Shown here in pieces: positions 1-64,000 of a stretch of DNA of 64,000 bases. Under the pieces are notes generated by a model. That model saw only the letters and a program-made list of their open reading frames with translations, had not been told where the DNA came from and did no database searches. Each line of letters begins with the position of its first letter. Positions within the stretch are counted from its first letter, which is position 1. A program made the translations under genes and the position numbers. The stretch covers positions 28,744 through 92,743 of the forward strand of contig JAAEQF010000587.1 in the NCBI GenBank assembly GCA_024231695.1, in the 5' to 3' direction. The stretch is from FCB group bacterium (GTDB lineage: Bacteria; Zixibacteria; MSB-5A5; GN15; JAAZOE01).

Positions 1-1
1 G

Positions 2-1153
2 TCCACGTTTGATTCTTTTGAGTGGACAAGCGTTGTGGATAGCCTGGACAGGGCAACAACGTTTGAAGCGGCGGTCAAGAGCTGGGCGGAATGGTTACAC
101 CGTGGGGCTATCAATTCAGTGACGATTGGATCCAAAACATTCGTTTTTGCGGGGTTAAAAGAGGATTATTTCTATGTCGGTGTTAAATGCCTCGTTCAGG
201 GATCGACTGGAAACGATAAGGAATATACCGTTGCAACCGTGTCTCAGGGCGGGGGTGGAACTACCATCACAGTTGTTGAGGACATACCGGACTCGACGGC
301 TGATGGGGAAATTTATCCGCTGATTTTTCCAAACGGAATCGAAGATTTCGACCAAGGGTGGGATTGTACTTTCTTGAGCAACCCGGACGACCAGCCACAC
401 TGGTTTTTTGATGGCGTTTTAGTTGGCGACACGGTGGATTTTCCGCTCAACGTTGCGTCTAACCGAGATGAGATGTGGATATATGTTGGCTCTGAGACAA
501 ACTTGGTACACATCACTATTGCCGCTGGCATTTACGACGACGCTGGCGCTTTAGTATCCGAGATGAACGCTAGATTTTCGGCGGCGTCTAGTGCACAGCT
601 TGAATTTTCGGTGCGTGATGAGAGCACAGATAATACGAGTGCTAAAATAGCGTTTGGATGGAGTGGCTCAGGGACAGCTGCAGAAGAATTCTTTTTCGTC
701 AACCGTCACGGCCAATATGAAGGGTTGGACATTCGCGAAACTATCGGAATGCTTAATTTTGTGAGTGGGATTATTTTAAGAATTAAAGTTCCGTCTCATT
801 GGTTTGAACATGTTGGCGGCGTTCCCCACGGGACGACACCAAATCAATGGGCAGATGATACGGAATTATTTGAAGTTGATCCGGATAGTCGGTTTTCATA
901 TACAATCCAAACCACTCCAGCTGGTGAAACTGTTGTTATCCCGGAGGGTTCGGATTTCGCGCTATTTAACAAGGACGTTGCACAAGCCAATTCGGCGTAC
1001 GAGGCGTTTATTCCGGAGGCGTGGGGCGGTGAATTACTTGAGACGGCCGCAGCAGATCCGTCTACATTTTCGGATACATTGACCGTAGCAATATTTGATA
1101 CAGACCAACCGACGCCAGAAGACGTCGAGGATTTTGAAGAAGGGTGGCCATAA
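2..1153 (+). CDS. tail/fibre-region structural protein, 5' end outside window
   Basis: The reading frame is open from the first complete codon of the window, so the ORF-track GTG at 35 is probably internal and the gene begins upstream. The protein is acidic, lacks membrane segments, and has the Gly/Asp/Thr-rich beta-strand texture usual for phage tail appendage proteins. A short motif seems to recur at the N-terminus (FDSFEW followed by FEAAVKSWAEW). It is followed one base later by the next gene in a run of structural genes leading to a P2 gpI-like protein. I recognise no specific family; the tail assignment rests on neighbours and composition. Confidence 0.7.
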   Translation, partial: STFDSFEWTSVVDSLDRATTFEAAVKSWAEWLHRGAINSVTIGSKTFVFAGLKEDYFYVGVKCLVQGSTGNDKEYTVATVSQGGGGTTITVVEDIPDSTADGEIYPLIFPNGIEDFDQGWDCTFLSNPDDQPHWFFDGVLVGDTVDFPLNVASNRDEMWIYVGSETNLVHITIAAGIYDDAGALVSEMNARFSAASSAQLEFSVRDESTDNTSAKIAFGWSGSGTAAEEFFFVNRHGQYEGLDIRETIGMLNFVSGIILRIKVPSHWFEHVGGVPHGTTPNQWADDTELFEVDPDSRFSYTIQTTPAGETVVIPEGSDFALFNKDVAQANSAYEAFIPEAWGGELLETAAADPSTFSDTLTVAIFDTDQPTPEDVEDFEEGWP

Positions 1154-1154
1154 A

Positions 1155-1847
1155 ATGAGTGCAACAGACTGGGCAGAGCTTGACGATAGTTTAGCTGGAG
1201 TACATGCGAGTGAGACAAATGGTCTTGGTGTCCCTAACGGGGGTGGTTCGCAGATTTTTGCGTTTAATTCGTTTGACGCCAACCAAATTGGCGCAGCGGG
1301 GAGACGGTGCACGATTGATGACTTTGTTCCGATGGCGTCTGGCGGTCGCATATCGGGGTGTGTTGCTAGGCTTCCAAGTGGCGCGAACACCGGTTTTTCT
1401 CCGTTGTTATTTATGAGTCTTTCGGGGACGTCCGTTAACGACAATGCATATATTTTAGGTCTGGAGGATGCAGATCCTTACCGAATTGTTCTACTGAAAG
1501 GATCACCAAATGACGGTATCCCCGACGGCACATATTTGGCTAGGTCGTCAACTCAGTACAATATGAGCGACAATCTCTGGCATCATATAAGATTGGACGT
1601 CATTCATCAGGGATCAGGTGCAGTGACGCTTGAAGCGTTCCATAGCGATTTAATTGCAAACCCGTGCACAGCTCCAGTTTGGACGGCGATCGATGGGTTG
1701 GCCCAATTCGTAGACGATGCAGTTGGAGCCAATACCGGAACAGTTCCCCTTATCGGCGGATACACTGGCTTTGCATGTGCGTATATGCAATCAATTGCGA
1801 CACGCGGAGGCTTTGACCATATTCGAATAGAGAGACAGGTACCTTAA
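1155..1847 (+). CDS. putative tail appendage protein (230 aa)
   Basis: I chose ATG 1155 rather than the longer ORF-track start at 1095. It lies directly behind the stop of the previous gene and is preceded by a purine-rich GAAGAAGGGTGG stretch. The protein has a low-charge beta-sandwich look (for example NLWHHIRLDVIHQGSGAVTLEAF) resembling concanavalin-like sandwich domains that bind surface sugars. That fold guess is inference only. Its stop overlaps the next start (TAATG), implying translational coupling. Confidence 0.7.
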   Translation: MSATDWAELDDSLAGVHASETNGLGVPNGGGSQIFAFNSFDANQIGAAGRRCTIDDFVPMASGGRISGCVARLPSGANTGFSPLLFMSLSGTSVNDNAYILGLEDADPYRIVLLKGSPNDGIPDGTYLARSSTQYNMSDNLWHHIRLDVIHQGSGAVTLEAFHSDLIANPCTAPVWTAIDGLAQFVDDAVGANTGTVPLIGGYTGFACAYMQSIATRGGFDHIRIERQVP

Positions 1848-2284
1848 TGGCGTTGACTCCCACGTTGCCGGATAAACCGGATTATCCAGATGCTGTAGTG
1901 CGCGAGAATGGATCGTGGTTCGAGCTATCCCTTGGTGTGCTATCAGGTCGGGTACAAGTCGGTGCCGATTACCACATGATACTCGGTCAGTTGATTTCGA
2001 CAGAACCTGGAACTATGCTGACGGGAGACTATATTGAAGTCACGCAGGAAAACGTCAATTTAACCGGCGTTGATTATATCACGTTTCCAGCGCAAGTTGT
2101 CGGACGTGCGATCGAAAATCCAAGTGTTGCGTGGTCTAGTACAATAATAGTAAATAGTACTGTCTACGGCAGCAAAGAAATTAAAACAGATAAAATTATG
2201 AATTGGGCAGACTTTCGTGTGCCTGTATCATTGGTAACAGGTATGGTGGATGTCACAGTCCGCCTGACTCTAATAGAGGTGTAA
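1847..2284 (+). CDS. hypothetical structural protein (145 aa)
   Basis: ATG 1847 overlaps the stop of the preceding gene. The product is small, mostly beta by composition, with no cysteine-rich motif, signal peptide or membrane segment. It is enclosed by tail-region genes at near-zero spacing and probably encodes a minor tail or fibre component. No family was recognised. Confidence 0.6.
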   Translation: MALTPTLPDKPDYPDAVVRENGSWFELSLGVLSGRVQVGADYHMILGQLISTEPGTMLTGDYIEVTQENVNLTGVDYITFPAQVVGRAIENPSVAWSSTIIVNSTVYGSKEIKTDKIMNWADFRVPVSLVTGMVDVTVRLTLIEV

Positions 2285-2285
2285 C

Positions 2286-5138
2286 GTGGCAGTAATAATA
2301 ACACCAATGGGGGTTTCGTGGCCGGCCGAATGGACCGACCCTTTTATTGACGAAATAACACTCACCATCAATTCAATCGACGCTATGAGGGAAGACGAAG
2401 ACCTCATGCTGATTGGCGGTGGAGATGTCACATTAGTAGGTGATTTATTCTCCTGGGCCGCCCCGATATATTTATATTCGACTAGAACCGGAAACTACGC
2501 AACAATTGCTATTGGTTCTGTGACGGTTCTAGACGGTCATTCAATTTATTTCACCCCGGTATCAAGGCCGATGCCGACGGCAGCAGTTTCATTATTATCA
2601 GCTGTATCCATACCGGCGGCAGCAATTAGAATAGGTGTTCGAAAAGGAGCAACTGTCGTTTTGCGTGATAGAGGTGCTGGCGAAATTTCGCCCACATTGG
2701 ATGACGCCTACAACAACGATGGCGGCGCAGCAACTATCGATGTGGACGCGGGCGATATCAATTGGGACGTCACCGGAGCATACTCATTTATCGTTGATTT
2801 GACGGCCGCGACTGGCGACGTTGACGGTTTTATTGTTCAAAACACTATGCCTCCTAACGGTCAGTCAACGTTATTTCAAGTTATTAAAAACTCGACAAAT
2901 GATGAAGTCGATTTGTGGGCACGGGTGGGAGACGCGACGGTTAGATCTAAAAACGACATGTTATTAGAAGCGGACGCCGATATGACGCTCGATGCTCGCG
3001 GCGTTTCAAAAACGCTTAATGATGCGTCGAACACAACTTTTACAGGTTTAATATCGGCAGAAACGTCGATTTTTGGGGCACTGAACACCCTGGCCGGTGG
3101 CGTTACGTCATTGACTCTCGACGACGCTTACAATAATGACGGCGGCGCAGCGACTATCGATGTTGACGCGGGCGATGTCAATTGGGACGTTACTGGGGCG
3201 TACTCATTTATAGTTGATCTAACGGCCGCAACTGGTGACGTTGACGGTTTTATTGTCCAAAACGTCGACCCTCCGAACGGCCAATCGACAATGTTTCGAG
3301 TTCTAAAAAATTCGACAAATGACGAAGTCGATCTATGGGCCAAGGTAGGAGACGCGACGGTCGAATCTCTAAATGATATGTCGCTAAAAGCGGCAGTTGA
3401 TATAACGCTCGACGCCCGTGGAGTTTCAAAAACGCTTAACGATGCGTCAAACACAACTTTTACGGGTTCGATCTCGGCTCAAACATCAATTTTTGGGGCA
3501 CTGAACACCCTGGCCGGTGGCGTTACGTCATTGACTCTCGACGACGCTTACAATAATGATGGCGGCGCAGCGACTATCGATGTTGACGCGGGCGATGTCA
3601 ATTGGGACGTTACTGGGGCGTACTCATTTATCATTGATTTGACGGCCGCGACTGGCGACGTTGACGGATTTATTGTTCAAAATACCGTTTCACCAAACGG
3701 CCAATCAACCATATTTCGAGTTCTGAAAAACTCAACAAATGATGAATTAGATCTGTGGGCAAAGGTGGGAGACGCGACGGTTGAATCTCTAAATGACATG
3801 TCGTTAAAAGCGGCCGTCGATATAACACTCGACGCTCGCGGTGTATCGAAAACGCTTAACGACGCGTCGAACACAACTTTTACAGGATCGATCTCGGCTC
3901 AAACATCGATTTTTGGAGCACTAAATACCTTGGCAGGCGGCGTTACGTCATTGACTCTCGACGACGCTTACAATAATGACGGCGGCGCAGCGACTATCGA
4001 TGTTGACGCGGGCGATGTTAATTGGGACGTCACTGGAGCGTATTCATTTATCATTGATTTGACGGCCGCAACTGGCGACGTTGACGGTTTTATTGTTCAA
4101 AATACCGTTTCGCCGAACGGCCAATCAACGCTATTTAAAGTTCTGAAAAATTCGACGAATGACGAGGTCGATCTGTGGGCCAAGGTAGGAGACGCGACGG
4201 TCGAATCTCTGAATGATATGTCGCTAAAAGCGGCAGTTGATATAACGCTCGACGCCCGTGGAGTTTCAAAGACGCTTAACGACGCGTCAAACACAACTTT
4301 TACGGGTTCGATCTCGGCTCAAACGTCAATATTTGGAGCACTAAACACCCTAGCCGGCGGCGCCGCTGGAGAAGTCAATACAGCGAGCAATGCTGGTTCT
4401 ACCGGAGTGGGGCCGTTCGATAATAAAAACGGTGTAGATTTAGAGTTTAGAAACACAAAATCTGCTAATAATATTTTAACGGTAACATTAGACGGCTCAA
4501 ATAAAGACGTACTGCACACTATCGTCGAGGGAAATATAGATCATGACGCGTTAGATAATTATGTTGCCAACAAACATATCGATTGGACCATTAGCCAAGA
4601 TCCACCTGTTATCCATACCGATAACTACGAGCATGGTGGTTATACATACGGTATCATAGCGACAGCCGCTGCAATGCAAGCGATATCGTCTCCATCAGAC
4701 GGCGAGTCGTGTTTTTGCACAGAGTTGGGGAGTCCATTTCATTGGCAGGGCAATACTTGGCAGACGGATAAAAGTATTGAGGTTGTCAATAATTCTGGAT
4801 ATACGGTTTCGGAGGGAGATGTTGTTGTACCTTCGACATCTACCGCAAATTCTGTGACTATGACCACGTCATCTAATTATAAATTTGTTGCCGGGACCGT
4901 TTTATTGGGCGGGACCAACGGCAGCTATATAACTGTTGCCATAGGTGGTTTTTGGTTAGTTTATGTTTTAAACGCTTGTAGTCCAGGTCATATGCTAGTC
5001 ACTTCGACCACGTTGGGAGCTGCGAATAGTGTAGGTGTGACCAATCAGGCGGGATCATTTGCCTGCTGTTTTGGATCAAAAAGTAGCTCGCCGGGATATG
5101 TTTTGGCGCTAGTTGGTATTCCTAGCGAATTGTTATAA
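2286..5138 (+). CDS. repeat-containing tail fibre / structural protein (950 aa)
   Basis: GTG 2286 follows the previous stop by one base. Residues about 1-135 form a unique N-terminal region. Residues about 138-695 consist of four near-identical repeats of 140 residues, each starting around LDDAYNNDGGAATIDVDAGD. The C-terminal part (about 760-950) has a distinct domain with a FHWQGNTWQ motif and a Ser/Thr-rich beta region, typical of fibre tips. The repeats carry many silent differences, so they are maintained as protein. Architecture and neighbours indicate a long fibre or decoration protein; no named family is assigned. Confidence 0.75.
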   Translation: MAVIITPMGVSWPAEWTDPFIDEITLTINSIDAMREDEDLMLIGGGDVTLVGDLFSWAAPIYLYSTRTGNYATIAIGSVTVLDGHSIYFTPVSRPMPTAAVSLLSAVSIPAAAIRIGVRKGATVVLRDRGAGEISPTLDDAYNNDGGAATIDVDAGDINWDVTGAYSFIVDLTAATGDVDGFIVQNTMPPNGQSTLFQVIKNSTNDEVDLWARVGDATVRSKNDMLLEADADMTLDARGVSKTLNDASNTTFTGLISAETSIFGALNTLAGGVTSLTLDDAYNNDGGAATIDVDAGDVNWDVTGAYSFIVDLTAATGDVDGFIVQNVDPPNGQSTMFRVLKNSTNDEVDLWAKVGDATVESLNDMSLKAAVDITLDARGVSKTLNDASNTTFTGSISAQTSIFGALNTLAGGVTSLTLDDAYNNDGGAATIDVDAGDVNWDVTGAYSFIIDLTAATGDVDGFIVQNTVSPNGQSTIFRVLKNSTNDELDLWAKVGDATVESLNDMSLKAAVDITLDARGVSKTLNDASNTTFTGSISAQTSIFGALNTLAGGVTSLTLDDAYNNDGGAATIDVDAGDVNWDVTGAYSFIIDLTAATGDVDGFIVQNTVSPNGQSTLFKVLKNSTNDEVDLWAKVGDATVESLNDMSLKAAVDITLDARGVSKTLNDASNTTFTGSISAQTSIFGALNTLAGGAAGEVNTASNAGSTGVGPFDNKNGVDLEFRNTKSANNILTVTLDGSNKDVLHTIVEGNIDHDALDNYVANKHIDWTISQDPPVIHTDNYEHGGYTYGIIATAAAMQAISSPSDGESCFCTELGSPFHWQGNTWQTDKSIEVVNNSGYTVSEGDVVVPSTSTANSVTMTTSSNYKFVAGTVLLGGTNGSYITVAIGGFWLVYVLNACSPGHMLVTSTTLGAANSVGVTNQAGSFACCFGSKSSSPGYVLALVGIPSELL
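2700..4365 (+). repeat. four in-frame 420-bp tandem repeats
   Basis: The block beginning GACGCCTACAACAA recurs at 2701, 3121, 3541 and 3961, an exact 420-bp period (140 codons). The last copy diverges after about 4365. Copies 2-4 are closer to each other than to copy 1, which suggests stepwise expansion from one side. Confidence 0.95.
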
Positions 5139-5148
5139 GGAGTAAAAA

Positions 5149-5793
5149 ATGGGACGTGAAAATAATTTGATAAATTGGACACGATTGAATGGTTTCACCA
5201 GTCAATGGGTGGCAAAAGAATCAATTAGTTCTCCAGATTGGTGTGATGCTAATAGCTGGCCACTAGGAACAACAGACAGCACGTGGAAGGTCACCGCTCA
5301 AAGTGTTACGGGGCGTGATAACGATGACAGAATCGTTGTTATGACTAAAGCTATTGTGACTTTTTGCGGTGCTATTATTCACGATGAGGGGGGAATGTCA
5401 GTTGACTATTATGTCGGCGACACAGAAGTTGAAAGTACATTATATTCATCAAGAAAAGATTTCGAAAAACGAGCGACAAAAGTTTCAATCCAAAATGCGT
5501 CTGACGAAAAATCAGGGGTGATAGGCGATGTGTGGCGGTTTGAAATGGATTTTCTAGAGGAATCAACGCCGTTGATTTTATGGCCTATTTCCATGGGGGC
5601 GGCAGATGATGACCCAGTAAAATTGACATCATTTTCTCTAAAAATTGGAGACGATAAGGCTTACAAAGCAAAAGTTGAACCAAACGGTGAATATGCATTT
5701 GTGAGGTATCCTGACATAAGAATTTTCGAATTGCCGTTGACTGACGAAGAACTACAAGCTCAGCGTGATGCAAAACCAGAAATTATTAAATAA
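5149..5793 (+). CDS. hypothetical tail-region protein (214 aa)
   Basis: A strong AAGGAG site lies seven bases before ATG 5149. The protein has no membrane segment or recognised motif. Its middle (VSIQNASDEKSGVIGDVWRF) looks like a beta-sandwich. The stop codon overlaps the start of the gpI-like gene (TAATG), so the two are probably co-translated. Placement argues for a fibre-associated or baseplate-associated role, but the function is unknown. Confidence 0.65.
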   Translation: MGRENNLINWTRLNGFTSQWVAKESISSPDWCDANSWPLGTTDSTWKVTAQSVTGRDNDDRIVVMTKAIVTFCGAIIHDEGGMSVDYYVGDTEVESTLYSSRKDFEKRATKVSIQNASDEKSGVIGDVWRFEMDFLEESTPLILWPISMGAADDDPVKLTSFSLKIGDDKAYKAKVEPNGEYAFVRYPDIRIFELPLTDEELQAQRDAKPEIIK

Positions 5794-7934
5794 TGTCAAT
5801 TCAGGTCACACAACTAATACCATCTCTCGGAATCGTCGAAGCGCAAACGGCAGAAACTAGTTCGCCATACCTTTTCATTTTACGTGATCCCGAAGATGGC
5901 GAGATTGAAATCCCACAAGATGGGCTGATTTCGTTAATCGTTGTTGATTTGACTAAGAGCCCAGAAATAACCACTCCCTACTATATTAATTGTGGGTTGG
6001 ATATTAGTTTGGACGGTGGGGAAAATTGGGTGTCTGCGTATTTGACAGGTTCGTTTTTCGCACCCTACAACGGGACGTCCAGCGCGGTAGTGCAGCACTC
6101 ACTATCTGACCCATTTGTTTACAACAAAATAACGATCGATTACACCGGTCTTTATGACGACAGTTCAACCGTGATGGTTCGGGCGGCGGCCTCTGTTTCC
6201 GGTTGGGGGCATAGCCCATGGGGGCAATTTCCGTGGGGGCATCCGAGCGCGACGGATGTGTTGTTAGAGCAGTGGTCGTTTGTAATTGAGGACAAAACGG
6301 CACCACGGCTGATTTTTGCCGAGGCTATCGACAGAAAAATATGCCGGCTGACCTATGACGATGACATGCGCGCAGGGACACCGGACGGACGAGCACGCGT
6401 CCAAACAGGGACGCCAGGCACGTGGGATCTATACGTCGCCCCCCTTGATGATCCGTATACACTTACGGTCGTTGTGAACGGAGGGGGGACGCAGGAAATT
6501 ATCTTCCAAAATTACATGTGGTTAGATCCGCATGCGGTGACAGCTGACGAACTCGCAACCGCTTTATCGGCTTTGGTCGTTGGCGGGGTGTCCGCCGTCG
6601 ATGGTTCTAGCGGCGTGTATATTTATTCAGATACGGTCGGTGACTCGTCAAAAATAAAGGTTAACGGTGGTACCTCAAACGCCCTATTTGGTTTTGAGAC
6701 GACAGAAAAAACGGGCTCCAGCGAAGGAGTTTTGGACAAAGAAAATTATACAATTGAGCGAAACAACGTCTATCCGGCGGTTGCTGTCCATCTCGATGTC
6801 GAGGAGGTTGAATTTGTTGAGGGATCTTTGACGCAGGTTGACCTTACTTTTCAATGGGAGATGACACCGCGTGCACCATACACCGTGATTGTTGACGGTG
6901 ATGTTGCTGACACTTCTCACAACGACATCGATCCAGACTACAAAACGGCGCAATTTCTCGGATTTAATCCAGTGTGGCCAGAGGACAGGGACGCCGAGAT
7001 AAAAATGCCTCATTCCCTTTGGGAAGATGGGGATCCGTTGGACGTGGCGCGGGCTGTGGTCAACATGTACCAGGAAATTGAAGAACTCAAAATTACCGAC
7101 GTCGACGAACTATGGGACACGTGGAACATCGACGTTTGTAACGATCCAACCGTCGAATTGATGTTATACGATGCCGGGAACCCGTTTACAGATTTTGATC
7201 TCACCTCGATCCAAAAACGGAAATTAGTTGAACTACTACCGTTTATTTATCAACAAAAAGGCTTGTCATCCGGGCTGACATCAACGGTTTTAGTTATCCT
7301 CGGTATACCGGTGACGATTGTGTCGTACACTGCTGATTCATGGCGGCTAGGTATCGATATTTTGGGGAGCGAATACCCATCAAATCTATGGTCTTCGAAT
7401 GCGGAGCCGTTCAACATGATCGGCGGCGGAACATTAAACATAATTATCGACGGAGGACTCCAGCAAACGGTTACTTTTGTCGATACTGATTTTGCAATAC
7501 CTGGCGCAGCAAGTGCCGAGGAAGTGGCAATTGTAATAAACGATCAACTCACCGACGGCGGGGCGAATATTTTTGACGATGGCGGTGGGCGAAGGGTAGA
7601 GATACTCTCTTTTAAATGGGGCCCCGGGGCATCGATCCAGGTCACAGGGGGAACAGTTGCCAGTGCAATAGGGTTTGACACAGCAATAGTTTCTGGCGGC
7701 GGTGGGTGCATGCTGGCGCCGTCTTCGGAACGAATGCAGAGAACGTTCGATCTTGAATATTCGACGGTCGTGCCGTCGGACGAAGAAATTGAAAAAATTA
7801 GGAAAATTGCAATTTATATGAAGCCTGTAAACAAGCATCTTGGTAGGATAAGGGCAGCTAAGATTATTCCTACGTCTGAATATTGGCAATTGGGATTTGA
7901 TTACCTAGGAGTTGACACCGATCTAGGAGTTTAA
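5793..7934 (+). CDS. P2 gpI-like phage tail protein with two inserted beta domains (713 aa)
   Basis: The region at about 415-510 matches the P2 tail protein I pattern: a QKRKLVELLPFIYQQKGL segment followed by a conserved LG. Near the C-terminus the MKPVNKHLG segment is also typical. gpI-type proteins sit at the baseplate rim and connect fibres. Two homologous insert domains (about 220-310 and 545-640) each have a strand, an 'ATADELATAL' or 'ASAEEVAIVIN' helix and a final GGT-A-GF turn. A WGHSPWGQFPWG motif lies near residue 140. The gene is much longer than P2 gpI (about 180 aa) because of these additions. Confidence 0.7.
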   Translation: MSIQVTQLIPSLGIVEAQTAETSSPYLFILRDPEDGEIEIPQDGLISLIVVDLTKSPEITTPYYINCGLDISLDGGENWVSAYLTGSFFAPYNGTSSAVVQHSLSDPFVYNKITIDYTGLYDDSSTVMVRAAASVSGWGHSPWGQFPWGHPSATDVLLEQWSFVIEDKTAPRLIFAEAIDRKICRLTYDDDMRAGTPDGRARVQTGTPGTWDLYVAPLDDPYTLTVVVNGGGTQEIIFQNYMWLDPHAVTADELATALSALVVGGVSAVDGSSGVYIYSDTVGDSSKIKVNGGTSNALFGFETTEKTGSSEGVLDKENYTIERNNVYPAVAVHLDVEEVEFVEGSLTQVDLTFQWEMTPRAPYTVIVDGDVADTSHNDIDPDYKTAQFLGFNPVWPEDRDAEIKMPHSLWEDGDPLDVARAVVNMYQEIEELKITDVDELWDTWNIDVCNDPTVELMLYDAGNPFTDFDLTSIQKRKLVELLPFIYQQKGLSSGLTSTVLVILGIPVTIVSYTADSWRLGIDILGSEYPSNLWSSNAEPFNMIGGGTLNIIIDGGLQQTVTFVDTDFAIPGAASAEEVAIVINDQLTDGGANIFDDGGGRRVEILSFKWGPGASIQVTGGTVASAIGFDTAIVSGGGGCMLAPSSERMQRTFDLEYSTVVPSDEEIEKIRKIAIYMKPVNKHLGRIRAAKIIPTSEYWQLGFDYLGVDTDLGV

Positions 7935-7951
7935 GGAAGATTAGCGTTGTT

Positions 7952-8140
7952 ATGGATATTCATATGACACGGACGACAGACAACAATAAGGTTTTCAGGA
8001 AGAAACAGGAGGGATTCGTCTCTTTTACACAGTTTTCACATTGTTTAATCAATCTTCGCCTTCCTTCCTATACGGCAGAATTGCCACATTCTGGAAGTAT
8101 TAAGAACGGGAAGCACCCGAAAGATAAGGATACATCATGA
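7952..8140 (+). CDS. small ORF of doubtful status (62 aa)
   Basis: A short ORF fills the gap between two tail genes and ends by overlapping the next ATG (ATGA). An AAGGAAG sequence lies about eleven bases upstream, rather far. The product has no recognisable features and its composition differs from the neighbours. It could be a coupling leader for the next gene or a chance ORF. Confidence 0.35.
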   Translation: MDIHMTRTTDNNKVFRKKQEGFVSFTQFSHCLINLRLPSYTAELPHSGSIKNGKHPKDKDTS

Positions 8141-11043
8141 ATCGATACAATTTCTACTTTGAGCAGTTAGTAACAGAGGCCCAAATGGATCAGTCTTTTT
8201 CCTGGGCGGAGGAAGCAGATTGGCGCGCTATGACTACCGCTATACTCGGGAAGGTTTCCGGACAAACGGCACGGGGAGCGATTCACTGGGGCGCGACGGT
8301 AACGGAGAATGCATCGCCAAGCATGAGCGTTATTGTAACCCCTGGCGCGTGTTCTGACCCGACGGGTAGGCATGTTTCGTGGGATTTAAACCAGTCTGTA
8401 GATTGCTCTTTTGATTATCAGGCGGCGGCAACGGACGTTGTAGCTCCAGGGAACGAAAAGTATTTAGGGCTTTTTGCTCTTTGGAAACGAGATCTTACCA
8501 ACGCAGTGTCGGATGGTAACGGGCTGACCGTGTATTTCGAGCAGTACGATTCTTTCGAATTACAGATACACCAAGGGGTTGAGGCTTCGGCCGGGGCGGC
8601 TGTTCCACCGTCGACACCTGCGGACTCGATCAGACTCACAAATATATTAATAGCGTACGCGGAAACCCAAATTCTGAACGCTAATATTGAAGACAATATT
8701 GCAGGGCGTCTTAGGGACGACTATGTGCGGGTAATAGGTGTTAATCTGCCGAATTTTGTATATGGAAATCCGTCGGACGCTATCGCTGATTTATTCGATA
8801 AAATCGATACATATTCATCTAGCGGATCCGTCACGTTTCTCGGCACGTCAGATTGGCACGATAGTTCTGGGCCACTGAGTTCGGTCAACGTTCAGAATGC
8901 GATAAATGAAATTGTGGCAGATCTTGCCGAGGATAATGTTGGTTCTGGCGGGCAATGGGGTTCTGATAAAATTGGTTCTGATGCCTACGCTACAGCCGGA
9001 AACTATGCCGACCTTGCAAGAGGGTCTGTGTCTGATCAGTTAAGGGAATTGGCTGATTATATCGACGATAAATTCACTTTTTCTTTCACCTCTACATGGT
9101 GGGGGGGACAACCTGTTTCTGGGACTTCACCGCCTCCCACTAATGTTTTTGAGGCATTAGATGCTATCGTGCATGATTTAGCATCTACGAGCGGAGCGGA
9201 GCGTGTGGGAATGCAAGGATGGACATCAATTAATGGCTATGTCAGTTGGACTGCTGATAGGATCGGGGATGTCTTAACTGAGATTGGTACGGCTTTAGAC
9301 GGCCATATTAATGGCGATCCACCGCAGCACCCAACAGCATCAATTAGTGCTACAGATTATGATGATTGGGCATTTCTGAATTTTGAGGATAATTCAGCGC
9401 TGGCATCAAGTGGGTTAATTACAAATGCAGCCGGCGGGCAAGCTGCGGTATTTATAAAATATAGCTCAACTGATTTCGGAGATTTAGTATTAGTACACAG
9501 TTTAACTGGCACATGGATACCTCTTTCAAAAGTTAAAAATGGAGCTTCTTATTCTGACCCACCCGATGGTTATTTTTTGGGCAAAACGGGATCCCAGGAC
9601 CTTTTAGAAGGTGCCAACCTCGAACTACAATTGCAAAACATAGCAAAACGCCTTGCTGAGAGACCGGGCGACGAGGATAGTATCGTAAGGGGTGAACATT
9701 CGTGGGAAAAGAATCAATATTTATTACAAGGTGCGCATACTAATTGCTTAACGGAGGGAGGGGGGAGCCCGAATCTTTCCCCCCCTTCTCAGTTAAAGGA
9801 AGGTGTTAATCTTTCCGACACCTCACAAAAAACGTGGGGGCACGGCGAAAACAATACTATTGCTACTATTTCTGATGATTTAGTGGACATATGCAAAGGC
9901 TGGGCATACGATCAAAATAAACATTGCGTATATGCAGTTGGTGATCGTTATAGTGGTGACTGTGTTGTGGTACGTACTTTCGTTGATAATCACGATAATT
10001 TCTTAACAACTCATTATGGTATTTGTACAGCCGACGCGTCTGGAACGCCGTTAACCACGGCTAATGCAAATGCAGAATTGTATGGTGTTTGTTCGGACGG
10101 CGAACGTATTTATGTGCTTGCACAAAGATCTGCAAGCGGTGCTGCTGCTGCTGTGCATTGTTATGACGCGAAACTATGGGATGATGGAGGGTTGCTTAAA
10201 TGGATATGGTCAACAGACATTCCTGTTACGACAGGTTCATTAGGGACAAGAAAAACCGATAGTAGGATCAGATGTTCGACGAATAAAATTTGGGTTCTCC
10301 AGGGGGCTGAGAATGTCGACTTGGCTGGAACGGGAACACCTATTGCAAGCATGTCTTCTGTTGATGGTAGTGGCGTTATCCAGGATAAAGGAGATCCGCT
10401 CTCCACTGGCGGTACCCCATGTTATCCCCAGGGGGGATTGACAATATCAAAAGATAATGAAGTTTTTTTCTCCGTAGGAATAAGCGGAGCAGGCAGTTGG
10501 CTTGTGCCTGCTGATAGTGTTGGCGCATCGACGGGTAAGGGGACGATGGGGTTCACAGCTACTCAGTGTAGAGAAGTATTAATTCCGGGATATCGTAATG
10601 TCGTGGGGATCGGTGATGGTGAGCCCAATACAATAGTGTACCCGAACGATTGTTTTGGAACGATTAAATGGTGGGATTGGAATAACAATACTAAGGACTA
10701 TCAGTTTTTTATTCCGGTTTATCAGGAAGAGTTTGTAGACAAGCCAATGGTCGGAGATTTCGACGGCGTGTCGATGTGGATAAAAGTTTGCATGAATACA
10801 ACAGGAGATGCCAGGCTAGGGGATAATTATGGTGTTTTCGCAATTCACGGCGCCGAACTCGCGGGCAAAAAAGATCATATCTATACCCCCCAAAGAGTTT
10901 ATCAAATCAATGAAGCAAGGGTGACAACTTCGGGAAAAGAACCTGGCAGAATTTGCGCTTGGGGACCTGGGATCTGGAACATCCCTTATGAAAACGATGA
11001 TTCCAAAATAGGATTTATGCCATTTTCTAAATTATCCGGTTAA
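8137..11043 (+). CDS. putative tail fibre with N-terminal attachment region and beta-propeller-like C-terminus (968 aa)
   Basis: AAGGA precedes ATG 8137. The first about 200 residues (RYNFYFEQLVTEAQMD, later GNEKYLGLFALWKRDLT and ADSIRLTNILIAY) match the layout of phage proteins that begin with a baseplate-docking domain followed by a fibre shaft. The central region is Gly/Asp-rich. From about residue 585 onward there are repeated segments such as VYAVGDRYSGDCVVVRTF and GERIYVLAQRS that look like blades of a propeller. The domain assignments are by eye. Position beside the gpI-like gene supports a receptor-binding fibre. Confidence 0.65.
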   Translation: MNRYNFYFEQLVTEAQMDQSFSWAEEADWRAMTTAILGKVSGQTARGAIHWGATVTENASPSMSVIVTPGACSDPTGRHVSWDLNQSVDCSFDYQAAATDVVAPGNEKYLGLFALWKRDLTNAVSDGNGLTVYFEQYDSFELQIHQGVEASAGAAVPPSTPADSIRLTNILIAYAETQILNANIEDNIAGRLRDDYVRVIGVNLPNFVYGNPSDAIADLFDKIDTYSSSGSVTFLGTSDWHDSSGPLSSVNVQNAINEIVADLAEDNVGSGGQWGSDKIGSDAYATAGNYADLARGSVSDQLRELADYIDDKFTFSFTSTWWGGQPVSGTSPPPTNVFEALDAIVHDLASTSGAERVGMQGWTSINGYVSWTADRIGDVLTEIGTALDGHINGDPPQHPTASISATDYDDWAFLNFEDNSALASSGLITNAAGGQAAVFIKYSSTDFGDLVLVHSLTGTWIPLSKVKNGASYSDPPDGYFLGKTGSQDLLEGANLELQLQNIAKRLAERPGDEDSIVRGEHSWEKNQYLLQGAHTNCLTEGGGSPNLSPPSQLKEGVNLSDTSQKTWGHGENNTIATISDDLVDICKGWAYDQNKHCVYAVGDRYSGDCVVVRTFVDNHDNFLTTHYGICTADASGTPLTTANANAELYGVCSDGERIYVLAQRSASGAAAAVHCYDAKLWDDGGLLKWIWSTDIPVTTGSLGTRKTDSRIRCSTNKIWVLQGAENVDLAGTGTPIASMSSVDGSGVIQDKGDPLSTGGTPCYPQGGLTISKDNEVFFSVGISGAGSWLVPADSVGASTGKGTMGFTATQCREVLIPGYRNVVGIGDGEPNTIVYPNDCFGTIKWWDWNNNTKDYQFFIPVYQEEFVDKPMVGDFDGVSMWIKVCMNTTGDARLGDNYGVFAIHGAELAGKKDHIYTPQRVYQINEARVTTSGKEPGRICAWGPGIWNIPYENDDSKIGFMPFSKLSG

Positions 11044-11047
11044 TAAT

Positions 11048-11599
11048 ATGGAGGAGGATGTGGGGAAGCTTATACAGGAGGAACTAGTGAGTCATGATAC
11101 AGATCCACTTCGAACAGAATGCGCAGTTAAATTTGCTAAATCTGATACTATTGTTGAAGGATTTACCGAAGCTATCAAAGAATTTAGGAAGTCCAGATTA
11201 GAATCAGAAAAACGTCTTACCGCCGTTGAAGCATCGACCAAATCAGCGTGGCACGAGCTTAGAAATGATGTAATCCCAGATTTAAAACAAATACCGGAAC
11301 AAGTGAGGACCGAGCTAAAACAAATCAGAAATGAGATTAGTGATGCAATGGTGCAACACAAAAACGATTGCCCTGCTTATGCCAACGCGATGGATCGTGC
11401 TCGTAGACATATCAAAACGACTCCTCCGTCAGGTTCCTTCCGAAAACCTAAATCAGATGAGAAATTTTTCACTAATACCCGTCTAAAATGGTTGGTATAT
11501 CTTGGGTTTATTTTTGGTGGAGCAATCGCAGGAGCTGGCGTGACTCTCGGCTATTGGCAGGGAGTGCCAGAACTACCCGAAGTATCAGAGAGTAAATAA
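11048..11599 (+). CDS. coiled-coil protein with C-terminal membrane segment (183 aa)
   Basis: Starting four bases after the fibre gene, it encodes a charged helical region (about 20-110) likely to form a coiled coil. A single hydrophobic helix follows near 150-173 (LVYLGFIFGGAIAGAGVTLGYW) and a short acidic tail. This tail-anchored layout resembles phage membrane accessory proteins, but no lysis family motif is seen. It is the last plus-strand gene before the reverse-strand lipoprotein, with which it converges. Confidence 0.6.
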   Translation: MEEDVGKLIQEELVSHDTDPLRTECAVKFAKSDTIVEGFTEAIKEFRKSRLESEKRLTAVEASTKSAWHELRNDVIPDLKQIPEQVRTELKQIRNEISDAMVQHKNDCPAYANAMDRARRHIKTTPPSGSFRKPKSDEKFFTNTRLKWLVYLGFIFGGAIAGAGVTLGYWQGVPELPEVSESK

Positions 11600-11615
11600 T
11601 ATTTTTGAAACCTGC

Positions 11616-12731
11616 TTAGCGAAAATCTACAAAAACATAATTGCCGTCGATGTGCAGTCCAATTTCCTGAAATTGAGAATCATTAGATTTAGGTGCCGAC
11701 AATGCAAATCTGATTTCTCTAACACCAGTATAATCCACGTCGAACGTGTGATCGGAGTTTATCCATTTGTCCCAATACGGATCACATCGGGGAGGTGTTC
11801 CGGAGTCGGACCAAATCTCTATTTTGCCAAATTTTCCGTCAGGCCTTATTCCGTTTAGCCTTACTTCCATCGAAAAATCGTCCAACCTACCCTTGCTGCA
11901 GAACCACGTTCCGACTGTTACATTCATATTTCCAGAATCAAGTTGTTCTTCGGTGAAGTGGTCCAACAAATTAATGTATTGTACTAGTCCGCACGCGGTT
12001 CCGTTATTCGCGAACACCGCTCTACCGTCTGGGGCGTTTGGGTTATACGCTGATACGGTGAAACAATCATCAAAGACTCCTTTTACGGTCCAGTTGTCCA
12101 TCCCTTGTTCGGCTCCGGGGTTCATGAGTAGATTCACGGGCGGCGGTATTTCCGTGTCGGTATCCGTATCGGTATCGGTATCCGTATCCGTGTCGGTATC
12201 GGTATCCGTATCAGTGTCGGTATCTGTATCTGTATCTGTATCTGTATCTGTATCTGTATCTGTATCAGTATCCGTATCGGTATCCGAGTCTGTGTCGGTA
12301 TCTGTGTCTGTATCGGTGTCGGAATCCGAATCAATATCTGTGTCAGTGTCAGTATCTGTGTCAGTATCAGTGTCAGTATCTGTGTCAGTGTCAGTATCTG
12401 TGTCAGTATCAGTATCTGTATCGGTGTCTGTGTCGACATCCGTATCCGTATCTGTATCCGTGTCGGAATCCGTGTCGGTATCAGTATCTGTATCAGTGTC
12501 CGTATCGGTGTCCGCGTCCGCATCACTATCTGAATCACTATCGCCGTCAGAGTCACCATCGGAGCCAGTGTCGACATCGATGTCGGTGTCACCTCCATTA
12601 TCAATATTGTCAGCGTCAGAATCGAATTCAATATTTTTAGGTTCTACATAAAAAGCATCATCGTAATCATGCACCGAACAACTCAACACCCAAGCGCATA
12701 TCACTAATAAAAAAACATTTTTTCGTTTCAT
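11616..12731 (-). CDS. surface lipoprotein with long Asp-Thr/Ser repeat (moron candidate, 371 aa)
   Basis: I place the start at 12731 because GGAGGAACC lies directly upstream on the minus strand and the protein then begins with a lipoprotein signal (MKRKNVFLLVICAWVLSC). The lipobox is LSC, giving a lipidated cysteine with Ser at +2. Next come an acidic linker and about 150 residues of DT/DS dipeptide repeats. The C-terminal domain of about 170 residues begins LLMNPGAEQGMDNW, a motif typical of carbohydrate-binding-like beta-sandwiches. It has its own promoter and the opposite orientation to the phage genes. A function in the lysogen surface or superinfection exclusion is inference. Confidence 0.8.
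   Translation of the reverse strand: MKRKNVFLLVICAWVLSCSVHDYDDAFYVEPKNIEFDSDADNIDNGGDTDIDVDTGSDGDSDGDSDSDSDADADTDTDTDTDTDTDTDSDTDTDTDTDVDTDTDTDTDTDTDTDTDTDTDTDTDTDTDTDTDIDSDSDTDTDTDTDTDSDTDTDTDTDTDTDTDTDTDTDTDTDTDTDTDTDTDTDTDTDTDTEIPPPVNLLMNPGAEQGMDNWTVKGVFDDCFTVSAYNPNAPDGRAVFANNGTACGLVQYINLLDHFTEEQLDSGNMNVTVGTWFCSKGRLDDFSMEVRLNGIRPDGKFGKIEIWSDSGTPPRCDPYWDKWINSDHTFDVDYTGVREIRFALSAPKSNDSQFQEIGLHIDGNYVFVDFR
12151..12594 (-). repeat. 6-bp microsatellite encoding (Asp-Thr/Ser)n
   Basis: Successive hexamers of the type GTATCN/GTGTCN run for about 440 bp. Codon use drifts between repeats, so it is selected for the amino-acid pattern. The tract is prone to length change by slippage without breaking the frame. 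Confidence 0.95.
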
Positions 12732-12755
12732 GGTTCCTCCATAGCTACTATATAA

Positions 12756-12783
12756 AAAATAATCCATGAAGGTCAGGTGTCAA
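12756..12783 (-). promoter_or_regulatory. promoter for the lipoprotein gene
   Basis: On the minus strand a perfect TTGACA (12783-12778) is followed after 16 bp by TATTTT (12761-12756), about 25 bp before the gene's ribosome site. It implies independent transcription of the lipoprotein. Confidence 0.5.
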
Positions 12784-12852
12784 GTCATTCATCTGGAATA
12801 GATGGAAATCATATTAACTAGTAAATGCATAAACTCATGATTACCGGGCAGT

Positions 12853-12870
12853 CAATAATGACAATTATTG
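12853..12870. promoter_or_regulatory. palindromic operator candidate
   Basis: CAATAAT and ATTATTG form a perfect 7-bp inverted repeat separated by four bases. It sits eleven bases before the -35 box of the two-HTH regulator gene, where an autoregulatory repressor would bind. Confidence 0.45.
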
Positions 12871-12881
12871 AACAATACATA

Positions 12882-12909
12882 TTGACAGCAACGCCGGAAA
12901 TGCTAATAT
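12882..12909 (+). promoter_or_regulatory. sigma70-type promoter of the two-HTH regulator
   Basis: TTGACA at 12882 and TAATAT at 12904 are separated by 16 bp. They lie about 45 bp upstream of ATG 12954 and beside an inverted repeat. Confidence 0.6.
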
Positions 12910-12953
12910 ATTAAATAGCTTTAGGGTAAAATTCAACCTCCAAGGAGTAAAAA

Positions 12954-13502
12954 ATGTCGGCCAAAAAGATGCTGAATATTCGCACGATCAATGTCAAAAC
13001 CAATTTCGATAAAGCTCTTAAAAAACTAAATTTTTCAAAATGTTCTGTCGCTAAGCGTGCGGGGATGCCTTCCGGAAGTCTTGGCAGCGTTTTGCTTCAC
13101 AACAATCCTACAATGCGCCAGCTTTACAAAATATCATGTGGTATTGGCGTGTCTATTAGATACCTCATGGAGGGTGGTGATGTAGAGGAAGAACTGAAAA
13201 AAAATTACATTTTCGAGGCGATGTGCGAGCCGCAATTAAAAAAAGGCTGGGAACCAAAAAAACCGAATGTGTCAGCCAGAGTCCAAATGATTCTTAGAGA
13301 AAAAGGAATAAGAAAACTCGAAGCGGCACATAGGATCAACGCGCTACCGTCATGGTGGTCGCCTATCTTAAAGATGAACAATCCCACCATCCTTGTACTA
13401 GAACGGATTGCATACGCGTTAGAGGTCAAGCCTTTTGAGTTGGTGGATCCAGTGTCTCCAGTTGATTATGCTGAGATCATCATGCCCCCAATTTCATTCT
13501 AG
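12954..13502 (+). CDS. transcriptional regulator with two Cro/CI-like HTH segments (182 aa)
   Basis: AAGGAG precedes ATG 12954. Two helix-turn-helix-like stretches are visible. The first, at about 28-60, includes CSVAKRAGMPSGSLGSVL followed by the 'TMRQLYKISCGIGV' helix. The second, at about 105-150, includes KLEAAHRINALPSWW and then 'TILVLERIAYALEV', a typical XRE ending. The halves look like a duplicated HTH domain, with the second recognition helix altered. There is no catalytic self-cleavage domain, so it differs from LexA/CI-type repressors. Its promoter and upstream palindrome suggest autoregulation, and it heads the early region. Confidence 0.7.
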   Translation: MSAKKMLNIRTINVKTNFDKALKKLNFSKCSVAKRAGMPSGSLGSVLLHNNPTMRQLYKISCGIGVSIRYLMEGGDVEEELKKNYIFEAMCEPQLKKGWEPKKPNVSARVQMILREKGIRKLEAAHRINALPSWWSPILKMNNPTILVLERIAYALEVKPFELVDPVSPVDYAEIIMPPISF

Positions 13503-13549
13503 TAGAAAATCTTCACATAAAAAAATACAAAGAAAATAAATAAAACATC

Positions 13550-13577
13550 TTGCAACGATGGCGGAGTGTGCTATTAT
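13550..13577 (+). promoter_or_regulatory. promoter of the recombination operon
   Basis: TTGCAA at 13550 and TATTAT at 13572 are spaced 16 bp apart. A 50-nt leader ends in AAGGGGAACGG before the GTG start at 13628. The AAGGGGAAC ribosome site recurs before many genes of this phage. Confidence 0.55.
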
Positions 13578-13627
13578 AGCAGAATAACGGCCGTCGAAAC
13601 GGTCATAAAAAAAGGGGAACGGATAAC

Positions 13628-14449
13628 GTGAATTTAAGAATATCGCCCACACAAGTGTCAATGTTTTTCGGTTGTGCAGCAGCCTATTATCAGCGCTACA
13701 TCCTGGGGCGTAAAATACCGCCTGGTATTGCTCTTGCGATGGGTACAGGGTTGGATGAGGCGGCAAATGTAAATTTTATCCAAAAGCAGGCCACTCGGAA
13801 AGACCTACCACTCGATATGTTTGAAGACGCGGCGGCAACGGCGTTTACTGAACGAGTAAGAAAAGAAGGATTATTGCTTACAAAGGAGAACGCGAGCCGG
13901 TCTGAACAGTTCATCGCAGAATCGAAGGATAAAACCGTTGAGTTGGCCCGGAAGCTTGGGGAGTCTGTTGCCCCGTTGATCCAACCGGTAGCGGTACAGA
14001 CAACGATTGAATTCATAAGAGATGCAAACCCGGAAGTTATCCACACCGGAAAAATTGATGTACTGGACGAAACACACGACGTGATTGACGTTAAGAGTTC
14101 AAAAAATCGTTGGTCTAAGGTTAAAGCGACGGCGCAAGTCCAGCCAACGTTTTATATCCCAGGCGTCAAAGAGACGTTGAACGCGAGCCCTAAACGGTTT
14201 GTTTACCATATAATCACCAAGGCAAAAAAACCGGTTCATCAAATGGTGGAAACGTTCCGTGATGAAAGCGATTTGATTGAACTCGACTATCGGATAGAAA
14301 TAATAGTAAAGATGCGCAAAGCTGGATTATTTCAACCATGTGACCCCGATCATTGGCGCTGTAGTCCAGAATGGTGCGCCTTTTATTTGGCGGGGTGCAA
14401 GTACATTTCTACACGCAAAAAAATTACCTATATCAACAGGGAGGTATGA
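13628..14449 (+). CDS. Cas4/RecB-like PD-(D/E)XK nuclease (273 aa)
   Basis: The GTG start follows AAGGGGAACGG. The N-terminus (RISPTQVSMFFGC) resembles the start of PDDEXK_1/Cas4-like nucleases. GKID (141-144) supplies the motif II aspartate, DVK (154-156) is motif III, and a glutamine near 170 fits motif IV. C16 together with C-terminal cysteines in the CDPDHWRCSPEWC segment could hold an iron-sulfur cluster as in Cas4/AddB. Family members resect DNA ends. Next to an annealing-like protein and a Rad50-like ATPase, a phage recombination exonuclease is likely. There are no CRISPR components nearby. Confidence 0.75.
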   Translation: MNLRISPTQVSMFFGCAAAYYQRYILGRKIPPGIALAMGTGLDEAANVNFIQKQATRKDLPLDMFEDAAATAFTERVRKEGLLLTKENASRSEQFIAESKDKTVELARKLGESVAPLIQPVAVQTTIEFIRDANPEVIHTGKIDVLDETHDVIDVKSSKNRWSKVKATAQVQPTFYIPGVKETLNASPKRFVYHIITKAKKPVHQMVETFRDESDLIELDYRIEIIVKMRKAGLFQPCDPDHWRCSPEWCAFYLAGCKYISTRKKITYINREV

Positions 14450-14451
14450 CC

Positions 14452-14859
14452 ATGAAATTGTCAGAGTTTCTTAAAATTACTAATGCGCAGGAATCATCCA
14501 TTAAAAATATTACTGCGGATGATGCTATGGCGGCGGTGAAGCAAGATGGCTACGAGATCCGGCACGTTAAGGAACAGACACCTAATATTTGTATGGCGGC
14601 GGTGAAGAAAGATAGCTACGCGCTCCAGTACGTGAAGGAGCAAACGCCCGAAATATGTATGGCGGCGGTGAAACAAAGTGGCTACGCGCTCCGGTATGTG
14701 AAGGAGCAGACGCCCGAAATATGTATGGCGTCGGTGAAGAAAGATGGCTACGCGCTCCAGTACGTGAAGGAGCAAACGCCCGAAATATGTATGGCGTCGG
14801 TGAAGAAAAATGGCTACGCGATTGAGTTTGTTGACAAGTCAATTTTTGAGCCAGAATAA
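14452..14859 (+). CDS. DUF4116-like repeat protein (135 aa)
   Basis: ATG 14452 is chosen because AGGGAGG ends seven bases before it; ATG 14446 is too close. After a short N-terminal helix, the protein has five consecutive units of about 22 residues of the type ICMAAVKKDGYALQYVKEQT. This matches the DUF4116 pattern known from large DNA viruses and protists. The repeats are 66 bp and nearly identical, indicating recent expansion. The function of the family is unknown; it lies between recombination genes. Confidence 0.7.
   Translation: MKLSEFLKITNAQESSIKNITADDAMAAVKQDGYEIRHVKEQTPNICMAAVKKDSYALQYVKEQTPEICMAAVKQSGYALRYVKEQTPEICMASVKKDGYALQYVKEQTPEICMASVKKNGYAIEFVDKSIFEPE
14582..14818 (+). repeat. 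66-bp coding tandem repeats
   Basis: A unit around GTATGGCGGCGGTGAAG recurs every 66 bp four times with a few differences, encoding the 22-residue DUF4116-like units. Confidence 0.85.
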
Positions 14860-14895
14860 CAACAAAACGCGCATAGCGCGGGAAAGATTAATACA

Positions 14896-16029
14896 ATGGT
14901 AGACACACAAATTTATACTCCGGAATCTTTAGCAACAAATGGACATTCCGACACGGGCGAAATCATGAGCGCTCAGGGTGGAATGGACGTAGAATCTAGC
15001 CGAGCGATTGCAAGCGTTCAAGCATCGATGGTGATGGCGGCAAAGAGGCCTCGGCGGGAAATCGCTTCTTGGAAAAGAATGAAGGCTGCCTGTAGCCGTC
15101 TTCGTTTTGCAGAAAAGGCATTGTTTGCATATCGGCGTGGCGGGACGCTTGTTTCTGGTCCAACGATTCGCTTGGCAGAATCCCTTGCCTCGGCCTGGGG
15201 AAATCTCGATATGGGGTTTAAGGTTATTGAAAAGCTTGAAGGTGGTCACCTTGTCCAAGTTTTCTGCCATGATCTCGAATCGAATTTGAGGGTATCAAGA
15301 GAACTCATTATAAGCAAAAATAGATATATGGGCGGTGATCTATTGAAAGCAGAGCGGGACATCGCAGAAAATATTTCCTCGGTAGCTCAACGAAACGTAA
15401 GGAACGTCGTCCTTCAATGCTTGCCGGCGGATTTAGTAGAAGATGCGATCTCACAATGCCAAAAAACAATGGCGAAAGGAGATGGCCGGCCGTTGCAAAC
15501 ACGCATTCGTGACGCCGTTGTAAGTTTTGAGGAGATAGGCATTAGTGTTGCGATGCTGGAGGATTTTCTGGGGCACAATATGGAAGCAACTGAACCGCTT
15601 GAGATCCCCAAATTGCAGGGCGCTTATCAATCGATCACATCAGGAATGGCAAAGCGAGAAGAGCTATTCAATATTGCTGCGGATCTACCGGCGCCGGTGG
15701 AAAAAAAGAAAAAAGTTCAAACCGTAGAGCCGAGCAAAACCGAAAAAAGCACCAACGACAAAATACGAGACGCACTACAAGCAGAAAAAGAAGGGCGAAC
15801 ACCGTCCGGAAAAGATCCGTCAGCGCATGTGCCCACAACGGACGAGATTAATGAAGAAGAGTTGGTAGCAATTCAACAACGCGAGATGGAAGAATATGAA
15901 GCGGCACAATATGAGCGTGGACGGGGAAAAGAAGACAACAACGATAATGGTGAATTACCACTCGATTACACACCAAAAACGGCAAGGAAACCACGGCAAG
16001 CCAGAGGCATGAAGACAAAGGGGGTGTGA
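14896..16029 (+). CDS. conserved phage protein of the recombination module (annealing-protein-like, 377 aa)
   Basis: Residues about 35-225 contain a signature I recognise from many phages: SSRAIASVQASMVMAAKRPR, then CSRLRFAEKALFAYRRGG, SGPTIRLAESLASAWGN and VQRNVR-like helices. The family commonly lies beside phage exonucleases or ssDNA-binding genes and is often thought to act in recombination. Its biochemical role is not something I can show here. The C-terminal third is charged and low-complexity (lysine/glutamate-rich), probably disordered. It is followed by an overlapping start (TGATG). Confidence 0.65.
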   Translation: MVDTQIYTPESLATNGHSDTGEIMSAQGGMDVESSRAIASVQASMVMAAKRPRREIASWKRMKAACSRLRFAEKALFAYRRGGTLVSGPTIRLAESLASAWGNLDMGFKVIEKLEGGHLVQVFCHDLESNLRVSRELIISKNRYMGGDLLKAERDIAENISSVAQRNVRNVVLQCLPADLVEDAISQCQKTMAKGDGRPLQTRIRDAVVSFEEIGISVAMLEDFLGHNMEATEPLEIPKLQGAYQSITSGMAKREELFNIAADLPAPVEKKKKVQTVEPSKTEKSTNDKIRDALQAEKEGRTPSGKDPSAHVPTTDEINEEELVAIQQREMEEYEAAQYERGRGKEDNNDNGELPLDYTPKTARKPRQARGMKTKGV

Positions 16030-16589
16030 TGCCCAAACGTAATATTATAGATGCTCTTTCGCAATTAATTTTTTGCAAAAATACGAATCCACCACCGTCG
16101 CGTATTGATAAAGGGCTTCCTCCTTATCTGAAAGCACCACCGAGATCTACGCATAGATCCAAACAATTAAGGAGTGTGGACGAGCTAATGGAAGGCGTTG
16201 ATGGATGGAGAACAGAGTTGGTAGAGGATCGATACCAAATCCAAAAATGCATAGGCTTTTCGTCAGCAGTAGATTTGAGATTAAATAATAGTTGTTCAAA
16301 TTGTCCAAATTATGCCTTAGAAATTAAGGATGTCGCTTTAGGAATAAATTACAATCGTGGTTGTCGTTTGGTAGATTGGATGCCATTTCCAGTACGGACT
16401 TATAAAAACGTTTGTATGTTACATTCTTTGCTTCCGTTTAGGATGTCATTCGAAAATACTTATTTAGATTATTGGAATTTGGACAAAAAACAAGTTTTGG
16501 CAGTGGAAGAGGTTATTAAAATACTTTATAGCAATAAATATTTTATAGAAAAAGTGAAACAAAAAGAAGGGAACGGCAAAAATGAATAG
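16029..16589 (+). CDS. hypothetical protein with cysteine cluster (186 aa)
   Basis: ATG 16029 overlaps the previous stop. The protein contains a CSNCPNYALE segment and further cysteines at about 115 and 130 (GCRLVDW, NVCML), so metal binding is possible. It overlaps the Rad50-like gene by eight bases and is thus likely co-translated with the recombination module. No family was recognised. Confidence 0.65.
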   Translation: MPKRNIIDALSQLIFCKNTNPPPSRIDKGLPPYLKAPPRSTHRSKQLRSVDELMEGVDGWRTELVEDRYQIQKCIGFSSAVDLRLNNSCSNCPNYALEIKDVALGINYNRGCRLVDWMPFPVRTYKNVCMLHSLLPFRMSFENTYLDYWNLDKKQVLAVEEVIKILYSNKYFIEKVKQKEGNGKNE

Positions 16590-17853
16590 TGAAAAAGCAA
16601 AATTAGTAAAATTTGAGGTCAACAATATAGCATGTATCAGATTTGCAGAAGTCGAATTCACTGAAAATGACAATCTTGTTGTGGTCGGTGGTAAAAACGG
16701 TTCAGGGAAATCATCCCTTTTACAGGCTTTAATGTTTGCCTTTGAGGGTAAAAAAGGGATGGAGAAAGACCCGCTTAGATATGGCGCAGACAAGGGATTC
16801 GTAAAAGTGACTTTAGGGGGAAACGAATTTCAGATCCGCCGTGCGATAACAGAAAAAAGCGAGACATTGACCGTTAAGGGGCCCGACGGAAAAAACATCA
16901 CATCCCCGCAAAAAGTGTTGAACGAAATTATAGGTTCAATAGGTATCGACCCAAGTATCATCTGGCAGATGAGCGGCCCCCAAATTTCACAGACGTTGCG
17001 TGATTCGATGGGGATAGATTTATCAGAATTGGATACCAAGGAAAAAAAGGCTGTCGACGCCAGAAAAATAGCGAATGCAAAGACCAAAAAAATTGCTGCT
17101 ATTGTTGAGGCTGCCGAATACCATGAGGGTGTGCCGGATGAAAAACAATCGGCGTCGGAACTTGTATCTGAGTTCAGTGATGCTGAGAAGTACAACAAAA
17201 CTATCGATAATGCTAGAAATGCATTTGATGGCGGTATCAAACGATACAATGAGATCGACGTTGAAATAAATAATTTGCAGGAACGGATAAATGCACTTTG
17301 TGCTGAGTCAGAACAACTCAAAGTGGAATCTGAAAAAGCTAATGAATTTTTAGCATCAAACGAATATGTTGATTTGGAATCTATCCGAATAAAAATGGTA
17401 AACGTCGAAGCTATCAACGAAAAAGTAGAGGCAAACAAGCGTCATTTAGAATTGACAAAAGAGCTTTCCGATTCTAAATCGAAAGCGACTGTTTTAGACA
17501 AAGAAGTAAAGGCGGTTCGACAGGATAAACTTGACTTGATCGCTTCGTCTCAATTCCCTCTAGATGGTGTTGAGTTTGACTCGGACGGCCAGTTGATACT
17601 TGACGAAAAGCCGTGGCACGCTTGGTCTGATGGGGAGCGCCTCCTTGCATCTTTTGAGATAGCGGCGGCCATGTCCCCGGGGGTTAATGCCGTAGTATTA
17701 AGGCAGGGGGCTTTATTTGACGAGGATGCAAAAAAGGTCATAGCCGATATTGCGAAAGAAAAAGGATATATCGTTCTGATGGAGGTCGTTGGTGAAAGTA
17801 ACGACGTTCAGATTATAATGGATAACGGCCAGGTGAAAGACCAAAGGGGATAA
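16582..17853 (+). CDS. Rad50/SbcC-like ATPase, short form (423 aa)
   Basis: Walker A is clear (GGKNGSGKSS at 36-45) after a short SMC-type first strand. Residues about 140-310 are a charged coiled coil, much shorter than in Rad50. A signature-like WSDGERLLASFEIA lies near 350. Where a Walker B acid is expected the sequence reads AVVLRQGALFDE, with Gln in place of the usual acid. Such short phage Rad50 homologues are common in recombination operons. No Mre11/SbcD partner is seen in the window. It is probably involved in end processing with the Cas4-like nuclease. Confidence 0.75.
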   Translation: MNSEKAKLVKFEVNNIACIRFAEVEFTENDNLVVVGGKNGSGKSSLLQALMFAFEGKKGMEKDPLRYGADKGFVKVTLGGNEFQIRRAITEKSETLTVKGPDGKNITSPQKVLNEIIGSIGIDPSIIWQMSGPQISQTLRDSMGIDLSELDTKEKKAVDARKIANAKTKKIAAIVEAAEYHEGVPDEKQSASELVSEFSDAEKYNKTIDNARNAFDGGIKRYNEIDVEINNLQERINALCAESEQLKVESEKANEFLASNEYVDLESIRIKMVNVEAINEKVEANKRHLELTKELSDSKSKATVLDKEVKAVRQDKLDLIASSQFPLDGVEFDSDGQLILDEKPWHAWSDGERLLASFEIAAAMSPGVNAVVLRQGALFDEDAKKVIADIAKEKGYIVLMEVVGESNDVQIIMDNGQVKDQRG

Positions 17854-17908
17854 CCGGTTTGACAATTTTAAATTGTTCAGTAGTACTTTAAATAGAAAGG
17901 AAAAGGCA

Positions 17909-18331
17909 ATGGTTGAAGCAGTGGAATTTGCACGTAAATACAAGGGAAAACTGACTGTCATCAAGGCAGACGGCGACAGAGTGGAATTGGTTCTAAACAA
18001 ACTCGACGAACTCCGGATCGAGCCTAACAAAAAAGGCGTCATGGAGTTTAAAAAGATGACTGCCAGATGCGCCGTTAGAAGGGGACGGAAGTTGTTAGTT
18101 GATGAGTTCAATGGAGTATCGAACAAGGTGACGCTGGAATTGGAGTTATTCGACATCGACGATGAACCTGCTGGCGTTGTCGTTGTCGACCCGGCAACCA
18201 TCGAAAGCGCTGCGTCTGGTTCCGCACTTATCGGAGAAGTGAAACAAGACATGGTTGATTGCAACCACGAAGGTCTTGTATGGGAGGAAATCACCTTCCT
18301 GCCTAAAAGTGCCAGTATGCGCAACGATTAA
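17909..18331 (+). CDS. hypothetical protein (140 aa)
   Basis: I use ATG 17909 because AGAAAGGAAAAGG precedes it; the longer ORF-track start has no ribosome site. The product is mixed alpha/beta with alternating charged strands (KLTVIKADGDRVELVLNKL). No motif was recognised. It is the last gene of the recombination operon and is followed by terminator-like hairpins. Confidence 0.65.
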   Translation: MVEAVEFARKYKGKLTVIKADGDRVELVLNKLDELRIEPNKKGVMEFKKMTARCAVRRGRKLLVDEFNGVSNKVTLELELFDIDDEPAGVVVVDPATIESAASGSALIGEVKQDMVDCNHEGLVWEEITFLPKSASMRND

Positions 18332-18391
18332 ACATAATAATCCAAATACAAAACGTTAAATTATTGGTTTGGGCGAGAAAGACGTGCTATA

Positions 18392-18416
18392 AAAAGAGTA
18401 CTCTAGCTACTCTTTT
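18392..18416 (+). terminator. hairpin terminator after recombination operon
   Basis: AAAAGAGTA and TACTCTTTT form a perfect 9-bp stem around a 7-base loop, with T residues on the 3' arm. It lies between converging transcription units. Confidence 0.55.
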
Positions 18417-18499
18417 CGTAGTGCTTAAAGTCACGATGGCAGTCGTGGCCCTTTTCGTTCAGCTTCACGCCAACTATCGATTCTTTTTCATGTACACAT

Positions 18500-18533
18500 A
18501 AAAAAAGGCCGCTACTTGCAATAGCGACCTTTT
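18500..18533 (-). terminator. rho-independent terminator of the reverse-strand gene
   Basis: On the minus strand, AAAGG-T-CGCTA pairs with TAGCG-G-CCTTT and is followed by seven T. It stands about 90 bases after the stop of the reverse-strand gene. Confidence 0.7.
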
Positions 18534-18623
18534 ACGCGTTGGCTATTCACCTTGACGACACCGTATAATCATCCTTTTTATAAATAAAGGTCGGAATGCC
18601 GTCAAGCATTCATTTTTTTATAT

Positions 18624-19001
18624 TTAGTATCCCATTTGTTTTTTCATAGATCTGCGGTGGGTCTCGTATTCTTGGTCAATTTTAGCGGACTCTTTTTCAG
18701 TTTTTAGTTTTTCTTGCCATTCCTCGGTAGATTCGATTTCCGCGATAGCGGCTTCGATTTTATCAAGGATTTCTTGTTTCATCGCCAGGCATCCAATTTT
18801 GGCGGCGAATACGGGATGGTTTAGTTTTTCGGGTTTGCCATAACCAATATGTGAGTTATCGACATATGCATCAATGTCGAAGTCACAACATTTTACTGTG
18901 ATTTGATCTCCATCTACGTTGATATTTTCTTTGGTGTTTAAAGTTAGTTTTACTTCGGCGTTTTGGTTGTTGCTAGTTTTCCATGTGATTATTTTTTTCA
19001 T
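18624..19001 (-). CDS. small reverse-strand protein behind a CACAATGTG promoter (125 aa)
   Basis: The ATG at 19001 is preceded by GGGGAAC, as in many genes here; the ORF-track start is far upstream of the promoter. The protein starts with a beta region (KKIITWKTSNNQNAEVKLTLN), has a CCDFDIDAYVD strand and ends in a charged helix. No family was recognised. An in-frame upstream ATG (19046) lies at the predicted transcript start and would add 15 residues; see findings. It is one of only two minus-strand genes, so it probably belongs to a different regulatory programme. Confidence 0.7.
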   Translation of the reverse strand: MKKIITWKTSNNQNAEVKLTLNTKENINVDGDQITVKCCDFDIDAYVDNSHIGYGKPEKLNHPVFAAKIGCLAMKQEILDKIEAAIAEIESTEEWQEKLKTEKESAKIDQEYETHRRSMKKQMGY

Positions 19002-19053
19002 TGTGTTCCCCGTTTCGTTGTTTGTTTTGTGTGTTGCGTTGTTCATGAGTATC

Positions 19054-19082
19054 AACTTATAGCACATTGTGTATAGTGTCAA
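19054..19082 (-). promoter_or_regulatory. promoter with CACAATGTG operator (family member 1)
   Basis: On the minus strand TTGACA (19082-19077) and TAAGTT (19059-19054) are 17 bp apart. The palindrome CACAATGTG occupies spacer positions 6-14, three bases before the -10, as in the other copies. Confidence 0.75.
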
Positions 19083-19130
19083 CCTTTTTTTGTAGTTCCT
19101 ACTTATTTTTTTGTGTTTTTTAGAAAAACC

Positions 19131-19158
19131 TTGACGGAAGTATCTGATTCGGTAATCT
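19131..19158 (+). promoter_or_regulatory. promoter of the antirepressor leader
   Basis: TTGACG at 19131 and TAATCT at 19153 are 16 bp apart. Transcription would start near 19165, just before the interleaved inverted repeats. Confidence 0.55.
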
Positions 19159-19167
19159 AGAACAGTG

Positions 19168-19276
19168 CAGCCCGCAAAACTGCGCAACTTTGAAATTTTA
19201 AGATCTTCCGATGAGTTACCGAGTTTTCCCTACCTTTGCGGGCTGTACGTTGAGCTCGGTGGCTCATCGGAGGATC
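19168..19276 (+). ncRNA. interleaved inverted-repeat leader (pseudoknot-type) of the antirepressor
   Basis: Arm A CAGCCCGCAAA (19168-19178) pairs perfectly with A' TTTGCGGGCTG (19235-19245). Arm B (19202-19223) pairs with B' (19255-19276) over 22 positions with three G-U wobbles and no mismatch. The order is A-B-A'-B', so the stems either form a pseudoknot or exclude each other. The wobbles indicate selection at RNA level. B' ends about nine bases before the AAGGAGG ribosome site, so folding could control access or transcription. No known riboswitch class was recognised. Confidence 0.7.
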
Positions 19277-19298
19277 CTATTTTTAAGGAGGTATTAAA

Positions 19299-20177
19299 AT
19301 GACAGACATTGTAAAATTCAATTTCTATGGTGATGAGCTTGAATGTGTGAAGGACGACGAGGATCTTTGGGTCTCTGTCCGGCGGATGTGTGAACCACTT
19401 GGAATTGATCACGACAATCAACGCGTCAAGCTGAAAAAAAAATCTTGGGCACGCACGGTGCTAATCACCGCGCACGATGCAAACAACCGAAAACAATCAC
19501 AATTTTTTATTCATGTTGATAGTGTGCCAATGTGGTTGGCGACTATTGACGAAAAACGCGTATCAGAACATGTTCAGCTTAAACTAATCAAGTTTCAACT
19601 CGAGGCTGCCAAAGCCTTGCGGGATCATTTCTTCGATCACAAGATTTCAATTCCAGACAACCTCGAGGATGCTTTATTGCTGGCAGCGTCTCTTGAGGGC
19701 GAACGAAAGAAACTGAAGGCCCGCGTCGAAGCCGACCGGCCAAAGGTAGAGTTCGCCAAACGGATCGAGACATCGGAACAAACCTATTCATTGTCGGCGG
19801 CGTCCAAGGTGCTCAACAACGAAGGTATTGGATTCGGCCGTCAGCAGCTCTGCAACTTTCTTCGGTACATGGGGCACCTGTTCCGCAACTCAAGGAAAGA
19901 ACTTGAGCCGATGCAGGATTGTATTGACCGAGGATATTTCGAATATAAATTTGGCGAACGTTACGAATTCAAGAATAACGTTAAAACAGGTCGCAAGCTA
20001 CGATATGGGGCGACAACGGTGACCGGCAAGGGGTTAGTGTGGATAAAAAGCCTCATGGAACGTTACCCGGACTTGGTTGATTCTGTGTTGAATCAGAGCG
20101 CTATCATCCACAAATCAGCGCATAAAAATCGTGAATGCCGAAGGGCTAGTATCCATTCTGTGAGAAAAAAACGTTGA
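19299..20177 (+). CDS. ant: phage antirepressor, P22 Ant N-terminal + KilAC domain (292 aa)
   Basis: AAGGAGG stands before ATG 19299. Residues about 1-115 match the P22_AR_N pattern (FYGDELECVKDDEDLWVSVR, CEPLGIDHDNQRVKL). After a linker, residues about 150-265 match the KilAC/ANT domain (YSLSAASKVLNNEGIGFGRQ, then 'LFRNSRKELEPMQDCIDRGYF'). Antirepressors of this layout inactivate a phage repressor by binding it. Here the target could be the two-HTH protein at 12954 (inference). Expression is probably controlled by the structured leader upstream. Its stop codon overlaps the next promoter's -35 box. Confidence 0.85.
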   Translation: MTDIVKFNFYGDELECVKDDEDLWVSVRRMCEPLGIDHDNQRVKLKKKSWARTVLITAHDANNRKQSQFFIHVDSVPMWLATIDEKRVSEHVQLKLIKFQLEAAKALRDHFFDHKISIPDNLEDALLLAASLEGERKKLKARVEADRPKVEFAKRIETSEQTYSLSAASKVLNNEGIGFGRQQLCNFLRYMGHLFRNSRKELEPMQDCIDRGYFEYKFGERYEFKNNVKTGRKLRYGATTVTGKGLVWIKSLMERYPDLVDSVLNQSAIIHKSAHKNRECRRASIHSVRKKR

Positions 20178-20203
20178 CAGCGTTGCATTGCGTAATACAT
20201 AAT
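20174..20203 (+). promoter_or_regulatory. promoter of the replication operon
   Basis: TTGACA at 20174 and CATAAT at 20198 are 18 bp apart. The downstream leader holds dyads, including GCGAC-AGC-GTCGC, that could be operator sites. Confidence 0.5.
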
Positions 20204-20252
20204 GCCGCAACGAAATAACAACGCGACAGCGTCGCATAGCAAAGGTTTTGGC

Positions 20253-20657
20253 ATGAATGAATACATTTTTATTCCTACTTCGATTTTGGACTCTTCTGTA
20301 TGGCAAGAACCACCTCATATCCGGTTAACGTGGATTACAATGATGTTGATGGAAAACAAAAAAGGCGTTGTTGAGGCGTCAATACCAGGCCTTGCCAGGC
20401 GCGTAGGGGTTACCGTGGCAGAATGTATTGAGTCATTAGATTTTTTAAAAAATCCTGACGAATACAATATTTCTAAGAACTTCGAAGGACGGCGAATAAA
20501 AGAAACGTCTGAGGGGTGGATTATTTTAGAACACGATAAACATTCTGCGAAGTTGCAAAAGCAACGAACCCAGAGTGCAGAAAGGGGCCGGCGTTTTCGT
20601 GAACGAAAAAAGGAACGTGAAAAAGAGCGAATGCAAAGTGGAAAGTGTGAAAAATGA
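20253..20657 (+). CDS. phage replication-region winged-helix protein (134 aa)
   Basis: ATG 20253 is preferred over 20202 because the conserved family start is the MNEYIFIPTSILDSSVW segment and an AAAGG site precedes it. The motifs RLTWITMMLMENKKGVVEAS, IPGLARRVGVTVAE and a final GWIILEHDKH are characteristic of phage replication-operon DNA-binding proteins. The C-terminus is a highly basic helix. It overlaps the next gene by four bases, and the pair probably initiates phage DNA replication. Confidence 0.7.
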   Translation: MNEYIFIPTSILDSSVWQEPPHIRLTWITMMLMENKKGVVEASIPGLARRVGVTVAECIESLDFLKNPDEYNISKNFEGRRIKETSEGWIILEHDKHSAKLQKQRTQSAERGRRFRERKKEREKERMQSGKCEK

Positions 20658-21703
20658 GACCACCTTACACATGCGTATATCGCGAGATTTGGGATGATGA
20701 ATCATTTTGGGTGATGTCAGAGATTGGAAGGCTGGTTTATTTTTACGTTTTAACAGCACCTATGGGGAATGGATTAGGATGTTTTAAGGCCGGTATGGCC
20801 GCGATGATAGAGGAATCTAGAATTCCAGAAAAACGATTTGTGGAAGGGTTCAACGAAGGGTTGACGAAAGGGTTATTCAAATACGATAATCGGCACAGAG
20901 TAATTCTCATCCCTAAATATTTTGAACGAAATCCACCAATCAATCCGAATGGGATCGTAGCGATGAGTAAAGAGTATGTTAAAATTCCTGATTGTGGGCT
21001 TAAACATGAATGTTACCATATAGTTAGGGTATTTGTTGAGTCAAAAAGTGAAGGTTTCTCAATGCAATTTGAAAGCCGATTTGATGTACCTTCAGCGAAC
21101 CCTTCGGTAAATGATTCGGCGAATGATTCAGCAAATGATTCGGGCAATGATTCGGGTAATCATTCAGCGAATGATTCGGCAAATGATTCAGGTAATCATT
21201 CGGGTAATGATTCGGCGAATCACCTGGTAACGTATTCCCCTTCCCCTTCCCCTTCCCTGTCCCCTTCCCTGTCCCCTTCCCTGTCCGATCCCCTGTCCGA
21301 TCCCAATAAAAATATTAAAAAGAAAATTGCCGATTGTGACGCCGATTTTAATTTTTTCTGGGCAATTTACCCCAAAAAAGTAGGCAAGAAAGCAGCGATC
21401 AACGCGTGGAAAAAATCAAAAAAAGAAAAAAAGAAAAAAGATCGATTGCCAGACGCCAACACCGTTGTCGATACAATAAGAAACCAAATAGAAGCAAAAA
21501 AAGCTATCCGAGCAGCAGGGCAATTTGATGCAGAATGGCCCAATCCTGCCACATGGTTAAACGAAGGACGGTGGATGGATGAAATTAGCCCACCAGCAAC
21601 GCAAATAGGTAGGGCTAGACAAAGCGTGGCTTTGAATCAAATAGAACAAGGAAAACAGGCTTTACAAGAAGCAAGAAGAAAGAGATTAAAACGTGACGAA
21701 TGA
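20654..21703 (+). CDS. phage replication initiator-like protein with repeat linker (349 aa)
   Basis: The N-terminal domain (about 1-150, YREIWDDESFWVMSEIGRLVYFY) is a winged-helix-type region of phage replication proteins. Residues about 150-195 are 4-residue NDSA/NDSG repeats, followed by a Ser-Pro-rich stretch. The C-terminal domain (FFWAIYPKKVGKKAAINAWKK and NPATWLNEGRWMDE) is common in phage replisome organisers and O-like initiators. The DNA encoding the linker has iteron-like repeats, so the gene may carry the origin, as lambda O does. It overlaps the next gene. Confidence 0.75.
   Translation: MRPPYTCVYREIWDDESFWVMSEIGRLVYFYVLTAPMGNGLGCFKAGMAAMIEESRIPEKRFVEGFNEGLTKGLFKYDNRHRVILIPKYFERNPPINPNGIVAMSKEYVKIPDCGLKHECYHIVRVFVESKSEGFSMQFESRFDVPSANPSVNDSANDSANDSGNDSGNHSANDSANDSGNHSGNDSANHLVTYSPSPSPSLSPSLSPSLSDPLSDPNKNIKKKIADCDADFNFFWAIYPKKVGKKAAINAWKKSKKEKKKKDRLPDANTVVDTIRNQIEAKKAIRAAGQFDAEWPNPATWLNEGRWMDEISPPATQIGRARQSVALNQIEQGKQALQEARRKRLKRDE
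21098..21229 (+). repeat. 12-bp iteron-like repeats inside the initiator gene
   Basis: Nine good copies of AATGATTCGGCG-like 12-mers run back to back from 21110 to 21217, with a degenerate copy on each side. They encode NDSA/NDSG. Confidence 0.9.
21098..21330 (+). other. candidate replication origin
   Basis: The iterons are followed by a homopyrimidine-rich tract (21235-21304, with CCTTCCCTGTCC units) and then an A/T-rich stretch (AATAAAAATATTAAAAAG). Iterons, a strand-biased tract and an AT-rich region inside an initiator gene resemble the lambdoid O/ori arrangement. This is inference. Confidence 0.5.
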
Positions 21704-22511
21704 AATCAAAACAAGTGCCGATACGATTGATGCCGTCATGGCAACATTCTGCACCGAATATTCACCCCATTTCGCAATCACAATTGAAAGATCCAACTTG
21801 TGGCAACGGATGCTATCAAAATTTGCACCTAAAGTTATACAATCCGCTGCACACATATTGATGAGTTTGCCCAACGAATTCCCACCACGGATAGGAATGA
21901 TGCATGATAAATGCGCAAGTATTTCAGAAGGAGAACTGTTTGAGCCTACTAGCAGCGATGCATGGGGGAACATTTTGAAAGCCGTCGCTTCGAACTCTCG
22001 AGGAGATGACATCAACTTAACCGACATGGAGCGAGCCGCTTACAAAAAAACAGGTGACGGAACCCTTGCCGGAATTGGGAAATCCCAAAACATCGACGCA
22101 ACACGTGCAAATTTTGAAAGGGCGTTCAACGCATTGGTTAAAAAGCAGCGGTTAGAGCGTGCCATTTCACCTGATATACTGGCATTTGCGAATAGTTGCT
22201 CTAAATCGCAAAAGTCGAGACTCACGTCCGGGAACAATGCGATGGAAAGTCAACCCGAACCACATAGGGATAGGTTTAAGAAGGAAGATATTTTAAAAGA
22301 AATCGCAAAGTTTAAAGAAACCGCCCAATTCAAACAAGCCGCTGAGGTTCCTCCATTTGCCACTCAAGAGCCCTCAATCAAGAATGCGACCAATGACGGC
22401 AATAAGTTAACCGAAGAGCAAATAACGGCATTTTTCGGAGGCGATGGGCTATCTAAGATAGAGGACATGTTGGGTAAGTCCCTTAACAAAATGAGAAAGG
22501 ATAATTTATGA
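21693..22511 (+). CDS. replication accessory / helicase-loader candidate (272 aa)
   Basis: The GTG start overlaps the preceding initiator gene. The N-terminal region (ITIERSNLWQRMLSKFAPKV, then LPNEFPPRIGMM) and a later 'DAWGNILKAV' fit the layout of phage proteins that follow replication initiators. Many of those act as helicase loaders or replisome accessory factors. No Walker motif is present, so it is not a DnaC-type ATPase. The C-terminal half is helical and charged. Function is inferred from position. Confidence 0.55.
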   Translation: MTNEIKTSADTIDAVMATFCTEYSPHFAITIERSNLWQRMLSKFAPKVIQSAAHILMSLPNEFPPRIGMMHDKCASISEGELFEPTSSDAWGNILKAVASNSRGDDINLTDMERAAYKKTGDGTLAGIGKSQNIDATRANFERAFNALVKKQRLERAISPDILAFANSCSKSQKSRLTSGNNAMESQPEPHRDRFKKEDILKEIAKFKETAQFKQAAEVPPFATQEPSIKNATNDGNKLTEEQITAFFGGDGLSKIEDMLGKSLNKMRKDNL

Positions 22512-23518
22512 AATTTAACGAATTTTACGATGCATCAAAAAAATTTATCGACCCTAGAATACGGGTCAAATACAAAGAAGAAAGCAAATTTTGGAAGTTG
22601 TTTCCCTTAAAAATGCGGTCATATTGGACCACGTTGGGAAAAACCATCTGGGCACCAAATAGGGAACGCGTTTTGAGTCCAAACCGGGTTGCGTCTGCGG
22701 TTGCCGTGTATCTACACGAATGCCGGCACGTGGCCGACTCGTTGGACCGTCCAATTATGTATTATATTGATTACTGCTTCCCGCAAATTCTGGCGCCGTT
22801 TTTGGCAATCGCTGCGGTTGTACTACACCTCGTTTTCGATATCCCTTGGCACCTCGGTTGGAGCCTTGGGGCGTCATGCATTGCATTATTTCCGTGGCCA
22901 TCTTCTACCAGGTTAAATATTGAGGATCATGCTTATGCAATAAGCACATGGATTAGGTTTAGAAGATACAAGAATTTTGATGATCCAAAGCTCATTGCTG
23001 AGGCGACGGAATCACTATCAAAGGTCATAAATTCCTGGGTTTATTACAAGATGACGTGGAGGAATAAGACTGCGGATATTGAAGCGAAAGAAATCATAAT
23101 TAAAGCGGTAGGTTGGTGCAGAGAAGAAAGACATGGATTGTTTTATCCAGATCCATTTGAAAATGCCGATTTAAACGGCACTTTAGTAAAATTATTGGAT
23201 GAACCATTTTCTACAACATGGTATCCGCGCTCAATTCGCGACTTACATGGATTGTTTTATCCAGATCCATTTGAAAATGCCGATTTAAACGGCACCTTAG
23301 TAAAATTATTGGATGAACCATTTTCTACAACATGGTATCCGCGCTCAATTCGCGACTTAGATCCGGCGATACCTGCCGATGTTGCCCGGGTAGTAGGCGG
23401 CTACATGTTGGCAATAGACGAACAGGATGAAAAACCAACGATTGAGGCCAAAGGGTTTGGGGTATCCGTCAACACGGCCAGACGTGGGATCAACTTCAAG
23501 AAAGGTAGTAAAAAATGA
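22508..23518 (+). CDS. membrane protein with HECRH metallopeptidase-like motif and internal duplication (336 aa)
   Basis: The start overlaps the previous stop (ATGA). Residues about 60-85 contain VASAVAVYLHECRHVAD, an HExxH-xx-D type motif as in zinc peptidases. A hydrophobic stretch at about 95-140 could form one or two membrane helices. A 38-residue segment (HGLFYPDPFENADLNG...) is present twice in tandem owing to a 114-bp duplication. Similar HExxH phage proteins of unknown substrate exist, and I cannot assign a function. Confidence 0.65.
   Translation: MKFNEFYDASKKFIDPRIRVKYKEESKFWKLFPLKMRSYWTTLGKTIWAPNRERVLSPNRVASAVAVYLHECRHVADSLDRPIMYYIDYCFPQILAPFLAIAAVVLHLVFDIPWHLGWSLGASCIALFPWPSSTRLNIEDHAYAISTWIRFRRYKNFDDPKLIAEATESLSKVINSWVYYKMTWRNKTADIEAKEIIIKAVGWCREERHGLFYPDPFENADLNGTLVKLLDEPFSTTWYPRSIRDLHGLFYPDPFENADLNGTLVKLLDEPFSTTWYPRSIRDLDPAIPADVARVVGGYMLAIDEQDEKPTIEAKGFGVSVNTARRGINFKKGSKK
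23131..23358 (+). repeat. 114-bp tandem duplication
   Basis: Copies at 23131-23244 and 23245-23358 differ at a single visible position (CACTTTAGT vs CACCTTAGT). The duplication is in frame and must be recent, or kept identical by recombination. Confidence 0.95.
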
Positions 23519-24189
23519 AACGGAAATTGAAGAAATTAGAATTGATAAGCTATTATATCGTGGACGGTGAAAAGGTTACTGACAGACCGGACAGCGAGGA
23601 TGAAATTTATCATTACGTCGGTCCTGCGTCTCCGACACAGAATAAAATTATCGGTCCACCGCCAGACGTGACTGGCGACCTGACCGGAGTGCGAGGCAAT
23701 CTGAGAGGTGTATACGGCGATTTAACGGGATTGTCCGGCGACCTGACCGATATAATGGGCAACCTAACTAATGTGACGGGAGACCTAACCGGTGTATCCG
23801 GCGACCTGACCGACGTGTCTGGCGATCTGACCGACGTGTCTGGCGACCTAGGCGGCGTGAGAGGAAAAATTGACGGCTTACGAGGTCACTTAATAGCAAT
23901 GTCTGGAGACATAACTGATGTGTGGGGTTCCGTAAACGGAGTTTCAGGAAATATGTCAGGATTGTCCGGCGACCTGAATCTAGTTCACGGAGACATGACT
24001 AACGTCCGTGGCGACCTAACCGGTGTATCCGGTGACCTAACCGACGTGTCTGGCGATCTAACCAATGTGCGTGGCGACATGGCCAGAATGCGTGGCAACT
24101 TGACCGGTGTGTTCGGCGATATTAACGAGTGCGATATTACCAATGAAGAACGTAGAAAAAGCATAAATATCGAGGACTTGTTGAAGTGA
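23515..24189 (+). CDS. heptapeptide-repeat (GDLTGVS) solenoid protein (224 aa)
   Basis: It overlaps the previous gene by four bases. After about 50 unique residues the chain is almost entirely a seven-residue repeat of the form VSGDLTD/VRGNLTG, some 20 copies, ending before a short charged tail. Regular hydrophobic and small residues suggest a beta-solenoid. Such phage proteins are known, but their function is unclear; DNA mimicry or scaffolding are possibilities only. The 21-bp DNA repeat is less regular than the protein repeat. Confidence 0.75.
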   Translation: MKRKLKKLELISYYIVDGEKVTDRPDSEDEIYHYVGPASPTQNKIIGPPPDVTGDLTGVRGNLRGVYGDLTGLSGDLTDIMGNLTNVTGDLTGVSGDLTDVSGDLTDVSGDLGGVRGKIDGLRGHLIAMSGDITDVWGSVNGVSGNMSGLSGDLNLVHGDMTNVRGDLTGVSGDLTDVSGDLTNVRGDMARMRGNLTGVFGDINECDITNEERRKSINIEDLLK

Positions 24190-24267
24190 GCGATTTCTCA
24201 CTGACAATCCTTAGTATAAAAAGCTGAACATATATCGGCAATTATAGAAAAAAAGAAAATAAAAAAC

Positions 24268-24296
24268 TTGCGCGGAGTTTTAACACGTGTTAGTTT
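24268..24296 (+). promoter_or_regulatory. promoter with AACACGTGTT palindrome
   Basis: TTGCGC at 24268 and TAGTTT at 24291 are 17 bp apart. The palindrome AACACGTGTT (24282-24291) overlaps the -10, suggesting an operator. The leader ends with AAAGGGGAACGG. Confidence 0.5.
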
Positions 24297-24322
24297 TTCA
24301 ACAGCGAAAGGGGAACGGTACA

Positions 24323-24616
24323 ATGGAAAATATAAAAGAATTAATAGAGTGTGCCCGTTTTAGTGCTGCAATAATATCTAGCGACCGTGCTACCAACAAG
24401 ACATTGGCAAAAGTTCTAAAAGTAAGTCATCTCAAGGTTGAGAGATGGTACAAAGAACATGATAAACCAAATGACGAATGTAAAGAGAAAATTAGATTAT
24501 TGGCTAGTCATTGGAGAAAATTTTCTTCTATGACGGCTAATTTGATTAAAAAACTAGAGTTCGAGAGTCTCGATCAAGTACGCGATATCGAAAGGGCCGC
24601 TAAAAATGGCAACTAA
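24323..24616 (+). CDS. small HTH DNA-binding protein (97 aa)
   Basis: ATG 24323 follows AAAGGGGAACGG; the upstream ORF-track start precedes the promoter's leader. Residues about 28-55 (TNKTLAKVLKVSHLKVERWYKEHDKP) form a helix-turn-helix of the Cro/XRE-like kind. The small size and its own palindrome-bearing promoter suggest an autoregulated phage regulator. It overlaps the Gp37-like gene by eleven bases. Confidence 0.65.
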   Translation: MENIKELIECARFSAAIISSDRATNKTLAKVLKVSHLKVERWYKEHDKPNDECKEKIRLLASHWRKFSSMTANLIKKLEFESLDQVRDIERAAKNGN

Positions 24617-25754
24617 AATTGAATGGGCTGATTCGAGTTGGAATCCAATTTCCGGCTGTTCGCCTATGTCTGCCGGCTGCGCGAATTGCTATGCAAGTTC
24701 GATGTCAAAACGCCTAAAAGGTCGGTTTGGATACCCTCAAAATGATCCGTTCAAGGTGACTTTTCACAAAGATAAAATTAACGAGCCGGACAAGTGGAAA
24801 AAACCTCGGAGGGTATTTACCTGTTCGATGGGTGATCTATTTCACGATGACGTAACTGACGGTCAGATTATGTGGGTGTTCTGGAAAATGGCCCGCGCCA
24901 AACAACACACATTCATTGTATTGACTAAAAGACCAAAGCGAATGAGACGATGGTTTTCTAAATGGTTGCAGAAACATTTAAAAGGAATTGACTACACAAA
25001 ATATAGTTTTGTCCGTGATCCAGATGGAATTCGAAAAACGCACAAAGTTGGTCGCGCCCTCCTTCTAGCTGAGATGTTGGAATTATGGGGAGAAAAACCA
25101 ATATGGCATGTCTTACCTACCTACGACAGTTTATATGGTATTGTTCATTGGCCGGACGTTTTCCCGAACGTCCATATCGGTGTGAGCGTCGAGGATCAAA
25201 AGACAGCGGATGAACGGATTCCTCATTTGCTTCGTTGCCAGGCGGCGGTTCGTTTTGTGAGCGTCGAACCTCTTTTAGGACCGATAAATTTATCACCATT
25301 TTTGCCACACAAATTTAATTGCGAACCACATTGTACATGGTGCGAGGACTGCATTCATTCTGGGAAAGACGATGGATGGAAGGAAACGACAAAACATAAT
25401 CATTCGCCATTTTTGGATGGCGTTATTACAGGCGGAGAAACCGGTCCACGTGCTCGGCCAATGCATCCAGATTGGGTGCGATCTATCCGTGATCAGTGTG
25501 TCGATTGCGGAACTAATTTTTTCTTTAAATCTTGGGGCCAGTGGCAAAACGGAAGCGATTTCAGCCGACCGTTGAAAAGTCATATTGTGCTATCCGATGG
25601 ACGCCACGCCATTAACGCCGGCGAACTTGGATTTCGACAGTGTGACGGTCCTGAATGGAATGCACTTAATCCGACTATGATGGCGAAGGTAGGCAAGAAG
25701 CGTTCGGGGCGCACACTTGACGGCCGGACGTGGGATCAACTTCCTAAAAGATAA
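24606..25754 (+). CDS. phage Gp37/Gp68 (DUF5131) family protein (382 aa)
   Basis: The start KIEWADSSWNPISGCSP followed by GCANCYA is diagnostic of the Gp37/Gp68 (DUF5131) family. The CX6CX2C arrangement is a radical-SAM-like cysteine pattern. Further family signatures are FTCSMGDLFHD, IVLTKRPKRM, VRFVSVEPLLGPI and VITGGETGPRARPMHPDWVR. An insertion around 225-255 has extra cysteines (CEPHCTWCEDC). The family is widespread in phages; its chemistry is not established to my knowledge. It starts the accessory belt. Confidence 0.85.
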   Translation: MATKIEWADSSWNPISGCSPMSAGCANCYASSMSKRLKGRFGYPQNDPFKVTFHKDKINEPDKWKKPRRVFTCSMGDLFHDDVTDGQIMWVFWKMARAKQHTFIVLTKRPKRMRRWFSKWLQKHLKGIDYTKYSFVRDPDGIRKTHKVGRALLLAEMLELWGEKPIWHVLPTYDSLYGIVHWPDVFPNVHIGVSVEDQKTADERIPHLLRCQAAVRFVSVEPLLGPINLSPFLPHKFNCEPHCTWCEDCIHSGKDDGWKETTKHNHSPFLDGVITGGETGPRARPMHPDWVRSIRDQCVDCGTNFFFKSWGQWQNGSDFSRPLKSHIVLSDGRHAINAGELGFRQCDGPEWNALNPTMMAKVGKKRSGRTLDGRTWDQLPKR

Positions 25755-25767
25755 ATAGAGGTAAATC

Positions 25768-26088
25768 ATGGTTTTTAAGGGACTAAATAAATCAGCTGAA
25801 AACGAATTGAAGAAAATAATCGACTCACCCGGTGGCTTGCCACTTATTAAAACTACAAAATCAGAATCTGAATTGTCACTTACAAGGAGACCAATTAATG
25901 CAACATGGTCTATATCTTTAGATTGCAATTGCCCAGAATGCAAAGAAGATATTGATTTACTTGACGGGCCAGATTTTTGGGAAATGCATGATTTTGAGAT
26001 TGGCGAACACGAGACAAAACGAACTCAAAATGTAGAAGTCATTTGTCCAAATTGCGAGCATGAATTCTCAGTAAATTTGTCATATTAA
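25768..26088 (+). CDS. zinc-ribbon protein (106 aa)
   Basis: A short N-terminal helix is followed by CPEC (about 54-57) and a C-terminal CPNC, typical of a two-knuckle zinc ribbon. A weak GAGGTAAATC precedes ATG 25768. Such ribbons are common among small phage early proteins and may bind nucleic acid or protein. No family was assigned. Confidence 0.6.
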   Translation: MVFKGLNKSAENELKKIIDSPGGLPLIKTTKSESELSLTRRPINATWSISLDCNCPECKEDIDLLDGPDFWEMHDFEIGEHETKRTQNVEVICPNCEHEFSVNLSY

Positions 26089-26141
26089 AATGATTATTTT
26101 AACCAAAGATCTAGTTGGTAGGAGAGTTATTTGGAGGTACT

Positions 26142-26570
26142 ATGAGTGAACAAAAAAAACTGATTAATTTTGATGAATTTAAACGGTTGATGTTTGGCCC
26201 GGCTGATGAATGCAACGATTGTTTGCACATGGACGGATGTTATTGCCAGGATGAGCCTCACCCAAACTGCCCGATATGGGCAAGCTTAGAATGTGAGCCT
26301 TCCAAGGAATTATCTATACAATCCACAGCCCGAAGACATGCGCCAGGGAGAGGAAGTCATTTGGCTGATATTTTCAAAAAATGTCCATCTGTTGAGGATG
26401 TACGTTTAACAGAGATGTACAATGAAAACAGGCACCCTATTTATAAAGTTGAAATAAAACCAGCCAATAATAAAACTTTCAATGAAACCGTTAATCATAT
26501 TATTGCCGGCCTTGGTCAACATGTAATCAGAGACTGTTTTTGGGCGAAGTGGGGATCAGCTAATGAGTAA
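26142..26570 (+). CDS. cysteine-rich hypothetical protein (142 aa)
   Basis: GGAGG before ATG 26142 sets the start. The N-terminal half contains CNDCLHMDGCYCQ, suggesting metal binding, and the C-terminal half resembles a small alpha/beta domain. Its start (MSEQKKLINFDEF) resembles that of the next protein (MSKQKKLDNES), hinting at related or duplicated genes. It overlaps the next gene by eight bases. Function unknown. Confidence 0.65.
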   Translation: MSEQKKLINFDEFKRLMFGPADECNDCLHMDGCYCQDEPHPNCPIWASLECEPSKELSIQSTARRHAPGRGSHLADIFKKCPSVEDVRLTEMYNENRHPIYKVEIKPANNKTFNETVNHIIAGLGQHVIRDCFWAKWGSANE

Positions 26571-26814
26571 ACAAAAAAAACTAGATAACGAAAGCAGTAA
26601 GGCCATTTTGGATGCGATGGGATACACCGTTGAACGGTGTGATAAATGCAAGTATTTCTTAGGTTGTGATGGTGATTCAGCAGACGATAAACCATCTCGT
26701 TGCACGATTCTTACCATTTTTTATATTGAAGTTGAACATGATGGTTCTGGGCATTGCAGAAATTTTGAGCCTAATGATGACAGCCAATCAACCAGAGCAA
26801 TAATGGTGATTTAG
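26563..26814 (+). CDS. small cysteine-rich protein (83 aa)
   Basis: The gene overlaps its neighbour. CDKCKYFLGC and a later CRNF resemble the cysteine knuckle of many phage proteins that begin 'C..C.Y'. Its stop lies at the beginning of a tRNA-like sequence. Function unknown. Confidence 0.6.
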   Translation: MSKQKKLDNESSKAILDAMGYTVERCDKCKYFLGCDGDSADDKPSRCTILTIFYIEVEHDGSGHCRNFEPNDDSQSTRAIMVI

Positions 26815-26876
26815 CCGGAGGCTGGTGCCCATGCTGATAGCAAGGTGTGAAATGGGTTCGATTCCCATTCGTGGCT
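26814..26876 (+). tRNA. degenerate tRNA-Ile(GAU)-like element
   Basis: The T-arm ATGGG-TTCGATT-CCCAT and an anticodon arm CCATG-CTGATAG-CAAGG (anticodon GAT, one A-A mismatch) are canonical and separated by about six bases. The 5' part before the anticodon arm is only 15 nt instead of 26, and the acceptor arms pair poorly. The D-arm therefore appears truncated. It is probably a decaying tRNA gene. Confidence 0.35.
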
Positions 26877-26931
26877 GCAAGCCTGGAACAACCATGAGCA
26901 TGACATGGCCAGGTAGCAGGCTCGCTTTTTT
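26877..26931 (+). terminator. rho-independent terminator
   Basis: GCAAGCCTG pairs with CAGGCTCGC (one mismatch) and a second inner stem CCATG/CATGG lies in the loop. Six T follow directly. It would end the transcript of the 24.3-26.8 kb genes. Confidence 0.6.
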
Positions 26932-27203
26932 GCGGGGATTGCGTAATTGCATGACGGGTTATGGGGTTGACCGACCTTCCCAACCTCTGACAGTCCGGAA
27001 AGACGGCGGGCGATTGTATGACGCCTAAGTTAATACTTAAAGGTGAGGTTTTATTATCCATATATGACAGCCGGGAAAGACCGGCACGGCGGAACGTTGG
27101 TAACCAATCCATCGCTGGCCGGTACCTTGGGAGACACGTGACACCGAGCAGGCGTGTTTCCGACAAAGACCTAAACGTGGTACCGGTCGCTCGCCGCCAC
27201 TAT
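26932..27203 (+). other. non-coding structured spacer
   Basis: About 270 bases hold no ORF with a ribosome site. They contain small hairpins such as GCCGG-GAAAGA-CCGGC and TTGGTAACCAA. The two ORF-track ORFs across it overlap the tRNA and look spurious. An uncharacterised RNA or tRNA remnants are possible; nothing specific is recognised. Confidence 0.4.
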
Positions 27204-27277
27204 GGGCCAATAGCTCCAACTGGTAGAGCGCCGGATTCCAGTCCCGGATGTTGGGGGTTCGAATCCCTCTTGGCCTG
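27204..27277 (+). tRNA. tRNA-Trp (anticodon CCA)
   Basis: All arms are present: acceptor GGGCCAA/TTGGCCT (one G-U), D-arm GCTC...GAGC, and anticodon arm CCGGA-TTCCAGT-CCCGG with CCA at 27238-27240 (one A-C mismatch at the stem end). A 5-nt variable loop and T-arm GGGGG-TTCGAAT-CCCTC follow. The 3' CCA is not encoded. Phage tRNAs often compensate for codon bias; a tryptophan tRNA is less usual. Confidence 0.85.
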
Positions 27278-27300
27278 TCGCTCTTAAAAAGGAATCAATC

Positions 27301-27732
27301 ATGCAATATTTAGAGAAGTGGCAAATAGAACAGATAATGACCGAGGCAAAAAGGTGCAATATTGTCGATGTTCAAAGCAGTCCACTTGTACGCGGACATA
27401 TTGAAACTGTGTATCAACAGATATGCCCGATAGATGATTGGCGTAATTTTGTGGCATATATGCATCCACGTGTATGGGATTATTTTGTGTGTTCACTTAG
27501 GAACACTTGGGATCTTGATTTTTCATATTCTCAGAATAATAAAAGCATTAACTCTGTTTTGTTTGAAAAGATAAAATTGTTCACTCAACGGTGGATTCCG
27601 ACAACATGTGTATTAATAACGGAACCAGATAATTTAACAATACGGCCTTTGGGATGCGAAGATGGCAAACATAATTTTGCTAGGTTCGAGGAACCTCAAA
27701 AGGTTTGGTTGATCACTAATTTAGTGGTGTGA
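27301..27732 (+). CDS. hypothetical protein between tRNA genes (143 aa)
   Basis: AAAAGGAATC precedes ATG 27301. The protein is acidic, rich in tryptophan and aromatic residues (WRNFVAYMHPRVWDYF), with no recognised motif. Lying between the tRNA-Trp and the tRNA-like element, it could be a relic of a mobile insertion, but there is no direct evidence of this. Confidence 0.6.
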   Translation: MQYLEKWQIEQIMTEAKRCNIVDVQSSPLVRGHIETVYQQICPIDDWRNFVAYMHPRVWDYFVCSLRNTWDLDFSYSQNNKSINSVLFEKIKLFTQRWIPTTCVLITEPDNLTIRPLGCEDGKHNFARFEEPQKVWLITNLVV

Positions 27733-27739
27733 GGTTATG

Positions 27740-27861
27740 GGGCTCACTTGGTTGGAAGATGATAAACGGCAGGTTGTTTTGTTCGTCCCTCCATGTTTCT
27801 GGTCTTTCGTTTTTTCGAACAAACAATTTGCTACATGCGGGTTCGATCCCCGCTGAGCCCC
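27740..27861 (+). other. tRNA-like element with a greatly extended anticodon arm
   Basis: The acceptor GGGCTCA/TGAGCCC is perfect. The T-arm GCGGG-TTCGATC-CCCGC and a 5-nt variable region are canonical. A D-like arm CTT-GGTTGG-AAG follows the acceptor. The anticodon arm is replaced by a 16-bp helix (GCAGGTTGT/ACAATTTGC plus TTGTTCG/CGAACAA, one bulge, two G-U pairs) with a 30-nt loop. It could be a tRNA with an intron, or a tRNA mimic. It is too short for tmRNA. Confidence 0.55.
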
Positions 27862-27901
27862 CAATTCAAGTTTGGTATAACGTGATCAAAAAGGAGACAA
27901 C

Positions 27902-28408
27902 GTGATGACGGACGAAGGTATCATAGTGAAGGGCGAAAACTTAACGACTGACGAGATCATCGAACAATTGAATAAACAGGATAGGGATCGCAAGTGGTAC
28001 AAGGTAGATGACGGAGTAATCAGCTGGGATACCCTTGAAGCTAAACAGGTCTCGTCGGTTCAGATAGTAGCGGGCTGCCGAGCTGATAACGGTGGCCCGT
28101 TGAAGTGTCGTGAATGTAAAAGGATGGTTGGTCGTGATGAGAAGGAAATCCACCTTATCGAGGATGGCTGGTGCAATTGCAAGGAATGCTATGATAAATA
28201 TATGGACATGTGGGGCGACGACGAAGACGACGACGAGACGACTGAAACCGTATTCAAAAACTGTCTTCGGTGCGGAATGCGAATAGAGGTGAGCGTCGAG
28301 AATTCCTGCATATCTCAGTACTGCGAACACTGTCTAGATTACAAAAGCGTTTACGCGAGAATGGAAAAGGCAGAGGCTTTTATAGCAAACTTAAATGAAA
28401 GGAAATAG
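27902..28408 (+). CDS. zinc-binding hypothetical protein (168 aa)
   Basis: AAGGAG lies before GTG 27902/ATG 27905; either may be used. After an acidic N-terminus come CRECKR, a CNCKEC and a CLRCG...CEHC pair, enough for two zinc ribbons. A run of aspartates separates them. No family was recognised. It overlaps the ASCH-like gene region, and the accessory belt continues. Confidence 0.65.
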   Translation: MMTDEGIIVKGENLTTDEIIEQLNKQDRDRKWYKVDDGVISWDTLEAKQVSSVQIVAGCRADNGGPLKCRECKRMVGRDEKEIHLIEDGWCNCKECYDKYMDMWGDDEDDDETTETVFKNCLRCGMRIEVSVENSCISQYCEHCLDYKSVYARMEKAEAFIANLNERK

Positions 28409-28409
28409 A

Positions 28410-29039
28410 ATGCTAATACTTCCAAAACGAATCACTGAAAACGGCGTCAGGATGCCATGCACAGACAGCATGATAAGGGCGATTGACAAAGGGATAAAGA
28501 CCGAGACTCGCCGGCCGGTGAAATATAACGCAGCTGGCAAATTGCAAAAATGCCGATACGGAAAACCTGGTGATTATTTGCTTATTACCGGTGCCCACAT
28601 TCTAGTCGATAGTGACGGCAACAACACCGAGCCAGACCGAAAAGGTGACAGGTCTCATGCGATTTATCGTGCGGACTACGAAGGCGACGCAAGTAGTATC
28701 GAATGGCGCCCCCCGATGTTTATGCCGAAATGGATACCGAACAGGGTTGTTCGCAACGTCGGCGTTTTTGTTGAGCATCTGCATGACATAACGGAAAGAC
28801 AGTCCATCGCGGAGGGGATACTTGACTTTTGGGGTTATAAAAACGAGGGACAGGAGTCTCCCATTATTATCGGGCATCATTGGGACAAGAACGCAACGAA
28901 AGAAAAGTTTTTTAGTAGTGCGCTATCCGCATACGAGGATCTGTGGAACAAAATCTACAAAGATAGAGGCCTCTTTTTCAACACGAATCCCGAAGTCTGG
29001 CGAATCAAATTTGAGACGGTTGATTTGAGTTCGTTATGA
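28410..29039 (+). CDS. ASCH-like phage protein (209 aa)
   Basis: ATG 28410 with AAAGGA is preferred to 28395. The motifs MIRAIDKGIKTETRRPVK, CRYGKPGDYLLI, PPMFMPKWIPNR and DITERQSIAEGI, and the C-terminal NPEVWRIKFE, match a common phage protein family with an ASCH-type RNA-binding fold. These are sometimes annotated as morphogenetic proteins. The fold predicts nucleic-acid or modified-nucleotide binding; the role in phage is unknown. It overlaps the next gene by four bases. Confidence 0.75.
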   Translation: MLILPKRITENGVRMPCTDSMIRAIDKGIKTETRRPVKYNAAGKLQKCRYGKPGDYLLITGAHILVDSDGNNTEPDRKGDRSHAIYRADYEGDASSIEWRPPMFMPKWIPNRVVRNVGVFVEHLHDITERQSIAEGILDFWGYKNEGQESPIIIGHHWDKNATKEKFFSSALSAYEDLWNKIYKDRGLFFNTNPEVWRIKFETVDLSSL

Positions 29040-29314
29040 TAGGTTTTTTTTCATTTCTATTTGTTATTTTGGTAATAGCGCTGCTTGTTTGTTGGGTTAT
29101 CGAAAAGGTGATTCACCTTTTATATCTTCATAATGATATAAAAAATGAGCAACTCCAAAATGAATTATTAAAAAGTGAGATCGCCCTTAAAGAAGAGGCG
29201 GCGGCGATGTGCAAGGTTAAGATATGGTCAGAACTTCGCGGTAGTAGGGGGAAACGTAGTTATGTTACCAACGATGAACTTTATAATATGGGGTTATCTA
29301 AATACATCGGTTAG
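29036..29314 (+). CDS. small membrane-anchored coiled-coil protein (92 aa)
   Basis: An N-terminal hydrophobic helix (FFSFLFVILVIALLVCWVIE) is followed by a charged helix likely to form a coiled coil. Its start overlaps the ASCH-like gene. It lacks a holin-like arrangement. Function unknown. Confidence 0.65.
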   Translation: MIGFFSFLFVILVIALLVCWVIEKVIHLLYLHNDIKNEQLQNELLKSEIALKEEAAAMCKVKIWSELRGSRGKRSYVTNDELYNMGLSKYIG

Positions 29315-29331
29315 TCGATAAAGGTGCACAA

Positions 29332-29550
29332 ATGAGTAGGCGAAAAATCAAAATCAAAATGCCGGTAGACGAAAAGCCTCAAAAAAAGGGTGTACCAAAA
29401 AGGGGTTCTCACGCAGAAAAAAGGGCACAGAAAATAGGAGATCTGAATATAAGGCGCAAACATTCAATTTTAATGCGTGAGATGGAAGAAAAAAAGGCTC
29501 AAGAAGCTGAGGCAGAGGCGGCTAGGATTGCGGAGGATTCAGATGGTTGA
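29332..29550 (+). CDS. small highly charged protein (72 aa)
   Basis: The N-terminal half is rich in Lys/Arg and the C-terminal half is an alanine/glutamate helix. It may bind nucleic acid, or act as an adapter for the next protein whose gene it overlaps. No motif was recognised. Confidence 0.55.
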   Translation: MSRRKIKIKMPVDEKPQKKGVPKRGSHAEKRAQKIGDLNIRRKHSILMREMEEKKAQEAEAEAARIAEDSDG

Positions 29551-30139
29551 AAAAAAGAAAAAAATCATAACGGACAAGCAAAAACTTAAAGCAGCTGGAA
29601 TTGAAATTTTGAAGTTGAAAAAACAGTGTCAGGTTTTGATGAAATGGAAAAGGAAAGCAGAACCAGTGCTGCACTATAATAGCCGTCAACTGGGCGAGGA
29701 TAATATAGGCGATCATCTCCGAATGTTTGATTTCTACTGGAAAGATCTTGTCACTAATGAGGACGGTTCCTGGAATTTTGATCAGGTAAAAAAGGAACTC
29801 CACGATTATGCGATATGTCTTGATGAGGTGCCCAAGGTCTATATGCACGTAACTGGCGGCATGCTGTCAAAGCCGAATACTTGCGCGTTTTACGTGATAG
29901 ATGCTTTCGATAGGTCTGTTGACGATGACATCCAGGAAGAAATGGACGTTCTCCGTGAGAAAATCAAACGACGTGATCAAGTGTTCAGTAAACTTGCTGC
30001 TCTTACAATGGATAACGAAGACACAGACGGCAAATCGAACCCGTGTATTGATAAATCGACCGTATTGAGGTTGATCAGGGAGTTTATTCCTAGTGATGAG
30101 GCCGTTGATATCGAGGTTAGGAATGCTGCAGCGAAATAA
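29543..30139 (+). CDS. hypothetical protein (198 aa)
   Basis: The ATG at 29543 is set by GGAGG within the previous gene. A basic coiled-coil N-terminus precedes a region with HDYAICLDEVPKVYMHVTGG, which recurs as a recognisable pattern in other phage early proteins without known function. The C-terminal part is helical. It is the last gene before a new promoter. Confidence 0.6.
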   Translation: MVEKKKKIITDKQKLKAAGIEILKLKKQCQVLMKWKRKAEPVLHYNSRQLGEDNIGDHLRMFDFYWKDLVTNEDGSWNFDQVKKELHDYAICLDEVPKVYMHVTGGMLSKPNTCAFYVIDAFDRSVDDDIQEEMDVLREKIKRRDQVFSKLAALTMDNEDTDGKSNPCIDKSTVLRLIREFIPSDEAVDIEVRNAAAK

Positions 30140-30229
30140 GCAACCGTCGCAACACCACGGTATGAGAAGGCGGCACAGATAATTTGAGTGCTGCAGCAGA
30201 CGTGTCACGGTGGATTTTGCAGAAAAAAC

Positions 30230-30258
30230 TTGCAACACCAAAGCAGTTAGTTTATAAA
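30230..30258 (+). promoter_or_regulatory. promoter
   Basis: TTGCAA at 30230 and TATAAA at 30253 are 17 bp apart, upstream of the 30304 gene. AAAGGATTG lies before its ATG. Confidence 0.5.
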
Positions 30259-30303
30259 TAAAAACGCAATGTCAACAACGCAAATAGAAAGGATTGAATT
30301 GAA

Positions 30304-30681
30304 ATGCCTGATGGATTTAGAAAATTGACGGCCGAAACACTCGGGAATGGTGAGGCGATAAGCCAACTGAACGAGGAGCTAGACCGTGCTGTCGAGAACA
30401 TTCTCGATATCAATAAGGATCCTAGCGTTACAAGAAAAGTGACGTTGGTGGTCAAAATCACGCCGGTAAAGGGCAAGGAGCGCCAAGAGTACATGATTGA
30501 GTACCAGGCAGACTCTAAGCTGCCGTCGGACGCTGCGGGCGTTCAGCCTCTATTTCTGAATAGGGAAACGGGATACGTCCCAAACATGGAGCAAATGTCT
30601 TTTGAGGAGTCATTTGACGAGGAGACGGGCGAAGTGACCCGTATAAATGCGTCCAACGGTGGCGCGGAAGGAACAAAGTAA
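30304..30681 (+). CDS. conserved phage-type protein (125 aa)
   Basis: The product has a beta-rich middle (VTRKVTLVVKITPVKGKER) followed by YMIEYQADSKLPS, which resembles small early phage proteins of unknown function found next to the following type of gene. A ribosome site (AAAGGA) and a promoter precede it. It is acidic overall. Confidence 0.65.
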   Translation: MPDGFRKLTAETLGNGEAISQLNEELDRAVENILDINKDPSVTRKVTLVVKITPVKGKERQEYMIEYQADSKLPSDAAGVQPLFLNRETGYVPNMEQMSFEESFDEETGEVTRINASNGGAEGTK

Positions 30682-30682
30682 A

Positions 30683-31408
30683 ATGTGGAAAGATCTCAAT
30701 GATGATTTTGTCCAGTCAATCGCGAAATTGGCAACTGACAACAAAGTCCAGCAGCTGACAGACGACGGAGGACGAGGGTATTTTTCGAAAAGCGTAACCC
30801 CTATGGCTCCGGCTATAGCAGTCGAACAGAAACTAAGCACACTGGACGGCCTAATCGATATGATAAAGGCCGAAAAGCTGTCGTGCTCAATTTACATTGC
30901 AGGCCCAAACAACGTGTATTTGCGCTCAACACTTGATGATAAGTGGCGGAATCGTGAGACTTTTGCGGTGTCCACTATTGACGGGTGCTCGTTTCCATTC
31001 GAAAGGGAGATGAGTATTGAGGATTTTATCATTCGGTTGCAGTGCAACTTTGTCGACACGGACAACAAAAAGAAGATTATCGATTTGGTGTCGTCCATAA
31101 CGGTCGGGGGAGTCACCACGGCCGATGACGATGGTATTGCTCAAGAGGTTGTCACCAAGGCGAGTATCGGGCACAAGAAAAGCAAGGTAAAACTAGATCC
31201 GATTGTAGGGCTGAAACCCTATCGAACTTTCCCAGAGGTAGAACAACCGACGGACAAGTTCTTACTCCGTATACACCATGCTGAAGGTTGCCTCCCCCGT
31301 GTGTCCCTACGTTCCGCCGGTGGTCATATGTGGAAATTGGCAGCCGTCAATTCGATTTACGAATATCTCAAGGAAAAAGCGCCAGAAGGTATCGCTGTAA
31401 TTCGTTGA
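30683..31408 (+). CDS. hypothetical phage protein (241 aa)
   Basis: ATG 30683 follows AAGGAACAAAG; the ORF-track start lies inside the previous gene. The sequence includes LDGLIDMIKAE, a YIAGPNNVYLRSTLD strand and, near 90, FEREMSIEDFIIRLQCNF, a pattern seen in phage proteins paired with the preceding family. Function unknown; the pair is co-transcribed. Confidence 0.6.
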   Translation: MWKDLNDDFVQSIAKLATDNKVQQLTDDGGRGYFSKSVTPMAPAIAVEQKLSTLDGLIDMIKAEKLSCSIYIAGPNNVYLRSTLDDKWRNRETFAVSTIDGCSFPFEREMSIEDFIIRLQCNFVDTDNKKKIIDLVSSITVGGVTTADDDGIAQEVVTKASIGHKKSKVKLDPIVGLKPYRTFPEVEQPTDKFLLRIHHAEGCLPRVSLRSAGGHMWKLAAVNSIYEYLKEKAPEGIAVIR

Positions 31409-31459
31409 GGAGGTAAATCACCTCGGGGCGGGGCGAGCGTAAGATCTGTTTTGAACAAT

Positions 31460-31699
31460 ATGGGGAAACATTCGCGTGCTGTCGCTACCGCTTTTGCCAT
31501 GACTTCAGCCGCTATCGCCATGGAGGGTGCAACCAAGTTTTTGGAACAAACACTCAACAAGTGTGTTTGTGATTCTCCGTTGCCGGACATTTTTACTCGT
31601 AGCGCTAGTTTAACTTTTTCATGTGCCTTTATCTGCCTGAATTGCGGCAAGGTGTTAGAGGAAAAAGAGCTCTATGAAAGGCGGGCAGTAAGAAGATGA
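31460..31699 (+). CDS. small protein with Cys motif, start uncertain (79 aa)
   Basis: The ORF opens with ATG 31460 but no good ribosome site. A perfect GAGGT-AAATC-ACCTC hairpin lies 30 bases upstream. A CVCD and a CLNCGKVLEEKELY segment suggest a zinc knuckle. It overlaps the next gene by four bases. Moderately supported. Confidence 0.5.
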   Translation: MGKHSRAVATAFAMTSAAIAMEGATKFLEQTLNKCVCDSPLPDIFTRSASLTFSCAFICLNCGKVLEEKELYERRAVRR

Positions 31700-31959
31700 A
31701 GAACACTAAATTTATTGTCACTTATGTGATATTGTCTCCTCGAAAAGGCATGAAGAGTACCCGTGATTTTATGTTAAAAACGGTTGTCCACGAAAACAAC
31801 CATATAACAGATGCTGTATTGATGTTTTGGTCAGACGAGATAGTAGAAAAGTATACAGGTCCAAAAGATTTAAAGCATATCGCTAAATGGATGAATGCGC
31901 AATTAAATACTCGATTCTCTATATATAACCCGGATTCAGGCAACATCTATAGTTTTTAA
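31696..31959 (+). CDS. hypothetical protein (87 aa)
   Basis: The ATG overlaps the preceding stop. Mixed alpha/beta, no cysteines, no membrane segment. No family was recognised. Confidence 0.6.
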   Translation: MKNTKFIVTYVILSPRKGMKSTRDFMLKTVVHENNHITDAVLMFWSDEIVEKYTGPKDLKHIAKWMNAQLNTRFSIYNPDSGNIYSF

Positions 31960-31999
31960 TGGAAAATATACCAAAAAGTCGGACCAAAAGGCGAACGAA

Positions 32000-32440
32000 T
32001 TGAATAGAGAAGAACGCAGAAAAGATGAGACCGACGACGGTGAATGTCTCCGCTGCGGTGAGTGTTGCATGGTCCTCACTTTAGCACGTCTCAGCGATGA
32101 AGAAGCAGCACTTTTAGGGAAAAATTCTTGTGTTGATATAGAAAGCAATCCTAACAAGTACGAGATTAAGAAGGTGCATAGGGAATGGGAACCGGAATTT
32201 GCGGTTGATGGCGTCTGCGTGTTTTTGTCTCAAGGGGAGGACGGCTATACTTGTACGGCAAGGAATGAACGCCCTCGAATATGTTCCGAGTTTCAGTGCA
32301 CGTCAGAACGTTGGGCACCCAAAATGGATTTCTTGATATTACAAGGGTACTTCTATGCGGACAAAGAAGGCATGAAAGAAGAAGAACGAAAACGACGTCT
32401 CGAAGAGCTTACTGTGTACAGAAAAAAGGCTGGTGTTTGA
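32000..32440 (+). CDS. YkgJ-type cysteine-cluster protein (146 aa)
   Basis: A TTG start is the only one that includes the first motif, CLRCGECCMVL. This motif and the later ERPRICSEFQC correspond to the YkgJ (CxxCxxCC, then R-P-x-x-C) metal-cluster family. A 14-codon ORF begins at 31959 and ends by overlapping the TTG, which could couple translation. YkgJ proteins bind iron or zinc clusters; their role here is unknown. Confidence 0.7.
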   Translation: MNREERRKDETDDGECLRCGECCMVLTLARLSDEEAALLGKNSCVDIESNPNKYEIKKVHREWEPEFAVDGVCVFLSQGEDGYTCTARNERPRICSEFQCTSERWAPKMDFLILQGYFYADKEGMKEEERKRRLEELTVYRKKAGV

Positions 32441-32682
32441 TGCCGATATTTTTTATTTGTGAAGAGTGTGGTGAAGTAAATGAGGGGGTACACGTGAAAG
32501 ACTATTTATTCACAAAACCCAGAGACTGGTTCCAACGTTCGTTTTTTGAAGATGGACCAAAGCCCGGTAAAAGAATCGAATCAGCCGTACTATTTGCTTG
32601 TAGCCACGAGTGCATGGAAAAACTGAACGCCAAATATCCAAACGACACGAAAGTAGAAATCAACCTGAAAGTGGTAAAATGA
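32440..32682 (+). CDS. zinc-binding small protein (80 aa)
   Basis: ATG overlaps the YkgJ-like stop (TGATG). CEECGEV at the N-terminus and CSHECMEKL later form a four-cysteine/histidine zinc site. The gene then overlaps the following one. Function unknown. Confidence 0.6.
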   Translation: MPIFFICEECGEVNEGVHVKDYLFTKPRDWFQRSFFEDGPKPGKRIESAVLFACSHECMEKLNAKYPNDTKVEINLKVVK

Positions 32683-32828
32683 ATCAATCCGAAGAGGTGA
32701 TATTCGAACAACCGATGACTTATTTTAAGTATTGGGTAGAACTCACGGCCCCATTCCTTTTTGGGCATGTCGGTCAACATCTATTCATGGAATTTTGGGA
32801 CAGGGAACAAGAAGGGGTGGAGGCGTGA
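32679..32828 (+). CDS. very small protein with hydrophobic segment (49 aa)
   Basis: The ATGA overlap with the preceding gene and the TGATG overlap with the next argue that it is translated. The middle (FKYWVELTAPFLFGHVGQHLF) is aromatic and hydrophobic, possibly membrane-associated. Function unknown. Confidence 0.5.
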   Translation: MNQSEEVIFEQPMTYFKYWVELTAPFLFGHVGQHLFMEFWDREQEGVEA

Positions 32829-33037
32829 TGACGAATGATGAAAAAGAACTCATTGAAATGAACGAAGGGCTAATTGAGTTAAACAAAAAACTTATCAAGG
32901 ATTGTGATAAATTGGCGGAATTAAATTTAGACTTACTTGACCTAAATACCGTGCTAAAACAGCGAATTATCGACATAGAGGATGAAAAGGGGATAATACC
33001 GGAGAATCAAAAAAAGAAACCGAAGTACTTAAACTGA
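32828..33037 (+). CDS. small leucine-rich coiled-coil protein (69 aa)
   Basis: ATG 32828 overlaps the upstream stop. The chain is a long amphipathic helix with regular Leu/Asn spacing, probably a dimer-forming coiled coil. Function unknown. Confidence 0.55.
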   Translation: MTNDEKELIEMNEGLIELNKKLIKDCDKLAELNLDLLDLNTVLKQRIIDIEDEKGIIPENQKKKPKYLN

Positions 33038-33072
33038 TGCAACTACGCAAAATTATTACTAAAAAAGTAGAC

Positions 33073-33096
33073 TGTGGAACGATTCCACAATAGCCC
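33073..33096 (+). promoter_or_regulatory. palindrome in a promoter-like region
   Basis: TGTGGAA-CGA-TTCCACA is a perfect 7-bp inverted repeat directly before a TAGCCC -10-like hexamer, with TAGACT 17 bp upstream. It mimics the position of the CACAATGTG operators but with another sequence. Confidence 0.35.
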
Positions 33097-33143
33097 ATTT
33101 GTAATCGAAATAGTACCAACGCGTGAACAAAAGGAGAATCGCA

Positions 33144-33497
33144 ATGTGTAAAGAGGATAAGGCAAAAAAAATAGAGGAACGAGGGGCAGAGACAGAAATC
33201 GTTCACAAGACTTCTCTCAAAGAAGTCACGAAAAAGGACTCTGACAAAAAAATGGACACCAACCAAGTGCTTGGAATCATGGCGGAGCTGGCTAAACGTG
33301 CGGCGTTGACTATGATACAAGACGAGCTGGAACTTTACAAAGGGCTCATTGATGACGCCGAAATGACGGACGAAAAACTAAAAATCATAAGGGAAGTGGC
33401 AGATTTGAAATTGCGTTCAGTTGGTGTTTGTCTGGCAGGAATGAGGATGACAGGTAAGATGGAGGTGCCGAATGGTGGAGACGTATCCAGTAAATGA
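33144..33497 (+). CDS. hypothetical helical protein (117 aa)
   Basis: AAGGAG before ATG 33144 sets the start. It is a charged helical protein (VLGIMAELAKRAALTMIQDELELY) with no recognised motif. It overlaps the endolysin gene by 26 bases, so the two are probably co-regulated. Confidence 0.6.
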   Translation: MCKEDKAKKIEERGAETEIVHKTSLKEVTKKDSDKKMDTNQVLGIMAELAKRAALTMIQDELELYKGLIDDAEMTDEKLKIIREVADLKLRSVGVCLAGMRMTGKMEVPNGGDVSSK

Positions 33498-34323
33498 ATA
33501 TCAACCGGACGTAAACCACGATAACAGCATCGTATTTTTTGGCCAACTTTTTGACATCGGTGTCAGGGTGGTAAAATGGTACGAGTACCGTGGTTTAAAC
33601 GGATACTTGAAGAAAAAGAAGGTCATTCGTGAGGAGGATCGGAAAACAGGAAAAATGAAGACCGTAAGGGTCATCAAGGGGAAGCGATACGGCGGAAGGT
33701 TTCCGCGTACCGGGCGCAAGGCGGTAGATATCAGGCAGTTCATGATCCACCACACTGGAGGGTACTTACCCGGTGTGTGTTTCAACACTCTCCACAACGA
33801 GCGCCGTCTATCGGTACAATTTATCCAGGCCGACAACGGAACTATTTATCAAACCATGGATGCCAAAGAAATCGCCTGGCATGGTGGGAAACAAAACAGG
33901 TGTTCGATTGGTGTGGAGTGCTGCTTGTATCCGCGTGCGTTGAGAAACCCAGAAGCGTATAGGCCAGAGAAGTGCCGGCGTCTTGGGTTGACACCGCATG
34001 AAACAGGGAATGTGTACACCCAGGGAAAACATAGGACTGTGTTCATGATGCCTAACAACCAGGTGGAGGCATTGGCACATCTAGCCGCTGGCGTGTGGTT
34101 TGCTCGTAACAAAGTCGCTGGGTTTATCAATAGAGCTCCAGGCTTTCCAACTCGTGTAGACGAGGTCCTACCAGATCCGGATTTCGATACTAAATACCGA
34201 AAACATAATGGATTGGTCATCCACGCCAATGTTGCCCCTAAAAAATGGGATGCAACGGGGCTAGACTTGGAACCATTTGAGGATCGAGTCGGCGATATTT
34301 ATTACTCGATGAAAGCAGAATAA
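33472..34323 (+). CDS. N-acetylmuramoyl-L-alanine amidase endolysin (Amidase_2, 283 aa)
   Basis: GGAGG precedes ATG 33472. The core fits Amidase_2: FMIHHTGG (zinc His) near 92, a GTIYQ strand, AWHGGKQNRCSIGVE with the second histidine region, and HANVAPKKWDATGLDLEPFE near the C-terminus supplying the third ligand and catalytic residues. It cleaves the amide between muramic acid and the peptide stem. No signal peptide, so it needs a holin. A basic insert at about 47-80 is unusual. It is distant from the holin-like gene. Confidence 0.85.
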   Translation: MVETYPVNEYQPDVNHDNSIVFFGQLFDIGVRVVKWYEYRGLNGYLKKKKVIREEDRKTGKMKTVRVIKGKRYGGRFPRTGRKAVDIRQFMIHHTGGYLPGVCFNTLHNERRLSVQFIQADNGTIYQTMDAKEIAWHGGKQNRCSIGVECCLYPRALRNPEAYRPEKCRRLGLTPHETGNVYTQGKHRTVFMMPNNQVEALAHLAAGVWFARNKVAGFINRAPGFPTRVDEVLPDPDFDTKYRKHNGLVIHANVAPKKWDATGLDLEPFEDRVGDIYYSMKAE

Positions 34324-34905
34324 ATGAACGATTTAACTGTAAAAAAAGAATTAAGATTTATGCTGCCTGAAATTAGGATTCAACACCCTAAAACAGGCGA
34401 ACCGTTGTGCATCGTGACGCCGGCGGCAGGCTCTGTGTTTGACATTCGTATCCCCGAAGGCATCACCTCTGAAGAATTGCTTATAGTAGTGTCAGATTTC
34501 GCGCAGTTTTGTTATCGGTCAACCATGGCGGTACAAAAGCGGCTAATGAATAGGGGGTGGACACATGAGCAGCTAGGAGAATTGTTTTTTCCTGAAGCCG
34601 AAAAAGTCGATGCAGATGCCCCTCCTGAAGTTTTGTACCAGAAGTTAGCTGACGCGATGAAGGTGGCGATGGCTGGCTCTGAAAAATGGCAAGGGCTGTT
34701 GTCCAAAATTCCGATGTCAAAGCTTTCCGAGGTAGGGATGATCGATTCTTCCGGTTGGGAGCGCACCGACTATGAACAAGTGTTGCTTTGGCTGATGGAC
34801 GAGCAGGAAGAAATGCCAAAATGTATTTCTGACTACTTAAAACGTTTTGACGATGGTAGTGCGATTGACGCGTTCCTTTACCCTAATGAAGGCGCGAAAG
34901 AATAA
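34324..34905 (+). CDS. hypothetical protein after endolysin (193 aa)
   Basis: It starts directly behind the endolysin stop. Acidic, mixed alpha/beta, with helix VSDFAQFCYRSTMAVQKRL and a C-terminal acidic region. No cysteine motif. Probably translated by coupling; function unknown. Confidence 0.6.
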   Translation: MNDLTVKKELRFMLPEIRIQHPKTGEPLCIVTPAAGSVFDIRIPEGITSEELLIVVSDFAQFCYRSTMAVQKRLMNRGWTHEQLGELFFPEAEKVDADAPPEVLYQKLADAMKVAMAGSEKWQGLLSKIPMSKLSEVGMIDSSGWERTDYEQVLLWLMDEQEEMPKCISDYLKRFDDGSAIDAFLYPNEGAKE

Positions 34906-34911
34906 AAATGG

Positions 34912-35109
34912 ATGAAAAAACCAAAATGTTCAACTGAACCTTGCGAAGAGTGTGGAGCAACGCGTTGGAGTTATATAAAACCACAAATAGTGATGGGGAC
35001 ATTTCGAAAAAAAGTCACGCAGGAAAAAGTTTGTAGAGAGTGTGGAGGCGAAAGCTATGTTGAAAATGTCCCACAATTTTGCCCATGCTGTGATCAAGCG
35101 ATGGAATAA
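34912..35109 (+). CDS. three-CxxC zinc protein (65 aa)
   Basis: CEEC, CREC and CPCC spaced over about 50 residues indicate a zinc ribbon with an extra knuckle. The start is probably ATG 34912. Small proteins of this kind are a feature of this phage's accessory belt. Confidence 0.6.
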   Translation: MKKPKCSTEPCEECGATRWSYIKPQIVMGTFRKKVTQEKVCRECGGESYVENVPQFCPCCDQAME

Positions 35110-35138
35110 TTTTTGATTCCGAAAGAAAGGTACACAAT

Positions 35139-35561
35139 ATGAATTTTTTAAACGTAGGAACAAAAGCATTTATAATGTATGCAGATTTAGATCCGTGGGA
35201 GGTGTCTAAGGCCAAAAACAATTTTACTAAATTGAGAGACGCTAAGATTGTCGAAGTAATGATTTGTGACCGACATCTAAATGCGAAGACTAGTAAAACG
35301 ACAGAACGAGACTTTAACCTCTATAGCGTATGTTTTACGAGTGAAGTAGAGGCAAATGAAGTGCTTGAAACGCCTCGCCAACTTCCAGATAGGTGGGATA
35401 AACCATTCGACTGGGATGGCCCGATTGCAGCCGATGTCGAAACGCTTTGTAGCACAGTGATGGAAGAACTTAACGCATTAAGAAACGGTTATAAAACGAT
35501 GATTGGAGATGCAGGTAGAGCGTTTGACGAGTTCCTCTCCTCCAGCGAAGAGGGGGATTAA
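35139..35561 (+). CDS. hypothetical protein (140 aa)
   Basis: GAAAGG precedes the ATG. The sequence is mixed alpha/beta with an acidic C-terminus ending in FLSSSEEGD. No recognised motif. Next to small early genes. Confidence 0.6.
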   Translation: MNFLNVGTKAFIMYADLDPWEVSKAKNNFTKLRDAKIVEVMICDRHLNAKTSKTTERDFNLYSVCFTSEVEANEVLETPRQLPDRWDKPFDWDGPIAADVETLCSTVMEELNALRNGYKTMIGDAGRAFDEFLSSSEEGD

Positions 35562-35562
35562 T

Positions 35563-35820
35563 ATGCCTACTTTTTGTCAAATTGATTTAATGTTTCATAC
35601 ACTTGGTGGAAACGCTTCAGCTCAATGGAATAGAAATCATTTTGCTGCTAGTCCCGGCCATAATGATTACGAAGACTTAGAGATTTTAGAAAAAAACGGA
35701 TATATGGAACGTATAAAAAGCCCGCCATTTATGCCGGAAACAAGCATCACTTTTATAGTCACAGAAAAAGGAAAAGTGTTTTTAAGACAGCTAGAGCAAA
35801 AAGGACAAAGTACCAAATAA
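35563..35820 (+). CDS. winged-helix-like small protein (85 aa)
   Basis: GAAGAGGGG precedes ATG 35563. The segment DYEDLEILEKNGYMERI and then ITFIVTEKGKVFLRQL looks like the recognition helix and wing of a MarR/PadR-type winged helix, with the first helix short. DNA binding is plausible but not shown. Confidence 0.5.
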   Translation: MPTFCQIDLMFHTLGGNASAQWNRNHFAASPGHNDYEDLEILEKNGYMERIKSPPFMPETSITFIVTEKGKVFLRQLEQKGQSTK

Positions 35821-35839
35821 ATAGAAGGATGGTGAGAAA

Positions 35840-36100
35840 ATGACAATCGAATATTCAAAGGTGAAGGATGCTTTTCTTAGTGAATATCTTAAAGACGGCA
35901 CTCAAATCCATATTGAGAGAATTTATCAAAATGATCCGCGAATCCAAGTTAAGACTGATGGACATAGAGAGATATGGCACAGGGTTCCAGACGAAATTTG
36001 TGAAATCGATAAAGTCATAGATTGGTATATCGAAAACTTCAAAGATTGCACCGTCGATAATCGCAATAAGACCAACCGAACAGAGATATTTTTTCGATAA
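35840..36100 (+). CDS. hypothetical protein (86 aa)
   Basis: GAAGGATGG before the ATG. Charged alpha/beta protein without motif. Function unknown. Confidence 0.55.
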   Translation: MTIEYSKVKDAFLSEYLKDGTQIHIERIYQNDPRIQVKTDGHREIWHRVPDEICEIDKVIDWYIENFKDCTVDNRNKTNRTEIFFR

Positions 36101-36152
36101 TGAACCCAAAAACGAGACGGGATATTTTCCGTCACTCGAAAGGGGGTAAAAT

Positions 36153-37016
36153 ATGCACGAGTTACTTAATAAATTAAAATTAGTTGCACTTTTAGTGTTC
36201 GCTTGCGTAGCGTTTTTAACACTGGGGTATATGATCTTTTTGAAGGACATAGGCGCAGAACAAAGCGGTGTGGTGCCATCACAACAATTGATTATTGAAA
36301 GCGACGATATTTTAGAAACGTGTGAATCCCAAGCGTTGTTTTCTGACACCGAGTATACAACCGAGCTTCCGGTTGAATTTATAGGGGCAAGGGGGGAACC
36401 AGACCGGGCTGAATATGAGCCAGATTTGGCGCTCATGCGGTGGGAAGTGATCAAACTCTGGGAATTATTTTTTGACGACGACGGCGCTAAACAGACTGAC
36501 CCACGGCGGGAAATGTCCAGCAAATATGCTGAGTACGTTATCGACGCTGTGACAATGTATCAAGATAGCCCCACGGATATTGGGGGACAACTACCGACAC
36601 ACAAAAATGTCCATCTGCTCGTGGCGTGGATGATCGCCAAAGAAAGTTCTGTTACCAACGGAGTAGTCGGGAAACTCGGCGAGGTTGGTATGATGCAGAT
36701 TATGCCTACTAACAAGGCTGCGTTGGCGGGATACTCACCAAAAAAAATCAAAAACAATCCAAAATTGAGTATAATGCTCGGTGTGCGGTGGATGGCGTAT
36801 ACCACGTCAGAGTGTCCTAACACGGACATTTTCGACACCGACTGGAATGATCTAGACTGGGTCAAGCCGCTATCTGCTTACGCCGGCGGCCAGAATGCAA
36901 AGCGTGAAAATGGCACTTGCAAATCATTCACTGTGGCCAAGGAACGCGTGCAAAGAACAATGATGTATCGAACGCGCATTGACCAATTGGTTGATACTGA
37001 ATATTTGACTGATTAA
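36153..37016 (+). CDS. membrane-anchored SLT-type lytic transglycosylase (287 aa)
   Basis: AAAGGGGG precedes ATG 36153. A hydrophobic N-terminal helix (LVALLVFACVAFLTLGYMIF) acts as a signal anchor. In the SLT domain (about 145-240) AWMIAKESS carries the catalytic Glu near 163. KLGEVGMMQIMP and a final SAYAGGQNA are standard family motifs. It cleaves the glycan strand of peptidoglycan. It may act in lysis or in DNA entry; the distance from tail genes favours lysis. Confidence 0.8.
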   Translation: MHELLNKLKLVALLVFACVAFLTLGYMIFLKDIGAEQSGVVPSQQLIIESDDILETCESQALFSDTEYTTELPVEFIGARGEPDRAEYEPDLALMRWEVIKLWELFFDDDGAKQTDPRREMSSKYAEYVIDAVTMYQDSPTDIGGQLPTHKNVHLLVAWMIAKESSVTNGVVGKLGEVGMMQIMPTNKAALAGYSPKKIKNNPKLSIMLGVRWMAYTTSECPNTDIFDTDWNDLDWVKPLSAYAGGQNAKRENGTCKSFTVAKERVQRTMMYRTRIDQLVDTEYLTD

Positions 37017-37032
37017 ACAAAAACTATAGTAT
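37005..37032 (+). promoter_or_regulatory. promoter with very short leader
   Basis: TTGACT at 37005 and TAGTAT at 37027 (16 bp apart) lie just before ATG 37039, giving at most a few leader bases and no ribosome site. Confidence 0.4.
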
Positions 37033-37038
37033 AAAAAC

Positions 37039-37347
37039 ATGACAACTGGAAATAACCTCTTGGACAGGATAGATAATTTATGCGAACACTTTCGAAAAAC
37101 GCAGAGTCCAGGATGGGAAACAAACACAAAAAAACTGACCAAAATCCGAGAACACGTTGTTGATGGCGTGGTACTAGGAGCTCCTGAATACATTTTTATG
37201 GATTCGATCCAGCCTAGAATTTTAAACAAATGCATATCCATGAAACCGCTTGGCGGCTGCAAAATTGGATTAATGGAATGGTGCAGTCACCGTGGAGAGT
37301 GGGAGCATGGTATTTGTAAGTGCAAAAAGTACATAGAAAGGGCTTAA
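37039..37347 (+). CDS. cysteine-rich hypothetical protein (102 aa)
   Basis: The ATG is seven bases after a -10 candidate and lacks a Shine-Dalgarno site. A C-terminal CSHRGEWEHGICKCKK resembles a zinc-binding or disulfide segment. Function unknown. Confidence 0.6.
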   Translation: MTTGNNLLDRIDNLCEHFRKTQSPGWETNTKKLTKIREHVVDGVVLGAPEYIFMDSIQPRILNKCISMKPLGGCKIGLMEWCSHRGEWEHGICKCKKYIERA

Positions 37348-37348
37348 T

Positions 37349-37678
37349 ATGATTTGCTCAGTATATGAACGAAGACCGCGAACAACCAGAACCGTAACCG
37401 ATCCACGAGCGGCGAGGCCTGTAGAACAATTTGAATTTGTTGATAGAGGTAGGCATCACTGGAATGTCGAAGAAATCAGTAATGTAGCTATAGAGAAAGG
37501 TTATAAATTGGCATCGGCACCCAGCGCGACGACGACTCCAGGCGTCGATTTTGTGTTGTACGTCGAACCGTCGCCGGCGAAATCTCCGATGGAAGCGTTT
37601 AAAGGTGGGGGAAAAGGCGGGGGGGGAAATCGACCTGTCACGGTACGTCGAAAAATGCCGCTGCCTAGGAAAGTTTAG
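37349..37678 (+). CDS. basic Gly-rich small protein (109 aa)
   Basis: The ATG is one base after the previous stop. The C-terminus is basic and glycine-rich (KGGGKGGGGNRPVTVRRK), which could bind nucleic acid. Tightly packed with the next gene. Confidence 0.6.
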   Translation: MICSVYERRPRTTRTVTDPRAARPVEQFEFVDRGRHHWNVEEISNVAIEKGYKLASAPSATTTPGVDFVLYVEPSPAKSPMEAFKGGGKGGGGNRPVTVRRKMPLPRKV

Positions 37679-38086
37679 ATGAGCGCTTTTGAAAGTCGGT
37701 TGGAAGGGGCAAAATCTCCATATTTTGGCAAAATCACATTGGGTGCTGAATCCGGCCAAATAATCACCGGTGAAAATAAAGATGACCCACCGTTACAGAT
37801 TTTAGAGTCAGATATAAGCGATGTGGAATCATTGCACGTCCAGGTCGTGAAGGTGACCGATCACGAGACTGGTGAGGCAGCATACGTAAGAAGGATCGTA
37901 GCCAAAATAGGAGAAGATCGCGAGTTCGACATTGTTGACCCCGTGGCAATCAGCGCAGACGTCGCCGAATTAGGTATTGACACATCGAAGTGTGAGGCGT
38001 GTACGATGCCGCTAGACGGCTTTGACCTTGTGTTTCACGAAGGCGCCGCTTACCACAAATATTGTTTAGACGAGGGTGGTGATTGA
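37679..38086 (+). CDS. hypothetical protein with C-terminal zinc pair (135 aa)
   Basis: Directly follows the preceding stop. A beta-rich body ends with CEACTMPLDG and later YHKYC, resembling a LIM-like half or zinc ribbon. Its stop overlaps the next start. Function unknown. Confidence 0.6.
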   Translation: MSAFESRLEGAKSPYFGKITLGAESGQIITGENKDDPPLQILESDISDVESLHVQVVKVTDHETGEAAYVRRIVAKIGEDREFDIVDPVAISADVAELGIDTSKCEACTMPLDGFDLVFHEGAAYHKYCLDEGGD

Positions 38087-38397
38087 TGGCCACCGTTGAC
38101 GATATTAAATTGCTCATTCAAGCGATTGCTGACGGTATAGATGACAATGGATCCTTGGGGCTCAGGACTCCAGGACCGGCGGTTGTAGTTGCCCCTAACG
38201 TCGAAGTCAAGCCAGGGGAATCGTGGGGAGAAGCGAAGGCTTTTGAGATATATCTGGGAGGAATAGCCGAATATATTGACGGCATTAGTGCTAAAGACAA
38301 GATTAACGAATTAATTGCTCAATATAATCAATTGAGGGTAGATTACAACAATGGAGTGGTTCCGACATCGGCGGCCCAGGTGGATCCAATACCATAA
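38086..38397 (+). CDS. hypothetical protein (103 aa)
   Basis: ATG 38086 overlaps the upstream stop and its own stop overlaps the next gene (TAATG). The protein has a Pro/Val-rich middle (GPAVVVAPNVEVKPG) and an amphipathic helix. Function unknown. Confidence 0.6.
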   Translation: MATVDDIKLLIQAIADGIDDNGSLGLRTPGPAVVVAPNVEVKPGESWGEAKAFEIYLGGIAEYIDGISAKDKINELIAQYNQLRVDYNNGVVPTSAAQVDPIP

Positions 38398-38921
38398 TGT
38401 TTTTCGAGGGTACAAGTTCAGATGTAAGTGCAATATTGTTCTCGGTTATCGACGGCAACAGAACAATTACGCTAGAAGATCCAGGCGAACAAATTGAAGG
38501 TGTCAGCGCTATCATCGTCGAAAAAATGGGGATTGCCACAGTCAAACATTTGGAGAAAGATCAGTTCGAGGTTCACGCCTTGCATTGTTTTGCCCCCTCC
38601 CATGGGGCGCATCCAAAATTCGCGAATATTACAAAACAGCTAGAGAAGCACAATATCAGACAGAATAAAAACATCACCTGCCCCATGTGTTCTGGCGGAG
38701 GGTGGTTACCAGCTGACGGAGACGATGCAAAAACAGCGGCGGGTTTAGCCGTGTCGTTTGGTTTTTTTAGGGGCGTAGAGTTACCAAAAACAGAAGAATT
38801 GGCGAGGGCGCAGGAAAAGGCCGGCGAAAGCGCTTTTTCTGGTGTGCTTAACCATCCCCTAGTTACTCGTATCCGTTCGGAGTTGGAGAATCGAGAACCC
38901 GGGGCAGATGCTAAGAAATGA
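38397..38921 (+). CDS. hypothetical protein with CPMC zinc half-site (174 aa)
   Basis: Translational overlap upstream. CPMCSGGGW near 100 is a DnaJ-like half zinc knuckle, but only one copy is present. The C-terminal third is charged helical. It overlaps the next gene by 14 bases. Confidence 0.6.
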   Translation: MFFEGTSSDVSAILFSVIDGNRTITLEDPGEQIEGVSAIIVEKMGIATVKHLEKDQFEVHALHCFAPSHGAHPKFANITKQLEKHNIRQNKNITCPMCSGGGWLPADGDDAKTAAGLAVSFGFFRGVELPKTEELARAQEKAGESAFSGVLNHPLVTRIRSELENREPGADAKK

Positions 38922-39387
38922 ACGTACAAAGATATTCTACTCGATAGTGATTTCTCTATGCTGGATGCAAAGGCGTCCAGTTACTCTCCTTGATCTAAAC
39001 AAATTTCTAAAAATTACCAAAAAGCAAGTTCGCAAAGAACTCAAAATACTCGAGGACGACGGCCGCATTGCGAAAGTTCAAATTCGCCAGGGAAGATTGT
39101 GCGCTGCGTGGGTCATTGCCGATAACGACAGGCTGCCGTCTGAAATACGTGATGTTTGTCAGGTGTGCGGGATTCAGAAGGCTGACGAGAATTACGGCGC
39201 AGAGCGGGTATGTCATCCGTGTTTCCTAGCGGCAAAGTCTGACCGCGGGCGGCTGTATCTAAACGAATGTATCGAGGCTGATTACTCGTTGTGGTTGGCT
39301 ACCGTTTACACAATTCCAATCGAACACACACTACGCCTCCCCCATGATAATTATAGCGAAAAAATAAAAATAGTTGACACCGACTGA
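38908..39387 (+). CDS. winged-helix plus zinc-knuckle protein (159 aa)
   Basis: The N-terminal half has TLLDLNKFLKITKKQVRKEL followed by LEDDGRIAKVQIRQGR, a helix-turn-helix with wing. The C-terminal half contains CQVCGIQKADENYG and CHPC, a zinc ribbon. This combination suggests a DNA-binding phage regulator. It ends just before a promoter that uses its last codons. Confidence 0.6.
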   Translation: MLRNERTKIFYSIVISLCWMQRRPVTLLDLNKFLKITKKQVRKELKILEDDGRIAKVQIRQGRLCAAWVIADNDRLPSEIRDVCQVCGIQKADENYGAERVCHPCFLAAKSDRGRLYLNECIEADYSLWLATVYTIPIEHTLRLPHDNYSEKIKIVDTD

Positions 39388-39402
39388 GTGATAGTTTAAG
39401 GT
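39374..39402 (+). promoter_or_regulatory. promoter (degenerate member of the TTGAC-N17-TA family)
   Basis: TTGACA at 39374 and TAAGGT at 39397 are 17 bp apart. The operator position holds a degenerate CTGAGTG rather than CACAATGTG, and the leader contains TACTCA and GGGGAACGG as in the family. Confidence 0.5.
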
Positions 39403-39457
39403 TACTCAGAACGACGGGGAACGGCGCAAAAAAACGCCATAAAAAAGAGAGTAGAAT

Positions 39458-39736
39458 ATGCCAAAAAAGGTGAGTGCATGGCAGTGTTCATTTGGGTGCG
39501 GGATAATTCTCAAGGCCAAAGCAACAATCGATGAGCACGAAAAGAAATGTTTTGAAAATCCAAAACGAAGATCATGTCCGACCTGTAAACATTTTTCGCC
39601 GAAATATAGGACTTGTTATGATTTAACTAGCGAACATCCATACTGTAAAAGACTGATGAAAATTATGTATAACCAATACTGTGATTGTACTTTGTGGAGG
39701 CCAAAACCGACTGATGGAAGGAATGATTATGCCTAA
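39458..39736 (+). CDS. zinc-finger-like protein, paralogue A (92 aa)
   Basis: WQCSFGCG, HEKKCF and CPTCKHF give several cysteine/histidine zinc ligands. Residues 1-35 match the protein of the next gene, so the two genes arose by duplication. The genes overlap by eight bases. Function unknown. Confidence 0.65.
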   Translation: MPKKVSAWQCSFGCGIILKAKATIDEHEKKCFENPKRRSCPTCKHFSPKYRTCYDLTSEHPYCKRLMKIMYNQYCDCTLWRPKPTDGRNDYA

Positions 39737-40031
39737 AAAAGTAGAAGCATGGCAGTGTTCGTTTTGTGGGAAGACTCGCAAGGCCAAAGGAACAATCGTT
39801 AAGCACGAAAAGACGTGTTTTAAAAATCCAAAGCGAAAAGCATGTCAAACTTGCAATAATAGATCAGAGGAAAGAGAGACCTTTTATAACCGGTATAATG
39901 GTGGAGATCCAGGTAGTACCGACACAGAATACTTCTTTGAATATTGCGGAGCCAAAGAGGAGGAGCTGTGTGAATACGAATATAACTGCAAACAGTGGCG
40001 GCCTATACCACGGTCAATACTAAAAAAATAA
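39729..40031 (+). CDS. zinc-finger-like protein, paralogue B (100 aa)
   Basis: The product begins MPKKVEAWQCSFCGKTRK and continues with HEKTCF, a C2H2-like finger, plus a CQTC and C-terminal cysteines. It is a diverged duplicate of the previous gene. GGAAGGAATG precedes ATG 39729. Confidence 0.65.
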   Translation: MPKKVEAWQCSFCGKTRKAKGTIVKHEKTCFKNPKRKACQTCNNRSEERETFYNRYNGGDPGSTDTEYFFEYCGAKEEELCEYEYNCKQWRPIPRSILKK

Positions 40032-40040
40032 GGAGGTAAA

Positions 40041-40544
40041 ATGAAAATCAATATTGAGAATTGTGTTGCTCAGATTGGAAAAGATGACGGATTTGACGAG
40101 GGACGGATTCATGCTATCGGAGAAATGGTCGGACACTTGAAATGGTTGCGAGACCGGTTGATCAATGCTGATTATACGGCGATTGATGAGTTTTTTGCTA
40201 TCTATCAATTCAGCGATAATGTGAAATTCCATAAGGCTCTCCCACCAGGCACCGAGACGGGTGAAGAATGGGGCGAAACAATAAAACAGTGTGGATGCTT
40301 ACCAACTGAGATGTGCGCTTGCGAACAGCTTTGTCTTGGATGTAGTGCCAGGGACGAAGAAATAGCCAAACTTATCCATGAACGCGATCAATACGATGCT
40401 CGGCGCCGGGAATTGGTTGAGACGTATGAGAAACGGCGTGCTGAGTTTCAGGACGCTAAAAATAGGATAGACACTAAAAAACAGGATCAAGATGTGAACG
40501 AAATGATTCAGGCATTTAAAGAACTGCAGGAATGCAAAGAATGA
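40041..40544 (+). CDS. hypothetical coiled-coil protein with cysteine cluster (167 aa)
   Basis: AAGGAGG precedes the ATG. A central CGCLPTEMCACEQLCLGC cluster is followed by a long charged helix (about 110-165). It could chelate metal and oligomerise. Function unknown. Overlaps the next gene by four bases. Confidence 0.6.
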   Translation: MKINIENCVAQIGKDDGFDEGRIHAIGEMVGHLKWLRDRLINADYTAIDEFFAIYQFSDNVKFHKALPPGTETGEEWGETIKQCGCLPTEMCACEQLCLGCSARDEEIAKLIHERDQYDARRRELVETYEKRRAEFQDAKNRIDTKKQDQDVNEMIQAFKELQECKE

Positions 40545-40864
40545 AAAATAAAGATCAAAAAAGACGTGTAAGGGTATACAAAAATACCCCTTATAAATCT
40601 CATTTAGTATGTGAAGCCTGGTTTCATAGATTCTATTGGAGTAATGAAGAGGATAGACTAAACCACTATGACTATGGGTTATGCTGTGTTTTAGAAAAAG
40701 AAGATGGTAGCCCGTTTGTTGTGTCTTATTCTAGAGTGCAATTTATAAATGCACTTGATGGAAGCGAGACGGCTCCAAGGATAGATCCAGATAAAGAACA
40801 AAAAAAGGATCTAGGAACTGTGTCATTTAGAGGTGCTGTAAAGCAATGGGAACGGGGAGTATAA
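40541..40864 (+). CDS. hypothetical protein (107 aa)
   Basis: ATGA overlap with the previous gene. The beta-like sequence (VSYSRVQFINALDG) contains no recognised motif. The TAATG at its end begins a 14-codon ORF. Confidence 0.55.
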   Translation: MKNKDQKRRVRVYKNTPYKSHLVCEAWFHRFYWSNEEDRLNHYDYGLCCVLEKEDGSPFVVSYSRVQFINALDGSETAPRIDPDKEQKKDLGTVSFRGAVKQWERGV

Positions 40865-40960
40865 TGAAATTAACGCTTGCTGGGTTTGGTCACAATCAAA
40901 ATAATTGATTTTATTAAATCATTTATACGACGTCGTTCAGGGAAAATTTTGTTTATTAAA

Positions 40961-41068
40961 ATGAAAATAGAAGATCCAGAACTTTTCCAAAGAATAAAGA
41001 ATGGAGAATTTTCTGCCGTTTCGTTGGGTAGTAGAGCGCCTATACGAAGAAAAAAAGGAGGATTATAA
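40961..41068 (+). pseudogene. possible XkdF-type prohead protease C-terminal fragment (35 aa)
   Basis: The stretch EDPELFQRIKNGEFSAVSLG resembles the C-terminal motif (P-E-L-W-x-x-I-K-x-G-E-x-x-G-F-S-I-G) of phage XkdF-type prohead serine proteases. Only about 35 residues remain, with no good ribosome site, and the upstream frame is broken. It could also be a short independent peptide. Confidence 0.3.
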
Positions 41069-41069
41069 A

Positions 41070-41558
41070 ATGAAAACGAACATCCATGGAATGCAAGTCA
41101 ACATGACATGCACAAACGATGATGGCGACATTTTTTCTGTTACGGAACATTTTGTAGCAAGTGAAAATCGTAAGTTTTATGCTATTGGGAAAGGTTACGA
41201 AGGTAGCTTTGCAACCTACCCTGTTCCCAGCGAATTAACCCGTTTAGATGAGGCAATTGCATGGTTTAAACGCGTTGGTGAAGGTAAAGTCATAGCGTGG
41301 CAAAAAGCCCGTAAAGACAACCCAGTGTTGAGTTTTGAAGATTTTAAAAATTCAGAGGCAGAGGATACTTCAGAACATGTCGAAGTCAAACTCGTCACCG
41401 AAAATCAACGGTTTGTCGATATAATTAAGATCCCTCGGTTTTATGCCCCTCCAAAGATTATACTGTGGAAAGACCGTTCTTTCATTTTTGCAGAAGAAGA
41501 GCCTTATGGCGGCTACAAAATTTACGCAGAGGTTTTCGCCCATAATGCGGTTGAATAA
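41070..41558 (+). CDS. hypothetical protein, C-terminal domain shared with the 42597 gene (162 aa)
   Basis: AAGGAGG precedes ATG 41070. The C-terminal 60 residues (VEVKLVTENQRFVDIIKIPR ...) align with the N-terminal domain of the product at 42597. The N-terminal domain (about 1-95) is unique. Function unknown. Confidence 0.65.
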   Translation: MKTNIHGMQVNMTCTNDDGDIFSVTEHFVASENRKFYAIGKGYEGSFATYPVPSELTRLDEAIAWFKRVGEGKVIAWQKARKDNPVLSFEDFKNSEAEDTSEHVEVKLVTENQRFVDIIKIPRFYAPPKIILWKDRSFIFAEEEPYGGYKIYAEVFAHNAVE

Positions 41559-41569
41559 GGAGTCTAAAA

Positions 41570-41620
41570 ATGGGCGATAGAAAACTTTCGTTTGATGAAC
41601 ATTTTCATAAGAAAGGATGA
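41570..41620 (+). CDS. candidate microprotein (16 aa)
   Basis: ATG 41570 has an AAGGAG site nine bases upstream; the ORF encodes MGDRKLSFDEHFHKKG and stops. The next gene's ribosome site lies in its last codons, so it may act as a translated leader. Confidence 0.4.
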   Translation: MGDRKLSFDEHFHKKG

Positions 41621-41623
41621 ACA

Positions 41624-41974
41624 GTGAGCGAAATAGAAATCAAAATGGTTAAAAAAATCAGAGAGGATTTGGGTATGACCCACCTCGTTATATTTGGCGT
41701 CGACTTAGACGGCGTGCAACACGTCGCAACCCACGGGAGATCAAAATTAAATGCGGTGCACGCAGCAAAAATGGGGGACGATTTGAAAAAAGCTTTGGGG
41801 TGGCCGCCCAGTAAACCGTCAACGCCCACAGAAAGAATTTGCGGGTATTGTGATTATGTCAGTGATTCGGTATCCGGGTCAGGATCACATTGGTATCAAT
41901 GTATGTTTGAGCGAAAGCCGGTCTCCGTCGAATTTTACAGAGTGGCGTGCGGCGAGTTCGTTCCAAAATATTAG
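41624..41974 (+). CDS. hypothetical protein with zinc motif (116 aa)
   Basis: A GTG start follows GAAAGGATGAACA. The N-terminal half is alpha/beta (THLVIFGVDLDGVQHVATHG) and CGYCDYVS plus later cysteines could bind zinc. Function unknown. Confidence 0.6.
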   Translation: MSEIEIKMVKKIREDLGMTHLVIFGVDLDGVQHVATHGRSKLNAVHAAKMGDDLKKALGWPPSKPSTPTERICGYCDYVSDSVSGSGSHWYQCMFERKPVSVEFYRVACGEFVPKY

Positions 41975-41991
41975 GGTTATAGGGGTAATGT

Positions 41992-42546
41992 ATGACAATA
42001 TGTAACGCATTTGCGATTGATGAACTGCAACTTAGAATAATATATTCCATAATTGTTGCTGGCAAAAGTGCCTCATTTGCAAAGAAGGCTATTCACCGTC
42101 TTTTTCCCGTAGAAACAGGCGAAACACCGTTTGAAGTTATCCGTTCTTTTGTCCGTTCAGGTCATCTAAGGAGTCATCTAGAGTCGTCACGAACTGGGAA
42201 TTATACCAAAATTGAACGTGCGCTTGAGGAACTTTCAACGTCTGAAATCGATTTGGCGACATGCACGGTTGATGAACTTGAGGCTGTCCATGGTATCGGC
42301 CCCAAAACAGCTCGTTTCTTTATATTGTGGACACGGCCAGATTCTCGCTATGCTGCACTTGATGTGCACATTTTAAGATGGCTTAGGAAACAAGGTTATG
42401 ATGTACCAAAATCAACACCGAGTGGTAAAAAATATGCAGAGATAGAAAAATTGTTTTTGTCCTTGGCCGACAGGATCGGAATGAAACCGTCAGAACTTGA
42501 CGCAAAGATTTGGGCGGACAGCTCACAAAAACGAAGAACAACGTAA
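41992..42546 (+). CDS. HhH-GPD-type DNA glycosylase-like protein (184 aa)
   Basis: The core motif LEAVHGIGPKTARFFILW is a helix-hairpin-helix with Lys. The following RYAALDVHILRWLRKQG gives the catalytic Asp of HhH-GPD glycosylases. The order and spacing fit the AGOG/OGG-like branch. Such enzymes remove damaged bases. The protein is small and lacks the FeS cluster of MutY/EndoIII. No AP endonuclease partner is visible. The phage may use it for DNA repair. Confidence 0.7.
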   Translation: MTICNAFAIDELQLRIIYSIIVAGKSASFAKKAIHRLFPVETGETPFEVIRSFVRSGHLRSHLESSRTGNYTKIERALEELSTSEIDLATCTVDELEAVHGIGPKTARFFILWTRPDSRYAALDVHILRWLRKQGYDVPKSTPSGKKYAEIEKLFLSLADRIGMKPSELDAKIWADSSQKRRTT

Positions 42547-42596
42547 AATAATAGGGATGTGCGAAGAATGCCGCACAGCGTAAGAAAGGAATAAAA

Positions 42597-43154
42597 ATGC
42601 AAAACGAAATTAAAAATCCAATTGGTTTAGAGGTTGAGGCCGACACGGGAGACGTGGAGGTTGAACTCGTCACTGCCCAAAACAAAAAAATTACGAGGGT
42701 GGATGTTCCTCCGTTTATCGACATGCCCCATGTGGTCGTATGGGGAGATCGTTTTTTTCGACTCACCGACGACGAGACAGATGACGGTTGCTACGTTTAC
42801 ATGGAGTGTTTTGCCTACGTAGTTACGAGTGCAATGGCGGATTTTGATAGATCCAAAGTGGCAAGATGGAAAACCAAAAAAGACGTCGTTTATGGTGAAA
42901 GAACTACGGGTGGACAAGATCACGGCGACAAAAAGAAACTGGAATGCCTACATTGCGGGAAGACTTACAATGGTGGCGAATACAGGCCAGCGACGATCAC
43001 AGTTTTGAGCGAAACGTTCTACGATAGAGACGGAAACGCTTTAGCGACTAATAGAATCAATAGCGAGCCGGAAACTATTGAGGCGTGCCCCCATGAAGGA
43101 TGCGACGGCTCCGTATTTGCTGACGGAATGCCAGTGGAAAACAAACAAGAATAA
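42597..43154 (+). CDS. hypothetical protein with paralogous N-domain and zinc ribbon (185 aa)
   Basis: Residues about 18-78 (VEVELVTAQNKKITRVDVPP ...) are paralogous to the C-terminus of the 41070 product. Residues about 113-180 form a zinc ribbon (CLHCGKTY, then CPHEGC). GAAAGG precedes the ATG. The shared domain suggests domain shuffling in this belt. Confidence 0.65.
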   Translation: MQNEIKNPIGLEVEADTGDVEVELVTAQNKKITRVDVPPFIDMPHVVVWGDRFFRLTDDETDDGCYVYMECFAYVVTSAMADFDRSKVARWKTKKDVVYGERTTGGQDHGDKKKLECLHCGKTYNGGEYRPATITVLSETFYDRDGNALATNRINSEPETIEACPHEGCDGSVFADGMPVENKQE

Positions 43155-43215
43155 ACAACACAAAAAATTAAAAAATTAGTAGGGGAACAGTATTCATGAC
43201 AAAGAGCAGCTTTTG

Positions 43216-43428
43216 ATGAAACTTACAGATGAGGAGGACGAGGCGGATCTCGTCGAGATTGTCGATTATATTTGGGAGAATGACTACGCTCATGATTATA
43301 ACAATTCGCCAGTCAACAACGCTCCATTATGTGGACGATGTGGACAACCACCGGGAAAACACAATTGGGATTGTTCTAGGAGAAAAATGTTCGCACTCAG
43401 AAAGGCGCTGCACAAGGCTGCCAAATAG
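43216..43428 (+). CDS. small zinc-binding protein (70 aa)
   Basis: An acidic N-terminus precedes CGRCGQPPGKHNWDC, a compact CX2CX8-10C motif. The start (43216 or 43213) is not decided by a strong site. Function unknown. Confidence 0.5.
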   Translation: MKLTDEEDEADLVEIVDYIWENDYAHDYNNSPVNNAPLCGRCGQPPGKHNWDCSRRKMFALRKALHKAAK

Positions 43429-43436
43429 GAGGATAA

Positions 43437-43502
43437 GTGAAACGTAAGATCACAGAGCCAGGCTTGGACAAGAACCGACGAAGTGAAAAGGACACAAAAT
43501 AA
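43437..43502 (+). CDS. candidate microprotein (21 aa)
   Basis: AGGAGG lies seven bases before GTG 43437, and the TAA overlaps the next ATG (TAATG). It encodes a basic peptide MKRKITEPGLDKNRRSEKDTK. The strong site and coupling support translation. Confidence 0.45.
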   Translation: MKRKITEPGLDKNRRSEKDTK

Positions 43503-43690
43503 TGAAAGCTATAGACCCTATTGGGAAAACAGTTTCAGTAACGATTATATCTCAAGACAATCTACCACCCGATTTGCGGATATTTGCTGAAATTGTGGAA
43601 ATAGAAGGTGATGTCCTACTAGCAGAGGGGGATATTAATCTGGATAATTTTACAATAGTTGAAAAAAACGGAATAAATGGGACACCCTAA
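43502..43690 (+). CDS. hypothetical protein (62 aa)
   Basis: ATG overlaps the microprotein stop. Short beta-rich acidic protein. It overlaps the following Cys-rich gene by 14 bases. Confidence 0.55.
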   Translation: MKAIDPIGKTVSVTIISQDNLPPDLRIFAEIVEIEGDVLLAEGDINLDNFTIVEKNGINGTP

Positions 43691-43850
43691 AAAATCTTGC
43701 CGTATGTGCGGATTTTACATCCGGGGCGGAGGCAAACAGTATTCAGCTCCTCCAGGCTACGGCGGCTGTCACCGAAAGAAACAGGCGACCCATGCCAATC
43801 AGACCGCGTGCAAGGATGATTTTGAGGAAAATCGACTATCCCGGCGATAG
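43677..43850 (+). CDS. cysteine-rich small protein below the ORF-track limit (57 aa)
   Basis: ATG 43677 to TAG 43850 encodes a 57-residue protein with CRMCGFY, a GGCHRKKQ and a final AC, a zinc-knuckle pattern typical of small phage proteins. It overlaps the preceding gene, consistent with the packing style. It was not in the supplied track because it is shorter than 60 aa. Confidence 0.55.
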   Translation: MGHPKKSCRMCGFYIRGGGKQYSAPPGYGGCHRKKQATHANQTACKDDFEENRLSRR

Positions 43851-43881
43851 CGAAAAAATAAACTAACAATGCAGAAAAGTG

Positions 43882-43910
43882 TTGACGCTACACACAAAGT
43901 GATTTAAGTT
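43882..43910 (+). promoter_or_regulatory. promoter with CACAAAGTG operator (family member 2)
   Basis: TTGACG (43882) and TAAGTT (43905) are 17 bp apart. CACAAAGTG (43893-43901) occupies the same spacer position as the CACAATGTG of the other members. Confidence 0.65.
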
Positions 43911-43945
43911 TGTACAGCGAACGGGGAACAACGAAAGGATTAACC

Positions 43946-44728
43946 ATGAATGATATTTTGACGGAAAAACAAACGGGGGGCCCGTCGGATGGGAGTATAG
44001 AACAAGCTGAGAAAATCGTGTCGCAAATGGATCTCCGACGTTCACTAGAACGACGATTTGCGAGGTTTGAAGAGGTACCCAAAATTTGGGTTCCCCAGGA
44101 AAACAAAGGGGCGAAGTCGACCGGTGGTGTTTTTGGTCACCTGAAGGCCCAAGGCAAGCAAGCTCATACTGAGGCACCAGAAAAAAGATGCACATGGAAG
44201 TGGTTTGCAAAAGAAGTTCTCCCAGAAGCTATAGGTATTGACGTTGAACTTTGTCATTATTTTCGCAGTAATTTTTCGGCGTTGGTTACATCGGCACATG
44301 ACGACTCACCGTGTATTTTTCAATGGAAGAATAATTTTTCTCATTATCTTTATCACGGAGGGAGTACCCCCGACGATTGGAATTTGCATGAAAATACCGC
44401 CAAGGTTACCGGTATTTCACTGCCAGTGCACAAGTGGGAAGGTGCTATTTATAATGGTAACAACTCGGATTCAGTGCTGTTAATCCTTGAAGGATGTAGG
44501 GATTTACGTTCGAATAGTCTTGCGATTTTTCCGGGAACGTTGATCCCAGAACTTAGAACGGTTCGAAAGGTAATCGAATCGTATTCGAGGAGTAAAAAAA
44601 TAGAGGGGGATGAACAAGCGACGGCTTGCGGTCTCATGATTTCTCAATCTTCCCAAAATGCGGGGACCAAACTCATAGTGACGACAAAAACGGGTGTCGC
44701 AATATTCTCGATCGATTTGTGGGAATAG
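43946..44728 (+). CDS. conserved phage protein of unknown function (260 aa)
   Basis: GAAAGGATTAACC precedes ATG 43946. Characteristic segments are SALVTSAHDDSPCIFQWKN, YLYHGGSTPDDWNLH, LLILEGCRDLRSNSLAIFP and a terminal FSIDLWE. These match a conserved phage protein pattern I recall without a known function. It has its own operator-bearing promoter, marking it as a regulated gene. Confidence 0.65.
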   Translation: MNDILTEKQTGGPSDGSIEQAEKIVSQMDLRRSLERRFARFEEVPKIWVPQENKGAKSTGGVFGHLKAQGKQAHTEAPEKRCTWKWFAKEVLPEAIGIDVELCHYFRSNFSALVTSAHDDSPCIFQWKNNFSHYLYHGGSTPDDWNLHENTAKVTGISLPVHKWEGAIYNGNNSDSVLLILEGCRDLRSNSLAIFPGTLIPELRTVRKVIESYSRSKKIEGDEQATACGLMISQSSQNAGTKLIVTTKTGVAIFSIDLWE

Positions 44729-44777
44729 ATTAGAGTGAATGGAAGGATAATGATTAAATAGAAACTGGAGGTAAAGA

Positions 44778-45245
44778 GTGCTATTTTATGATTTCCACTG
44801 GGCCGTGTTATTAATATTCATCCCAGCGTATTATTATCAACTGTTCGTCCACGAGTATAGTCATGCATTCGTGGCGAAGGCGTTGTATTATCAAGACGTC
44901 AAAATAAAGATATATGCCTGGCCTAAAAAGTGGGATGGTACGCTGATGATGTCTTATTTTTCTTATAGAAAAGAATCTTTTAAGGGCTGTATCAAAGGGG
45001 AACCACAAGTAGTACAGACGCTGATACATCCAGATGAATATCTTATGTGGATCGCGCCGTTTGGGGCTGCCTTTATACTATCGATCTTATCCGGGATTTG
45101 TTTTATTTTTATATCGTGGGCATTTATGCCGGTCGTAGTGGTCGCAGCGGTTGATGCCCTATGGTTTTGGAAAGGGTATTTTTTCGGTTCAGAGTTCCAT
45201 GACGGGGCCAGATACCGATCACGAATAAGGAGACGAAATGGTTAA
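44778..45245 (+). CDS. membrane HEYSH metallopeptidase-like protein (155 aa)
   Basis: GGAGG precedes GTG 44778. The first membrane helix contains FVHEYSHAFVAKAL, an HExxH motif in the form usual for M50 (site-2-type) peptidases. One or two more hydrophobic helices follow (about 90-130). A C-terminal aspartate (EFHDGARYR) could be the third ligand. It is smaller than classic M50 proteases. Intramembrane proteolysis is inference. Confidence 0.55.
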   Translation: MLFYDFHWAVLLIFIPAYYYQLFVHEYSHAFVAKALYYQDVKIKIYAWPKKWDGTLMMSYFSYRKESFKGCIKGEPQVVQTLIHPDEYLMWIAPFGAAFILSILSGICFIFISWAFMPVVVVAAVDALWFWKGYFFGSEFHDGARYRSRIRRRNG

Positions 45246-45480
45246 AAAATCAGTAAAAGACTATGTGGAATTCCACGAGGTGGAGGTTATCGATGTTGTC
45301 AAAAATAAAGGCATCGAGACAGGGATCAAAATTAAAATCAATCCAAACGGGCTGATCGCAACAGTCCCCTACAGCGCGATCCACAAAAAAACCAAGGTGA
45401 AAAAAATTGGTGACAAGGGTGAGTTTTTTGTGACGCTAGAATTTGCGGAGAAAAAGGGGTGGAATAAAGCAAAGAGTTAG
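45238..45480 (+). CDS. small beta-barrel-like protein, paralogue of 45808 gene (80 aa)
   Basis: It overlaps the peptidase-like gene. The C-terminal half (YSAIHKKTKVKKIGDKGEFF ... EKKGW) aligns with the product at 45808. Function unknown. Confidence 0.6.
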   Translation: MVKKSVKDYVEFHEVEVIDVVKNKGIETGIKIKINPNGLIATVPYSAIHKKTKVKKIGDKGEFFVTLEFAEKKGWNKAKS

Positions 45481-45571
45481 ACAATTCTTCACCTCCGTCC
45501 GCGAAATAAACAAGAAATAAAAGGGGCAGCTACATTATAATAACAGCAGAGCTGAAAGGACATAACACATT

Positions 45572-45802
45572 ATGCCAATGATAGATAAAAAAGAATCAAA
45601 GAAATGGGGAAAGTATCGCCCAAACTGTTTTGTTTGCGGACAATTTGTTGGTATCGGAGGATATTTTGAATTGGATTATGGTATCGACGGTTATGGAGGC
45701 CCTACTACAGTCGATCTTGTTCTTTGCAAAAAACATAACAATTATAAAGACGATGATATTTCTGACATCGTAGAACCCGGCAAACCGCTGGCGAGTTGGT
45801 GA
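45572..45802 (+). CDS. small zinc-knuckle protein (76 aa)
   Basis: CFVCGQF and a final CKKH give four potential zinc ligands. GAAAGGAC precedes the ATG. A TATAAT (45536) lies upstream without a good -35, so a promoter is uncertain. Confidence 0.55.
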   Translation: MPMIDKKESKKWGKYRPNCFVCGQFVGIGGYFELDYGIDGYGGPTTVDLVLCKKHNNYKDDDISDIVEPGKPLASW

Positions 45803-45807
45803 TCGGC

Positions 45808-46032
45808 ATGTCTGGAAGTTACGTTGAATTTAACAACGCAAATTGCGTACACCAAACAAAAACGTCGATGGGGGAGATTAAAGCTATCCGTGTTATGTGC
45901 GAAGAAATAGGAGGGTTGCAGTGGATTCCGTTTTTTGCGATTCACACGGATTCACCTGTCTGGCACCTTGGCGACACGGGAAAACTCATAGTCAGTTATA
46001 AATTCGCCAGCGATCAGGGGTGGGTGAAATGA
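45808..46032 (+). CDS. small protein, paralogue of 45238 gene (74 aa)
   Basis: The stretch FFAIHTDSPVWHLGDTGKLI and the ending DQGW mirror the 45238 product. The start is taken at ATG 45808; a GTG at 45799 is possible. The duplicates flank one gene. Confidence 0.55.
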   Translation: MSGSYVEFNNANCVHQTKTSMGEIKAIRVMCEEIGGLQWIPFFAIHTDSPVWHLGDTGKLIVSYKFASDQGWVK

Positions 46033-46055
46033 GAATCCACAAAAGATGATGAATA

Positions 46056-46403
46056 ATGCAAAAAGTAAATAGAAAAGACCCTGTTTTTTTGAGGTGGGCA
46101 AAACGGCGGGGTGGGGCATGCTGTCTATGCCGGGCTCTACATGGTGAATCTACTCCGGCGGCTGAGAATCACCACTTTGGTGAGGGCGGCATGGGAATCC
46201 GTGGAAAAGATCACATGTTGGCCCGTCTATGTAGAAAACATCATGAGGCATATCAGGGGAAATATAGAAGCTGGTTTGTAAGGAATAACCAGTTAGAAGT
46301 GTGGACCGCATTTCTCGAAGATGGGCTCAATCTACTCTCTGATTTTCGTTTCGAAACGATGGGTAAAACCCAGAAAACCACGGATGACGAAGATGTCTTC
46401 TAA
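46056..46403 (+). CDS. HNH-type (DUF968-like) nuclease candidate (115 aa)
   Basis: CCLCRA, AENHHFGEGGMGIRGKDHM and LCRKHHEAY correspond to the Cys and His ligands and ββα-metal core of HNH endonucleases of the DUF968/recombination type. A phage role in DNA recombination is likely. It overlaps the next gene. Confidence 0.7.
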   Translation: MQKVNRKDPVFLRWAKRRGGACCLCRALHGESTPAAENHHFGEGGMGIRGKDHMLARLCRKHHEAYQGKYRSWFVRNNQLEVWTAFLEDGLNLLSDFRFETMGKTQKTTDDEDVF

Positions 46404-46668
46404 AAATGAAGAATGTTGCAGAGATGAACTATTTATGAGGTTGATTGAATATGGGGTTGATGGGTTGCCCGATTTCGAAATCAACGACGAAATTGAGTTT
46501 TTTTTGGACTGGGCCCGGCGCCGTGAAGAACAGGTAGCAGGGTGGTTGGCTGAGACGCTGAATGCCGTCGCAACTGGTGAGTTCGAAAATACTGACGAGA
46601 TTCAGAGATTTGCGTCAAGGATGCTCACGCGTTACCGTGGAAAAGAGGTGAAAGTTGCCAAGACGTAA
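46393..46668 (+). CDS. hypothetical helical protein (91 aa)
   Basis: ATG 46393 gives the shortest sensible start; ATG 46384 is possible. The acidic helical protein has a EFFLDWARRREEQ stretch. It lies between two nuclease genes and overlaps both. Function unknown. Confidence 0.55.
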   Translation: MSSKNEECCRDELFMRLIEYGVDGLPDFEINDEIEFFLDWARRREEQVAGWLAETLNAVATGEFENTDEIQRFASRMLTRYRGKEVKVAKT

Positions 46669-47110
46669 CCAGGTTGAAGAACAATTCCACATCCAATTTA
46701 TTGATTGGTGTTTTGCCAACGCTGGCCGCTGGCCGGATGCCTCCATCGAAGTTCCAAGGCGGATTAGAGCTGGTCGTGGGACCATCGAAGTTAGGGCAAA
46801 GACCTTAGCTTTTTTTCATCCTCCGAACGGGGGCGCACGTGACGCGGTGACAGGCTCAATAATGCATAAAATGGGGGTTCGGCGTGGAGTTTTTGATCTA
46901 TGGCTGCCGGTGCCAAACAAAAAATATATTGGGCTCGCTTTAGAACTCAAAGCCCCCCAAAAATATATGTCAAAGGAACAGAAAAACTGGAGTAATTTTC
47001 TGGAACTCATGGGGTGGAGGGTTGAGGTCTGCCGTTCTTTGGCGGAATGTATAGACGTTACCACCACATATCTAAATTCAAGGGAAAAATGTGGTATTGT
47101 TAAAGACTAA
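46655..47110 (+). CDS. VRR-NUC domain nuclease (151 aa)
   Basis: A TTG start follows AAGAGGTGAAAG. HPPNGGARDAVTGSIMHKMG, GVFDLWLPVPNKKYIGLALELK and then SKEQKNWSNFLELMGW are the classic VRR-NUC order, with Asp and ELK supplying the PD-(D/E)XK catalytic site. Phage VRR-NUC proteins resolve or nick branched DNA. It ends the accessory belt before the lysis genes. Confidence 0.8.
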   Translation: MPRRNQVEEQFHIQFIDWCFANAGRWPDASIEVPRRIRAGRGTIEVRAKTLAFFHPPNGGARDAVTGSIMHKMGVRRGVFDLWLPVPNKKYIGLALELKAPQKYMSKEQKNWSNFLELMGWRVEVCRSLAECIDVTTTYLNSREKCGIVKD

Positions 47111-47143
47111 ATTGCTTTAAACAGCTTCAACGAAAGGCAAAAA

Positions 47144-47512
47144 ATGGATGAAATTATCAACCAAGCAATGCAGGATAGTTCTATTGTTCAAATATTCACA
47201 AGCTTAAATACGTGGCTTGTTTGTTTGGCGACAGGTACTCTCTTGTGGGCGGTTCAGCAGATTGTGTCGGAATCATTCGTAAATAAAGCGTGGTGGAAAA
47301 AAATCATGAAAATTTCACCGCTAGTGGTAGGTGCACTTTTGGCACTCATACCTGATTTGAACCCGGTTTCCGGCAACCTAACGCACAGCGCTATTGTGGG
47401 GTTTATCGTTGGTTCACTTGCTCAATCTGCTTATGACCTACTTCGAGAGTATGGACCAGATAGAATGAGACAGCTACTCGGTGCCAGAGCGAAGCGGAAC
47501 GGGAACGGGTAA
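47144..47512 (+). CDS. holin-like membrane protein (122 aa)
   Basis: GAAAGG precedes the ATG. Two to three hydrophobic helices (about 22-45, 58-78 and 85-105), a small size and a charged C-terminus match holin topology. It begins a cluster of membrane proteins, although the amidase is 13 kb away. Family not identified. Confidence 0.5.
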   Translation: MDEIINQAMQDSSIVQIFTSLNTWLVCLATGTLLWAVQQIVSESFVNKAWWKKIMKISPLVVGALLALIPDLNPVSGNLTHSAIVGFIVGSLAQSAYDLLREYGPDRMRQLLGARAKRNGNG

Positions 47513-47516
47513 ACTT

Positions 47517-47840
47517 ATGAACTGGTTTCTCGTTGCCATTGTTGGAGCAGTTTTAGTTATTGCCGTTCTTATTTTCTTGGTGTTTAGACGGAAAGAAACA
47601 CCGGCCGCCGGCGGGGTGGATGAGGTGACCAATGGGGATGGTCATGTAGAAGCATATTTGAAAAAACAGGAGGAAACTGCCGATAAGGTGATCGACTCGT
47701 CCAAAAAAAAAATAACTAAGATTGAAGATGAGGCCGCTCATGTTGTCGGCCAAAGAAAGGAGGATCATGATGCGATTTCTGGCGCTACTAATTGGAATGA
47801 TCTTAATGACATTGCCAAAGATATCGAAAACAGACGATAA
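47517..47840 (+). CDS. membrane-anchored helical protein, i-spanin-like (107 aa)
   Basis: ATG 47517 is used; the ORF-track start lies inside the holin-like gene. An N-terminal anchor (WFLVAIVGAVLVIAVLIFLVF) is followed by a periplasmic-type charged helix. The layout fits an inner-membrane spanin. It overlaps the next gene. Confidence 0.45.
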   Translation: MNWFLVAIVGAVLVIAVLIFLVFRRKETPAAGGVDEVTNGDGHVEAYLKKQEETADKVIDSSKKKITKIEDEAAHVVGQRKEDHDAISGATNWNDLNDIAKDIENRR

Positions 47841-48285
47841 CGCTGGACCTCCTCAAGTCGCCCCCAAAAGCGCGATTGAACAGCTTAGGGTTTGGGAGCC
47901 GCCGGCTGTCGTCTATTCCTTGAGTACCATCGGGCGAAATATAGAACATAATGGCGAGTCTCTACGGTGTTACACCGTTCAAGAGGGTAAGCAAGTACTC
48001 ATGCCAATGTTTGCGGACTACCGGTCGCTGTCCCGTGTCGCGTGGCTTGCCAAGGCGGCAATAGCCGAACATAAAGCGCTGGTTGCGGGGATGAACACAA
48101 AACTGGAGTTGAAAGAAGGAATGATCGCCTTTTACAAAGACGAGTCCGCTCAATGGTACAATGTCGCCCAATTCAAAAAAAAGCGGTTAGAACTCAAGGA
48201 GCGTTGGTCGTGGGTGCCGTGGTCGTTGTTGGTTGCGGGATCGTTCGCCGTTGGAATTGCCGGGATCACAAACGTATCAAAATAA
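47767..48285 (+). CDS. membrane protein overlapping the i-spanin-like gene (172 aa)
   Basis: AGGAGG precedes ATG 47767, inside the 47517 gene. An N-terminal hydrophobic segment and a C-terminal membrane helix (WVPWSLLVAGSFAVGIAGI) flank a soluble region with a helix-rich middle. Nested overlap is typical of spanin pairs, but no lipobox is visible. Role in lysis is inference. Confidence 0.5.
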   Translation: MMRFLALLIGMILMTLPKISKTDDNAGPPQVAPKSAIEQLRVWEPPAVVYSLSTIGRNIEHNGESLRCYTVQEGKQVLMPMFADYRSLSRVAWLAKAAIAEHKALVAGMNTKLELKEGMIAFYKDESAQWYNVAQFKKKRLELKERWSWVPWSLLVAGSFAVGIAGITNVSK

Positions 48286-48412
48286 TATTTTCCCCTTGTC
48301 AGTGAATCATAATAATGCAATATTATCATTGTCCGTCGCATCCTTTCGTCTTTTCGTTCCCCAACGTTTGAGTGTCTGATTGCGGCGGATTTTTTTGTCT
48401 ACACCTCCCATG

Positions 48413-48429
48413 TTTGACAAATAGTCAAA
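48413..48429. promoter_or_regulatory. operator-like inverted repeat
   Basis: TTTGAC and GTCAAA form a perfect inverted repeat separated by AAATA, overlapping a TTGACA hexamer. Confidence 0.4.
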
Positions 48430-48435
48430 TCAGAA

Positions 48436-48463
48436 TTACCATACAAGAAGAAACGGCTATAAT
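48436..48463 (+). promoter_or_regulatory. promoter of the TerS region
   Basis: TTACCA at 48436 and a perfect TATAAT at 48458 are 16 bp apart, upstream of GAGAGGTGAC and ATG 48484. Confidence 0.55.
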
Positions 48464-48483
48464 AGAAACAGAGAGGTGACAAT

Positions 48484-48684
48484 ATGCAAGCCGTGACGAA
48501 AAAAATAAACGGGTTAAAACTACAGGATTTAATACGACTACAACATGATGAGCTAATGATAAAAAATCAGGTTATTGCCAGGATGGAAAATATGTTGGAG
48601 AAACAGGCTAACGCTCTAATCCGTAGCCGTGGAGAATTAACCGTTTGCCGTGCGCAATTGGAAGCATCGGCGCCGGTGGCATAG
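48484..48684 (+). CDS. small coiled-coil protein (66 aa)
   Basis: GAGAGG precedes the ATG. The chain is a single amphipathic helix with a heptad pattern. Its TAG overlaps the following GTG. Function unknown; possible partner of the DNA-packaging protein downstream. Confidence 0.55.
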   Translation: MQAVTKKINGLKLQDLIRLQHDELMIKNQVIARMENMLEKQANALIRSRGELTVCRAQLEASAPVA

Positions 48685-49268
48685 TGGTGGAGAAAGATAA
48701 AAAAAAGGCAGGTAGTGGCGGTCGTACTATCTCTATGACCACGTATCGAAAAATACGTGCAGCCTACCTTGAGCGTCCGTCCATCAATTCTGCGGCAAAG
48801 GCGGCTGGGGTTAAATTCGAGACCGCGAGGCGATACATTTTCGAAGGGCGTCCAGAAAAAAACATGCCGGCAATCCAAGGGCTGGCGAAGCGAGAAGCAC
48901 AGAAGGAACAGGCAGAGCTTGAACTCGATATGCGGGCGTTTAGGATACGATACCGAAAAGAATTATTAGAAGCGATGAGCGGCTCACTTATAGAAATACG
49001 CTTGCACAATGCGCGCACAAAGAAACTGGCGGAGAAGGTTGCCGCCGAACAGAGAAAAGGCCCAAAAGGCGAGATTGTTAAACCGTCGTCAAAATTTGTC
49101 GAGCAGATAAAAGCACATGATATGATGGTCCGTTTGTTGGAGCGTTCGCTTGGAGGGGCTGACGAAACAGTTTCAGTCACTGAACAGACAGACTTCGTTG
49201 CCAAAATGACCCCAGAAGAATTAGTCAAATACATACGATATAACGAAATTCCAGAGCATCTCAGATAG
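48684..49268 (+). CDS. small terminase subunit-like HTH protein (194 aa)
   Basis: A GTG start overlaps the previous stop. Residues about 18-55 (TTYRKIRAAYLERPSINSAAKAAGVKFETARR) form a helix-turn-helix, followed by a helical oligomerisation region and a charged C-terminus (MTPEELVKYIRYN). This layout is that of terminase small subunits. The large subunit is 8 kb downstream, so the assignment is provisional. Confidence 0.5.
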   Translation: MVEKDKKKAGSGGRTISMTTYRKIRAAYLERPSINSAAKAAGVKFETARRYIFEGRPEKNMPAIQGLAKREAQKEQAELELDMRAFRIRYRKELLEAMSGSLIEIRLHNARTKKLAEKVAAEQRKGPKGEIVKPSSKFVEQIKAHDMMVRLLERSLGGADETVSVTEQTDFVAKMTPEELVKYIRYNEIPEHLR

Positions 49269-49315
49269 ACCACAACTCCGCTAGAAAAAAAATAATATAA
49301 AACTGCGTTGGATTC

Positions 49316-49344
49316 TTGACATTGTGCACAATGTGTTTTAATGT
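49316..49344 (+). promoter_or_regulatory. promoter with CACAATGTG operator (family member 3)
   Basis: TTGACA (49316) and TAATGT (49339) are 17 bp apart; CACAATGTG is at 49327-49335. Confidence 0.75.
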
Positions 49345-49387
49345 TCCCTTATGCACGGCGGGGAAGCCGACAAACAAGGAGGACACA

Positions 49388-49690
49388 GTGCCAGCAGTAG
49401 AAATCGTCAAGGTTTATGCAGATACCGTTTATGTTTATAGGCTGACCAATATGGCCCATAGTTCGGCTAAATTTGGCAATTGCCAGGTATGTAACAAACA
49501 TGTCAGTGAAGTTCATTTACAAACCAAATATGGTCAGTGCAAGAAAGCCAACGGGAAATATTTCTGGGCAGATCAGGGCGCGTTATGGGGGCACAAAGAT
49601 TGCGTGATTGGAAAACGGGAAACGGGCAAGAAAATGAATCTCAAAAAGTTCACATTTGGCAATAATTCGTGGGAGGTCGAAGAACAATAG
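49388..49690 (+). CDS. small zinc-binding protein (100 aa)
   Basis: AAGGAGG before GTG 49388 sets the start; the track's earlier start precedes the promoter. CQVCNKH and later CKK/DCVIG residues suggest a zinc site. It stands alone between an operator-bearing promoter and a strong terminator, a single-gene cassette. Confidence 0.65.
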   Translation: MPAVEIVKVYADTVYVYRLTNMAHSSAKFGNCQVCNKHVSEVHLQTKYGQCKKANGKYFWADQGALWGHKDCVIGKRETGKKMNLKKFTFGNNSWEVEEQ

Positions 49691-49701
49691 TTTTTATACC
49701 T

Positions 49702-49725
49702 GCCGTCGTTGTGACGGCGGTTTTT
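49702..49725 (+). terminator. rho-independent terminator
   Basis: GCCGTC-GTTGT-GACGGC forms a perfect 6-bp stem with GC content, followed by CGG and five T. Confidence 0.8.
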
Positions 49726-49742
49726 GATTTAGGGGGGCAATT

Positions 49743-50015
49743 ATGCAAAAGACAAGGGTTGACGAATGCATGCGTTCTTATGCCGGCGGGGTAGTCACCG
49801 AAAAACAGTGGCTTAGCCTCGGGAGATTGGCAAGGTCGCCTCAGAAAACGATGATTATTGCTTCGTCGTTGAGTGAAAAATACACAATGACTGAGTCTGA
49901 CGCACTAGCGCTGATCAATGTCGGTGTTGCAAAATTTGCAAAGAATAGAAAGCTTGTTGTTACAACCGAATACGGCCTTGAGTTGGTTTCAGCTCACGGC
50001 ATAGAGGGGAGATAA
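49743..50015 (+). CDS. hypothetical protein (90 aa)
   Basis: A purine-rich site (AGGGGGG) precedes ATG 49743. Helical, basic; no recognised motif. Start of a tight four-gene run. Confidence 0.55.
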   Translation: MQKTRVDECMRSYAGGVVTEKQWLSLGRLARSPQKTMIIASSLSEKYTMTESDALALINVGVAKFAKNRKLVVTTEYGLELVSAHGIEGR

Positions 50016-50019
50016 GCAT

Positions 50020-50223
50020 ATGGATGAAAAATTAAAACAACAAATTATCGATGCGGTACAGTCGGAAAACGCGCAAGAACTGAACCTTATAATTGAGATG
50101 TTTAAGGATGCGGGGAATGATTACCCGTCAATTTTTAGTGTCTTCAAAATGGCGTGTCCGTGGATTGATACTGCGGACTATAAGCGGCTAATAGGAATAG
50201 CCGAGAAAGGTGTATCGCGATGA
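50020..50223 (+). CDS. hypothetical helical protein (67 aa)
   Basis: Short acidic helical protein; GAGGGGAGATAAGC precedes the ATG. Overlaps the next gene by four bases. Confidence 0.55.
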   Translation: MDEKLKQQIIDAVQSENAQELNLIIEMFKDAGNDYPSIFSVFKMACPWIDTADYKRLIGIAEKGVSR

Positions 50224-50498
50224 ATTGTGAAGAACAGCTCCGCTTGTGGGTGTCCGGTGAACCGATGCATAACGATGAAGGGGACGAGTGCACGCCAGAC
50301 CTAGCTTGTTGCCGAGGTAAAAAAGTGATGGCGCCAGAGTCAGAACGTCAGGCTTTTCTTGACGCCTATCTGGCCGGCGACCGTCCTACGTGTAAAACAT
50401 TGATTTCAAAGTTCCTCACGGCTATCTTATCCGTTGATTTTCCAGACCTTGATATCCAGGTTAACGGGTTCGAATGGGGTAAAGATGCTGACCAATAA
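50220..50498 (+). CDS. conserved small phage-type protein with CTPDLACC motif (92 aa)
   Basis: The segment EPMHNDEGDECTPDLACC matches a recurrent phage motif (H-N-x-x-x-x-E-C-x-P-D-x-x-C-C) in small proteins of unknown function. The cysteines could bind metal. It overlaps the next gene by 14 bases. Confidence 0.6.
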   Translation: MNCEEQLRLWVSGEPMHNDEGDECTPDLACCRGKKVMAPESERQAFLDAYLAGDRPTCKTLISKFLTAILSVDFPDLDIQVNGFEWGKDADQ

Positions 50499-50838
50499 GA
50501 TGCTCGATGAATTACACCGTAGGATTAAGCAGTATTATTATATTTTTGGAACGGAAAACAATATTGACTGGAGGTATACCAAAGCTATCAGAGCAGCATT
50601 TAGTGCCCTACAGGGCTTTAAGCTTACATGCTTTTGGGGACAGTATGAACAAATAGATCTTATATTTAGAGCATTGCATATACAAATTGAAGGGTACACA
50701 AAGGAAGTTTTCGAATATCGTGCACTGTCCTTACAATACCAATCTTATAACGAAATAGTTTTAGATAATATAGTCCGTCGAGACGTACTTTTGGATTTGC
50801 ATGATGCGTTTATGGGCATAGAAAAAAACAAAAAGTAA
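50485..50838 (+). CDS. hypothetical protein (117 aa)
   Basis: ATG 50485 with GGGGTAAAG. Helical with many aromatic residues (QYYYIFGTENNIDWRY). No family recognised. Confidence 0.55.
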   Translation: MLTNKMLDELHRRIKQYYYIFGTENNIDWRYTKAIRAAFSALQGFKLTCFWGQYEQIDLIFRALHIQIEGYTKEVFEYRALSLQYQSYNEIVLDNIVRRDVLLDLHDAFMGIEKNKK

Positions 50839-50866
50839 AAAAATAAGTTAAAACTGCAAAAAAAAC

Positions 50867-50894
50867 TTGACCCATACACATTGTGTGATAAGGT
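50867..50894 (+). promoter_or_regulatory. promoter with CACATTGTG operator (family member 4)
   Basis: TTGACC (50867) and TAAGGT (50889) are 16 bp apart; CACATTGTG (50877-50885) stands three bases before the -10 as in the others. Confidence 0.7.
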
Positions 50895-50940
50895 ATTACT
50901 CATGACGACGCAACACACAAACAACGGAACGGGGAACACA

Positions 50941-51210
50941 ATGACAAACGCACAAATCAAAAAAACAATCAAAAAAGCTCTTGGTAATGACTGTAAAAAA
51001 ATTGGCGTAGCGATTTCCGCTACAACTAGAAGCCCGAAAATGAATTGGAGAAATATTTCTGTGCTAATCGAAACCGATGGACAACGCGAAAAAGCCTTTG
51101 AAATTGTCAACAGTGTCGTTAGTTCATGCGGTTTTAAAATGGTTAAATATTCTGAATATGAAGGTCTTTATGGCCAGACAAAAACGGCAATTGTTACTGT
51201 AAACCACTAA
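50941..51210 (+). CDS. hypothetical protein behind shared leader (89 aa)
   Basis: GGGGAAC lies before ATG 50941. An in-frame ATG at 50902 near the transcript start would add 13 residues. The protein has two conserved-looking halves (GVAISATTRSPKMNWRNISV). The upstream leader is near-identical to those of three other cassette genes. Function unknown. Confidence 0.65.
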   Translation: MTNAQIKKTIKKALGNDCKKIGVAISATTRSPKMNWRNISVLIETDGQREKAFEIVNSVVSSCGFKMVKYSEYEGLYGQTKTAIVTVNH

Positions 51211-51240
51211 ACGGCGGTTTGATCATAAGGAGTATAAAAA

Positions 51241-51516
51241 ATGTTTTTAAAACAAATCAAATGCGTAGAAACAGGAAGAAAAACAAGTATCTTCAAAAGC
51301 CAAGATGAGGATTTTATTGAGTTATCAGAAGACCTAGAAGACGCGATCAATAGGGTCATCAGAAGAACTTATCCCGGTGAGTATGGAGACTGGAGTTCGT
51401 GCAATTCTTGGGAGCCTGGGGATACCACAATCACTGTCACACGTGCCAGAAGCGTTGGCGGTATGCGCGAGATGAACCCAGCTGACACAATGAGCTTTGA
51501 AATAACCTACAAATAA
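51241..51516 (+). CDS. hypothetical protein (91 aa)
   Basis: AAGGAG precedes ATG 51241. Alpha/beta, no cysteine motif. Follows the cassette gene in the same transcript. Confidence 0.55.
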   Translation: MFLKQIKCVETGRKTSIFKSQDEDFIELSEDLEDAINRVIRRTYPGEYGDWSSCNSWEPGDTTITVTRARSVGGMREMNPADTMSFEITYK

Positions 51517-51530
51517 AAGGAATGACACAA

Positions 51531-51737
51531 ATGGATGATCGATTTTTCTATGCATTACAGATCTACGCGTTAGGTGTAGTGACTGTATTTTTCGGAGCAT
51601 TTTTGGGTATAAAATTAAATACTTTTATAACGAATCTAACTGGTAAAAAAGACAAAACTGGTAAAAGAACAGTACATATTACAATAGGATCGATGCTTAT
51701 TTTTGCAGCGATCTTTGCAGCAGTCATGTTCTTCTAG
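51531..51737 (+). CDS. two-helix membrane protein (68 aa)
   Basis: Two hydrophobic segments (ALGVVTVFFGAFLGI and ITIGSMLIFAAIFAAVMFF) are separated by a basic loop. Small membrane proteins in phage early regions often modulate host or superinfection; none is identified. ATG 51531 is used rather than 51522. Confidence 0.55.
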   Translation: MDDRFFYALQIYALGVVTVFFGAFLGIKLNTFITNLTGKKDKTGKRTVHITIGSMLIFAAIFAAVMFF

Positions 51738-51812
51738 GGTGAGGGGCAATGAATAGAAAATAGCCAAAGGAAACACATCGCCGGGGGCCGGCGGTAGTAG
51801 AAAGGATTTATT

Positions 51813-52166
51813 ATGAAACCGAAATTTTATGAAGGTGATCCTAAACCTTATTGCAACGATGATCATTGTGATGAATTTGACGGCAAGCGGTGTGGCAAAC
51901 AGGGATGTAGACCAGGCTCACTTTGCGCACCGGCCATTCTTGAAAAAATTAAAAAGGAAACGAAATCAATACTCATCGTCTGTGCGAATGATAGCATGGA
52001 GGCGATTGTCATTGGCGACACTATCAAGGCTGACGGTGTAATGAAAAGACTGAGGGAAGAACATTCAGCGCTGTTTATCAAAGAACGTCGTTTCTCTAAC
52101 ATACAAGAATACGATAACGCGATTTTTTGGCACATTCACGATGATGTTCAAATTTTGGATGAATAA
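51813..52166 (+). CDS. hypothetical protein with N-terminal cysteine cluster (117 aa)
   Basis: GAAAGG precedes the ATG. CNDDHCDEFDGKRCGKQGCRPG has regularly spaced cysteines likely to hold metal; the C-terminal half is alpha/beta (ILIVCANDSMEAIVIGD). Function unknown. Confidence 0.6.
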   Translation: MKPKFYEGDPKPYCNDDHCDEFDGKRCGKQGCRPGSLCAPAILEKIKKETKSILIVCANDSMEAIVIGDTIKADGVMKRLREEHSALFIKERRFSNIQEYDNAIFWHIHDDVQILDE

Positions 52167-52180
52167 GGAAGGAAGAAACA

Positions 52181-52552
52181 ATGATTGAATTTGTAGCGGC
52201 GGCCGCAATTGCGGTTGTAATTATTATTTGTGTTGTGTTTCGTCGGAAAAAGAAACAAGGATCGGAGTCAAAAAGCTCGGAGTTAAAAAGAATTGTGCTT
52301 GAATTCGCCGAAGAAGAACGCCAAAAGGCAGACAAAGAACTTGAACAGCGAAAAAAACGTATTGGGTTTAAGTTGAAAAGTTATAAAACCGATGTGGTGT
52401 GTTATCGATGTTATTTTTCAAAGCTATTTCAAGGGGGGTGCGTTTGTAGTCTTTATCCTCAGACCAGGTTTTCGATGGACGTCAATATAGGCAGCACTTG
52501 TGATTATTTTGCGCCCAAAGGCACCCCAAGAAGCGAATTGAAACAGCCGTAA
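52181..52552 (+). CDS. membrane-anchored cysteine-rich protein (123 aa)
   Basis: An N-terminal membrane helix is followed by a charged coiled-coil helix and a cytoplasmic-type CYRCYFSKLFQGGCVC cluster. Possibly a membrane-tethered zinc protein. Function unknown. Confidence 0.55.
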   Translation: MIEFVAAAAIAVVIIICVVFRRKKKQGSESKSSELKRIVLEFAEEERQKADKELEQRKKRIGFKLKSYKTDVVCYRCYFSKLFQGGCVCSLYPQTRFSMDVNIGSTCDYFAPKGTPRSELKQP

Positions 52553-52607
52553 TCCTCTCCATCTTGATATTCTGAAAAAAATAAATAGGAAACGCAAAAA
52601 AAAGAAG

Positions 52608-52636
52608 TTGACACTCTACACAATGTGTAATACAAC
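52608..52636 (+). promoter_or_regulatory. promoter with CACAATGTG operator (family member 5)
   Basis: TTGACA (52608) and TACAAC (52631) are 17 bp apart; CACAATGTG (52619-52627) is in the spacer. Confidence 0.75.
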
Positions 52637-52679
52637 AATACTCATGAACGGCGCAACACAAACAAAAAAAGGAAACACA

Positions 52680-52916
52680 ATGCAAATCACAACAGAAATA
52701 ATTGACGGCGTTATCTATTACGGGACAGTTCTTCGCGGCGTAACGTACACAATTTTTCAACAGGATGCTGAATGGTGTGTTTTAAGTCGCCGTAATGCAC
52801 TCATGAACCAAGGCACTTGCCGCTATTTCGAAACCTTGGCGGCCGTCGAAAAGAAAATCAAAGGACTATTTGGAATTAGTGCACTACTTCAACCAATGAC
52901 AGACGTGCAAGCGTAG
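52680..52916 (+). CDS. hypothetical protein behind shared leader (78 aa)
   Basis: AAAGGAAACACA precedes ATG 52680; an in-frame ATG near the transcript start would add a short extension. Beta-like N-terminus and helical C-terminus. No family recognised. Confidence 0.6.
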   Translation: MQITTEIIDGVIYYGTVLRGVTYTIFQQDAEWCVLSRRNALMNQGTCRYFETLAAVEKKIKGLFGISALLQPMTDVQA

Positions 52917-52921
52917 GGGGG

Positions 52922-53296
52922 ATGATGTCTTTTAATAATGTACCCGATGATTGGAACCAATACTGGGAAGCGTGTCCGTCTTGTGGCAGTAGCTATCACG
53001 CCAGCGAGGGCGGTTGTAGTTGTGGCGGGCTTGAGGTTTTTTGTGATAATTGCGGTGATTCACTAGGCGCAGAGGACGATGACGAGTTTGAAACACGGGG
53101 AGACGAACGGTTTTGTAAGGATTGCGCCGATAAACACGATCACACGTGTGAATATTGCGCAGAGGTTAAGGACGTTGAATTAGTTCGGTGTGAGATTGAA
53201 AGCACCGATTATGAGCCGTTTATGGTTTGCCCCGCGTGCTCTGACAAAATTAGCAAAGAAGTAGCAAAGGGATTGCAAAATGATAGCAACAATTGA
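52922..53296 (+). CDS. multi-zinc-ribbon protein (124 aa)
   Basis: CPSCGSS, CSCGG, CDNCGD, CKDC, CEYCAE and CPACSD give three or more zinc-binding pairs. ATG 52922 and 52925 are both possible. Such arrays bind nucleic acids or proteins; no family recognised. It overlaps the next gene. Confidence 0.65.
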   Translation: MMSFNNVPDDWNQYWEACPSCGSSYHASEGGCSCGGLEVFCDNCGDSLGAEDDDEFETRGDERFCKDCADKHDHTCEYCAEVKDVELVRCEIESTDYEPFMVCPACSDKISKEVAKGLQNDSNN

Positions 53297-53822
53297 TGAT
53301 GTAATGAGTTGGGAGCCTTGCGAAGAATATTCGAGAGAACGGATAGAAGAATTAGGTGACGGAAAAGGTGCTCTGACCGGGTTAGAAATTTCAGGACTCA
53401 AAAAGGTTTCTATTGAAGACCGGCTATGGCTTATTCTGCGAGAACATTTTTTCAAAAAATCTGATTTATTAATGATGAAAACAGCTTTTGCGGAATCGGT
53501 CGTGCATTTGAATCAAGATCCAAGAGTTGCGAATGCAATAAAATTTATCCGGTTGTATGCGTTCGGTGAAGTAGATAAAGCAGACTATCTTGCTGCTAGG
53601 GACGCTGCCGGGGCCGATGCTTGGGCCGATGCTTGGACCGCTGCTTGGACCGCTGCTTGGACCGCTGCTTGGGCCGCTGGGGACACTGGGGATGCTGGGG
53701 ATGCTGGGGACGCTGCCAAAAATGCTGTTTGGGAGAACCATTTAGAGATCGTTCGAATCTACCTAAAAGACCAACAAGGAGGAAATAATGATTATCCGAA
53801 GAGACTGGATCGAAGCTCTTAA
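53280..53822 (+). CDS. Imm-5-like putative immunity protein with AWTAAW repeats (180 aa)
   Basis: Residues about 5-90 are helical. Residues about 105-125 have repeated AWTA/AWAA units followed by GDAG units. This alternating pattern is similar to phage 'putative immunity protein' genes (Imm_5-like). The 12-bp repeat in the DNA (GCTTGGACC) could vary in length. An immunity role is a guess from the pattern. Confidence 0.45.
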   Translation: MIATIDDVMSWEPCEEYSRERIEELGDGKGALTGLEISGLKKVSIEDRLWLILREHFFKKSDLLMMKTAFAESVVHLNQDPRVANAIKFIRLYAFGEVDKADYLAARDAAGADAWADAWTAAWTAAWTAAWAAGDTGDAGDAGDAAKNAVWENHLEIVRIYLKDQQGGNNDYPKRLDRSS

Positions 53823-54144
53823 AGAATCCGAAGAAAAGTGGGAAACCATCCTGAATGACTCTTCTCGCGTATTCGAATTTAAAGAGGACTGTGCCTTATG
53901 CTCTTTAGATCAATATACCGAAGAAAATGCTTGCATCGAATGCCCTTTAGAAAAAGAGGATATAGGGTGCGATAAAGCTCCCTGGCGTCGTATAGCTACA
54001 AGCTTTAGAAAAAATCGCCTTATTGCCGCTCCTTATTTCCACAAGAAACATCTAGAAGACATTAAACAAATGCTCGCCAATATAAGAAGCGTCCGTGAAA
54101 AATATGAGAAAGAAGAGGAAGATTATGAAGAAAACGGAATTTAA
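53788..54144 (+). CDS. hypothetical cysteine-containing protein (118 aa)
   Basis: AAGGAGG precedes ATG 53788. CALCSLDQY, CIECPLEK and CDK suggest a zinc site; the C-terminus is an acidic helix. Function unknown. Confidence 0.6.
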   Translation: MIIRRDWIEALKESEEKWETILNDSSRVFEFKEDCALCSLDQYTEENACIECPLEKEDIGCDKAPWRRIATSFRKNRLIAAPYFHKKHLEDIKQMLANIRSVREKYEKEEEDYEENGI

Positions 54145-54391
54145 AGGAGAACAAAAAATACAATCATCAGAGGTAGAAGACTTAGCAAAGAAGATTGCTA
54201 CAAGCACTGTTCATTCTTACGAAGAGGCTCTTAAGATGGCCGGGTTATTATTACAGAGAGGTATTTCAAGTAAGGATATAATGAAGATTTCTGAGTTATT
54301 GTCCAATGCAAATCTTTGTGGTTCAAACTTGAACTTGTTTGATATTTTGAATGTCAGTTCATGTTTCAGTAAAGTATCTAAGGAGAAATAA
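54125..54391 (+). CDS. hypothetical helical protein (88 aa)
   Basis: GAGGAAG before ATG 54125. Helical with EEALKMAGLLLQRGISSKDI; no recognised motif. Overlaps the previous gene and abuts the next. Confidence 0.55.
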   Translation: MKKTEFKGEQKIQSSEVEDLAKKIATSTVHSYEEALKMAGLLLQRGISSKDIMKISELLSNANLCGSNLNLFDILNVSSCFSKVSKEK

Positions 54392-54754
54392 ATGAGTAAA
54401 CCAAGCGATTTTGCAGAGATATTCCCTAGTTGTAGCGTATCTTTTGATGGTGTCTTCGAAGGGATAGTACGTGACTTAATGAAGTTATTGGCAGATACAG
54501 GTGATGAGTGGGTCCTTATAGATCGTAAATGGTTAGCTGCAGTAGAAGATACCGGAACAACATTACCGAATTTTATTAAGTGCATACAACACGACCTATT
54601 CCGATATGCTCAATGGTGTCAAGACGAAGAAAGCGCACGCAGTTTCAGCCATGACTGGGCAAATGTCCCTAAGACAGCGTTTGAAGATTTTACTGATGAA
54701 TTCGAAAAAAAATTAGTTTGGTCTTCTCGGTTGCCTAGCCATCTTTTGAAGTAA
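54392..54754 (+). CDS. hypothetical protein (120 aa)
   Basis: ATG directly behind the previous stop, preceded by AAGGAG. Helical acidic protein, no recognised motif. Last gene before an operator-bearing promoter. Confidence 0.55.
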   Translation: MSKPSDFAEIFPSCSVSFDGVFEGIVRDLMKLLADTGDEWVLIDRKWLAAVEDTGTTLPNFIKCIQHDLFRYAQWCQDEESARSFSHDWANVPKTAFEDFTDEFEKKLVWSSRLPSHLLK

Positions 54755-54790
54755 AGAAAAAAATAAAAAGAAAATTGAAAAGAAGGGGGA

Positions 54791-54819
54791 TTGACGCGGT
54801 GCACAATGTGCGCTAGTTT
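54791..54819 (+). promoter_or_regulatory. promoter with CACAATGTG operator (family member 6)
   Basis: TTGACG (54791) and TAGTTT (54814) are 17 bp apart; CACAATGTG is at 54802-54810. Confidence 0.75.
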
Positions 54820-54863
54820 AATACTCATGACAACGCAACACACAAACAACAAAAGGGGATAGG

Positions 54864-55070
54864 ATGACAGGACCACAACTTAATGAACTCAGAAAAACGC
54901 TTAGATTTTCACAGAAAGATTTTGCGGCTCAATTGAAATTATCGTTGAAGGGCTATTTATCAATAAAACGGTTGACTAAAAAACCGTTGCCCCTAATGCC
55001 CTGGCAAGTCGCACTTTTGCGCGCGCAGTGTATCACCATCGGTTGCCGACCTAAAGACTTTGGATTTTAA
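54864..55070 (+). CDS. XRE-type HTH protein (68 aa)
   Basis: AAAGGGGATAGG precedes the ATG. LNELRKTLRFSQKDFAAQLKLSLKGYLSIKRL is a Cro/XRE helix-turn-helix. It is transcribed from the CACAATGTG promoter, so it may be a regulator within that network. Confidence 0.7.
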   Translation: MTGPQLNELRKTLRFSQKDFAAQLKLSLKGYLSIKRLTKKPLPLMPWQVALLRAQCITIGCRPKDFGF

Positions 55071-55097
55071 AAACACCATGATTTTAAACGAGGTATT

Positions 55098-55334
55098 ATG
55101 AAAAAATCACAGTTGCGCCCGATCAAGGGCGTTAAATTTGCGAATGGAGCTTTGAGCCGTAGTGATTTTAAAAAAATCCAAAAGGCGTTTGGCTTTACGA
55201 GTTTTGAAATGGCCGATGCACTGGCAATGAAACGACGAACTATTATTGCAATGCGGTCCGGAGAACGAAACATTGCCCCGTGGACGGTAAAGCTCATGCA
55301 GTATGTTGCGAAAGAAAGGGGATTCATTTTCTGA
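55098..55334 (+). CDS. XRE-like HTH protein (78 aa)
   Basis: GAGGTATT before the ATG. SDFKKIQKAFGFTSFEMADALAMKRRTIIAMRSGE is a helix-turn-helix. Adjacent to a similar small HTH gene and coupled (TGATG) to the methyltransferase gene. Confidence 0.65.
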   Translation: MKKSQLRPIKGVKFANGALSRSDFKKIQKAFGFTSFEMADALAMKRRTIIAMRSGERNIAPWTVKLMQYVAKERGFIF

Positions 55335-56674
55335 TGGCTAAAGCAAAAAAAACAACCAAAAAAGTGACCAAAAAGGCACCTAAAAAAACAACGAAAAAAA
55401 ACACTCCTAAAAAAAAGGATTTGACCGTTGCAGATGGGATTCCGGTGCACTGTGCATGCGACGATATTGTCCCGATTGCTAAGATAAAACCGTACCCACA
55501 AAACGCCAACATGCACCCATATGATCAGGTTTTATTGTTGGCAAAATTGATCCACGGCAACGGGTGGAGGGGGCCGATCACTATCTCGAACCAGTCAGGT
55601 TTTGTGGTGCGTGGTCATGGCCGGCTGGCGGCGGCAAAAAAACTGGAAGCGATGGTAGTCCCGGTCGATTATCAGGACTACGAAAATGAGGAATTAGAGC
55701 GAGCAGATCGGCTGGCTGACAACAAAATCCAGGAATTATCAGAGTGGGATCGTTCTCTTTTAAAAGATGAACTGAGCGATCTAGACAGTGGCGTTTTGGG
55801 GGATATGGATTTAACCGGATTCATGGAGCCAGACCTTGAGGAACTGATGACCGCAGCCCCACCGCCTGAGTTAAATGATGGCGGAGGTGAGTCACAACCT
55901 CGTATAGAAGAGGCCGAAGAATTACAAAAGAAATGGAACGTCAAAAAAGGTCAATTATGGGAGATGGGGAATCACATGTTGCTGTGCGGTGATTGTTCCG
56001 AAAAATCAGATATTGATAAATTATTAAATGGTGAAAAAGCGTCTATGATGTTTACTGATCCACCCTATGGGGTGTCTTATTCCGGAAAAGGGAAGACAAA
56101 AAGAGCAATAATAAAAAACGATGACATAACGGAGTCGACATTGGTATCAATGAGTAGGCAATGGTTTGACGGTGCATTTTACGCAACGTCGGACAGTGCG
56201 TATTGGCTTTCAACGATTCCACAGGGGCCACTGGGAAATATTTTTATGTCGGATTGGATAGAAAGGGGAATATTGCGCCAAGTTTTAATTTGGGTGAAAA
56301 ACAATTTTGTTATTGGACACCAAGAGTATCATTATCAACATGAGCCGATATTATTTGGATGGAAAGATGGCGGTGATAGATTAAAAAATAGCGATCGGAC
56401 GAAAACATCTTTATGGTGTTATGACAAACCCCACAAGTCCGATATTCATCCGACGATGAAACCTGTTGATATGTGGAAATATGGGATAGAAAATCACAGC
56501 GTCAAAAATGATTTAATATACGAGCCATTTTCAGGATCAGGGACAAGCATAATTGCGTGTGAAGATAGCGGTAGAAGATGCATGGCTATTGAAATCGATC
56601 CTAAATATGTGGCCGTAACACTTCAGAGATACCATGACGAAACCGGCAACATGCCGACGTTGAAAAAAAATTAA
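55334..56674 (+). CDS. ParB-like nuclease domain + DNA methyltransferase fusion (446 aa)
   Basis: The start overlaps the previous stop. Residues 1-30 are a lysine/threonine-rich basic tail (KKTTKKVTKKAPKK). Residues about 40-140 form a ParB/Srx-like domain (IKPYPQNANMHPYDQ, VVRGHGRLAAAKKL). The methyltransferase domain has DPPY near 241 before FSGSGTS near 398, i.e. the beta-class order for N4-cytosine or N6-adenine enzymes. Such phage fusions are common; they modify phage DNA against host restriction or mark it. No cognate endonuclease is seen. Confidence 0.8.
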   Translation: MAKAKKTTKKVTKKAPKKTTKKNTPKKKDLTVADGIPVHCACDDIVPIAKIKPYPQNANMHPYDQVLLLAKLIHGNGWRGPITISNQSGFVVRGHGRLAAAKKLEAMVVPVDYQDYENEELERADRLADNKIQELSEWDRSLLKDELSDLDSGVLGDMDLTGFMEPDLEELMTAAPPPELNDGGGESQPRIEEAEELQKKWNVKKGQLWEMGNHMLLCGDCSEKSDIDKLLNGEKASMMFTDPPYGVSYSGKGKTKRAIIKNDDITESTLVSMSRQWFDGAFYATSDSAYWLSTIPQGPLGNIFMSDWIERGILRQVLIWVKNNFVIGHQEYHYQHEPILFGWKDGGDRLKNSDRTKTSLWCYDKPHKSDIHPTMKPVDMWKYGIENHSVKNDLIYEPFSGSGTSIIACEDSGRRCMAIEIDPKYVAVTLQRYHDETGNMPTLKKN

Positions 56675-56713
56675 ACCATGGATTATACCGGTTTAAAAAT
56701 TAAGGGGTAAAGC

Positions 56714-57478
56714 ATGAAATTAAAAATCGAAAGACCTATTCTGTTTTTTGATCTTGAAACAACTGGAACCGACACAGAAAATGATCGGATTGTGCAAATT
56801 GCTTGCGTTAGAATTAGTGAGTCGGGTCATCGCTACGAATATGTCCAGCTAGTCAATCCTTGTCGGCCGATACCGAAGGAAGCAACAGAGGTTCACGGCA
56901 TCACAGACGAGATGGTTTCCAATAAACCACAATTTAGGGAGATTTCACAAACCGTTTGCGAAATTTTTGACGGTGCTAACATCGGCGGATACAACATAAA
57001 ACGATTTGACATACCGCTTTTAATGAATGAACTGCAAAGATGCGGAGCACAGATTGATGTAAATGTGGCAATCGTCGACGTGATGGAAGTTTTTCACCAG
57101 CGAGAACCACGTGATCTGGAAGCGGCTTTGAAATTTTATTGCGGCAAAACATACGACAACGCCCATGATGCGCTTGCAGATGTCGTCGCGACTATCGATG
57201 TACTTGAGGGACAGCTTAAACGGTACGACGATTTGCCGCACACCGCAGCCGGAATTCACAACGAAACAAGAGACCCGGATGCCGTTGATCTTGCCGGTAA
57301 ACTTCGTTTTGATGAAAATGGAGAAATGACAATTACATTTGGCAAGCACAAGGGACAGAAATTGAGGGATATTCCAACATCGTATTTGTCTTGGATGATG
57401 AATAATAATGTAATTGGTCCAGACGCAAGCAACGTGATTGATAGTGCGCTGAGTGGGCATTTTTACAAAAAAAACTAG
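56714..57478 (+). CDS. DnaQ-like DEDDh 3'-5' exonuclease with DUF3820 (254 aa)
   Basis: FFDLETTG (Exo I), HGITDEMV with GGYNIKRFDIPLL (Exo II) and AHDALADVVAT with the His and Asp (Exo III) are all present. The C-terminal ITFGKHKGQKLRDIPTSYLSWM is the DUF3820 pattern. The protein probably degrades single strands or proofreads. It is immediately before TerL. Confidence 0.8.
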   Translation: MKLKIERPILFFDLETTGTDTENDRIVQIACVRISESGHRYEYVQLVNPCRPIPKEATEVHGITDEMVSNKPQFREISQTVCEIFDGANIGGYNIKRFDIPLLMNELQRCGAQIDVNVAIVDVMEVFHQREPRDLEAALKFYCGKTYDNAHDALADVVATIDVLEGQLKRYDDLPHTAAGIHNETRDPDAVDLAGKLRFDENGEMTITFGKHKGQKLRDIPTSYLSWMMNNNVIGPDASNVIDSALSGHFYKKN

Positions 57479-59077
57479 ATGGGCGAAGCTGCAGTAAAAA
57501 TAGTTGAACCTAAACCTCGGTATCCAGACGGGCATTACGACAACGTTGGTAACCTACATCCAGATTTTCGCCCACCAATGCGCCATCTGGCAACGTTTAA
57601 CGATTTAGATCTACCTACACCTAGTAAAGATAATGTCGTTGAGCTACGCGGTGTAGCTAACCGCCTAAAACAAATCCAAATACAGCAGGCACGGGACGAC
57701 TATCTGTGCTTCGTTGAGTATTGTTTTAAAGATCCAGTTACCAAGCGGATGTTCGAGCCTCAGTGGTTTCACGATGACTGGTCAATTTCGTTTGATGAGG
57801 AAAAACGCTGTATTGTTATTGCTCCTCGTGGTCACGGCAAAACATCAATTGTCTTGCCATACGTGATTTGGAGAATAGGCCGCAACGTAGATCTTCGCGT
57901 CAAAATCGTTTGCGCCGATGACCCGACAGCGATAAAACGCCTGAAAGTCATAAAAAAAACAATTGAACTCAATCCGCGTGTGCGGGAAGTGTTCCCAGAA
58001 CTTGAGCCGGACAAAAAAACTGGTTGGACCGACCACGCAATATTCGTCAAGCGCTCAATTATCGACCCAGAGCCAACGATTGAGGCCAAGGGGATCGGGT
58101 CGTCCATCGTTGGATCCCGTGTTGATCTAGTTATCGCTGATGATATTGTCTCGATTCAGAATTCAGTGGCAAGACCGGCCGAGCGAAAGAAGGTTATAGA
58201 CGCATGGGAAAACGATTGGATGAACTTGGTTCACGATGATTCCCAAGTGATATATATTTGTACGCTCTACCATCGAGACGACAACAGCCATAAAGTCATG
58301 AAGTCTGGCGCGTATAAAAAACTATTTTACGCGATTGATAGCCAATACGGGGCGATGTGGCCGGACAAAATTTCGGAGTTATCTCTTAGGGATAAGCGAT
58401 CAACGATGTCAGAGAGTGCCTGGGCTCGTGGATATCGAAATGAACCAAAGGCAGACGAAGATCGAATCATAAGAGAAGTGTGGTTCCAGTACTGCGATAT
58501 TGACATAAACGAGATGGTTCAGAGTGGTTGGGTGTTTTTCACATCGTACGATGTTGCCACAAAAAAAGGCGTCAAAAACGACTATTTCGCCAGCGTCACG
58601 AGCGCTGTAAATATAGTCACGAAAGACATCATAATTGTTGATGCATGGCACGATAAATTGACAAAAGCGCAACAGGCGAAAATGGTTTTTGTAGAGTACA
58701 AACGTTACAATCCGTTCCGGATTTTTGTGGAAATCGTCGGGAACGAAGCGCTTGATCAGCGCATATTGGAGAATTACCCGGAACTCGCGGGGATACTAGA
58801 ACCGATAAATCCGCATAATTCCAAAGGGCAGAGGCTGGACGCTATCACACCATTTCTGGAAAATGGCCACGTCTGGTTTGCAAGTCATCTTGATCCTGAT
58901 AACCCTAAATTCAAAAAACACAGAGGCAATCTATATTATGAATTAGTCGAATTCCCTAGTGATCACGATGATTTGGCGGATTCATTTAGTCAAAATTTGG
59001 ATGGTGTGCGCCGGTATCATCTAGATACTTACCAATGGAATAAAGAGAATCAGGATGTTGAGGTTTTGACGTTCTGA
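57479..59077 (+). CDS. terL: terminase large subunit (532 aa)
   Basis: Walker A APRGHGKTS (115-123) and the acidic Walker B DLVIADDIV (about 217-225) define the ATPase motor. The C-terminal RNaseH-like nuclease has the FFTSYDVA aspartate, VEIVGNE and a final HDDLADSFSQ aspartate. The length is typical for TerL. It packages DNA into proheads; the portal follows. Confidence 0.85.
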   Translation: MGEAAVKIVEPKPRYPDGHYDNVGNLHPDFRPPMRHLATFNDLDLPTPSKDNVVELRGVANRLKQIQIQQARDDYLCFVEYCFKDPVTKRMFEPQWFHDDWSISFDEEKRCIVIAPRGHGKTSIVLPYVIWRIGRNVDLRVKIVCADDPTAIKRLKVIKKTIELNPRVREVFPELEPDKKTGWTDHAIFVKRSIIDPEPTIEAKGIGSSIVGSRVDLVIADDIVSIQNSVARPAERKKVIDAWENDWMNLVHDDSQVIYICTLYHRDDNSHKVMKSGAYKKLFYAIDSQYGAMWPDKISELSLRDKRSTMSESAWARGYRNEPKADEDRIIREVWFQYCDIDINEMVQSGWVFFTSYDVATKKGVKNDYFASVTSAVNIVTKDIIIVDAWHDKLTKAQQAKMVFVEYKRYNPFRIFVEIVGNEALDQRILENYPELAGILEPINPHNSKGQRLDAITPFLENGHVWFASHLDPDNPKFKKHRGNLYYELVEFPSDHDDLADSFSQNLDGVRRYHLDTYQWNKENQDVEVLTF

Positions 59078-59163
59078 TGAAAGTTGTGTTGACCTAAAAC
59101 AGGGTATCATTGACAATCATGGAGTAAAATTACTCGCATTTTAAAGGCGAAAGGCAGTGAAAA

Positions 59164-61104
59164 ATGGGAAATAAAAAATCAGTTAAGGGCGCAGGCGGTG
59201 AGGTAAATGTCGGTATCGAGGCGATAGATACACCATCGGCTCCAACGACGGTAAAACAAGCATTGGTAAAGGCTTTAGTTATAACAGGTCGTGCTGACAA
59301 TATTGATGAAGCAATTAAGACATTGGATGAACATGATGGTATCTGGGAGGATGCAGAAGCTGTTGATCCTCTTCTTGATCTAGAATCACTGATGAGCCTT
59401 TATGAGATAAGCGATTCCTTGCGTCAAAATGTCGATGCCTACGTAACCAATATTGAGGCCAACGGCCATGTGTTAGAGCCAAAGATCGATCTGAATAAAA
59501 AGGGCGTAGATAATACGGTCGCAGTCAAAACTGCCATGGACGCAGCCAACTGGGCTGACGCCGTCACAGCCGCACTTTCCGACCTTAACGAAGAGGCAGA
59601 AGCGGAAGGCGTCGACGTTACCGACGAGATGCGCACAGAAGCCATCAATTCGATTACGGTTGCGGAGCCAACTGACGAACAGGTACGTGCAAGAACGGAA
59701 GAATTGCGGCTTCAAATGCAGCGCGAAATGCATATGGCTAAGGCCTGGTTTAGGAATGTGCACCCAAGTTTATCGTTTATAGATCTTCGTGAACGAAAGA
59801 GGGTGGATGAGGAAACAATTGGGCACGCTGCCTGGGAAGTACGTAGAGACGACAACAACATGATCCGCCGGCTTGAACCAATGCCAGGCTATACGATTCT
59901 GCCTGTCAAGGCGAGTGATCAACACATTGAAGTCAAAAACGAGGAGTGGGTCTCAGACATCGATACTAGGCCGGTGATTGAAAGTGTAAAATTTCGTAGG
60001 TATGTTCAGCTAGCAAATGGAAGATCCGTTTATTATAAAGATTTAAACGATCCACGGCTCGTTTCAGACCGAACAGGCAAGGTCTATATGAAGGTCGATG
60101 GGGAGGGGGGGATGAAACCTGACCCAGCTAAAATGAAAGAGGATGAACCACAAGCAAATCCCGCGAACGAGGTAATTTACTTCGCAATTTATCACCCAAA
60201 AACCACGGCGGGGATGATTCGATGGGCGGGGCTCATCACCGCAGTGATCGGTAGCCGAGCCGCTGCCGAGGCCAATTTGGCCTATTTTGAGAACCACGCT
60301 GTGCCGGATGCAGTGCTGTTGGTGTCCGGTGGTCAGCTCAACAACGAGTCGGTACAACGCATACAAGAGGCACTACGATCGAAGGCTAAGGGGCCTGGAA
60401 ATCATCATAGAACGCTAGTAATACAAGCCACGGCAAAAGGGAGTCAACCGAATCAAGAGGTAAACAACCCAGATATGGAATGGGTGAATCTATCTGACTT
60501 TCAGAACGGGGATGCACTATTTCAAGGGTATACCGAAAACAACAAAGTCGGTGTGTCATCGGCGTTTCGTCAAGCTCTTCTTCTTATCGGCCATATCCCA
60601 TCCGATCTAAATCGTGCAACGGCTTATGCTGTTCTTTCGTTGATTGAGAAACAGGTTTATGGGCCGCTACGTAACAAATTCGATTGGTGGGTAAACAATA
60701 CCTTGCTGCCGTCGATTGGGATAAAACTAATTAGGTTTATAAGTTTGAGCCCAGAGGCAACAAATATTGAAGAAATGTCCAAAGCTCTTGAACAGGGCAT
60801 AAAAGGTGGTGCGTTTACGCCAAACGACTTACGAGCATTTTATAGTAAGTGGCTAAACGTTGACTTGCCACGTATCGACGCCCCATGGGCAGATGTCCCC
60901 TTGAGTACGACACTTTCACAACTCAACCTCGGCGCCGAGCCACCATCCGATGAGGACGGGGGAGGGGATGACGAGGACGACGACAACAAGCCTGCCAAAA
61001 ATGAAAAGCTTGCAAGCCGCTTGACAGAGTTAGAGAGTAATGTATCTAAACTCTTGAAAAGACTGGAGAAAGACGACGCTTTCGCCGAAACATTTGGACA
61101 ATAA
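59164..61104 (+). CDS. portal protein (646 aa)
   Basis: The arrangement of a helical N-terminus, a central region with RWAGLITAVIGSRAAAEANLAYFENH and GHIPSDLNRATAYAVLSLIEKQVYGPL, and an acidic C-terminus is that of PBSX/SPP1-type portal proteins. An N-terminal extension of about 80 residues is unusual. The C-terminal tail has a coiled coil. It forms the dodecameric DNA channel. Confidence 0.75.
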   Translation: MGNKKSVKGAGGEVNVGIEAIDTPSAPTTVKQALVKALVITGRADNIDEAIKTLDEHDGIWEDAEAVDPLLDLESLMSLYEISDSLRQNVDAYVTNIEANGHVLEPKIDLNKKGVDNTVAVKTAMDAANWADAVTAALSDLNEEAEAEGVDVTDEMRTEAINSITVAEPTDEQVRARTEELRLQMQREMHMAKAWFRNVHPSLSFIDLRERKRVDEETIGHAAWEVRRDDNNMIRRLEPMPGYTILPVKASDQHIEVKNEEWVSDIDTRPVIESVKFRRYVQLANGRSVYYKDLNDPRLVSDRTGKVYMKVDGEGGMKPDPAKMKEDEPQANPANEVIYFAIYHPKTTAGMIRWAGLITAVIGSRAAAEANLAYFENHAVPDAVLLVSGGQLNNESVQRIQEALRSKAKGPGNHHRTLVIQATAKGSQPNQEVNNPDMEWVNLSDFQNGDALFQGYTENNKVGVSSAFRQALLLIGHIPSDLNRATAYAVLSLIEKQVYGPLRNKFDWWVNNTLLPSIGIKLIRFISLSPEATNIEEMSKALEQGIKGGAFTPNDLRAFYSKWLNVDLPRIDAPWADVPLSTTLSQLNLGAEPPSDEDGGGDDEDDDNKPAKNEKLASRLTELESNVSKLLKRLEKDDAFAETFGQ

Positions 61105-61105
61105 A

Positions 61106-61480
61106 ATGGGGCAAACTGAACAAAAGTATAGGGTAGTCAGAACGGGCAGGGCTAGGGGCGCGTTTCCGAGGGGCGGCGATATAATAATCCACGTCTACCC
61201 GAACGACGGCACACCGTCCGGTGCAATCATCGTTCGATGTCCGGTTTGTAGTGGGCTTCAATACACTAACTCCAAAGTTAATGGTCCGGACGACGCGCCA
61301 ACGATTGCAAAGCCGATCAAATGCGGATGTGTCAGATGTGGTAAAACGTTTAGAATTAAAGGGGGGCGAGCGTTAATCGTCGATCCAGAACCAAAAAAAC
61401 AGTCACCTGAACTAGATGACAACATGATCGGCGCCGGTGTTTTTTACCCGTCGCAAAATAGGGGTTGGAAAAAAAAATGA
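61106..61480 (+). CDS. zinc-ribbon protein between portal and head genes (124 aa)
   Basis: CPVCSGLQY and CGCVRCGKTF form a zinc ribbon. The position between portal and Mu F-like gene suggests a head-assembly accessory; no family was recognised. Overlaps the next gene by four bases. Confidence 0.65.
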   Translation: MGQTEQKYRVVRTGRARGAFPRGGDIIIHVYPNDGTPSGAIIVRCPVCSGLQYTNSKVNGPDDAPTIAKPIKCGCVRCGKTFRIKGGRALIVDPEPKKQSPELDDNMIGAGVFYPSQNRGWKKK

Positions 61481-61788
61481 CGTTTGGATCTCGTAGACGC
61501 AAAAAAATAATAGTTGACCCAACTGATCCGTTTGCTATGGGGTGGGAACGAGCAGCTAGGACCATCCCAGACAGCAATATTAAAAATGGGCCAGACCAAG
61601 TTCTGCTGTTGAGAGAAGAAAAATTTGGATGCTTAATACCGATTCAGTCGATTGAGGTTGACCCTACTAATCCGCTGCGGGCTCAGGTTGAGGCGTGGGC
61701 AAATTATAACGGTTACGAATTATCCGAACACAACGAATCTGGGGGGAAATGGGCCGCTATATCGAAGCTTAAAAAGCGCAACGCTTAG
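61477..61788 (+). CDS. hypothetical head-region protein (103 aa)
   Basis: ATG 61477 is preferred because it overlaps the previous stop. The acidic/basic mixed protein contains DPTDPFAMGWERAARTIP. No family recognised; same transcript as the portal. Confidence 0.6.
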   Translation: MTFGSRRRKKIIVDPTDPFAMGWERAARTIPDSNIKNGPDQVLLLREEKFGCLIPIQSIEVDPTNPLRAQVEAWANYNGYELSEHNESGGKWAAISKLKKRNA

Positions 61789-61862
61789 CGGTCGCCCTGT
61801 CACAACACTAGAACTATTCAAACAGCTGGCGTGAACGTCCTAAACGATCTATAACCAAATAG

Positions 61863-64000
61863 ATGTGTGAGTTTTGTAGAGGCTACCACGCCAAGCCAGC
61901 AGAAGGATATTTTAGTCTGTCCCCCGGACAGCCAATTATCACAGATCCAATTGAAAGACTTTGGAAAGGCGACACGTTCAAAGATGACTTGACGCCTGCT
62001 AGCGGTTACGCCGTGATCGTTGACGGGAAAATGCGTCATCTTGGCAAAGTTCCGCTGGCACGGGCTAGGCAAATTGCGATGAAAAGCGGGGACACCGCAA
62101 CGATTGCAGCTGCCGTTGGTTTTAGTGATTTAGATGTGCTAGTTTGGCGAAACGTTGAGATAATCGACCGGACCAAGGGCGGCTTGTTTGTAGGTGACGA
62201 CGGGGAACTAATGCGCAAAATGTCTCCGTTCGAACAGATCGAAGACATGACAGACGTCTATGCCGACAAACTCAAAACGGAATATTCGAAATGGGCCAAG
62301 GGCCAAATGGATGAGTATTTTTCTCACCTCGACGTAAATTGGTACGACGTTGACGATGTCGAAGCCGTGTTTGCTTCCGCTGGCGACGAAGCAATCACAG
62401 ACAAAAAAGACGTTGACCGGCTTTCTAATGCGTGGGGTGCATCGGCTCTAATTTATACAACCATGGCGGCGTCACAGGCCCGAGAGTTCACAAAATCCGC
62501 GTTCCTTCCGAAAATCGGATCGTCTATATCCACCGGTGATCGCCAGGCGATGAAGTTTCTGTCTGACCAACCAGGTTTTTTCGTTCGCGATCACCTCGGA
62601 AGGGTTGACGCAGGCCTCACCAAAGCCGGGAAAGCGATTGTCAACCGTGGTATTCGTGACGGCATAGGGTACCAGGAAATTGGTAAGGAACTCCGCGAAC
62701 AGCTGCCAGGTATGTGGGGGAAGTACGGCGCCAACTATTCCAACGTTGTAGCCAACGCCGGAGTGCAACGTTCTAGGGCGTTCGCTGAGATCACATCGTA
62801 CGTTGAAGCTGGGATAGAATTCGCTGAACTTATCGCAGTGCTAGACCAAAGGACGACAGATACATGTTTTTTGGGTGAGACGATGGTGTCTACACCAACA
62901 GGTCAAAAACGCATAGATAGCATCAAAATAGGCGATTTGGTAGTAACAGCGAGCGGGCTTGAGCGAAAAGTCATTGGAACACAACGCAGATGGGCAAACA
63001 ACCTATGTGAAATCATTTTTTCAAACGGTCTTAAGTTATTTGTGACAGGAAATCATTCTATAGTCACGGAGGGTGGATGGAAAAAATCTGAAGAGTTAAA
63101 AGAAAATGATCGGGTCGCAGTTTTGCAGGCAACGACCCCTAAAAAAAAGGCACCATCTACGATTGCGGATACCGTTGGAATTTCTCAACAGGAACAAGGA
63201 AAAGAGGGAAGAAGACCTGCTGAATTTTATCTCAAAAAAACTACCGATTTTATTACAGTCAAAAGCACAATGCGTCTCGGTAGATATTATGAAGTTTTTA
63301 ATTTAGAGGTCGACGAGGATCATACTTATCTAGCCGAAAACATTCAGGTTTCTAACTGCCGTATGCTAGACGGCCAGATCATACGAGTTGATAGCATTGT
63401 TGATATTCTCAATCAAACGCTGGAAATCGAAAATCCAGAGGAAATAAGGGAAGTGTCACCGTGGATTTCGACTAAGAAAAATCCTTCTACCGGGGTGCCG
63501 CAGCTCGTAACAAGGAACGGAGTTGTTCTGGCAGATATTGTTCGAAGTGGATATGGGAAAATTGACGATCGGGGCCAGTTCGCAGCGCGATTAATGGGTG
63601 ACCAACTCGCCGTCGATGCGAGTATCGGACCTCCCCCGTATCACGCTTACTGCAGGACGACGATGAACCCAGTTGTAAAAACGTTTCAGGTCCCGCCGAA
63701 AACGTGGAGGGTCGCAATTCCGACCACACCACTGAACCCGAAAGAGGCAAACCCGATTACTACTCCAAGTTTTCTTCGTGGGCTCACCGCAGCTGCATAT
63801 GTCAATTCGATTGGTGCCGCTGACCGAGGGTACATGACCGGACGAAATCCAACCGTATCTCGCCACGTCTCCCTCGGCATGCCTGGGGATCCGGAGGCGG
63901 GCGTTTGGGGTGAGGATGGTTGGATTGATTCGATGGACGCGCGAGAACAAGTGGAACGTCGTGTTTCAAACTCGCTATCTCGGTTATCGAATGCGTTAAA
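61863..64000 (+). CDS. Mu gpF-like head morphogenesis protein interrupted by a mini-intein (3' end outside window)
   Basis: The frame is open from ATG 61863 to the window end and is absent from the ORF track for that reason. The N-extein ends AVLDQRTTDT and the C-extein begins CRMLDGQ. Joined, they give the conserved R-T-T-x-x-C-R-x-L-D-G motif of SPP1 gp7/Mu F head proteins. HAYCRTTMNPV supplies the other cysteine-rich motif. Such proteins are minor head proteins bound to the portal. No ribosome site is visible before 61863, so the start is uncertain, but the frame is not. Confidence 0.8.
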   Translation, partial: MCEFCRGYHAKPAEGYFSLSPGQPIITDPIERLWKGDTFKDDLTPASGYAVIVDGKMRHLGKVPLARARQIAMKSGDTATIAAAVGFSDLDVLVWRNVEIIDRTKGGLFVGDDGELMRKMSPFEQIEDMTDVYADKLKTEYSKWAKGQMDEYFSHLDVNWYDVDDVEAVFASAGDEAITDKKDVDRLSNAWGASALIYTTMAASQAREFTKSAFLPKIGSSISTGDRQAMKFLSDQPGFFVRDHLGRVDAGLTKAGKAIVNRGIRDGIGYQEIGKELREQLPGMWGKYGANYSNVVANAGVQRSRAFAEITSYVEAGIEFAELIAVLDQRTTDTCFLGETMVSTPTGQKRIDSIKIGDLVVTASGLERKVIGTQRRWANNLCEIIFSNGLKLFVTGNHSIVTEGGWKKSEELKENDRVAVLQATTPKKKAPSTIADTVGISQQEQGKEGRRPAEFYLKKTTDFITVKSTMRLGRYYEVFNLEVDEDHTYLAENIQVSNCRMLDGQIIRVDSIVDILNQTLEIENPEEIREVSPWISTKKNPSTGVPQLVTRNGVVLADIVRSGYGKIDDRGQFAARLMGDQLAVDASIGPPPYHAYCRTTMNPVVKTFQVPPKTWRVAIPTTPLNPKEANPITTPSFLRGLTAAAYVNSIGAADRGYMTGRNPTVSRHVSLGMPGDPEAGVWGEDGWIDSMDAREQVERRVSNSLSRLSNAL
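62865..63356 (+). mobile_element. mini-intein in the Mu F-like protein
   Basis: Residues 335-498 of the 61863 ORF form a 164-residue Hint domain. Block A is CFLGETMVSTPTG. Block B is TGNHSIVTEGGWKK with His. Blocks F/G are YYEVFNLEVDEDHTYLAEN ending in VSN, followed by Cys+1. The penultimate residue is Ser rather than the usual His. There is no room for a homing endonuclease domain, so mobility would need a separate endonuclease. Confidence 0.9.

Follow-up and report, generated by a model that had tools for sequence, protein, structure and literature searches.

A leader shared by four operator-linked promoters of an uncharacterised phage may be a 5'-terminal-AUG, ACA-rich translation-initiation module

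AUG codons at the 5' terminus of mRNAs that also carry a Shine–Dalgarno (SD) sequence are found on scattered Escherichia coli genes, and their purpose is unclear. Martin-Farmer and Janssen reportedly found in 1999 that CA repeats immediately downstream of the start codon aid leaderless translation. On SD-led mRNAs of E. coli, 5'-uAUGs are bound by 70S ribosomes and have been proposed to have a standby role; changing the 5'-uAUG of ptrB to AUC cut downstream expression by 93%, and a start-stop mutant of ptrB retained about 40% (PMC4965119). A strong enhancing effect on translation has been shown for ACA motifs that precede the SD (PMC3879156). Some SAS elements of cluster K mycobacteriophages have an upstream inverted repeat (PMC3203893). 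Here we describe a leader, found four times in one phage, that combines an ATG at the predicted transcript start with an ACA-rich box ahead of an SD-led gene.

The window analysed covers the final 64 kb of a contig of 92,743 bp from a bin of 1001 contigs (5.1 Mb). The contig begins and ends with the same 141 bases, and so probably represents the closed genome of a phage, about 92.6 kb in size, placed in a bacterial bin. Genes for a terminase (57479), a portal protein (59164), a DNA polymerase exonuclease subunit, a replication initiator/helicase-loader-like protein, an amidase, a transglycosylase and a P22-type antirepressor with a KilAC domain (19299) identify the contig as a phage, which is uncharacterised. 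The organism of the bin may differ from the phage host. The bin contained no 16S rRNA gene, and the standard anti-SD sequence was assumed for all SD scoring. An Rfam search of the phage returned tRNA only. A strongly structured RNA was predicted upstream of the antirepressor gene (19151–19285, plus strand; minimum free energy (MFE) −51.7 kcal/mol over 135 nt), with interleaved complementary stretches (19169–19178/19235–19244 and 19208–19215/19263–19270) that suggest a pseudoknot; it had no credible match in Rfam. Elsewhere in the window, a long Asp/Ser/Thr repeat protein (DTDTD/DSDSD) is encoded behind a lipoprotein-like signal (11616–12767, minus strand), and short tandem repeats at 53620–53720 (plus strand) lie within an open reading frame and encode Ala/Asp/Trp repeats (PHROG 18326).

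Four cassettes with a common ATG and CA-rich leader had been claimed in a preliminary description, and all of them are present. Their genes start at 50941 (cassette A), 52680 (B) and 54864 (C) on the plus strand and at 19001 (D) on the minus strand. In each cassette, TACTCATGA is followed after 3–4 nt by CGCAACACA, then by a run rich in A and C and an SD-like site ahead of the gene ATG. The copies of TACTCATGA are located at 50897–50905(+), 52639–52647(+), 54822–54830(+) and 19051–19043(−), and the gap to CGCAACACA is 3 nt in A and C and 4 nt in B and D. The leader ATGs, at 50902, 52644, 54827 and 19046, precede the gene ATGs of A, B, C and D by 39, 36, 37 and 45 nt, respectively.

The promoter of cassette A (50867–50894, plus strand) has the −35 element TTGACC, a 16-nt spacer with the operator CACATTGTG (50877–50885) and the −10 element TAAGGT. 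Its leader (50897–50940) begins with TACTC/ATGA and carries CGCAACACA at 50909–50917; the gene ATG at 50941, preceded by the SD-like CGGGGAA, opens a gene for 89 amino acids without a family match (50941–51210). Cassette B (promoter 52608–52636, plus strand) has TTGACA, the operator CACAATGTG (52619–52627) and the −10 element TACAAC, which was placed in register by aligning B with the other three cassettes. Within its leader (52639–52679), CGCAACACA occupies 52652–52660, and AAGGA precedes the ATG of a gene for 78 amino acids without a credible family match (52680–52916). The plus-strand promoter of cassette C (54791–54819) consists of TTGACG, the operator CACAATGTG (54802–54810) and TAGTTT, and is followed by a leader (54822–54863) with CGCAACACA at 54834–54842 and AAGGGG. 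Gene C (54864–55070) encodes a 68-residue Cro/XRE-like HTH regulator (PHROG 14076 transcriptional regulator, E 3.8e-5). A second, weakly HTH-like open reading frame (55098–55334) lies downstream on the same strand, followed by a gene (55334–56674) in which a ParB-like domain is fused with an N6/N4 DNA methyltransferase. Cassette D, on the minus strand, has TTGACA, the operator CACAATGTG (19063–19071) and TAAGTT (promoter 19054–19082), a leader (19002–19051) with CGCAACACA at 19038–19030 and the SD-like CGGGGAA before the gene start. Gene D (18624–19001) encodes 125 amino acids with no assigned function and is divergent from the antirepressor gene.

By sequence, each cassette is a promoter of the sigma70 type whose −35 and −10 elements flank a CACAWTGTG operator. 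CACAWTGTG is an odd palindrome and occurs in the spacer of all four promoters; in the window, perfect copies were restricted to these cassettes and position 49327, with a one-mismatch copy in the promoter at 43882. The HTH protein of cassette C is, we infer, an obvious candidate for autoregulation through this operator. Behind the shared −35 element (TTGACN), the −10 boxes are weak, and 2 nt separate them from TACTC/ATGA. When positions were counted after the −10 hexamer, taking the TAnnnT/TACAAC register, the leader ATG began at position 8 in 4/4 cassettes, a placement that depends on predicted start sites and weak −10 boxes. Transcripts usually start at positions 7–8 after the −10 hexamer, preferably with a purine, which makes the A of the leader ATG our best guess for the transcript start. 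The proposal that the predicted +1 falls at or near this ATG thus held, with an uncertainty of a few nucleotides because the −10 boxes are weak. For instance, if cassette D used an alternative −10 element (TATAAG, with a 15-nt spacer), the ATG would fall 4–5 nt inside the transcript.

Two related promoters carry the operator but lack the CA leader or the ATG at +1. The promoter at 49316–49387 (plus strand; TTGACA, palindrome ACATTGTGCACAATGT, −10 TAATGT) has a different leader, in which an out-of-frame ATG (49351) falls at position 7 after the −10 hexamer, and its gene starts with GTG at 49388 behind a strong SD, AAGGAGG. Taken alone, this ATG is weak evidence, because ATGs at positions 7–8 were also found at 5/70 promoter-like sites in unselected viral loci. 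The promoter at 43882–43945 (plus strand; CACAAAGTG, leader TACAGCGAACGGGGAAC) has a +1 without ATG. Two other plus-strand loci of the phage were observed alongside these. At 39374–39460, a TTGACA-17-TAAGGT promoter is followed by TACTCAGAACGACGGGGAACGG and resembles the cassettes, without an operator, ATG or CA box. At 37005–37347, the gene at 37039 begins with ATGACAAC 7 nt after a TAGTAT −10 element and has no obvious SD; it is possibly a truly leaderless gene in the same phage.

The 18 bases formed by TACTCATGA and CGCAACACA, hereafter the core, are invariant across the four cassettes (18/18). The exact two-box pattern occurs four times in the phage contig, against about 5e-5 expected, whereas TACTCATGA alone with one mismatch allowed is not enriched (13 found, 12.3 expected). 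An additional TACTCATGA copy at 12122(−) sits in a coding repeat and was discarded as unrelated. Being related by descent, the four copies do not count as independent, and constraint was judged by comparison within the genome. Mean pairwise identity among the cassettes was 0.50 in the −10 element, 0.54 in the 30 nt upstream, 0.46–0.50 in the spacer flanks around the operator, 0.63 immediately 3' of the box and 0.44 over the first 30 bases of coding sequence. Outside functional elements, only 10/148 columns were identical in all four (background 0.068 per column). Recent copying of the cassettes, with a functionless leader identical by descent, would agree with the similarity of the whole promoters; with flanks, spacer and −10 at about 50% identity and 18/18 core columns fixed, we consider it very improbable. 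Common descent seems to account for the sharing, not for a fixed core amid diverged columns.

The TACTC 5' of the ATG shows the same invariance as the other core bases, and its conservation upstream of the predicted +1 is the most telling unexplained point; it may reflect start-site selection by RNA polymerase. The core could also act at the DNA level, as an initially transcribed region or core recognition element for promoter escape, or as a second site for the repressor or another phage factor. The position of TACTC upstream of the predicted +1, exactly 11 bp from the operator in 4/4 cassettes despite unrelated sequence between them, and the palindromic TCATGA agree with such a role. Nevertheless, we judge it rather improbable: with a gap of 3 or 4 nt after TACTCATGA, CGCAACACA does not keep a constant helical phase to the operator, core and operator are dissimilar, and the core is absent from the operator promoters at 49316 and 43882.

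The leaders are nearly free of T after the upstream ATG (none in A, B and D, one in C) and contain 5–8 ACA motifs upstream of the SD. Their MFE is 0 kcal/mol in 4/4 cassettes, with no hairpin or terminator, and the start regions (−40/+30) rank among the least structured 1–2% of the gene starts of the phage. The SD duplex energies (−5.6 to −7.8 kcal/mol, assuming the standard anti-SD in the absence of a 16S sequence in the bin) are in the normal range of the phage. The suggested role as a translation enhancer is supported by this composition, the zero structure, the multiple ACA motifs before the SD and the precedent of ACA enhancers (PMC3879156). The mRNAs of the cassettes might then simply be of the usual SD-led kind and share an unstructured, C/A-rich enhancer of the S1/standby or ACA type, with the ATG near +1 incidental and the internal AUG the only start. 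The CGCAACACA box, the ACA motifs, the lack of structure and the presence of an SD would all fit, and ACA enhancers work upstream of the SD (PMC3879156). This reading, however, leaves unexplained both the ATG at the predicted +1 and the invariance of TACTCATGA, which equals that of the CA box, and CA-richness in general needs no exact 9-mer; we hold it to be unlikely, though far from negligible.

The leader frame had been described as open into three genes, adding 12–15 residues, and as stopping in the fourth. This was borne out: the in-frame extensions comprise 13 codons in A, 12 in B and 15 in D, and the 11-codon uORF of cassette C (from 54827) ends at a TAG 1 nt ahead of the gene ATG (TAGGATG). 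If the 5' AUG is used, ribosomes would reach the gene in frame or, in C, stop 1 nt short of it. The open frame is not evidence for translation and is best seen as a by-product of the near T-free composition, because leader composition alone gives an open-frame probability of 0.83–1.0 and three of four leader ATGs would be in frame with their gene by chance with P = 0.11. CGCAACACA begins 7 nt after the A of the ATG in A and C and 8 nt after it in B and D, and is read in different frames. The leader peptides (MTTQHTNN versus MNGATQTKK/MNNATHKTNN) are unrelated between the pairs because the 3/4-nt spacing shifts the frame of CGCAACACA, and it is nucleotides rather than amino acids that appear to be conserved. 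A conserved leader peptide, a third role that had been suggested, was thus not supported. Although a short open reading frame is present in 4/4 cassettes, a leader peptide or attenuator controlling the genes is barely credible: the box shifts frame and the peptides differ, the leader has no hairpin or terminator, and 3/4 of the frames continue into the gene without a stop. Among antisense sRNA seeds sought in the phage, the longest matches were 11–13 nt and none was common to the four cassettes.

Searches for the leader elsewhere gave two kinds of result. The exact pattern was found at 10 viral-contig and 60 genome-contig loci, about the number expected by chance, and at none of them behind a promoter. 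No meaningful match to cassette A was found among phages with BLASTN, none to genes A, C and D with tblastn, and no other cassette in genomes of the class. Relatives were sought via HTH gene C, the ParB/methylase gene, the terminase and the proteins at 14896 and 46655; one near relative (L161, terminase 75% identical) was recovered. The L161 piece, which ends 1.5 kb upstream of the terminase, contains no operator cassette, and these searches yielded no close relative carrying the leader. The ParB-like gene of L161 apparently lacks the methylase part. In genomes of the bin's own family, ATGs in a leaderless position numbered 51 at 6–7 nt versus 31 at 13–14 nt, a modest enrichment that gives weak support from a lineage that may not be that of the host.

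A looser search of viral contigs for a −35 element, ACTCATGA and CAACACA, with the −10 element unspecified (TTGACN{20,26}ACTCATGAN{1,8}CAACACA), found 5 sites in 4 contigs. By a rough estimate this count is close to chance, and the weight rests on the sites with a clear −10 element. The ATG was at position 7 after a −10-like hexamer at 5/5 sites, three hexamers being clear (TATAAT, TACTAT, TATACT) and two weak (CAAGAT, GAGAAT), and it directly opened a reading frame at 4/5 (MNNTRR..., MTNNTV..., MTNTAT..., MNNTAV...). One contig, L211 (IMGVR_UViG_3300023210_000611, 11.6 kb), has its promoters on the reverse strand (6444–10434 in reverse-complement coordinates); BLASTN against INPHARED phages found no relative of it. 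In all sigma70-type promoters detected in L211 (10/10), TATAAT or TACAAT is followed by an ATG at exactly 7 nt, compared with 5/70 at positions 7–8 in unselected viral loci, and most of these L211 ATGs directly open genes, so that the fragment looks pervasively leaderless. Promoters 8936 and 9390 are identical; the former leads to a HAD-like gene that looks leaderless, the latter to a 5' AUG with CACACACA / GCAACACACACACA, GGAGGAG and the gene AUG, a layout equal to that of the window cassettes. At promoter 10434, an in-frame extension lies ahead of an SD-led ATG. This placement of the ATG is thus a recurrent way of starting phage genes at the predicted transcript end.

We give about an even chance to the reading that the four cassettes share a 5'-terminal-AUG, ACA-rich translation-initiation module. 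They would be copies of one phage regulatory module composed of a sigma70-type promoter, a repressor operator in the spacer and a common 5' leader that serves as translation-initiation region. Transcription would start at the A of ATGA and produce an unstructured, U-poor mRNA beginning with 5'-AUGA-N3/4-CGCAACACA, with an SD-led AUG 36–45 nt downstream of the 5' AUG. The terminal AUG, together with the ACA-rich box that follows, would draw in ribosomes directly. Translation could then start at the 5' AUG and give an N-extended protein for three genes and the uORF for the HTH gene, or the 5' AUG could be a loading site feeding the SD start. A possible leaderless start, the remaining role suggested earlier, gains from the ATG at the most probable +1 and from unrelated viral contigs where genes start directly with the same −35/−10/ACTC/ATGA arrangement; it is compatible with the translation enhancer. 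Several points speak against a 5'-AUG module. The −10 boxes are weak and the start could be a few nucleotides off, and leaderless initiation in E. coli declines with even short 5' extensions. In addition, translation from a 5' AUG alone would not require the invariant TACTC, the operator promoter at 43882 has no ATG at +1, and the gene AUGs, each behind a usable SD, may need no help. More tentatively, and somewhat doubtfully, the phage may use the identical 5'-AUG/ACA module on the four promoters of its operator regulon for direct 70S (leaderless) as well as SD initiation, giving N-extended isoforms or expression under limiting 30S initiation, with independent phages such as L211 having the ACTC/ATGA geometry at nearly every promoter.

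If the proposed module is real, one such leader is repeated across an operator-defined regulon and is more conserved than the −10 element, which would indicate selection for the arrangement. The cassettes would also lend themselves to a compact reporter assay of whether 70S ribosomes that enter at a 5' AUG go on to serve a start codon further downstream. For annotation, the start codons of the cassette genes are ambiguous.

The cassettes resemble the E. coli 5'-uAUG mRNAs (ptrB, iscR, rcnR; Beck, Fleming & Janssen 2016, PMC4965119) in their predicted 5'-terminal AUG, short leader and SD-led gene start downstream, with a uORF that ends near or overlaps the gene. They differ in that one sequence is shared across four operator-linked units, in that their 5' ends are predicted only, and in that three of their 5' AUGs share the reading frame of the gene, whereas the tested E. 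coli cases were out of frame or ended upstream. With the C/A-rich/ACA enhancers of GcvB targets (yifK, dppA, gltI; PMC3879156) they share an unstructured ACA-rich stretch upstream of the SD; unlike these, they have a conserved 9-mer, identical in all copies and coupled to an ATG at the predicted +1, and the phage yielded no conspicuous candidate for a complementary sRNA. As in the SAS/ESAS of cluster K mycobacteriophages (PMC3203893), a short conserved element is repeated 5' of phage genes. However, SAS is GGGATAGGAGCCC beside the start codon, whereas the box described here lies at the predicted transcript start; in the window, GGGATAGGAGCCC had no match with up to 2 mismatches and a single 3-mismatch match, at the SD of cassette C. 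Finally, the AUG at the (here predicted) 5' end of the transcript is a feature of leaderless phage genes such as lambda cI, from which the cassettes differ by the SD-led AUG that follows 36–45 nt later.
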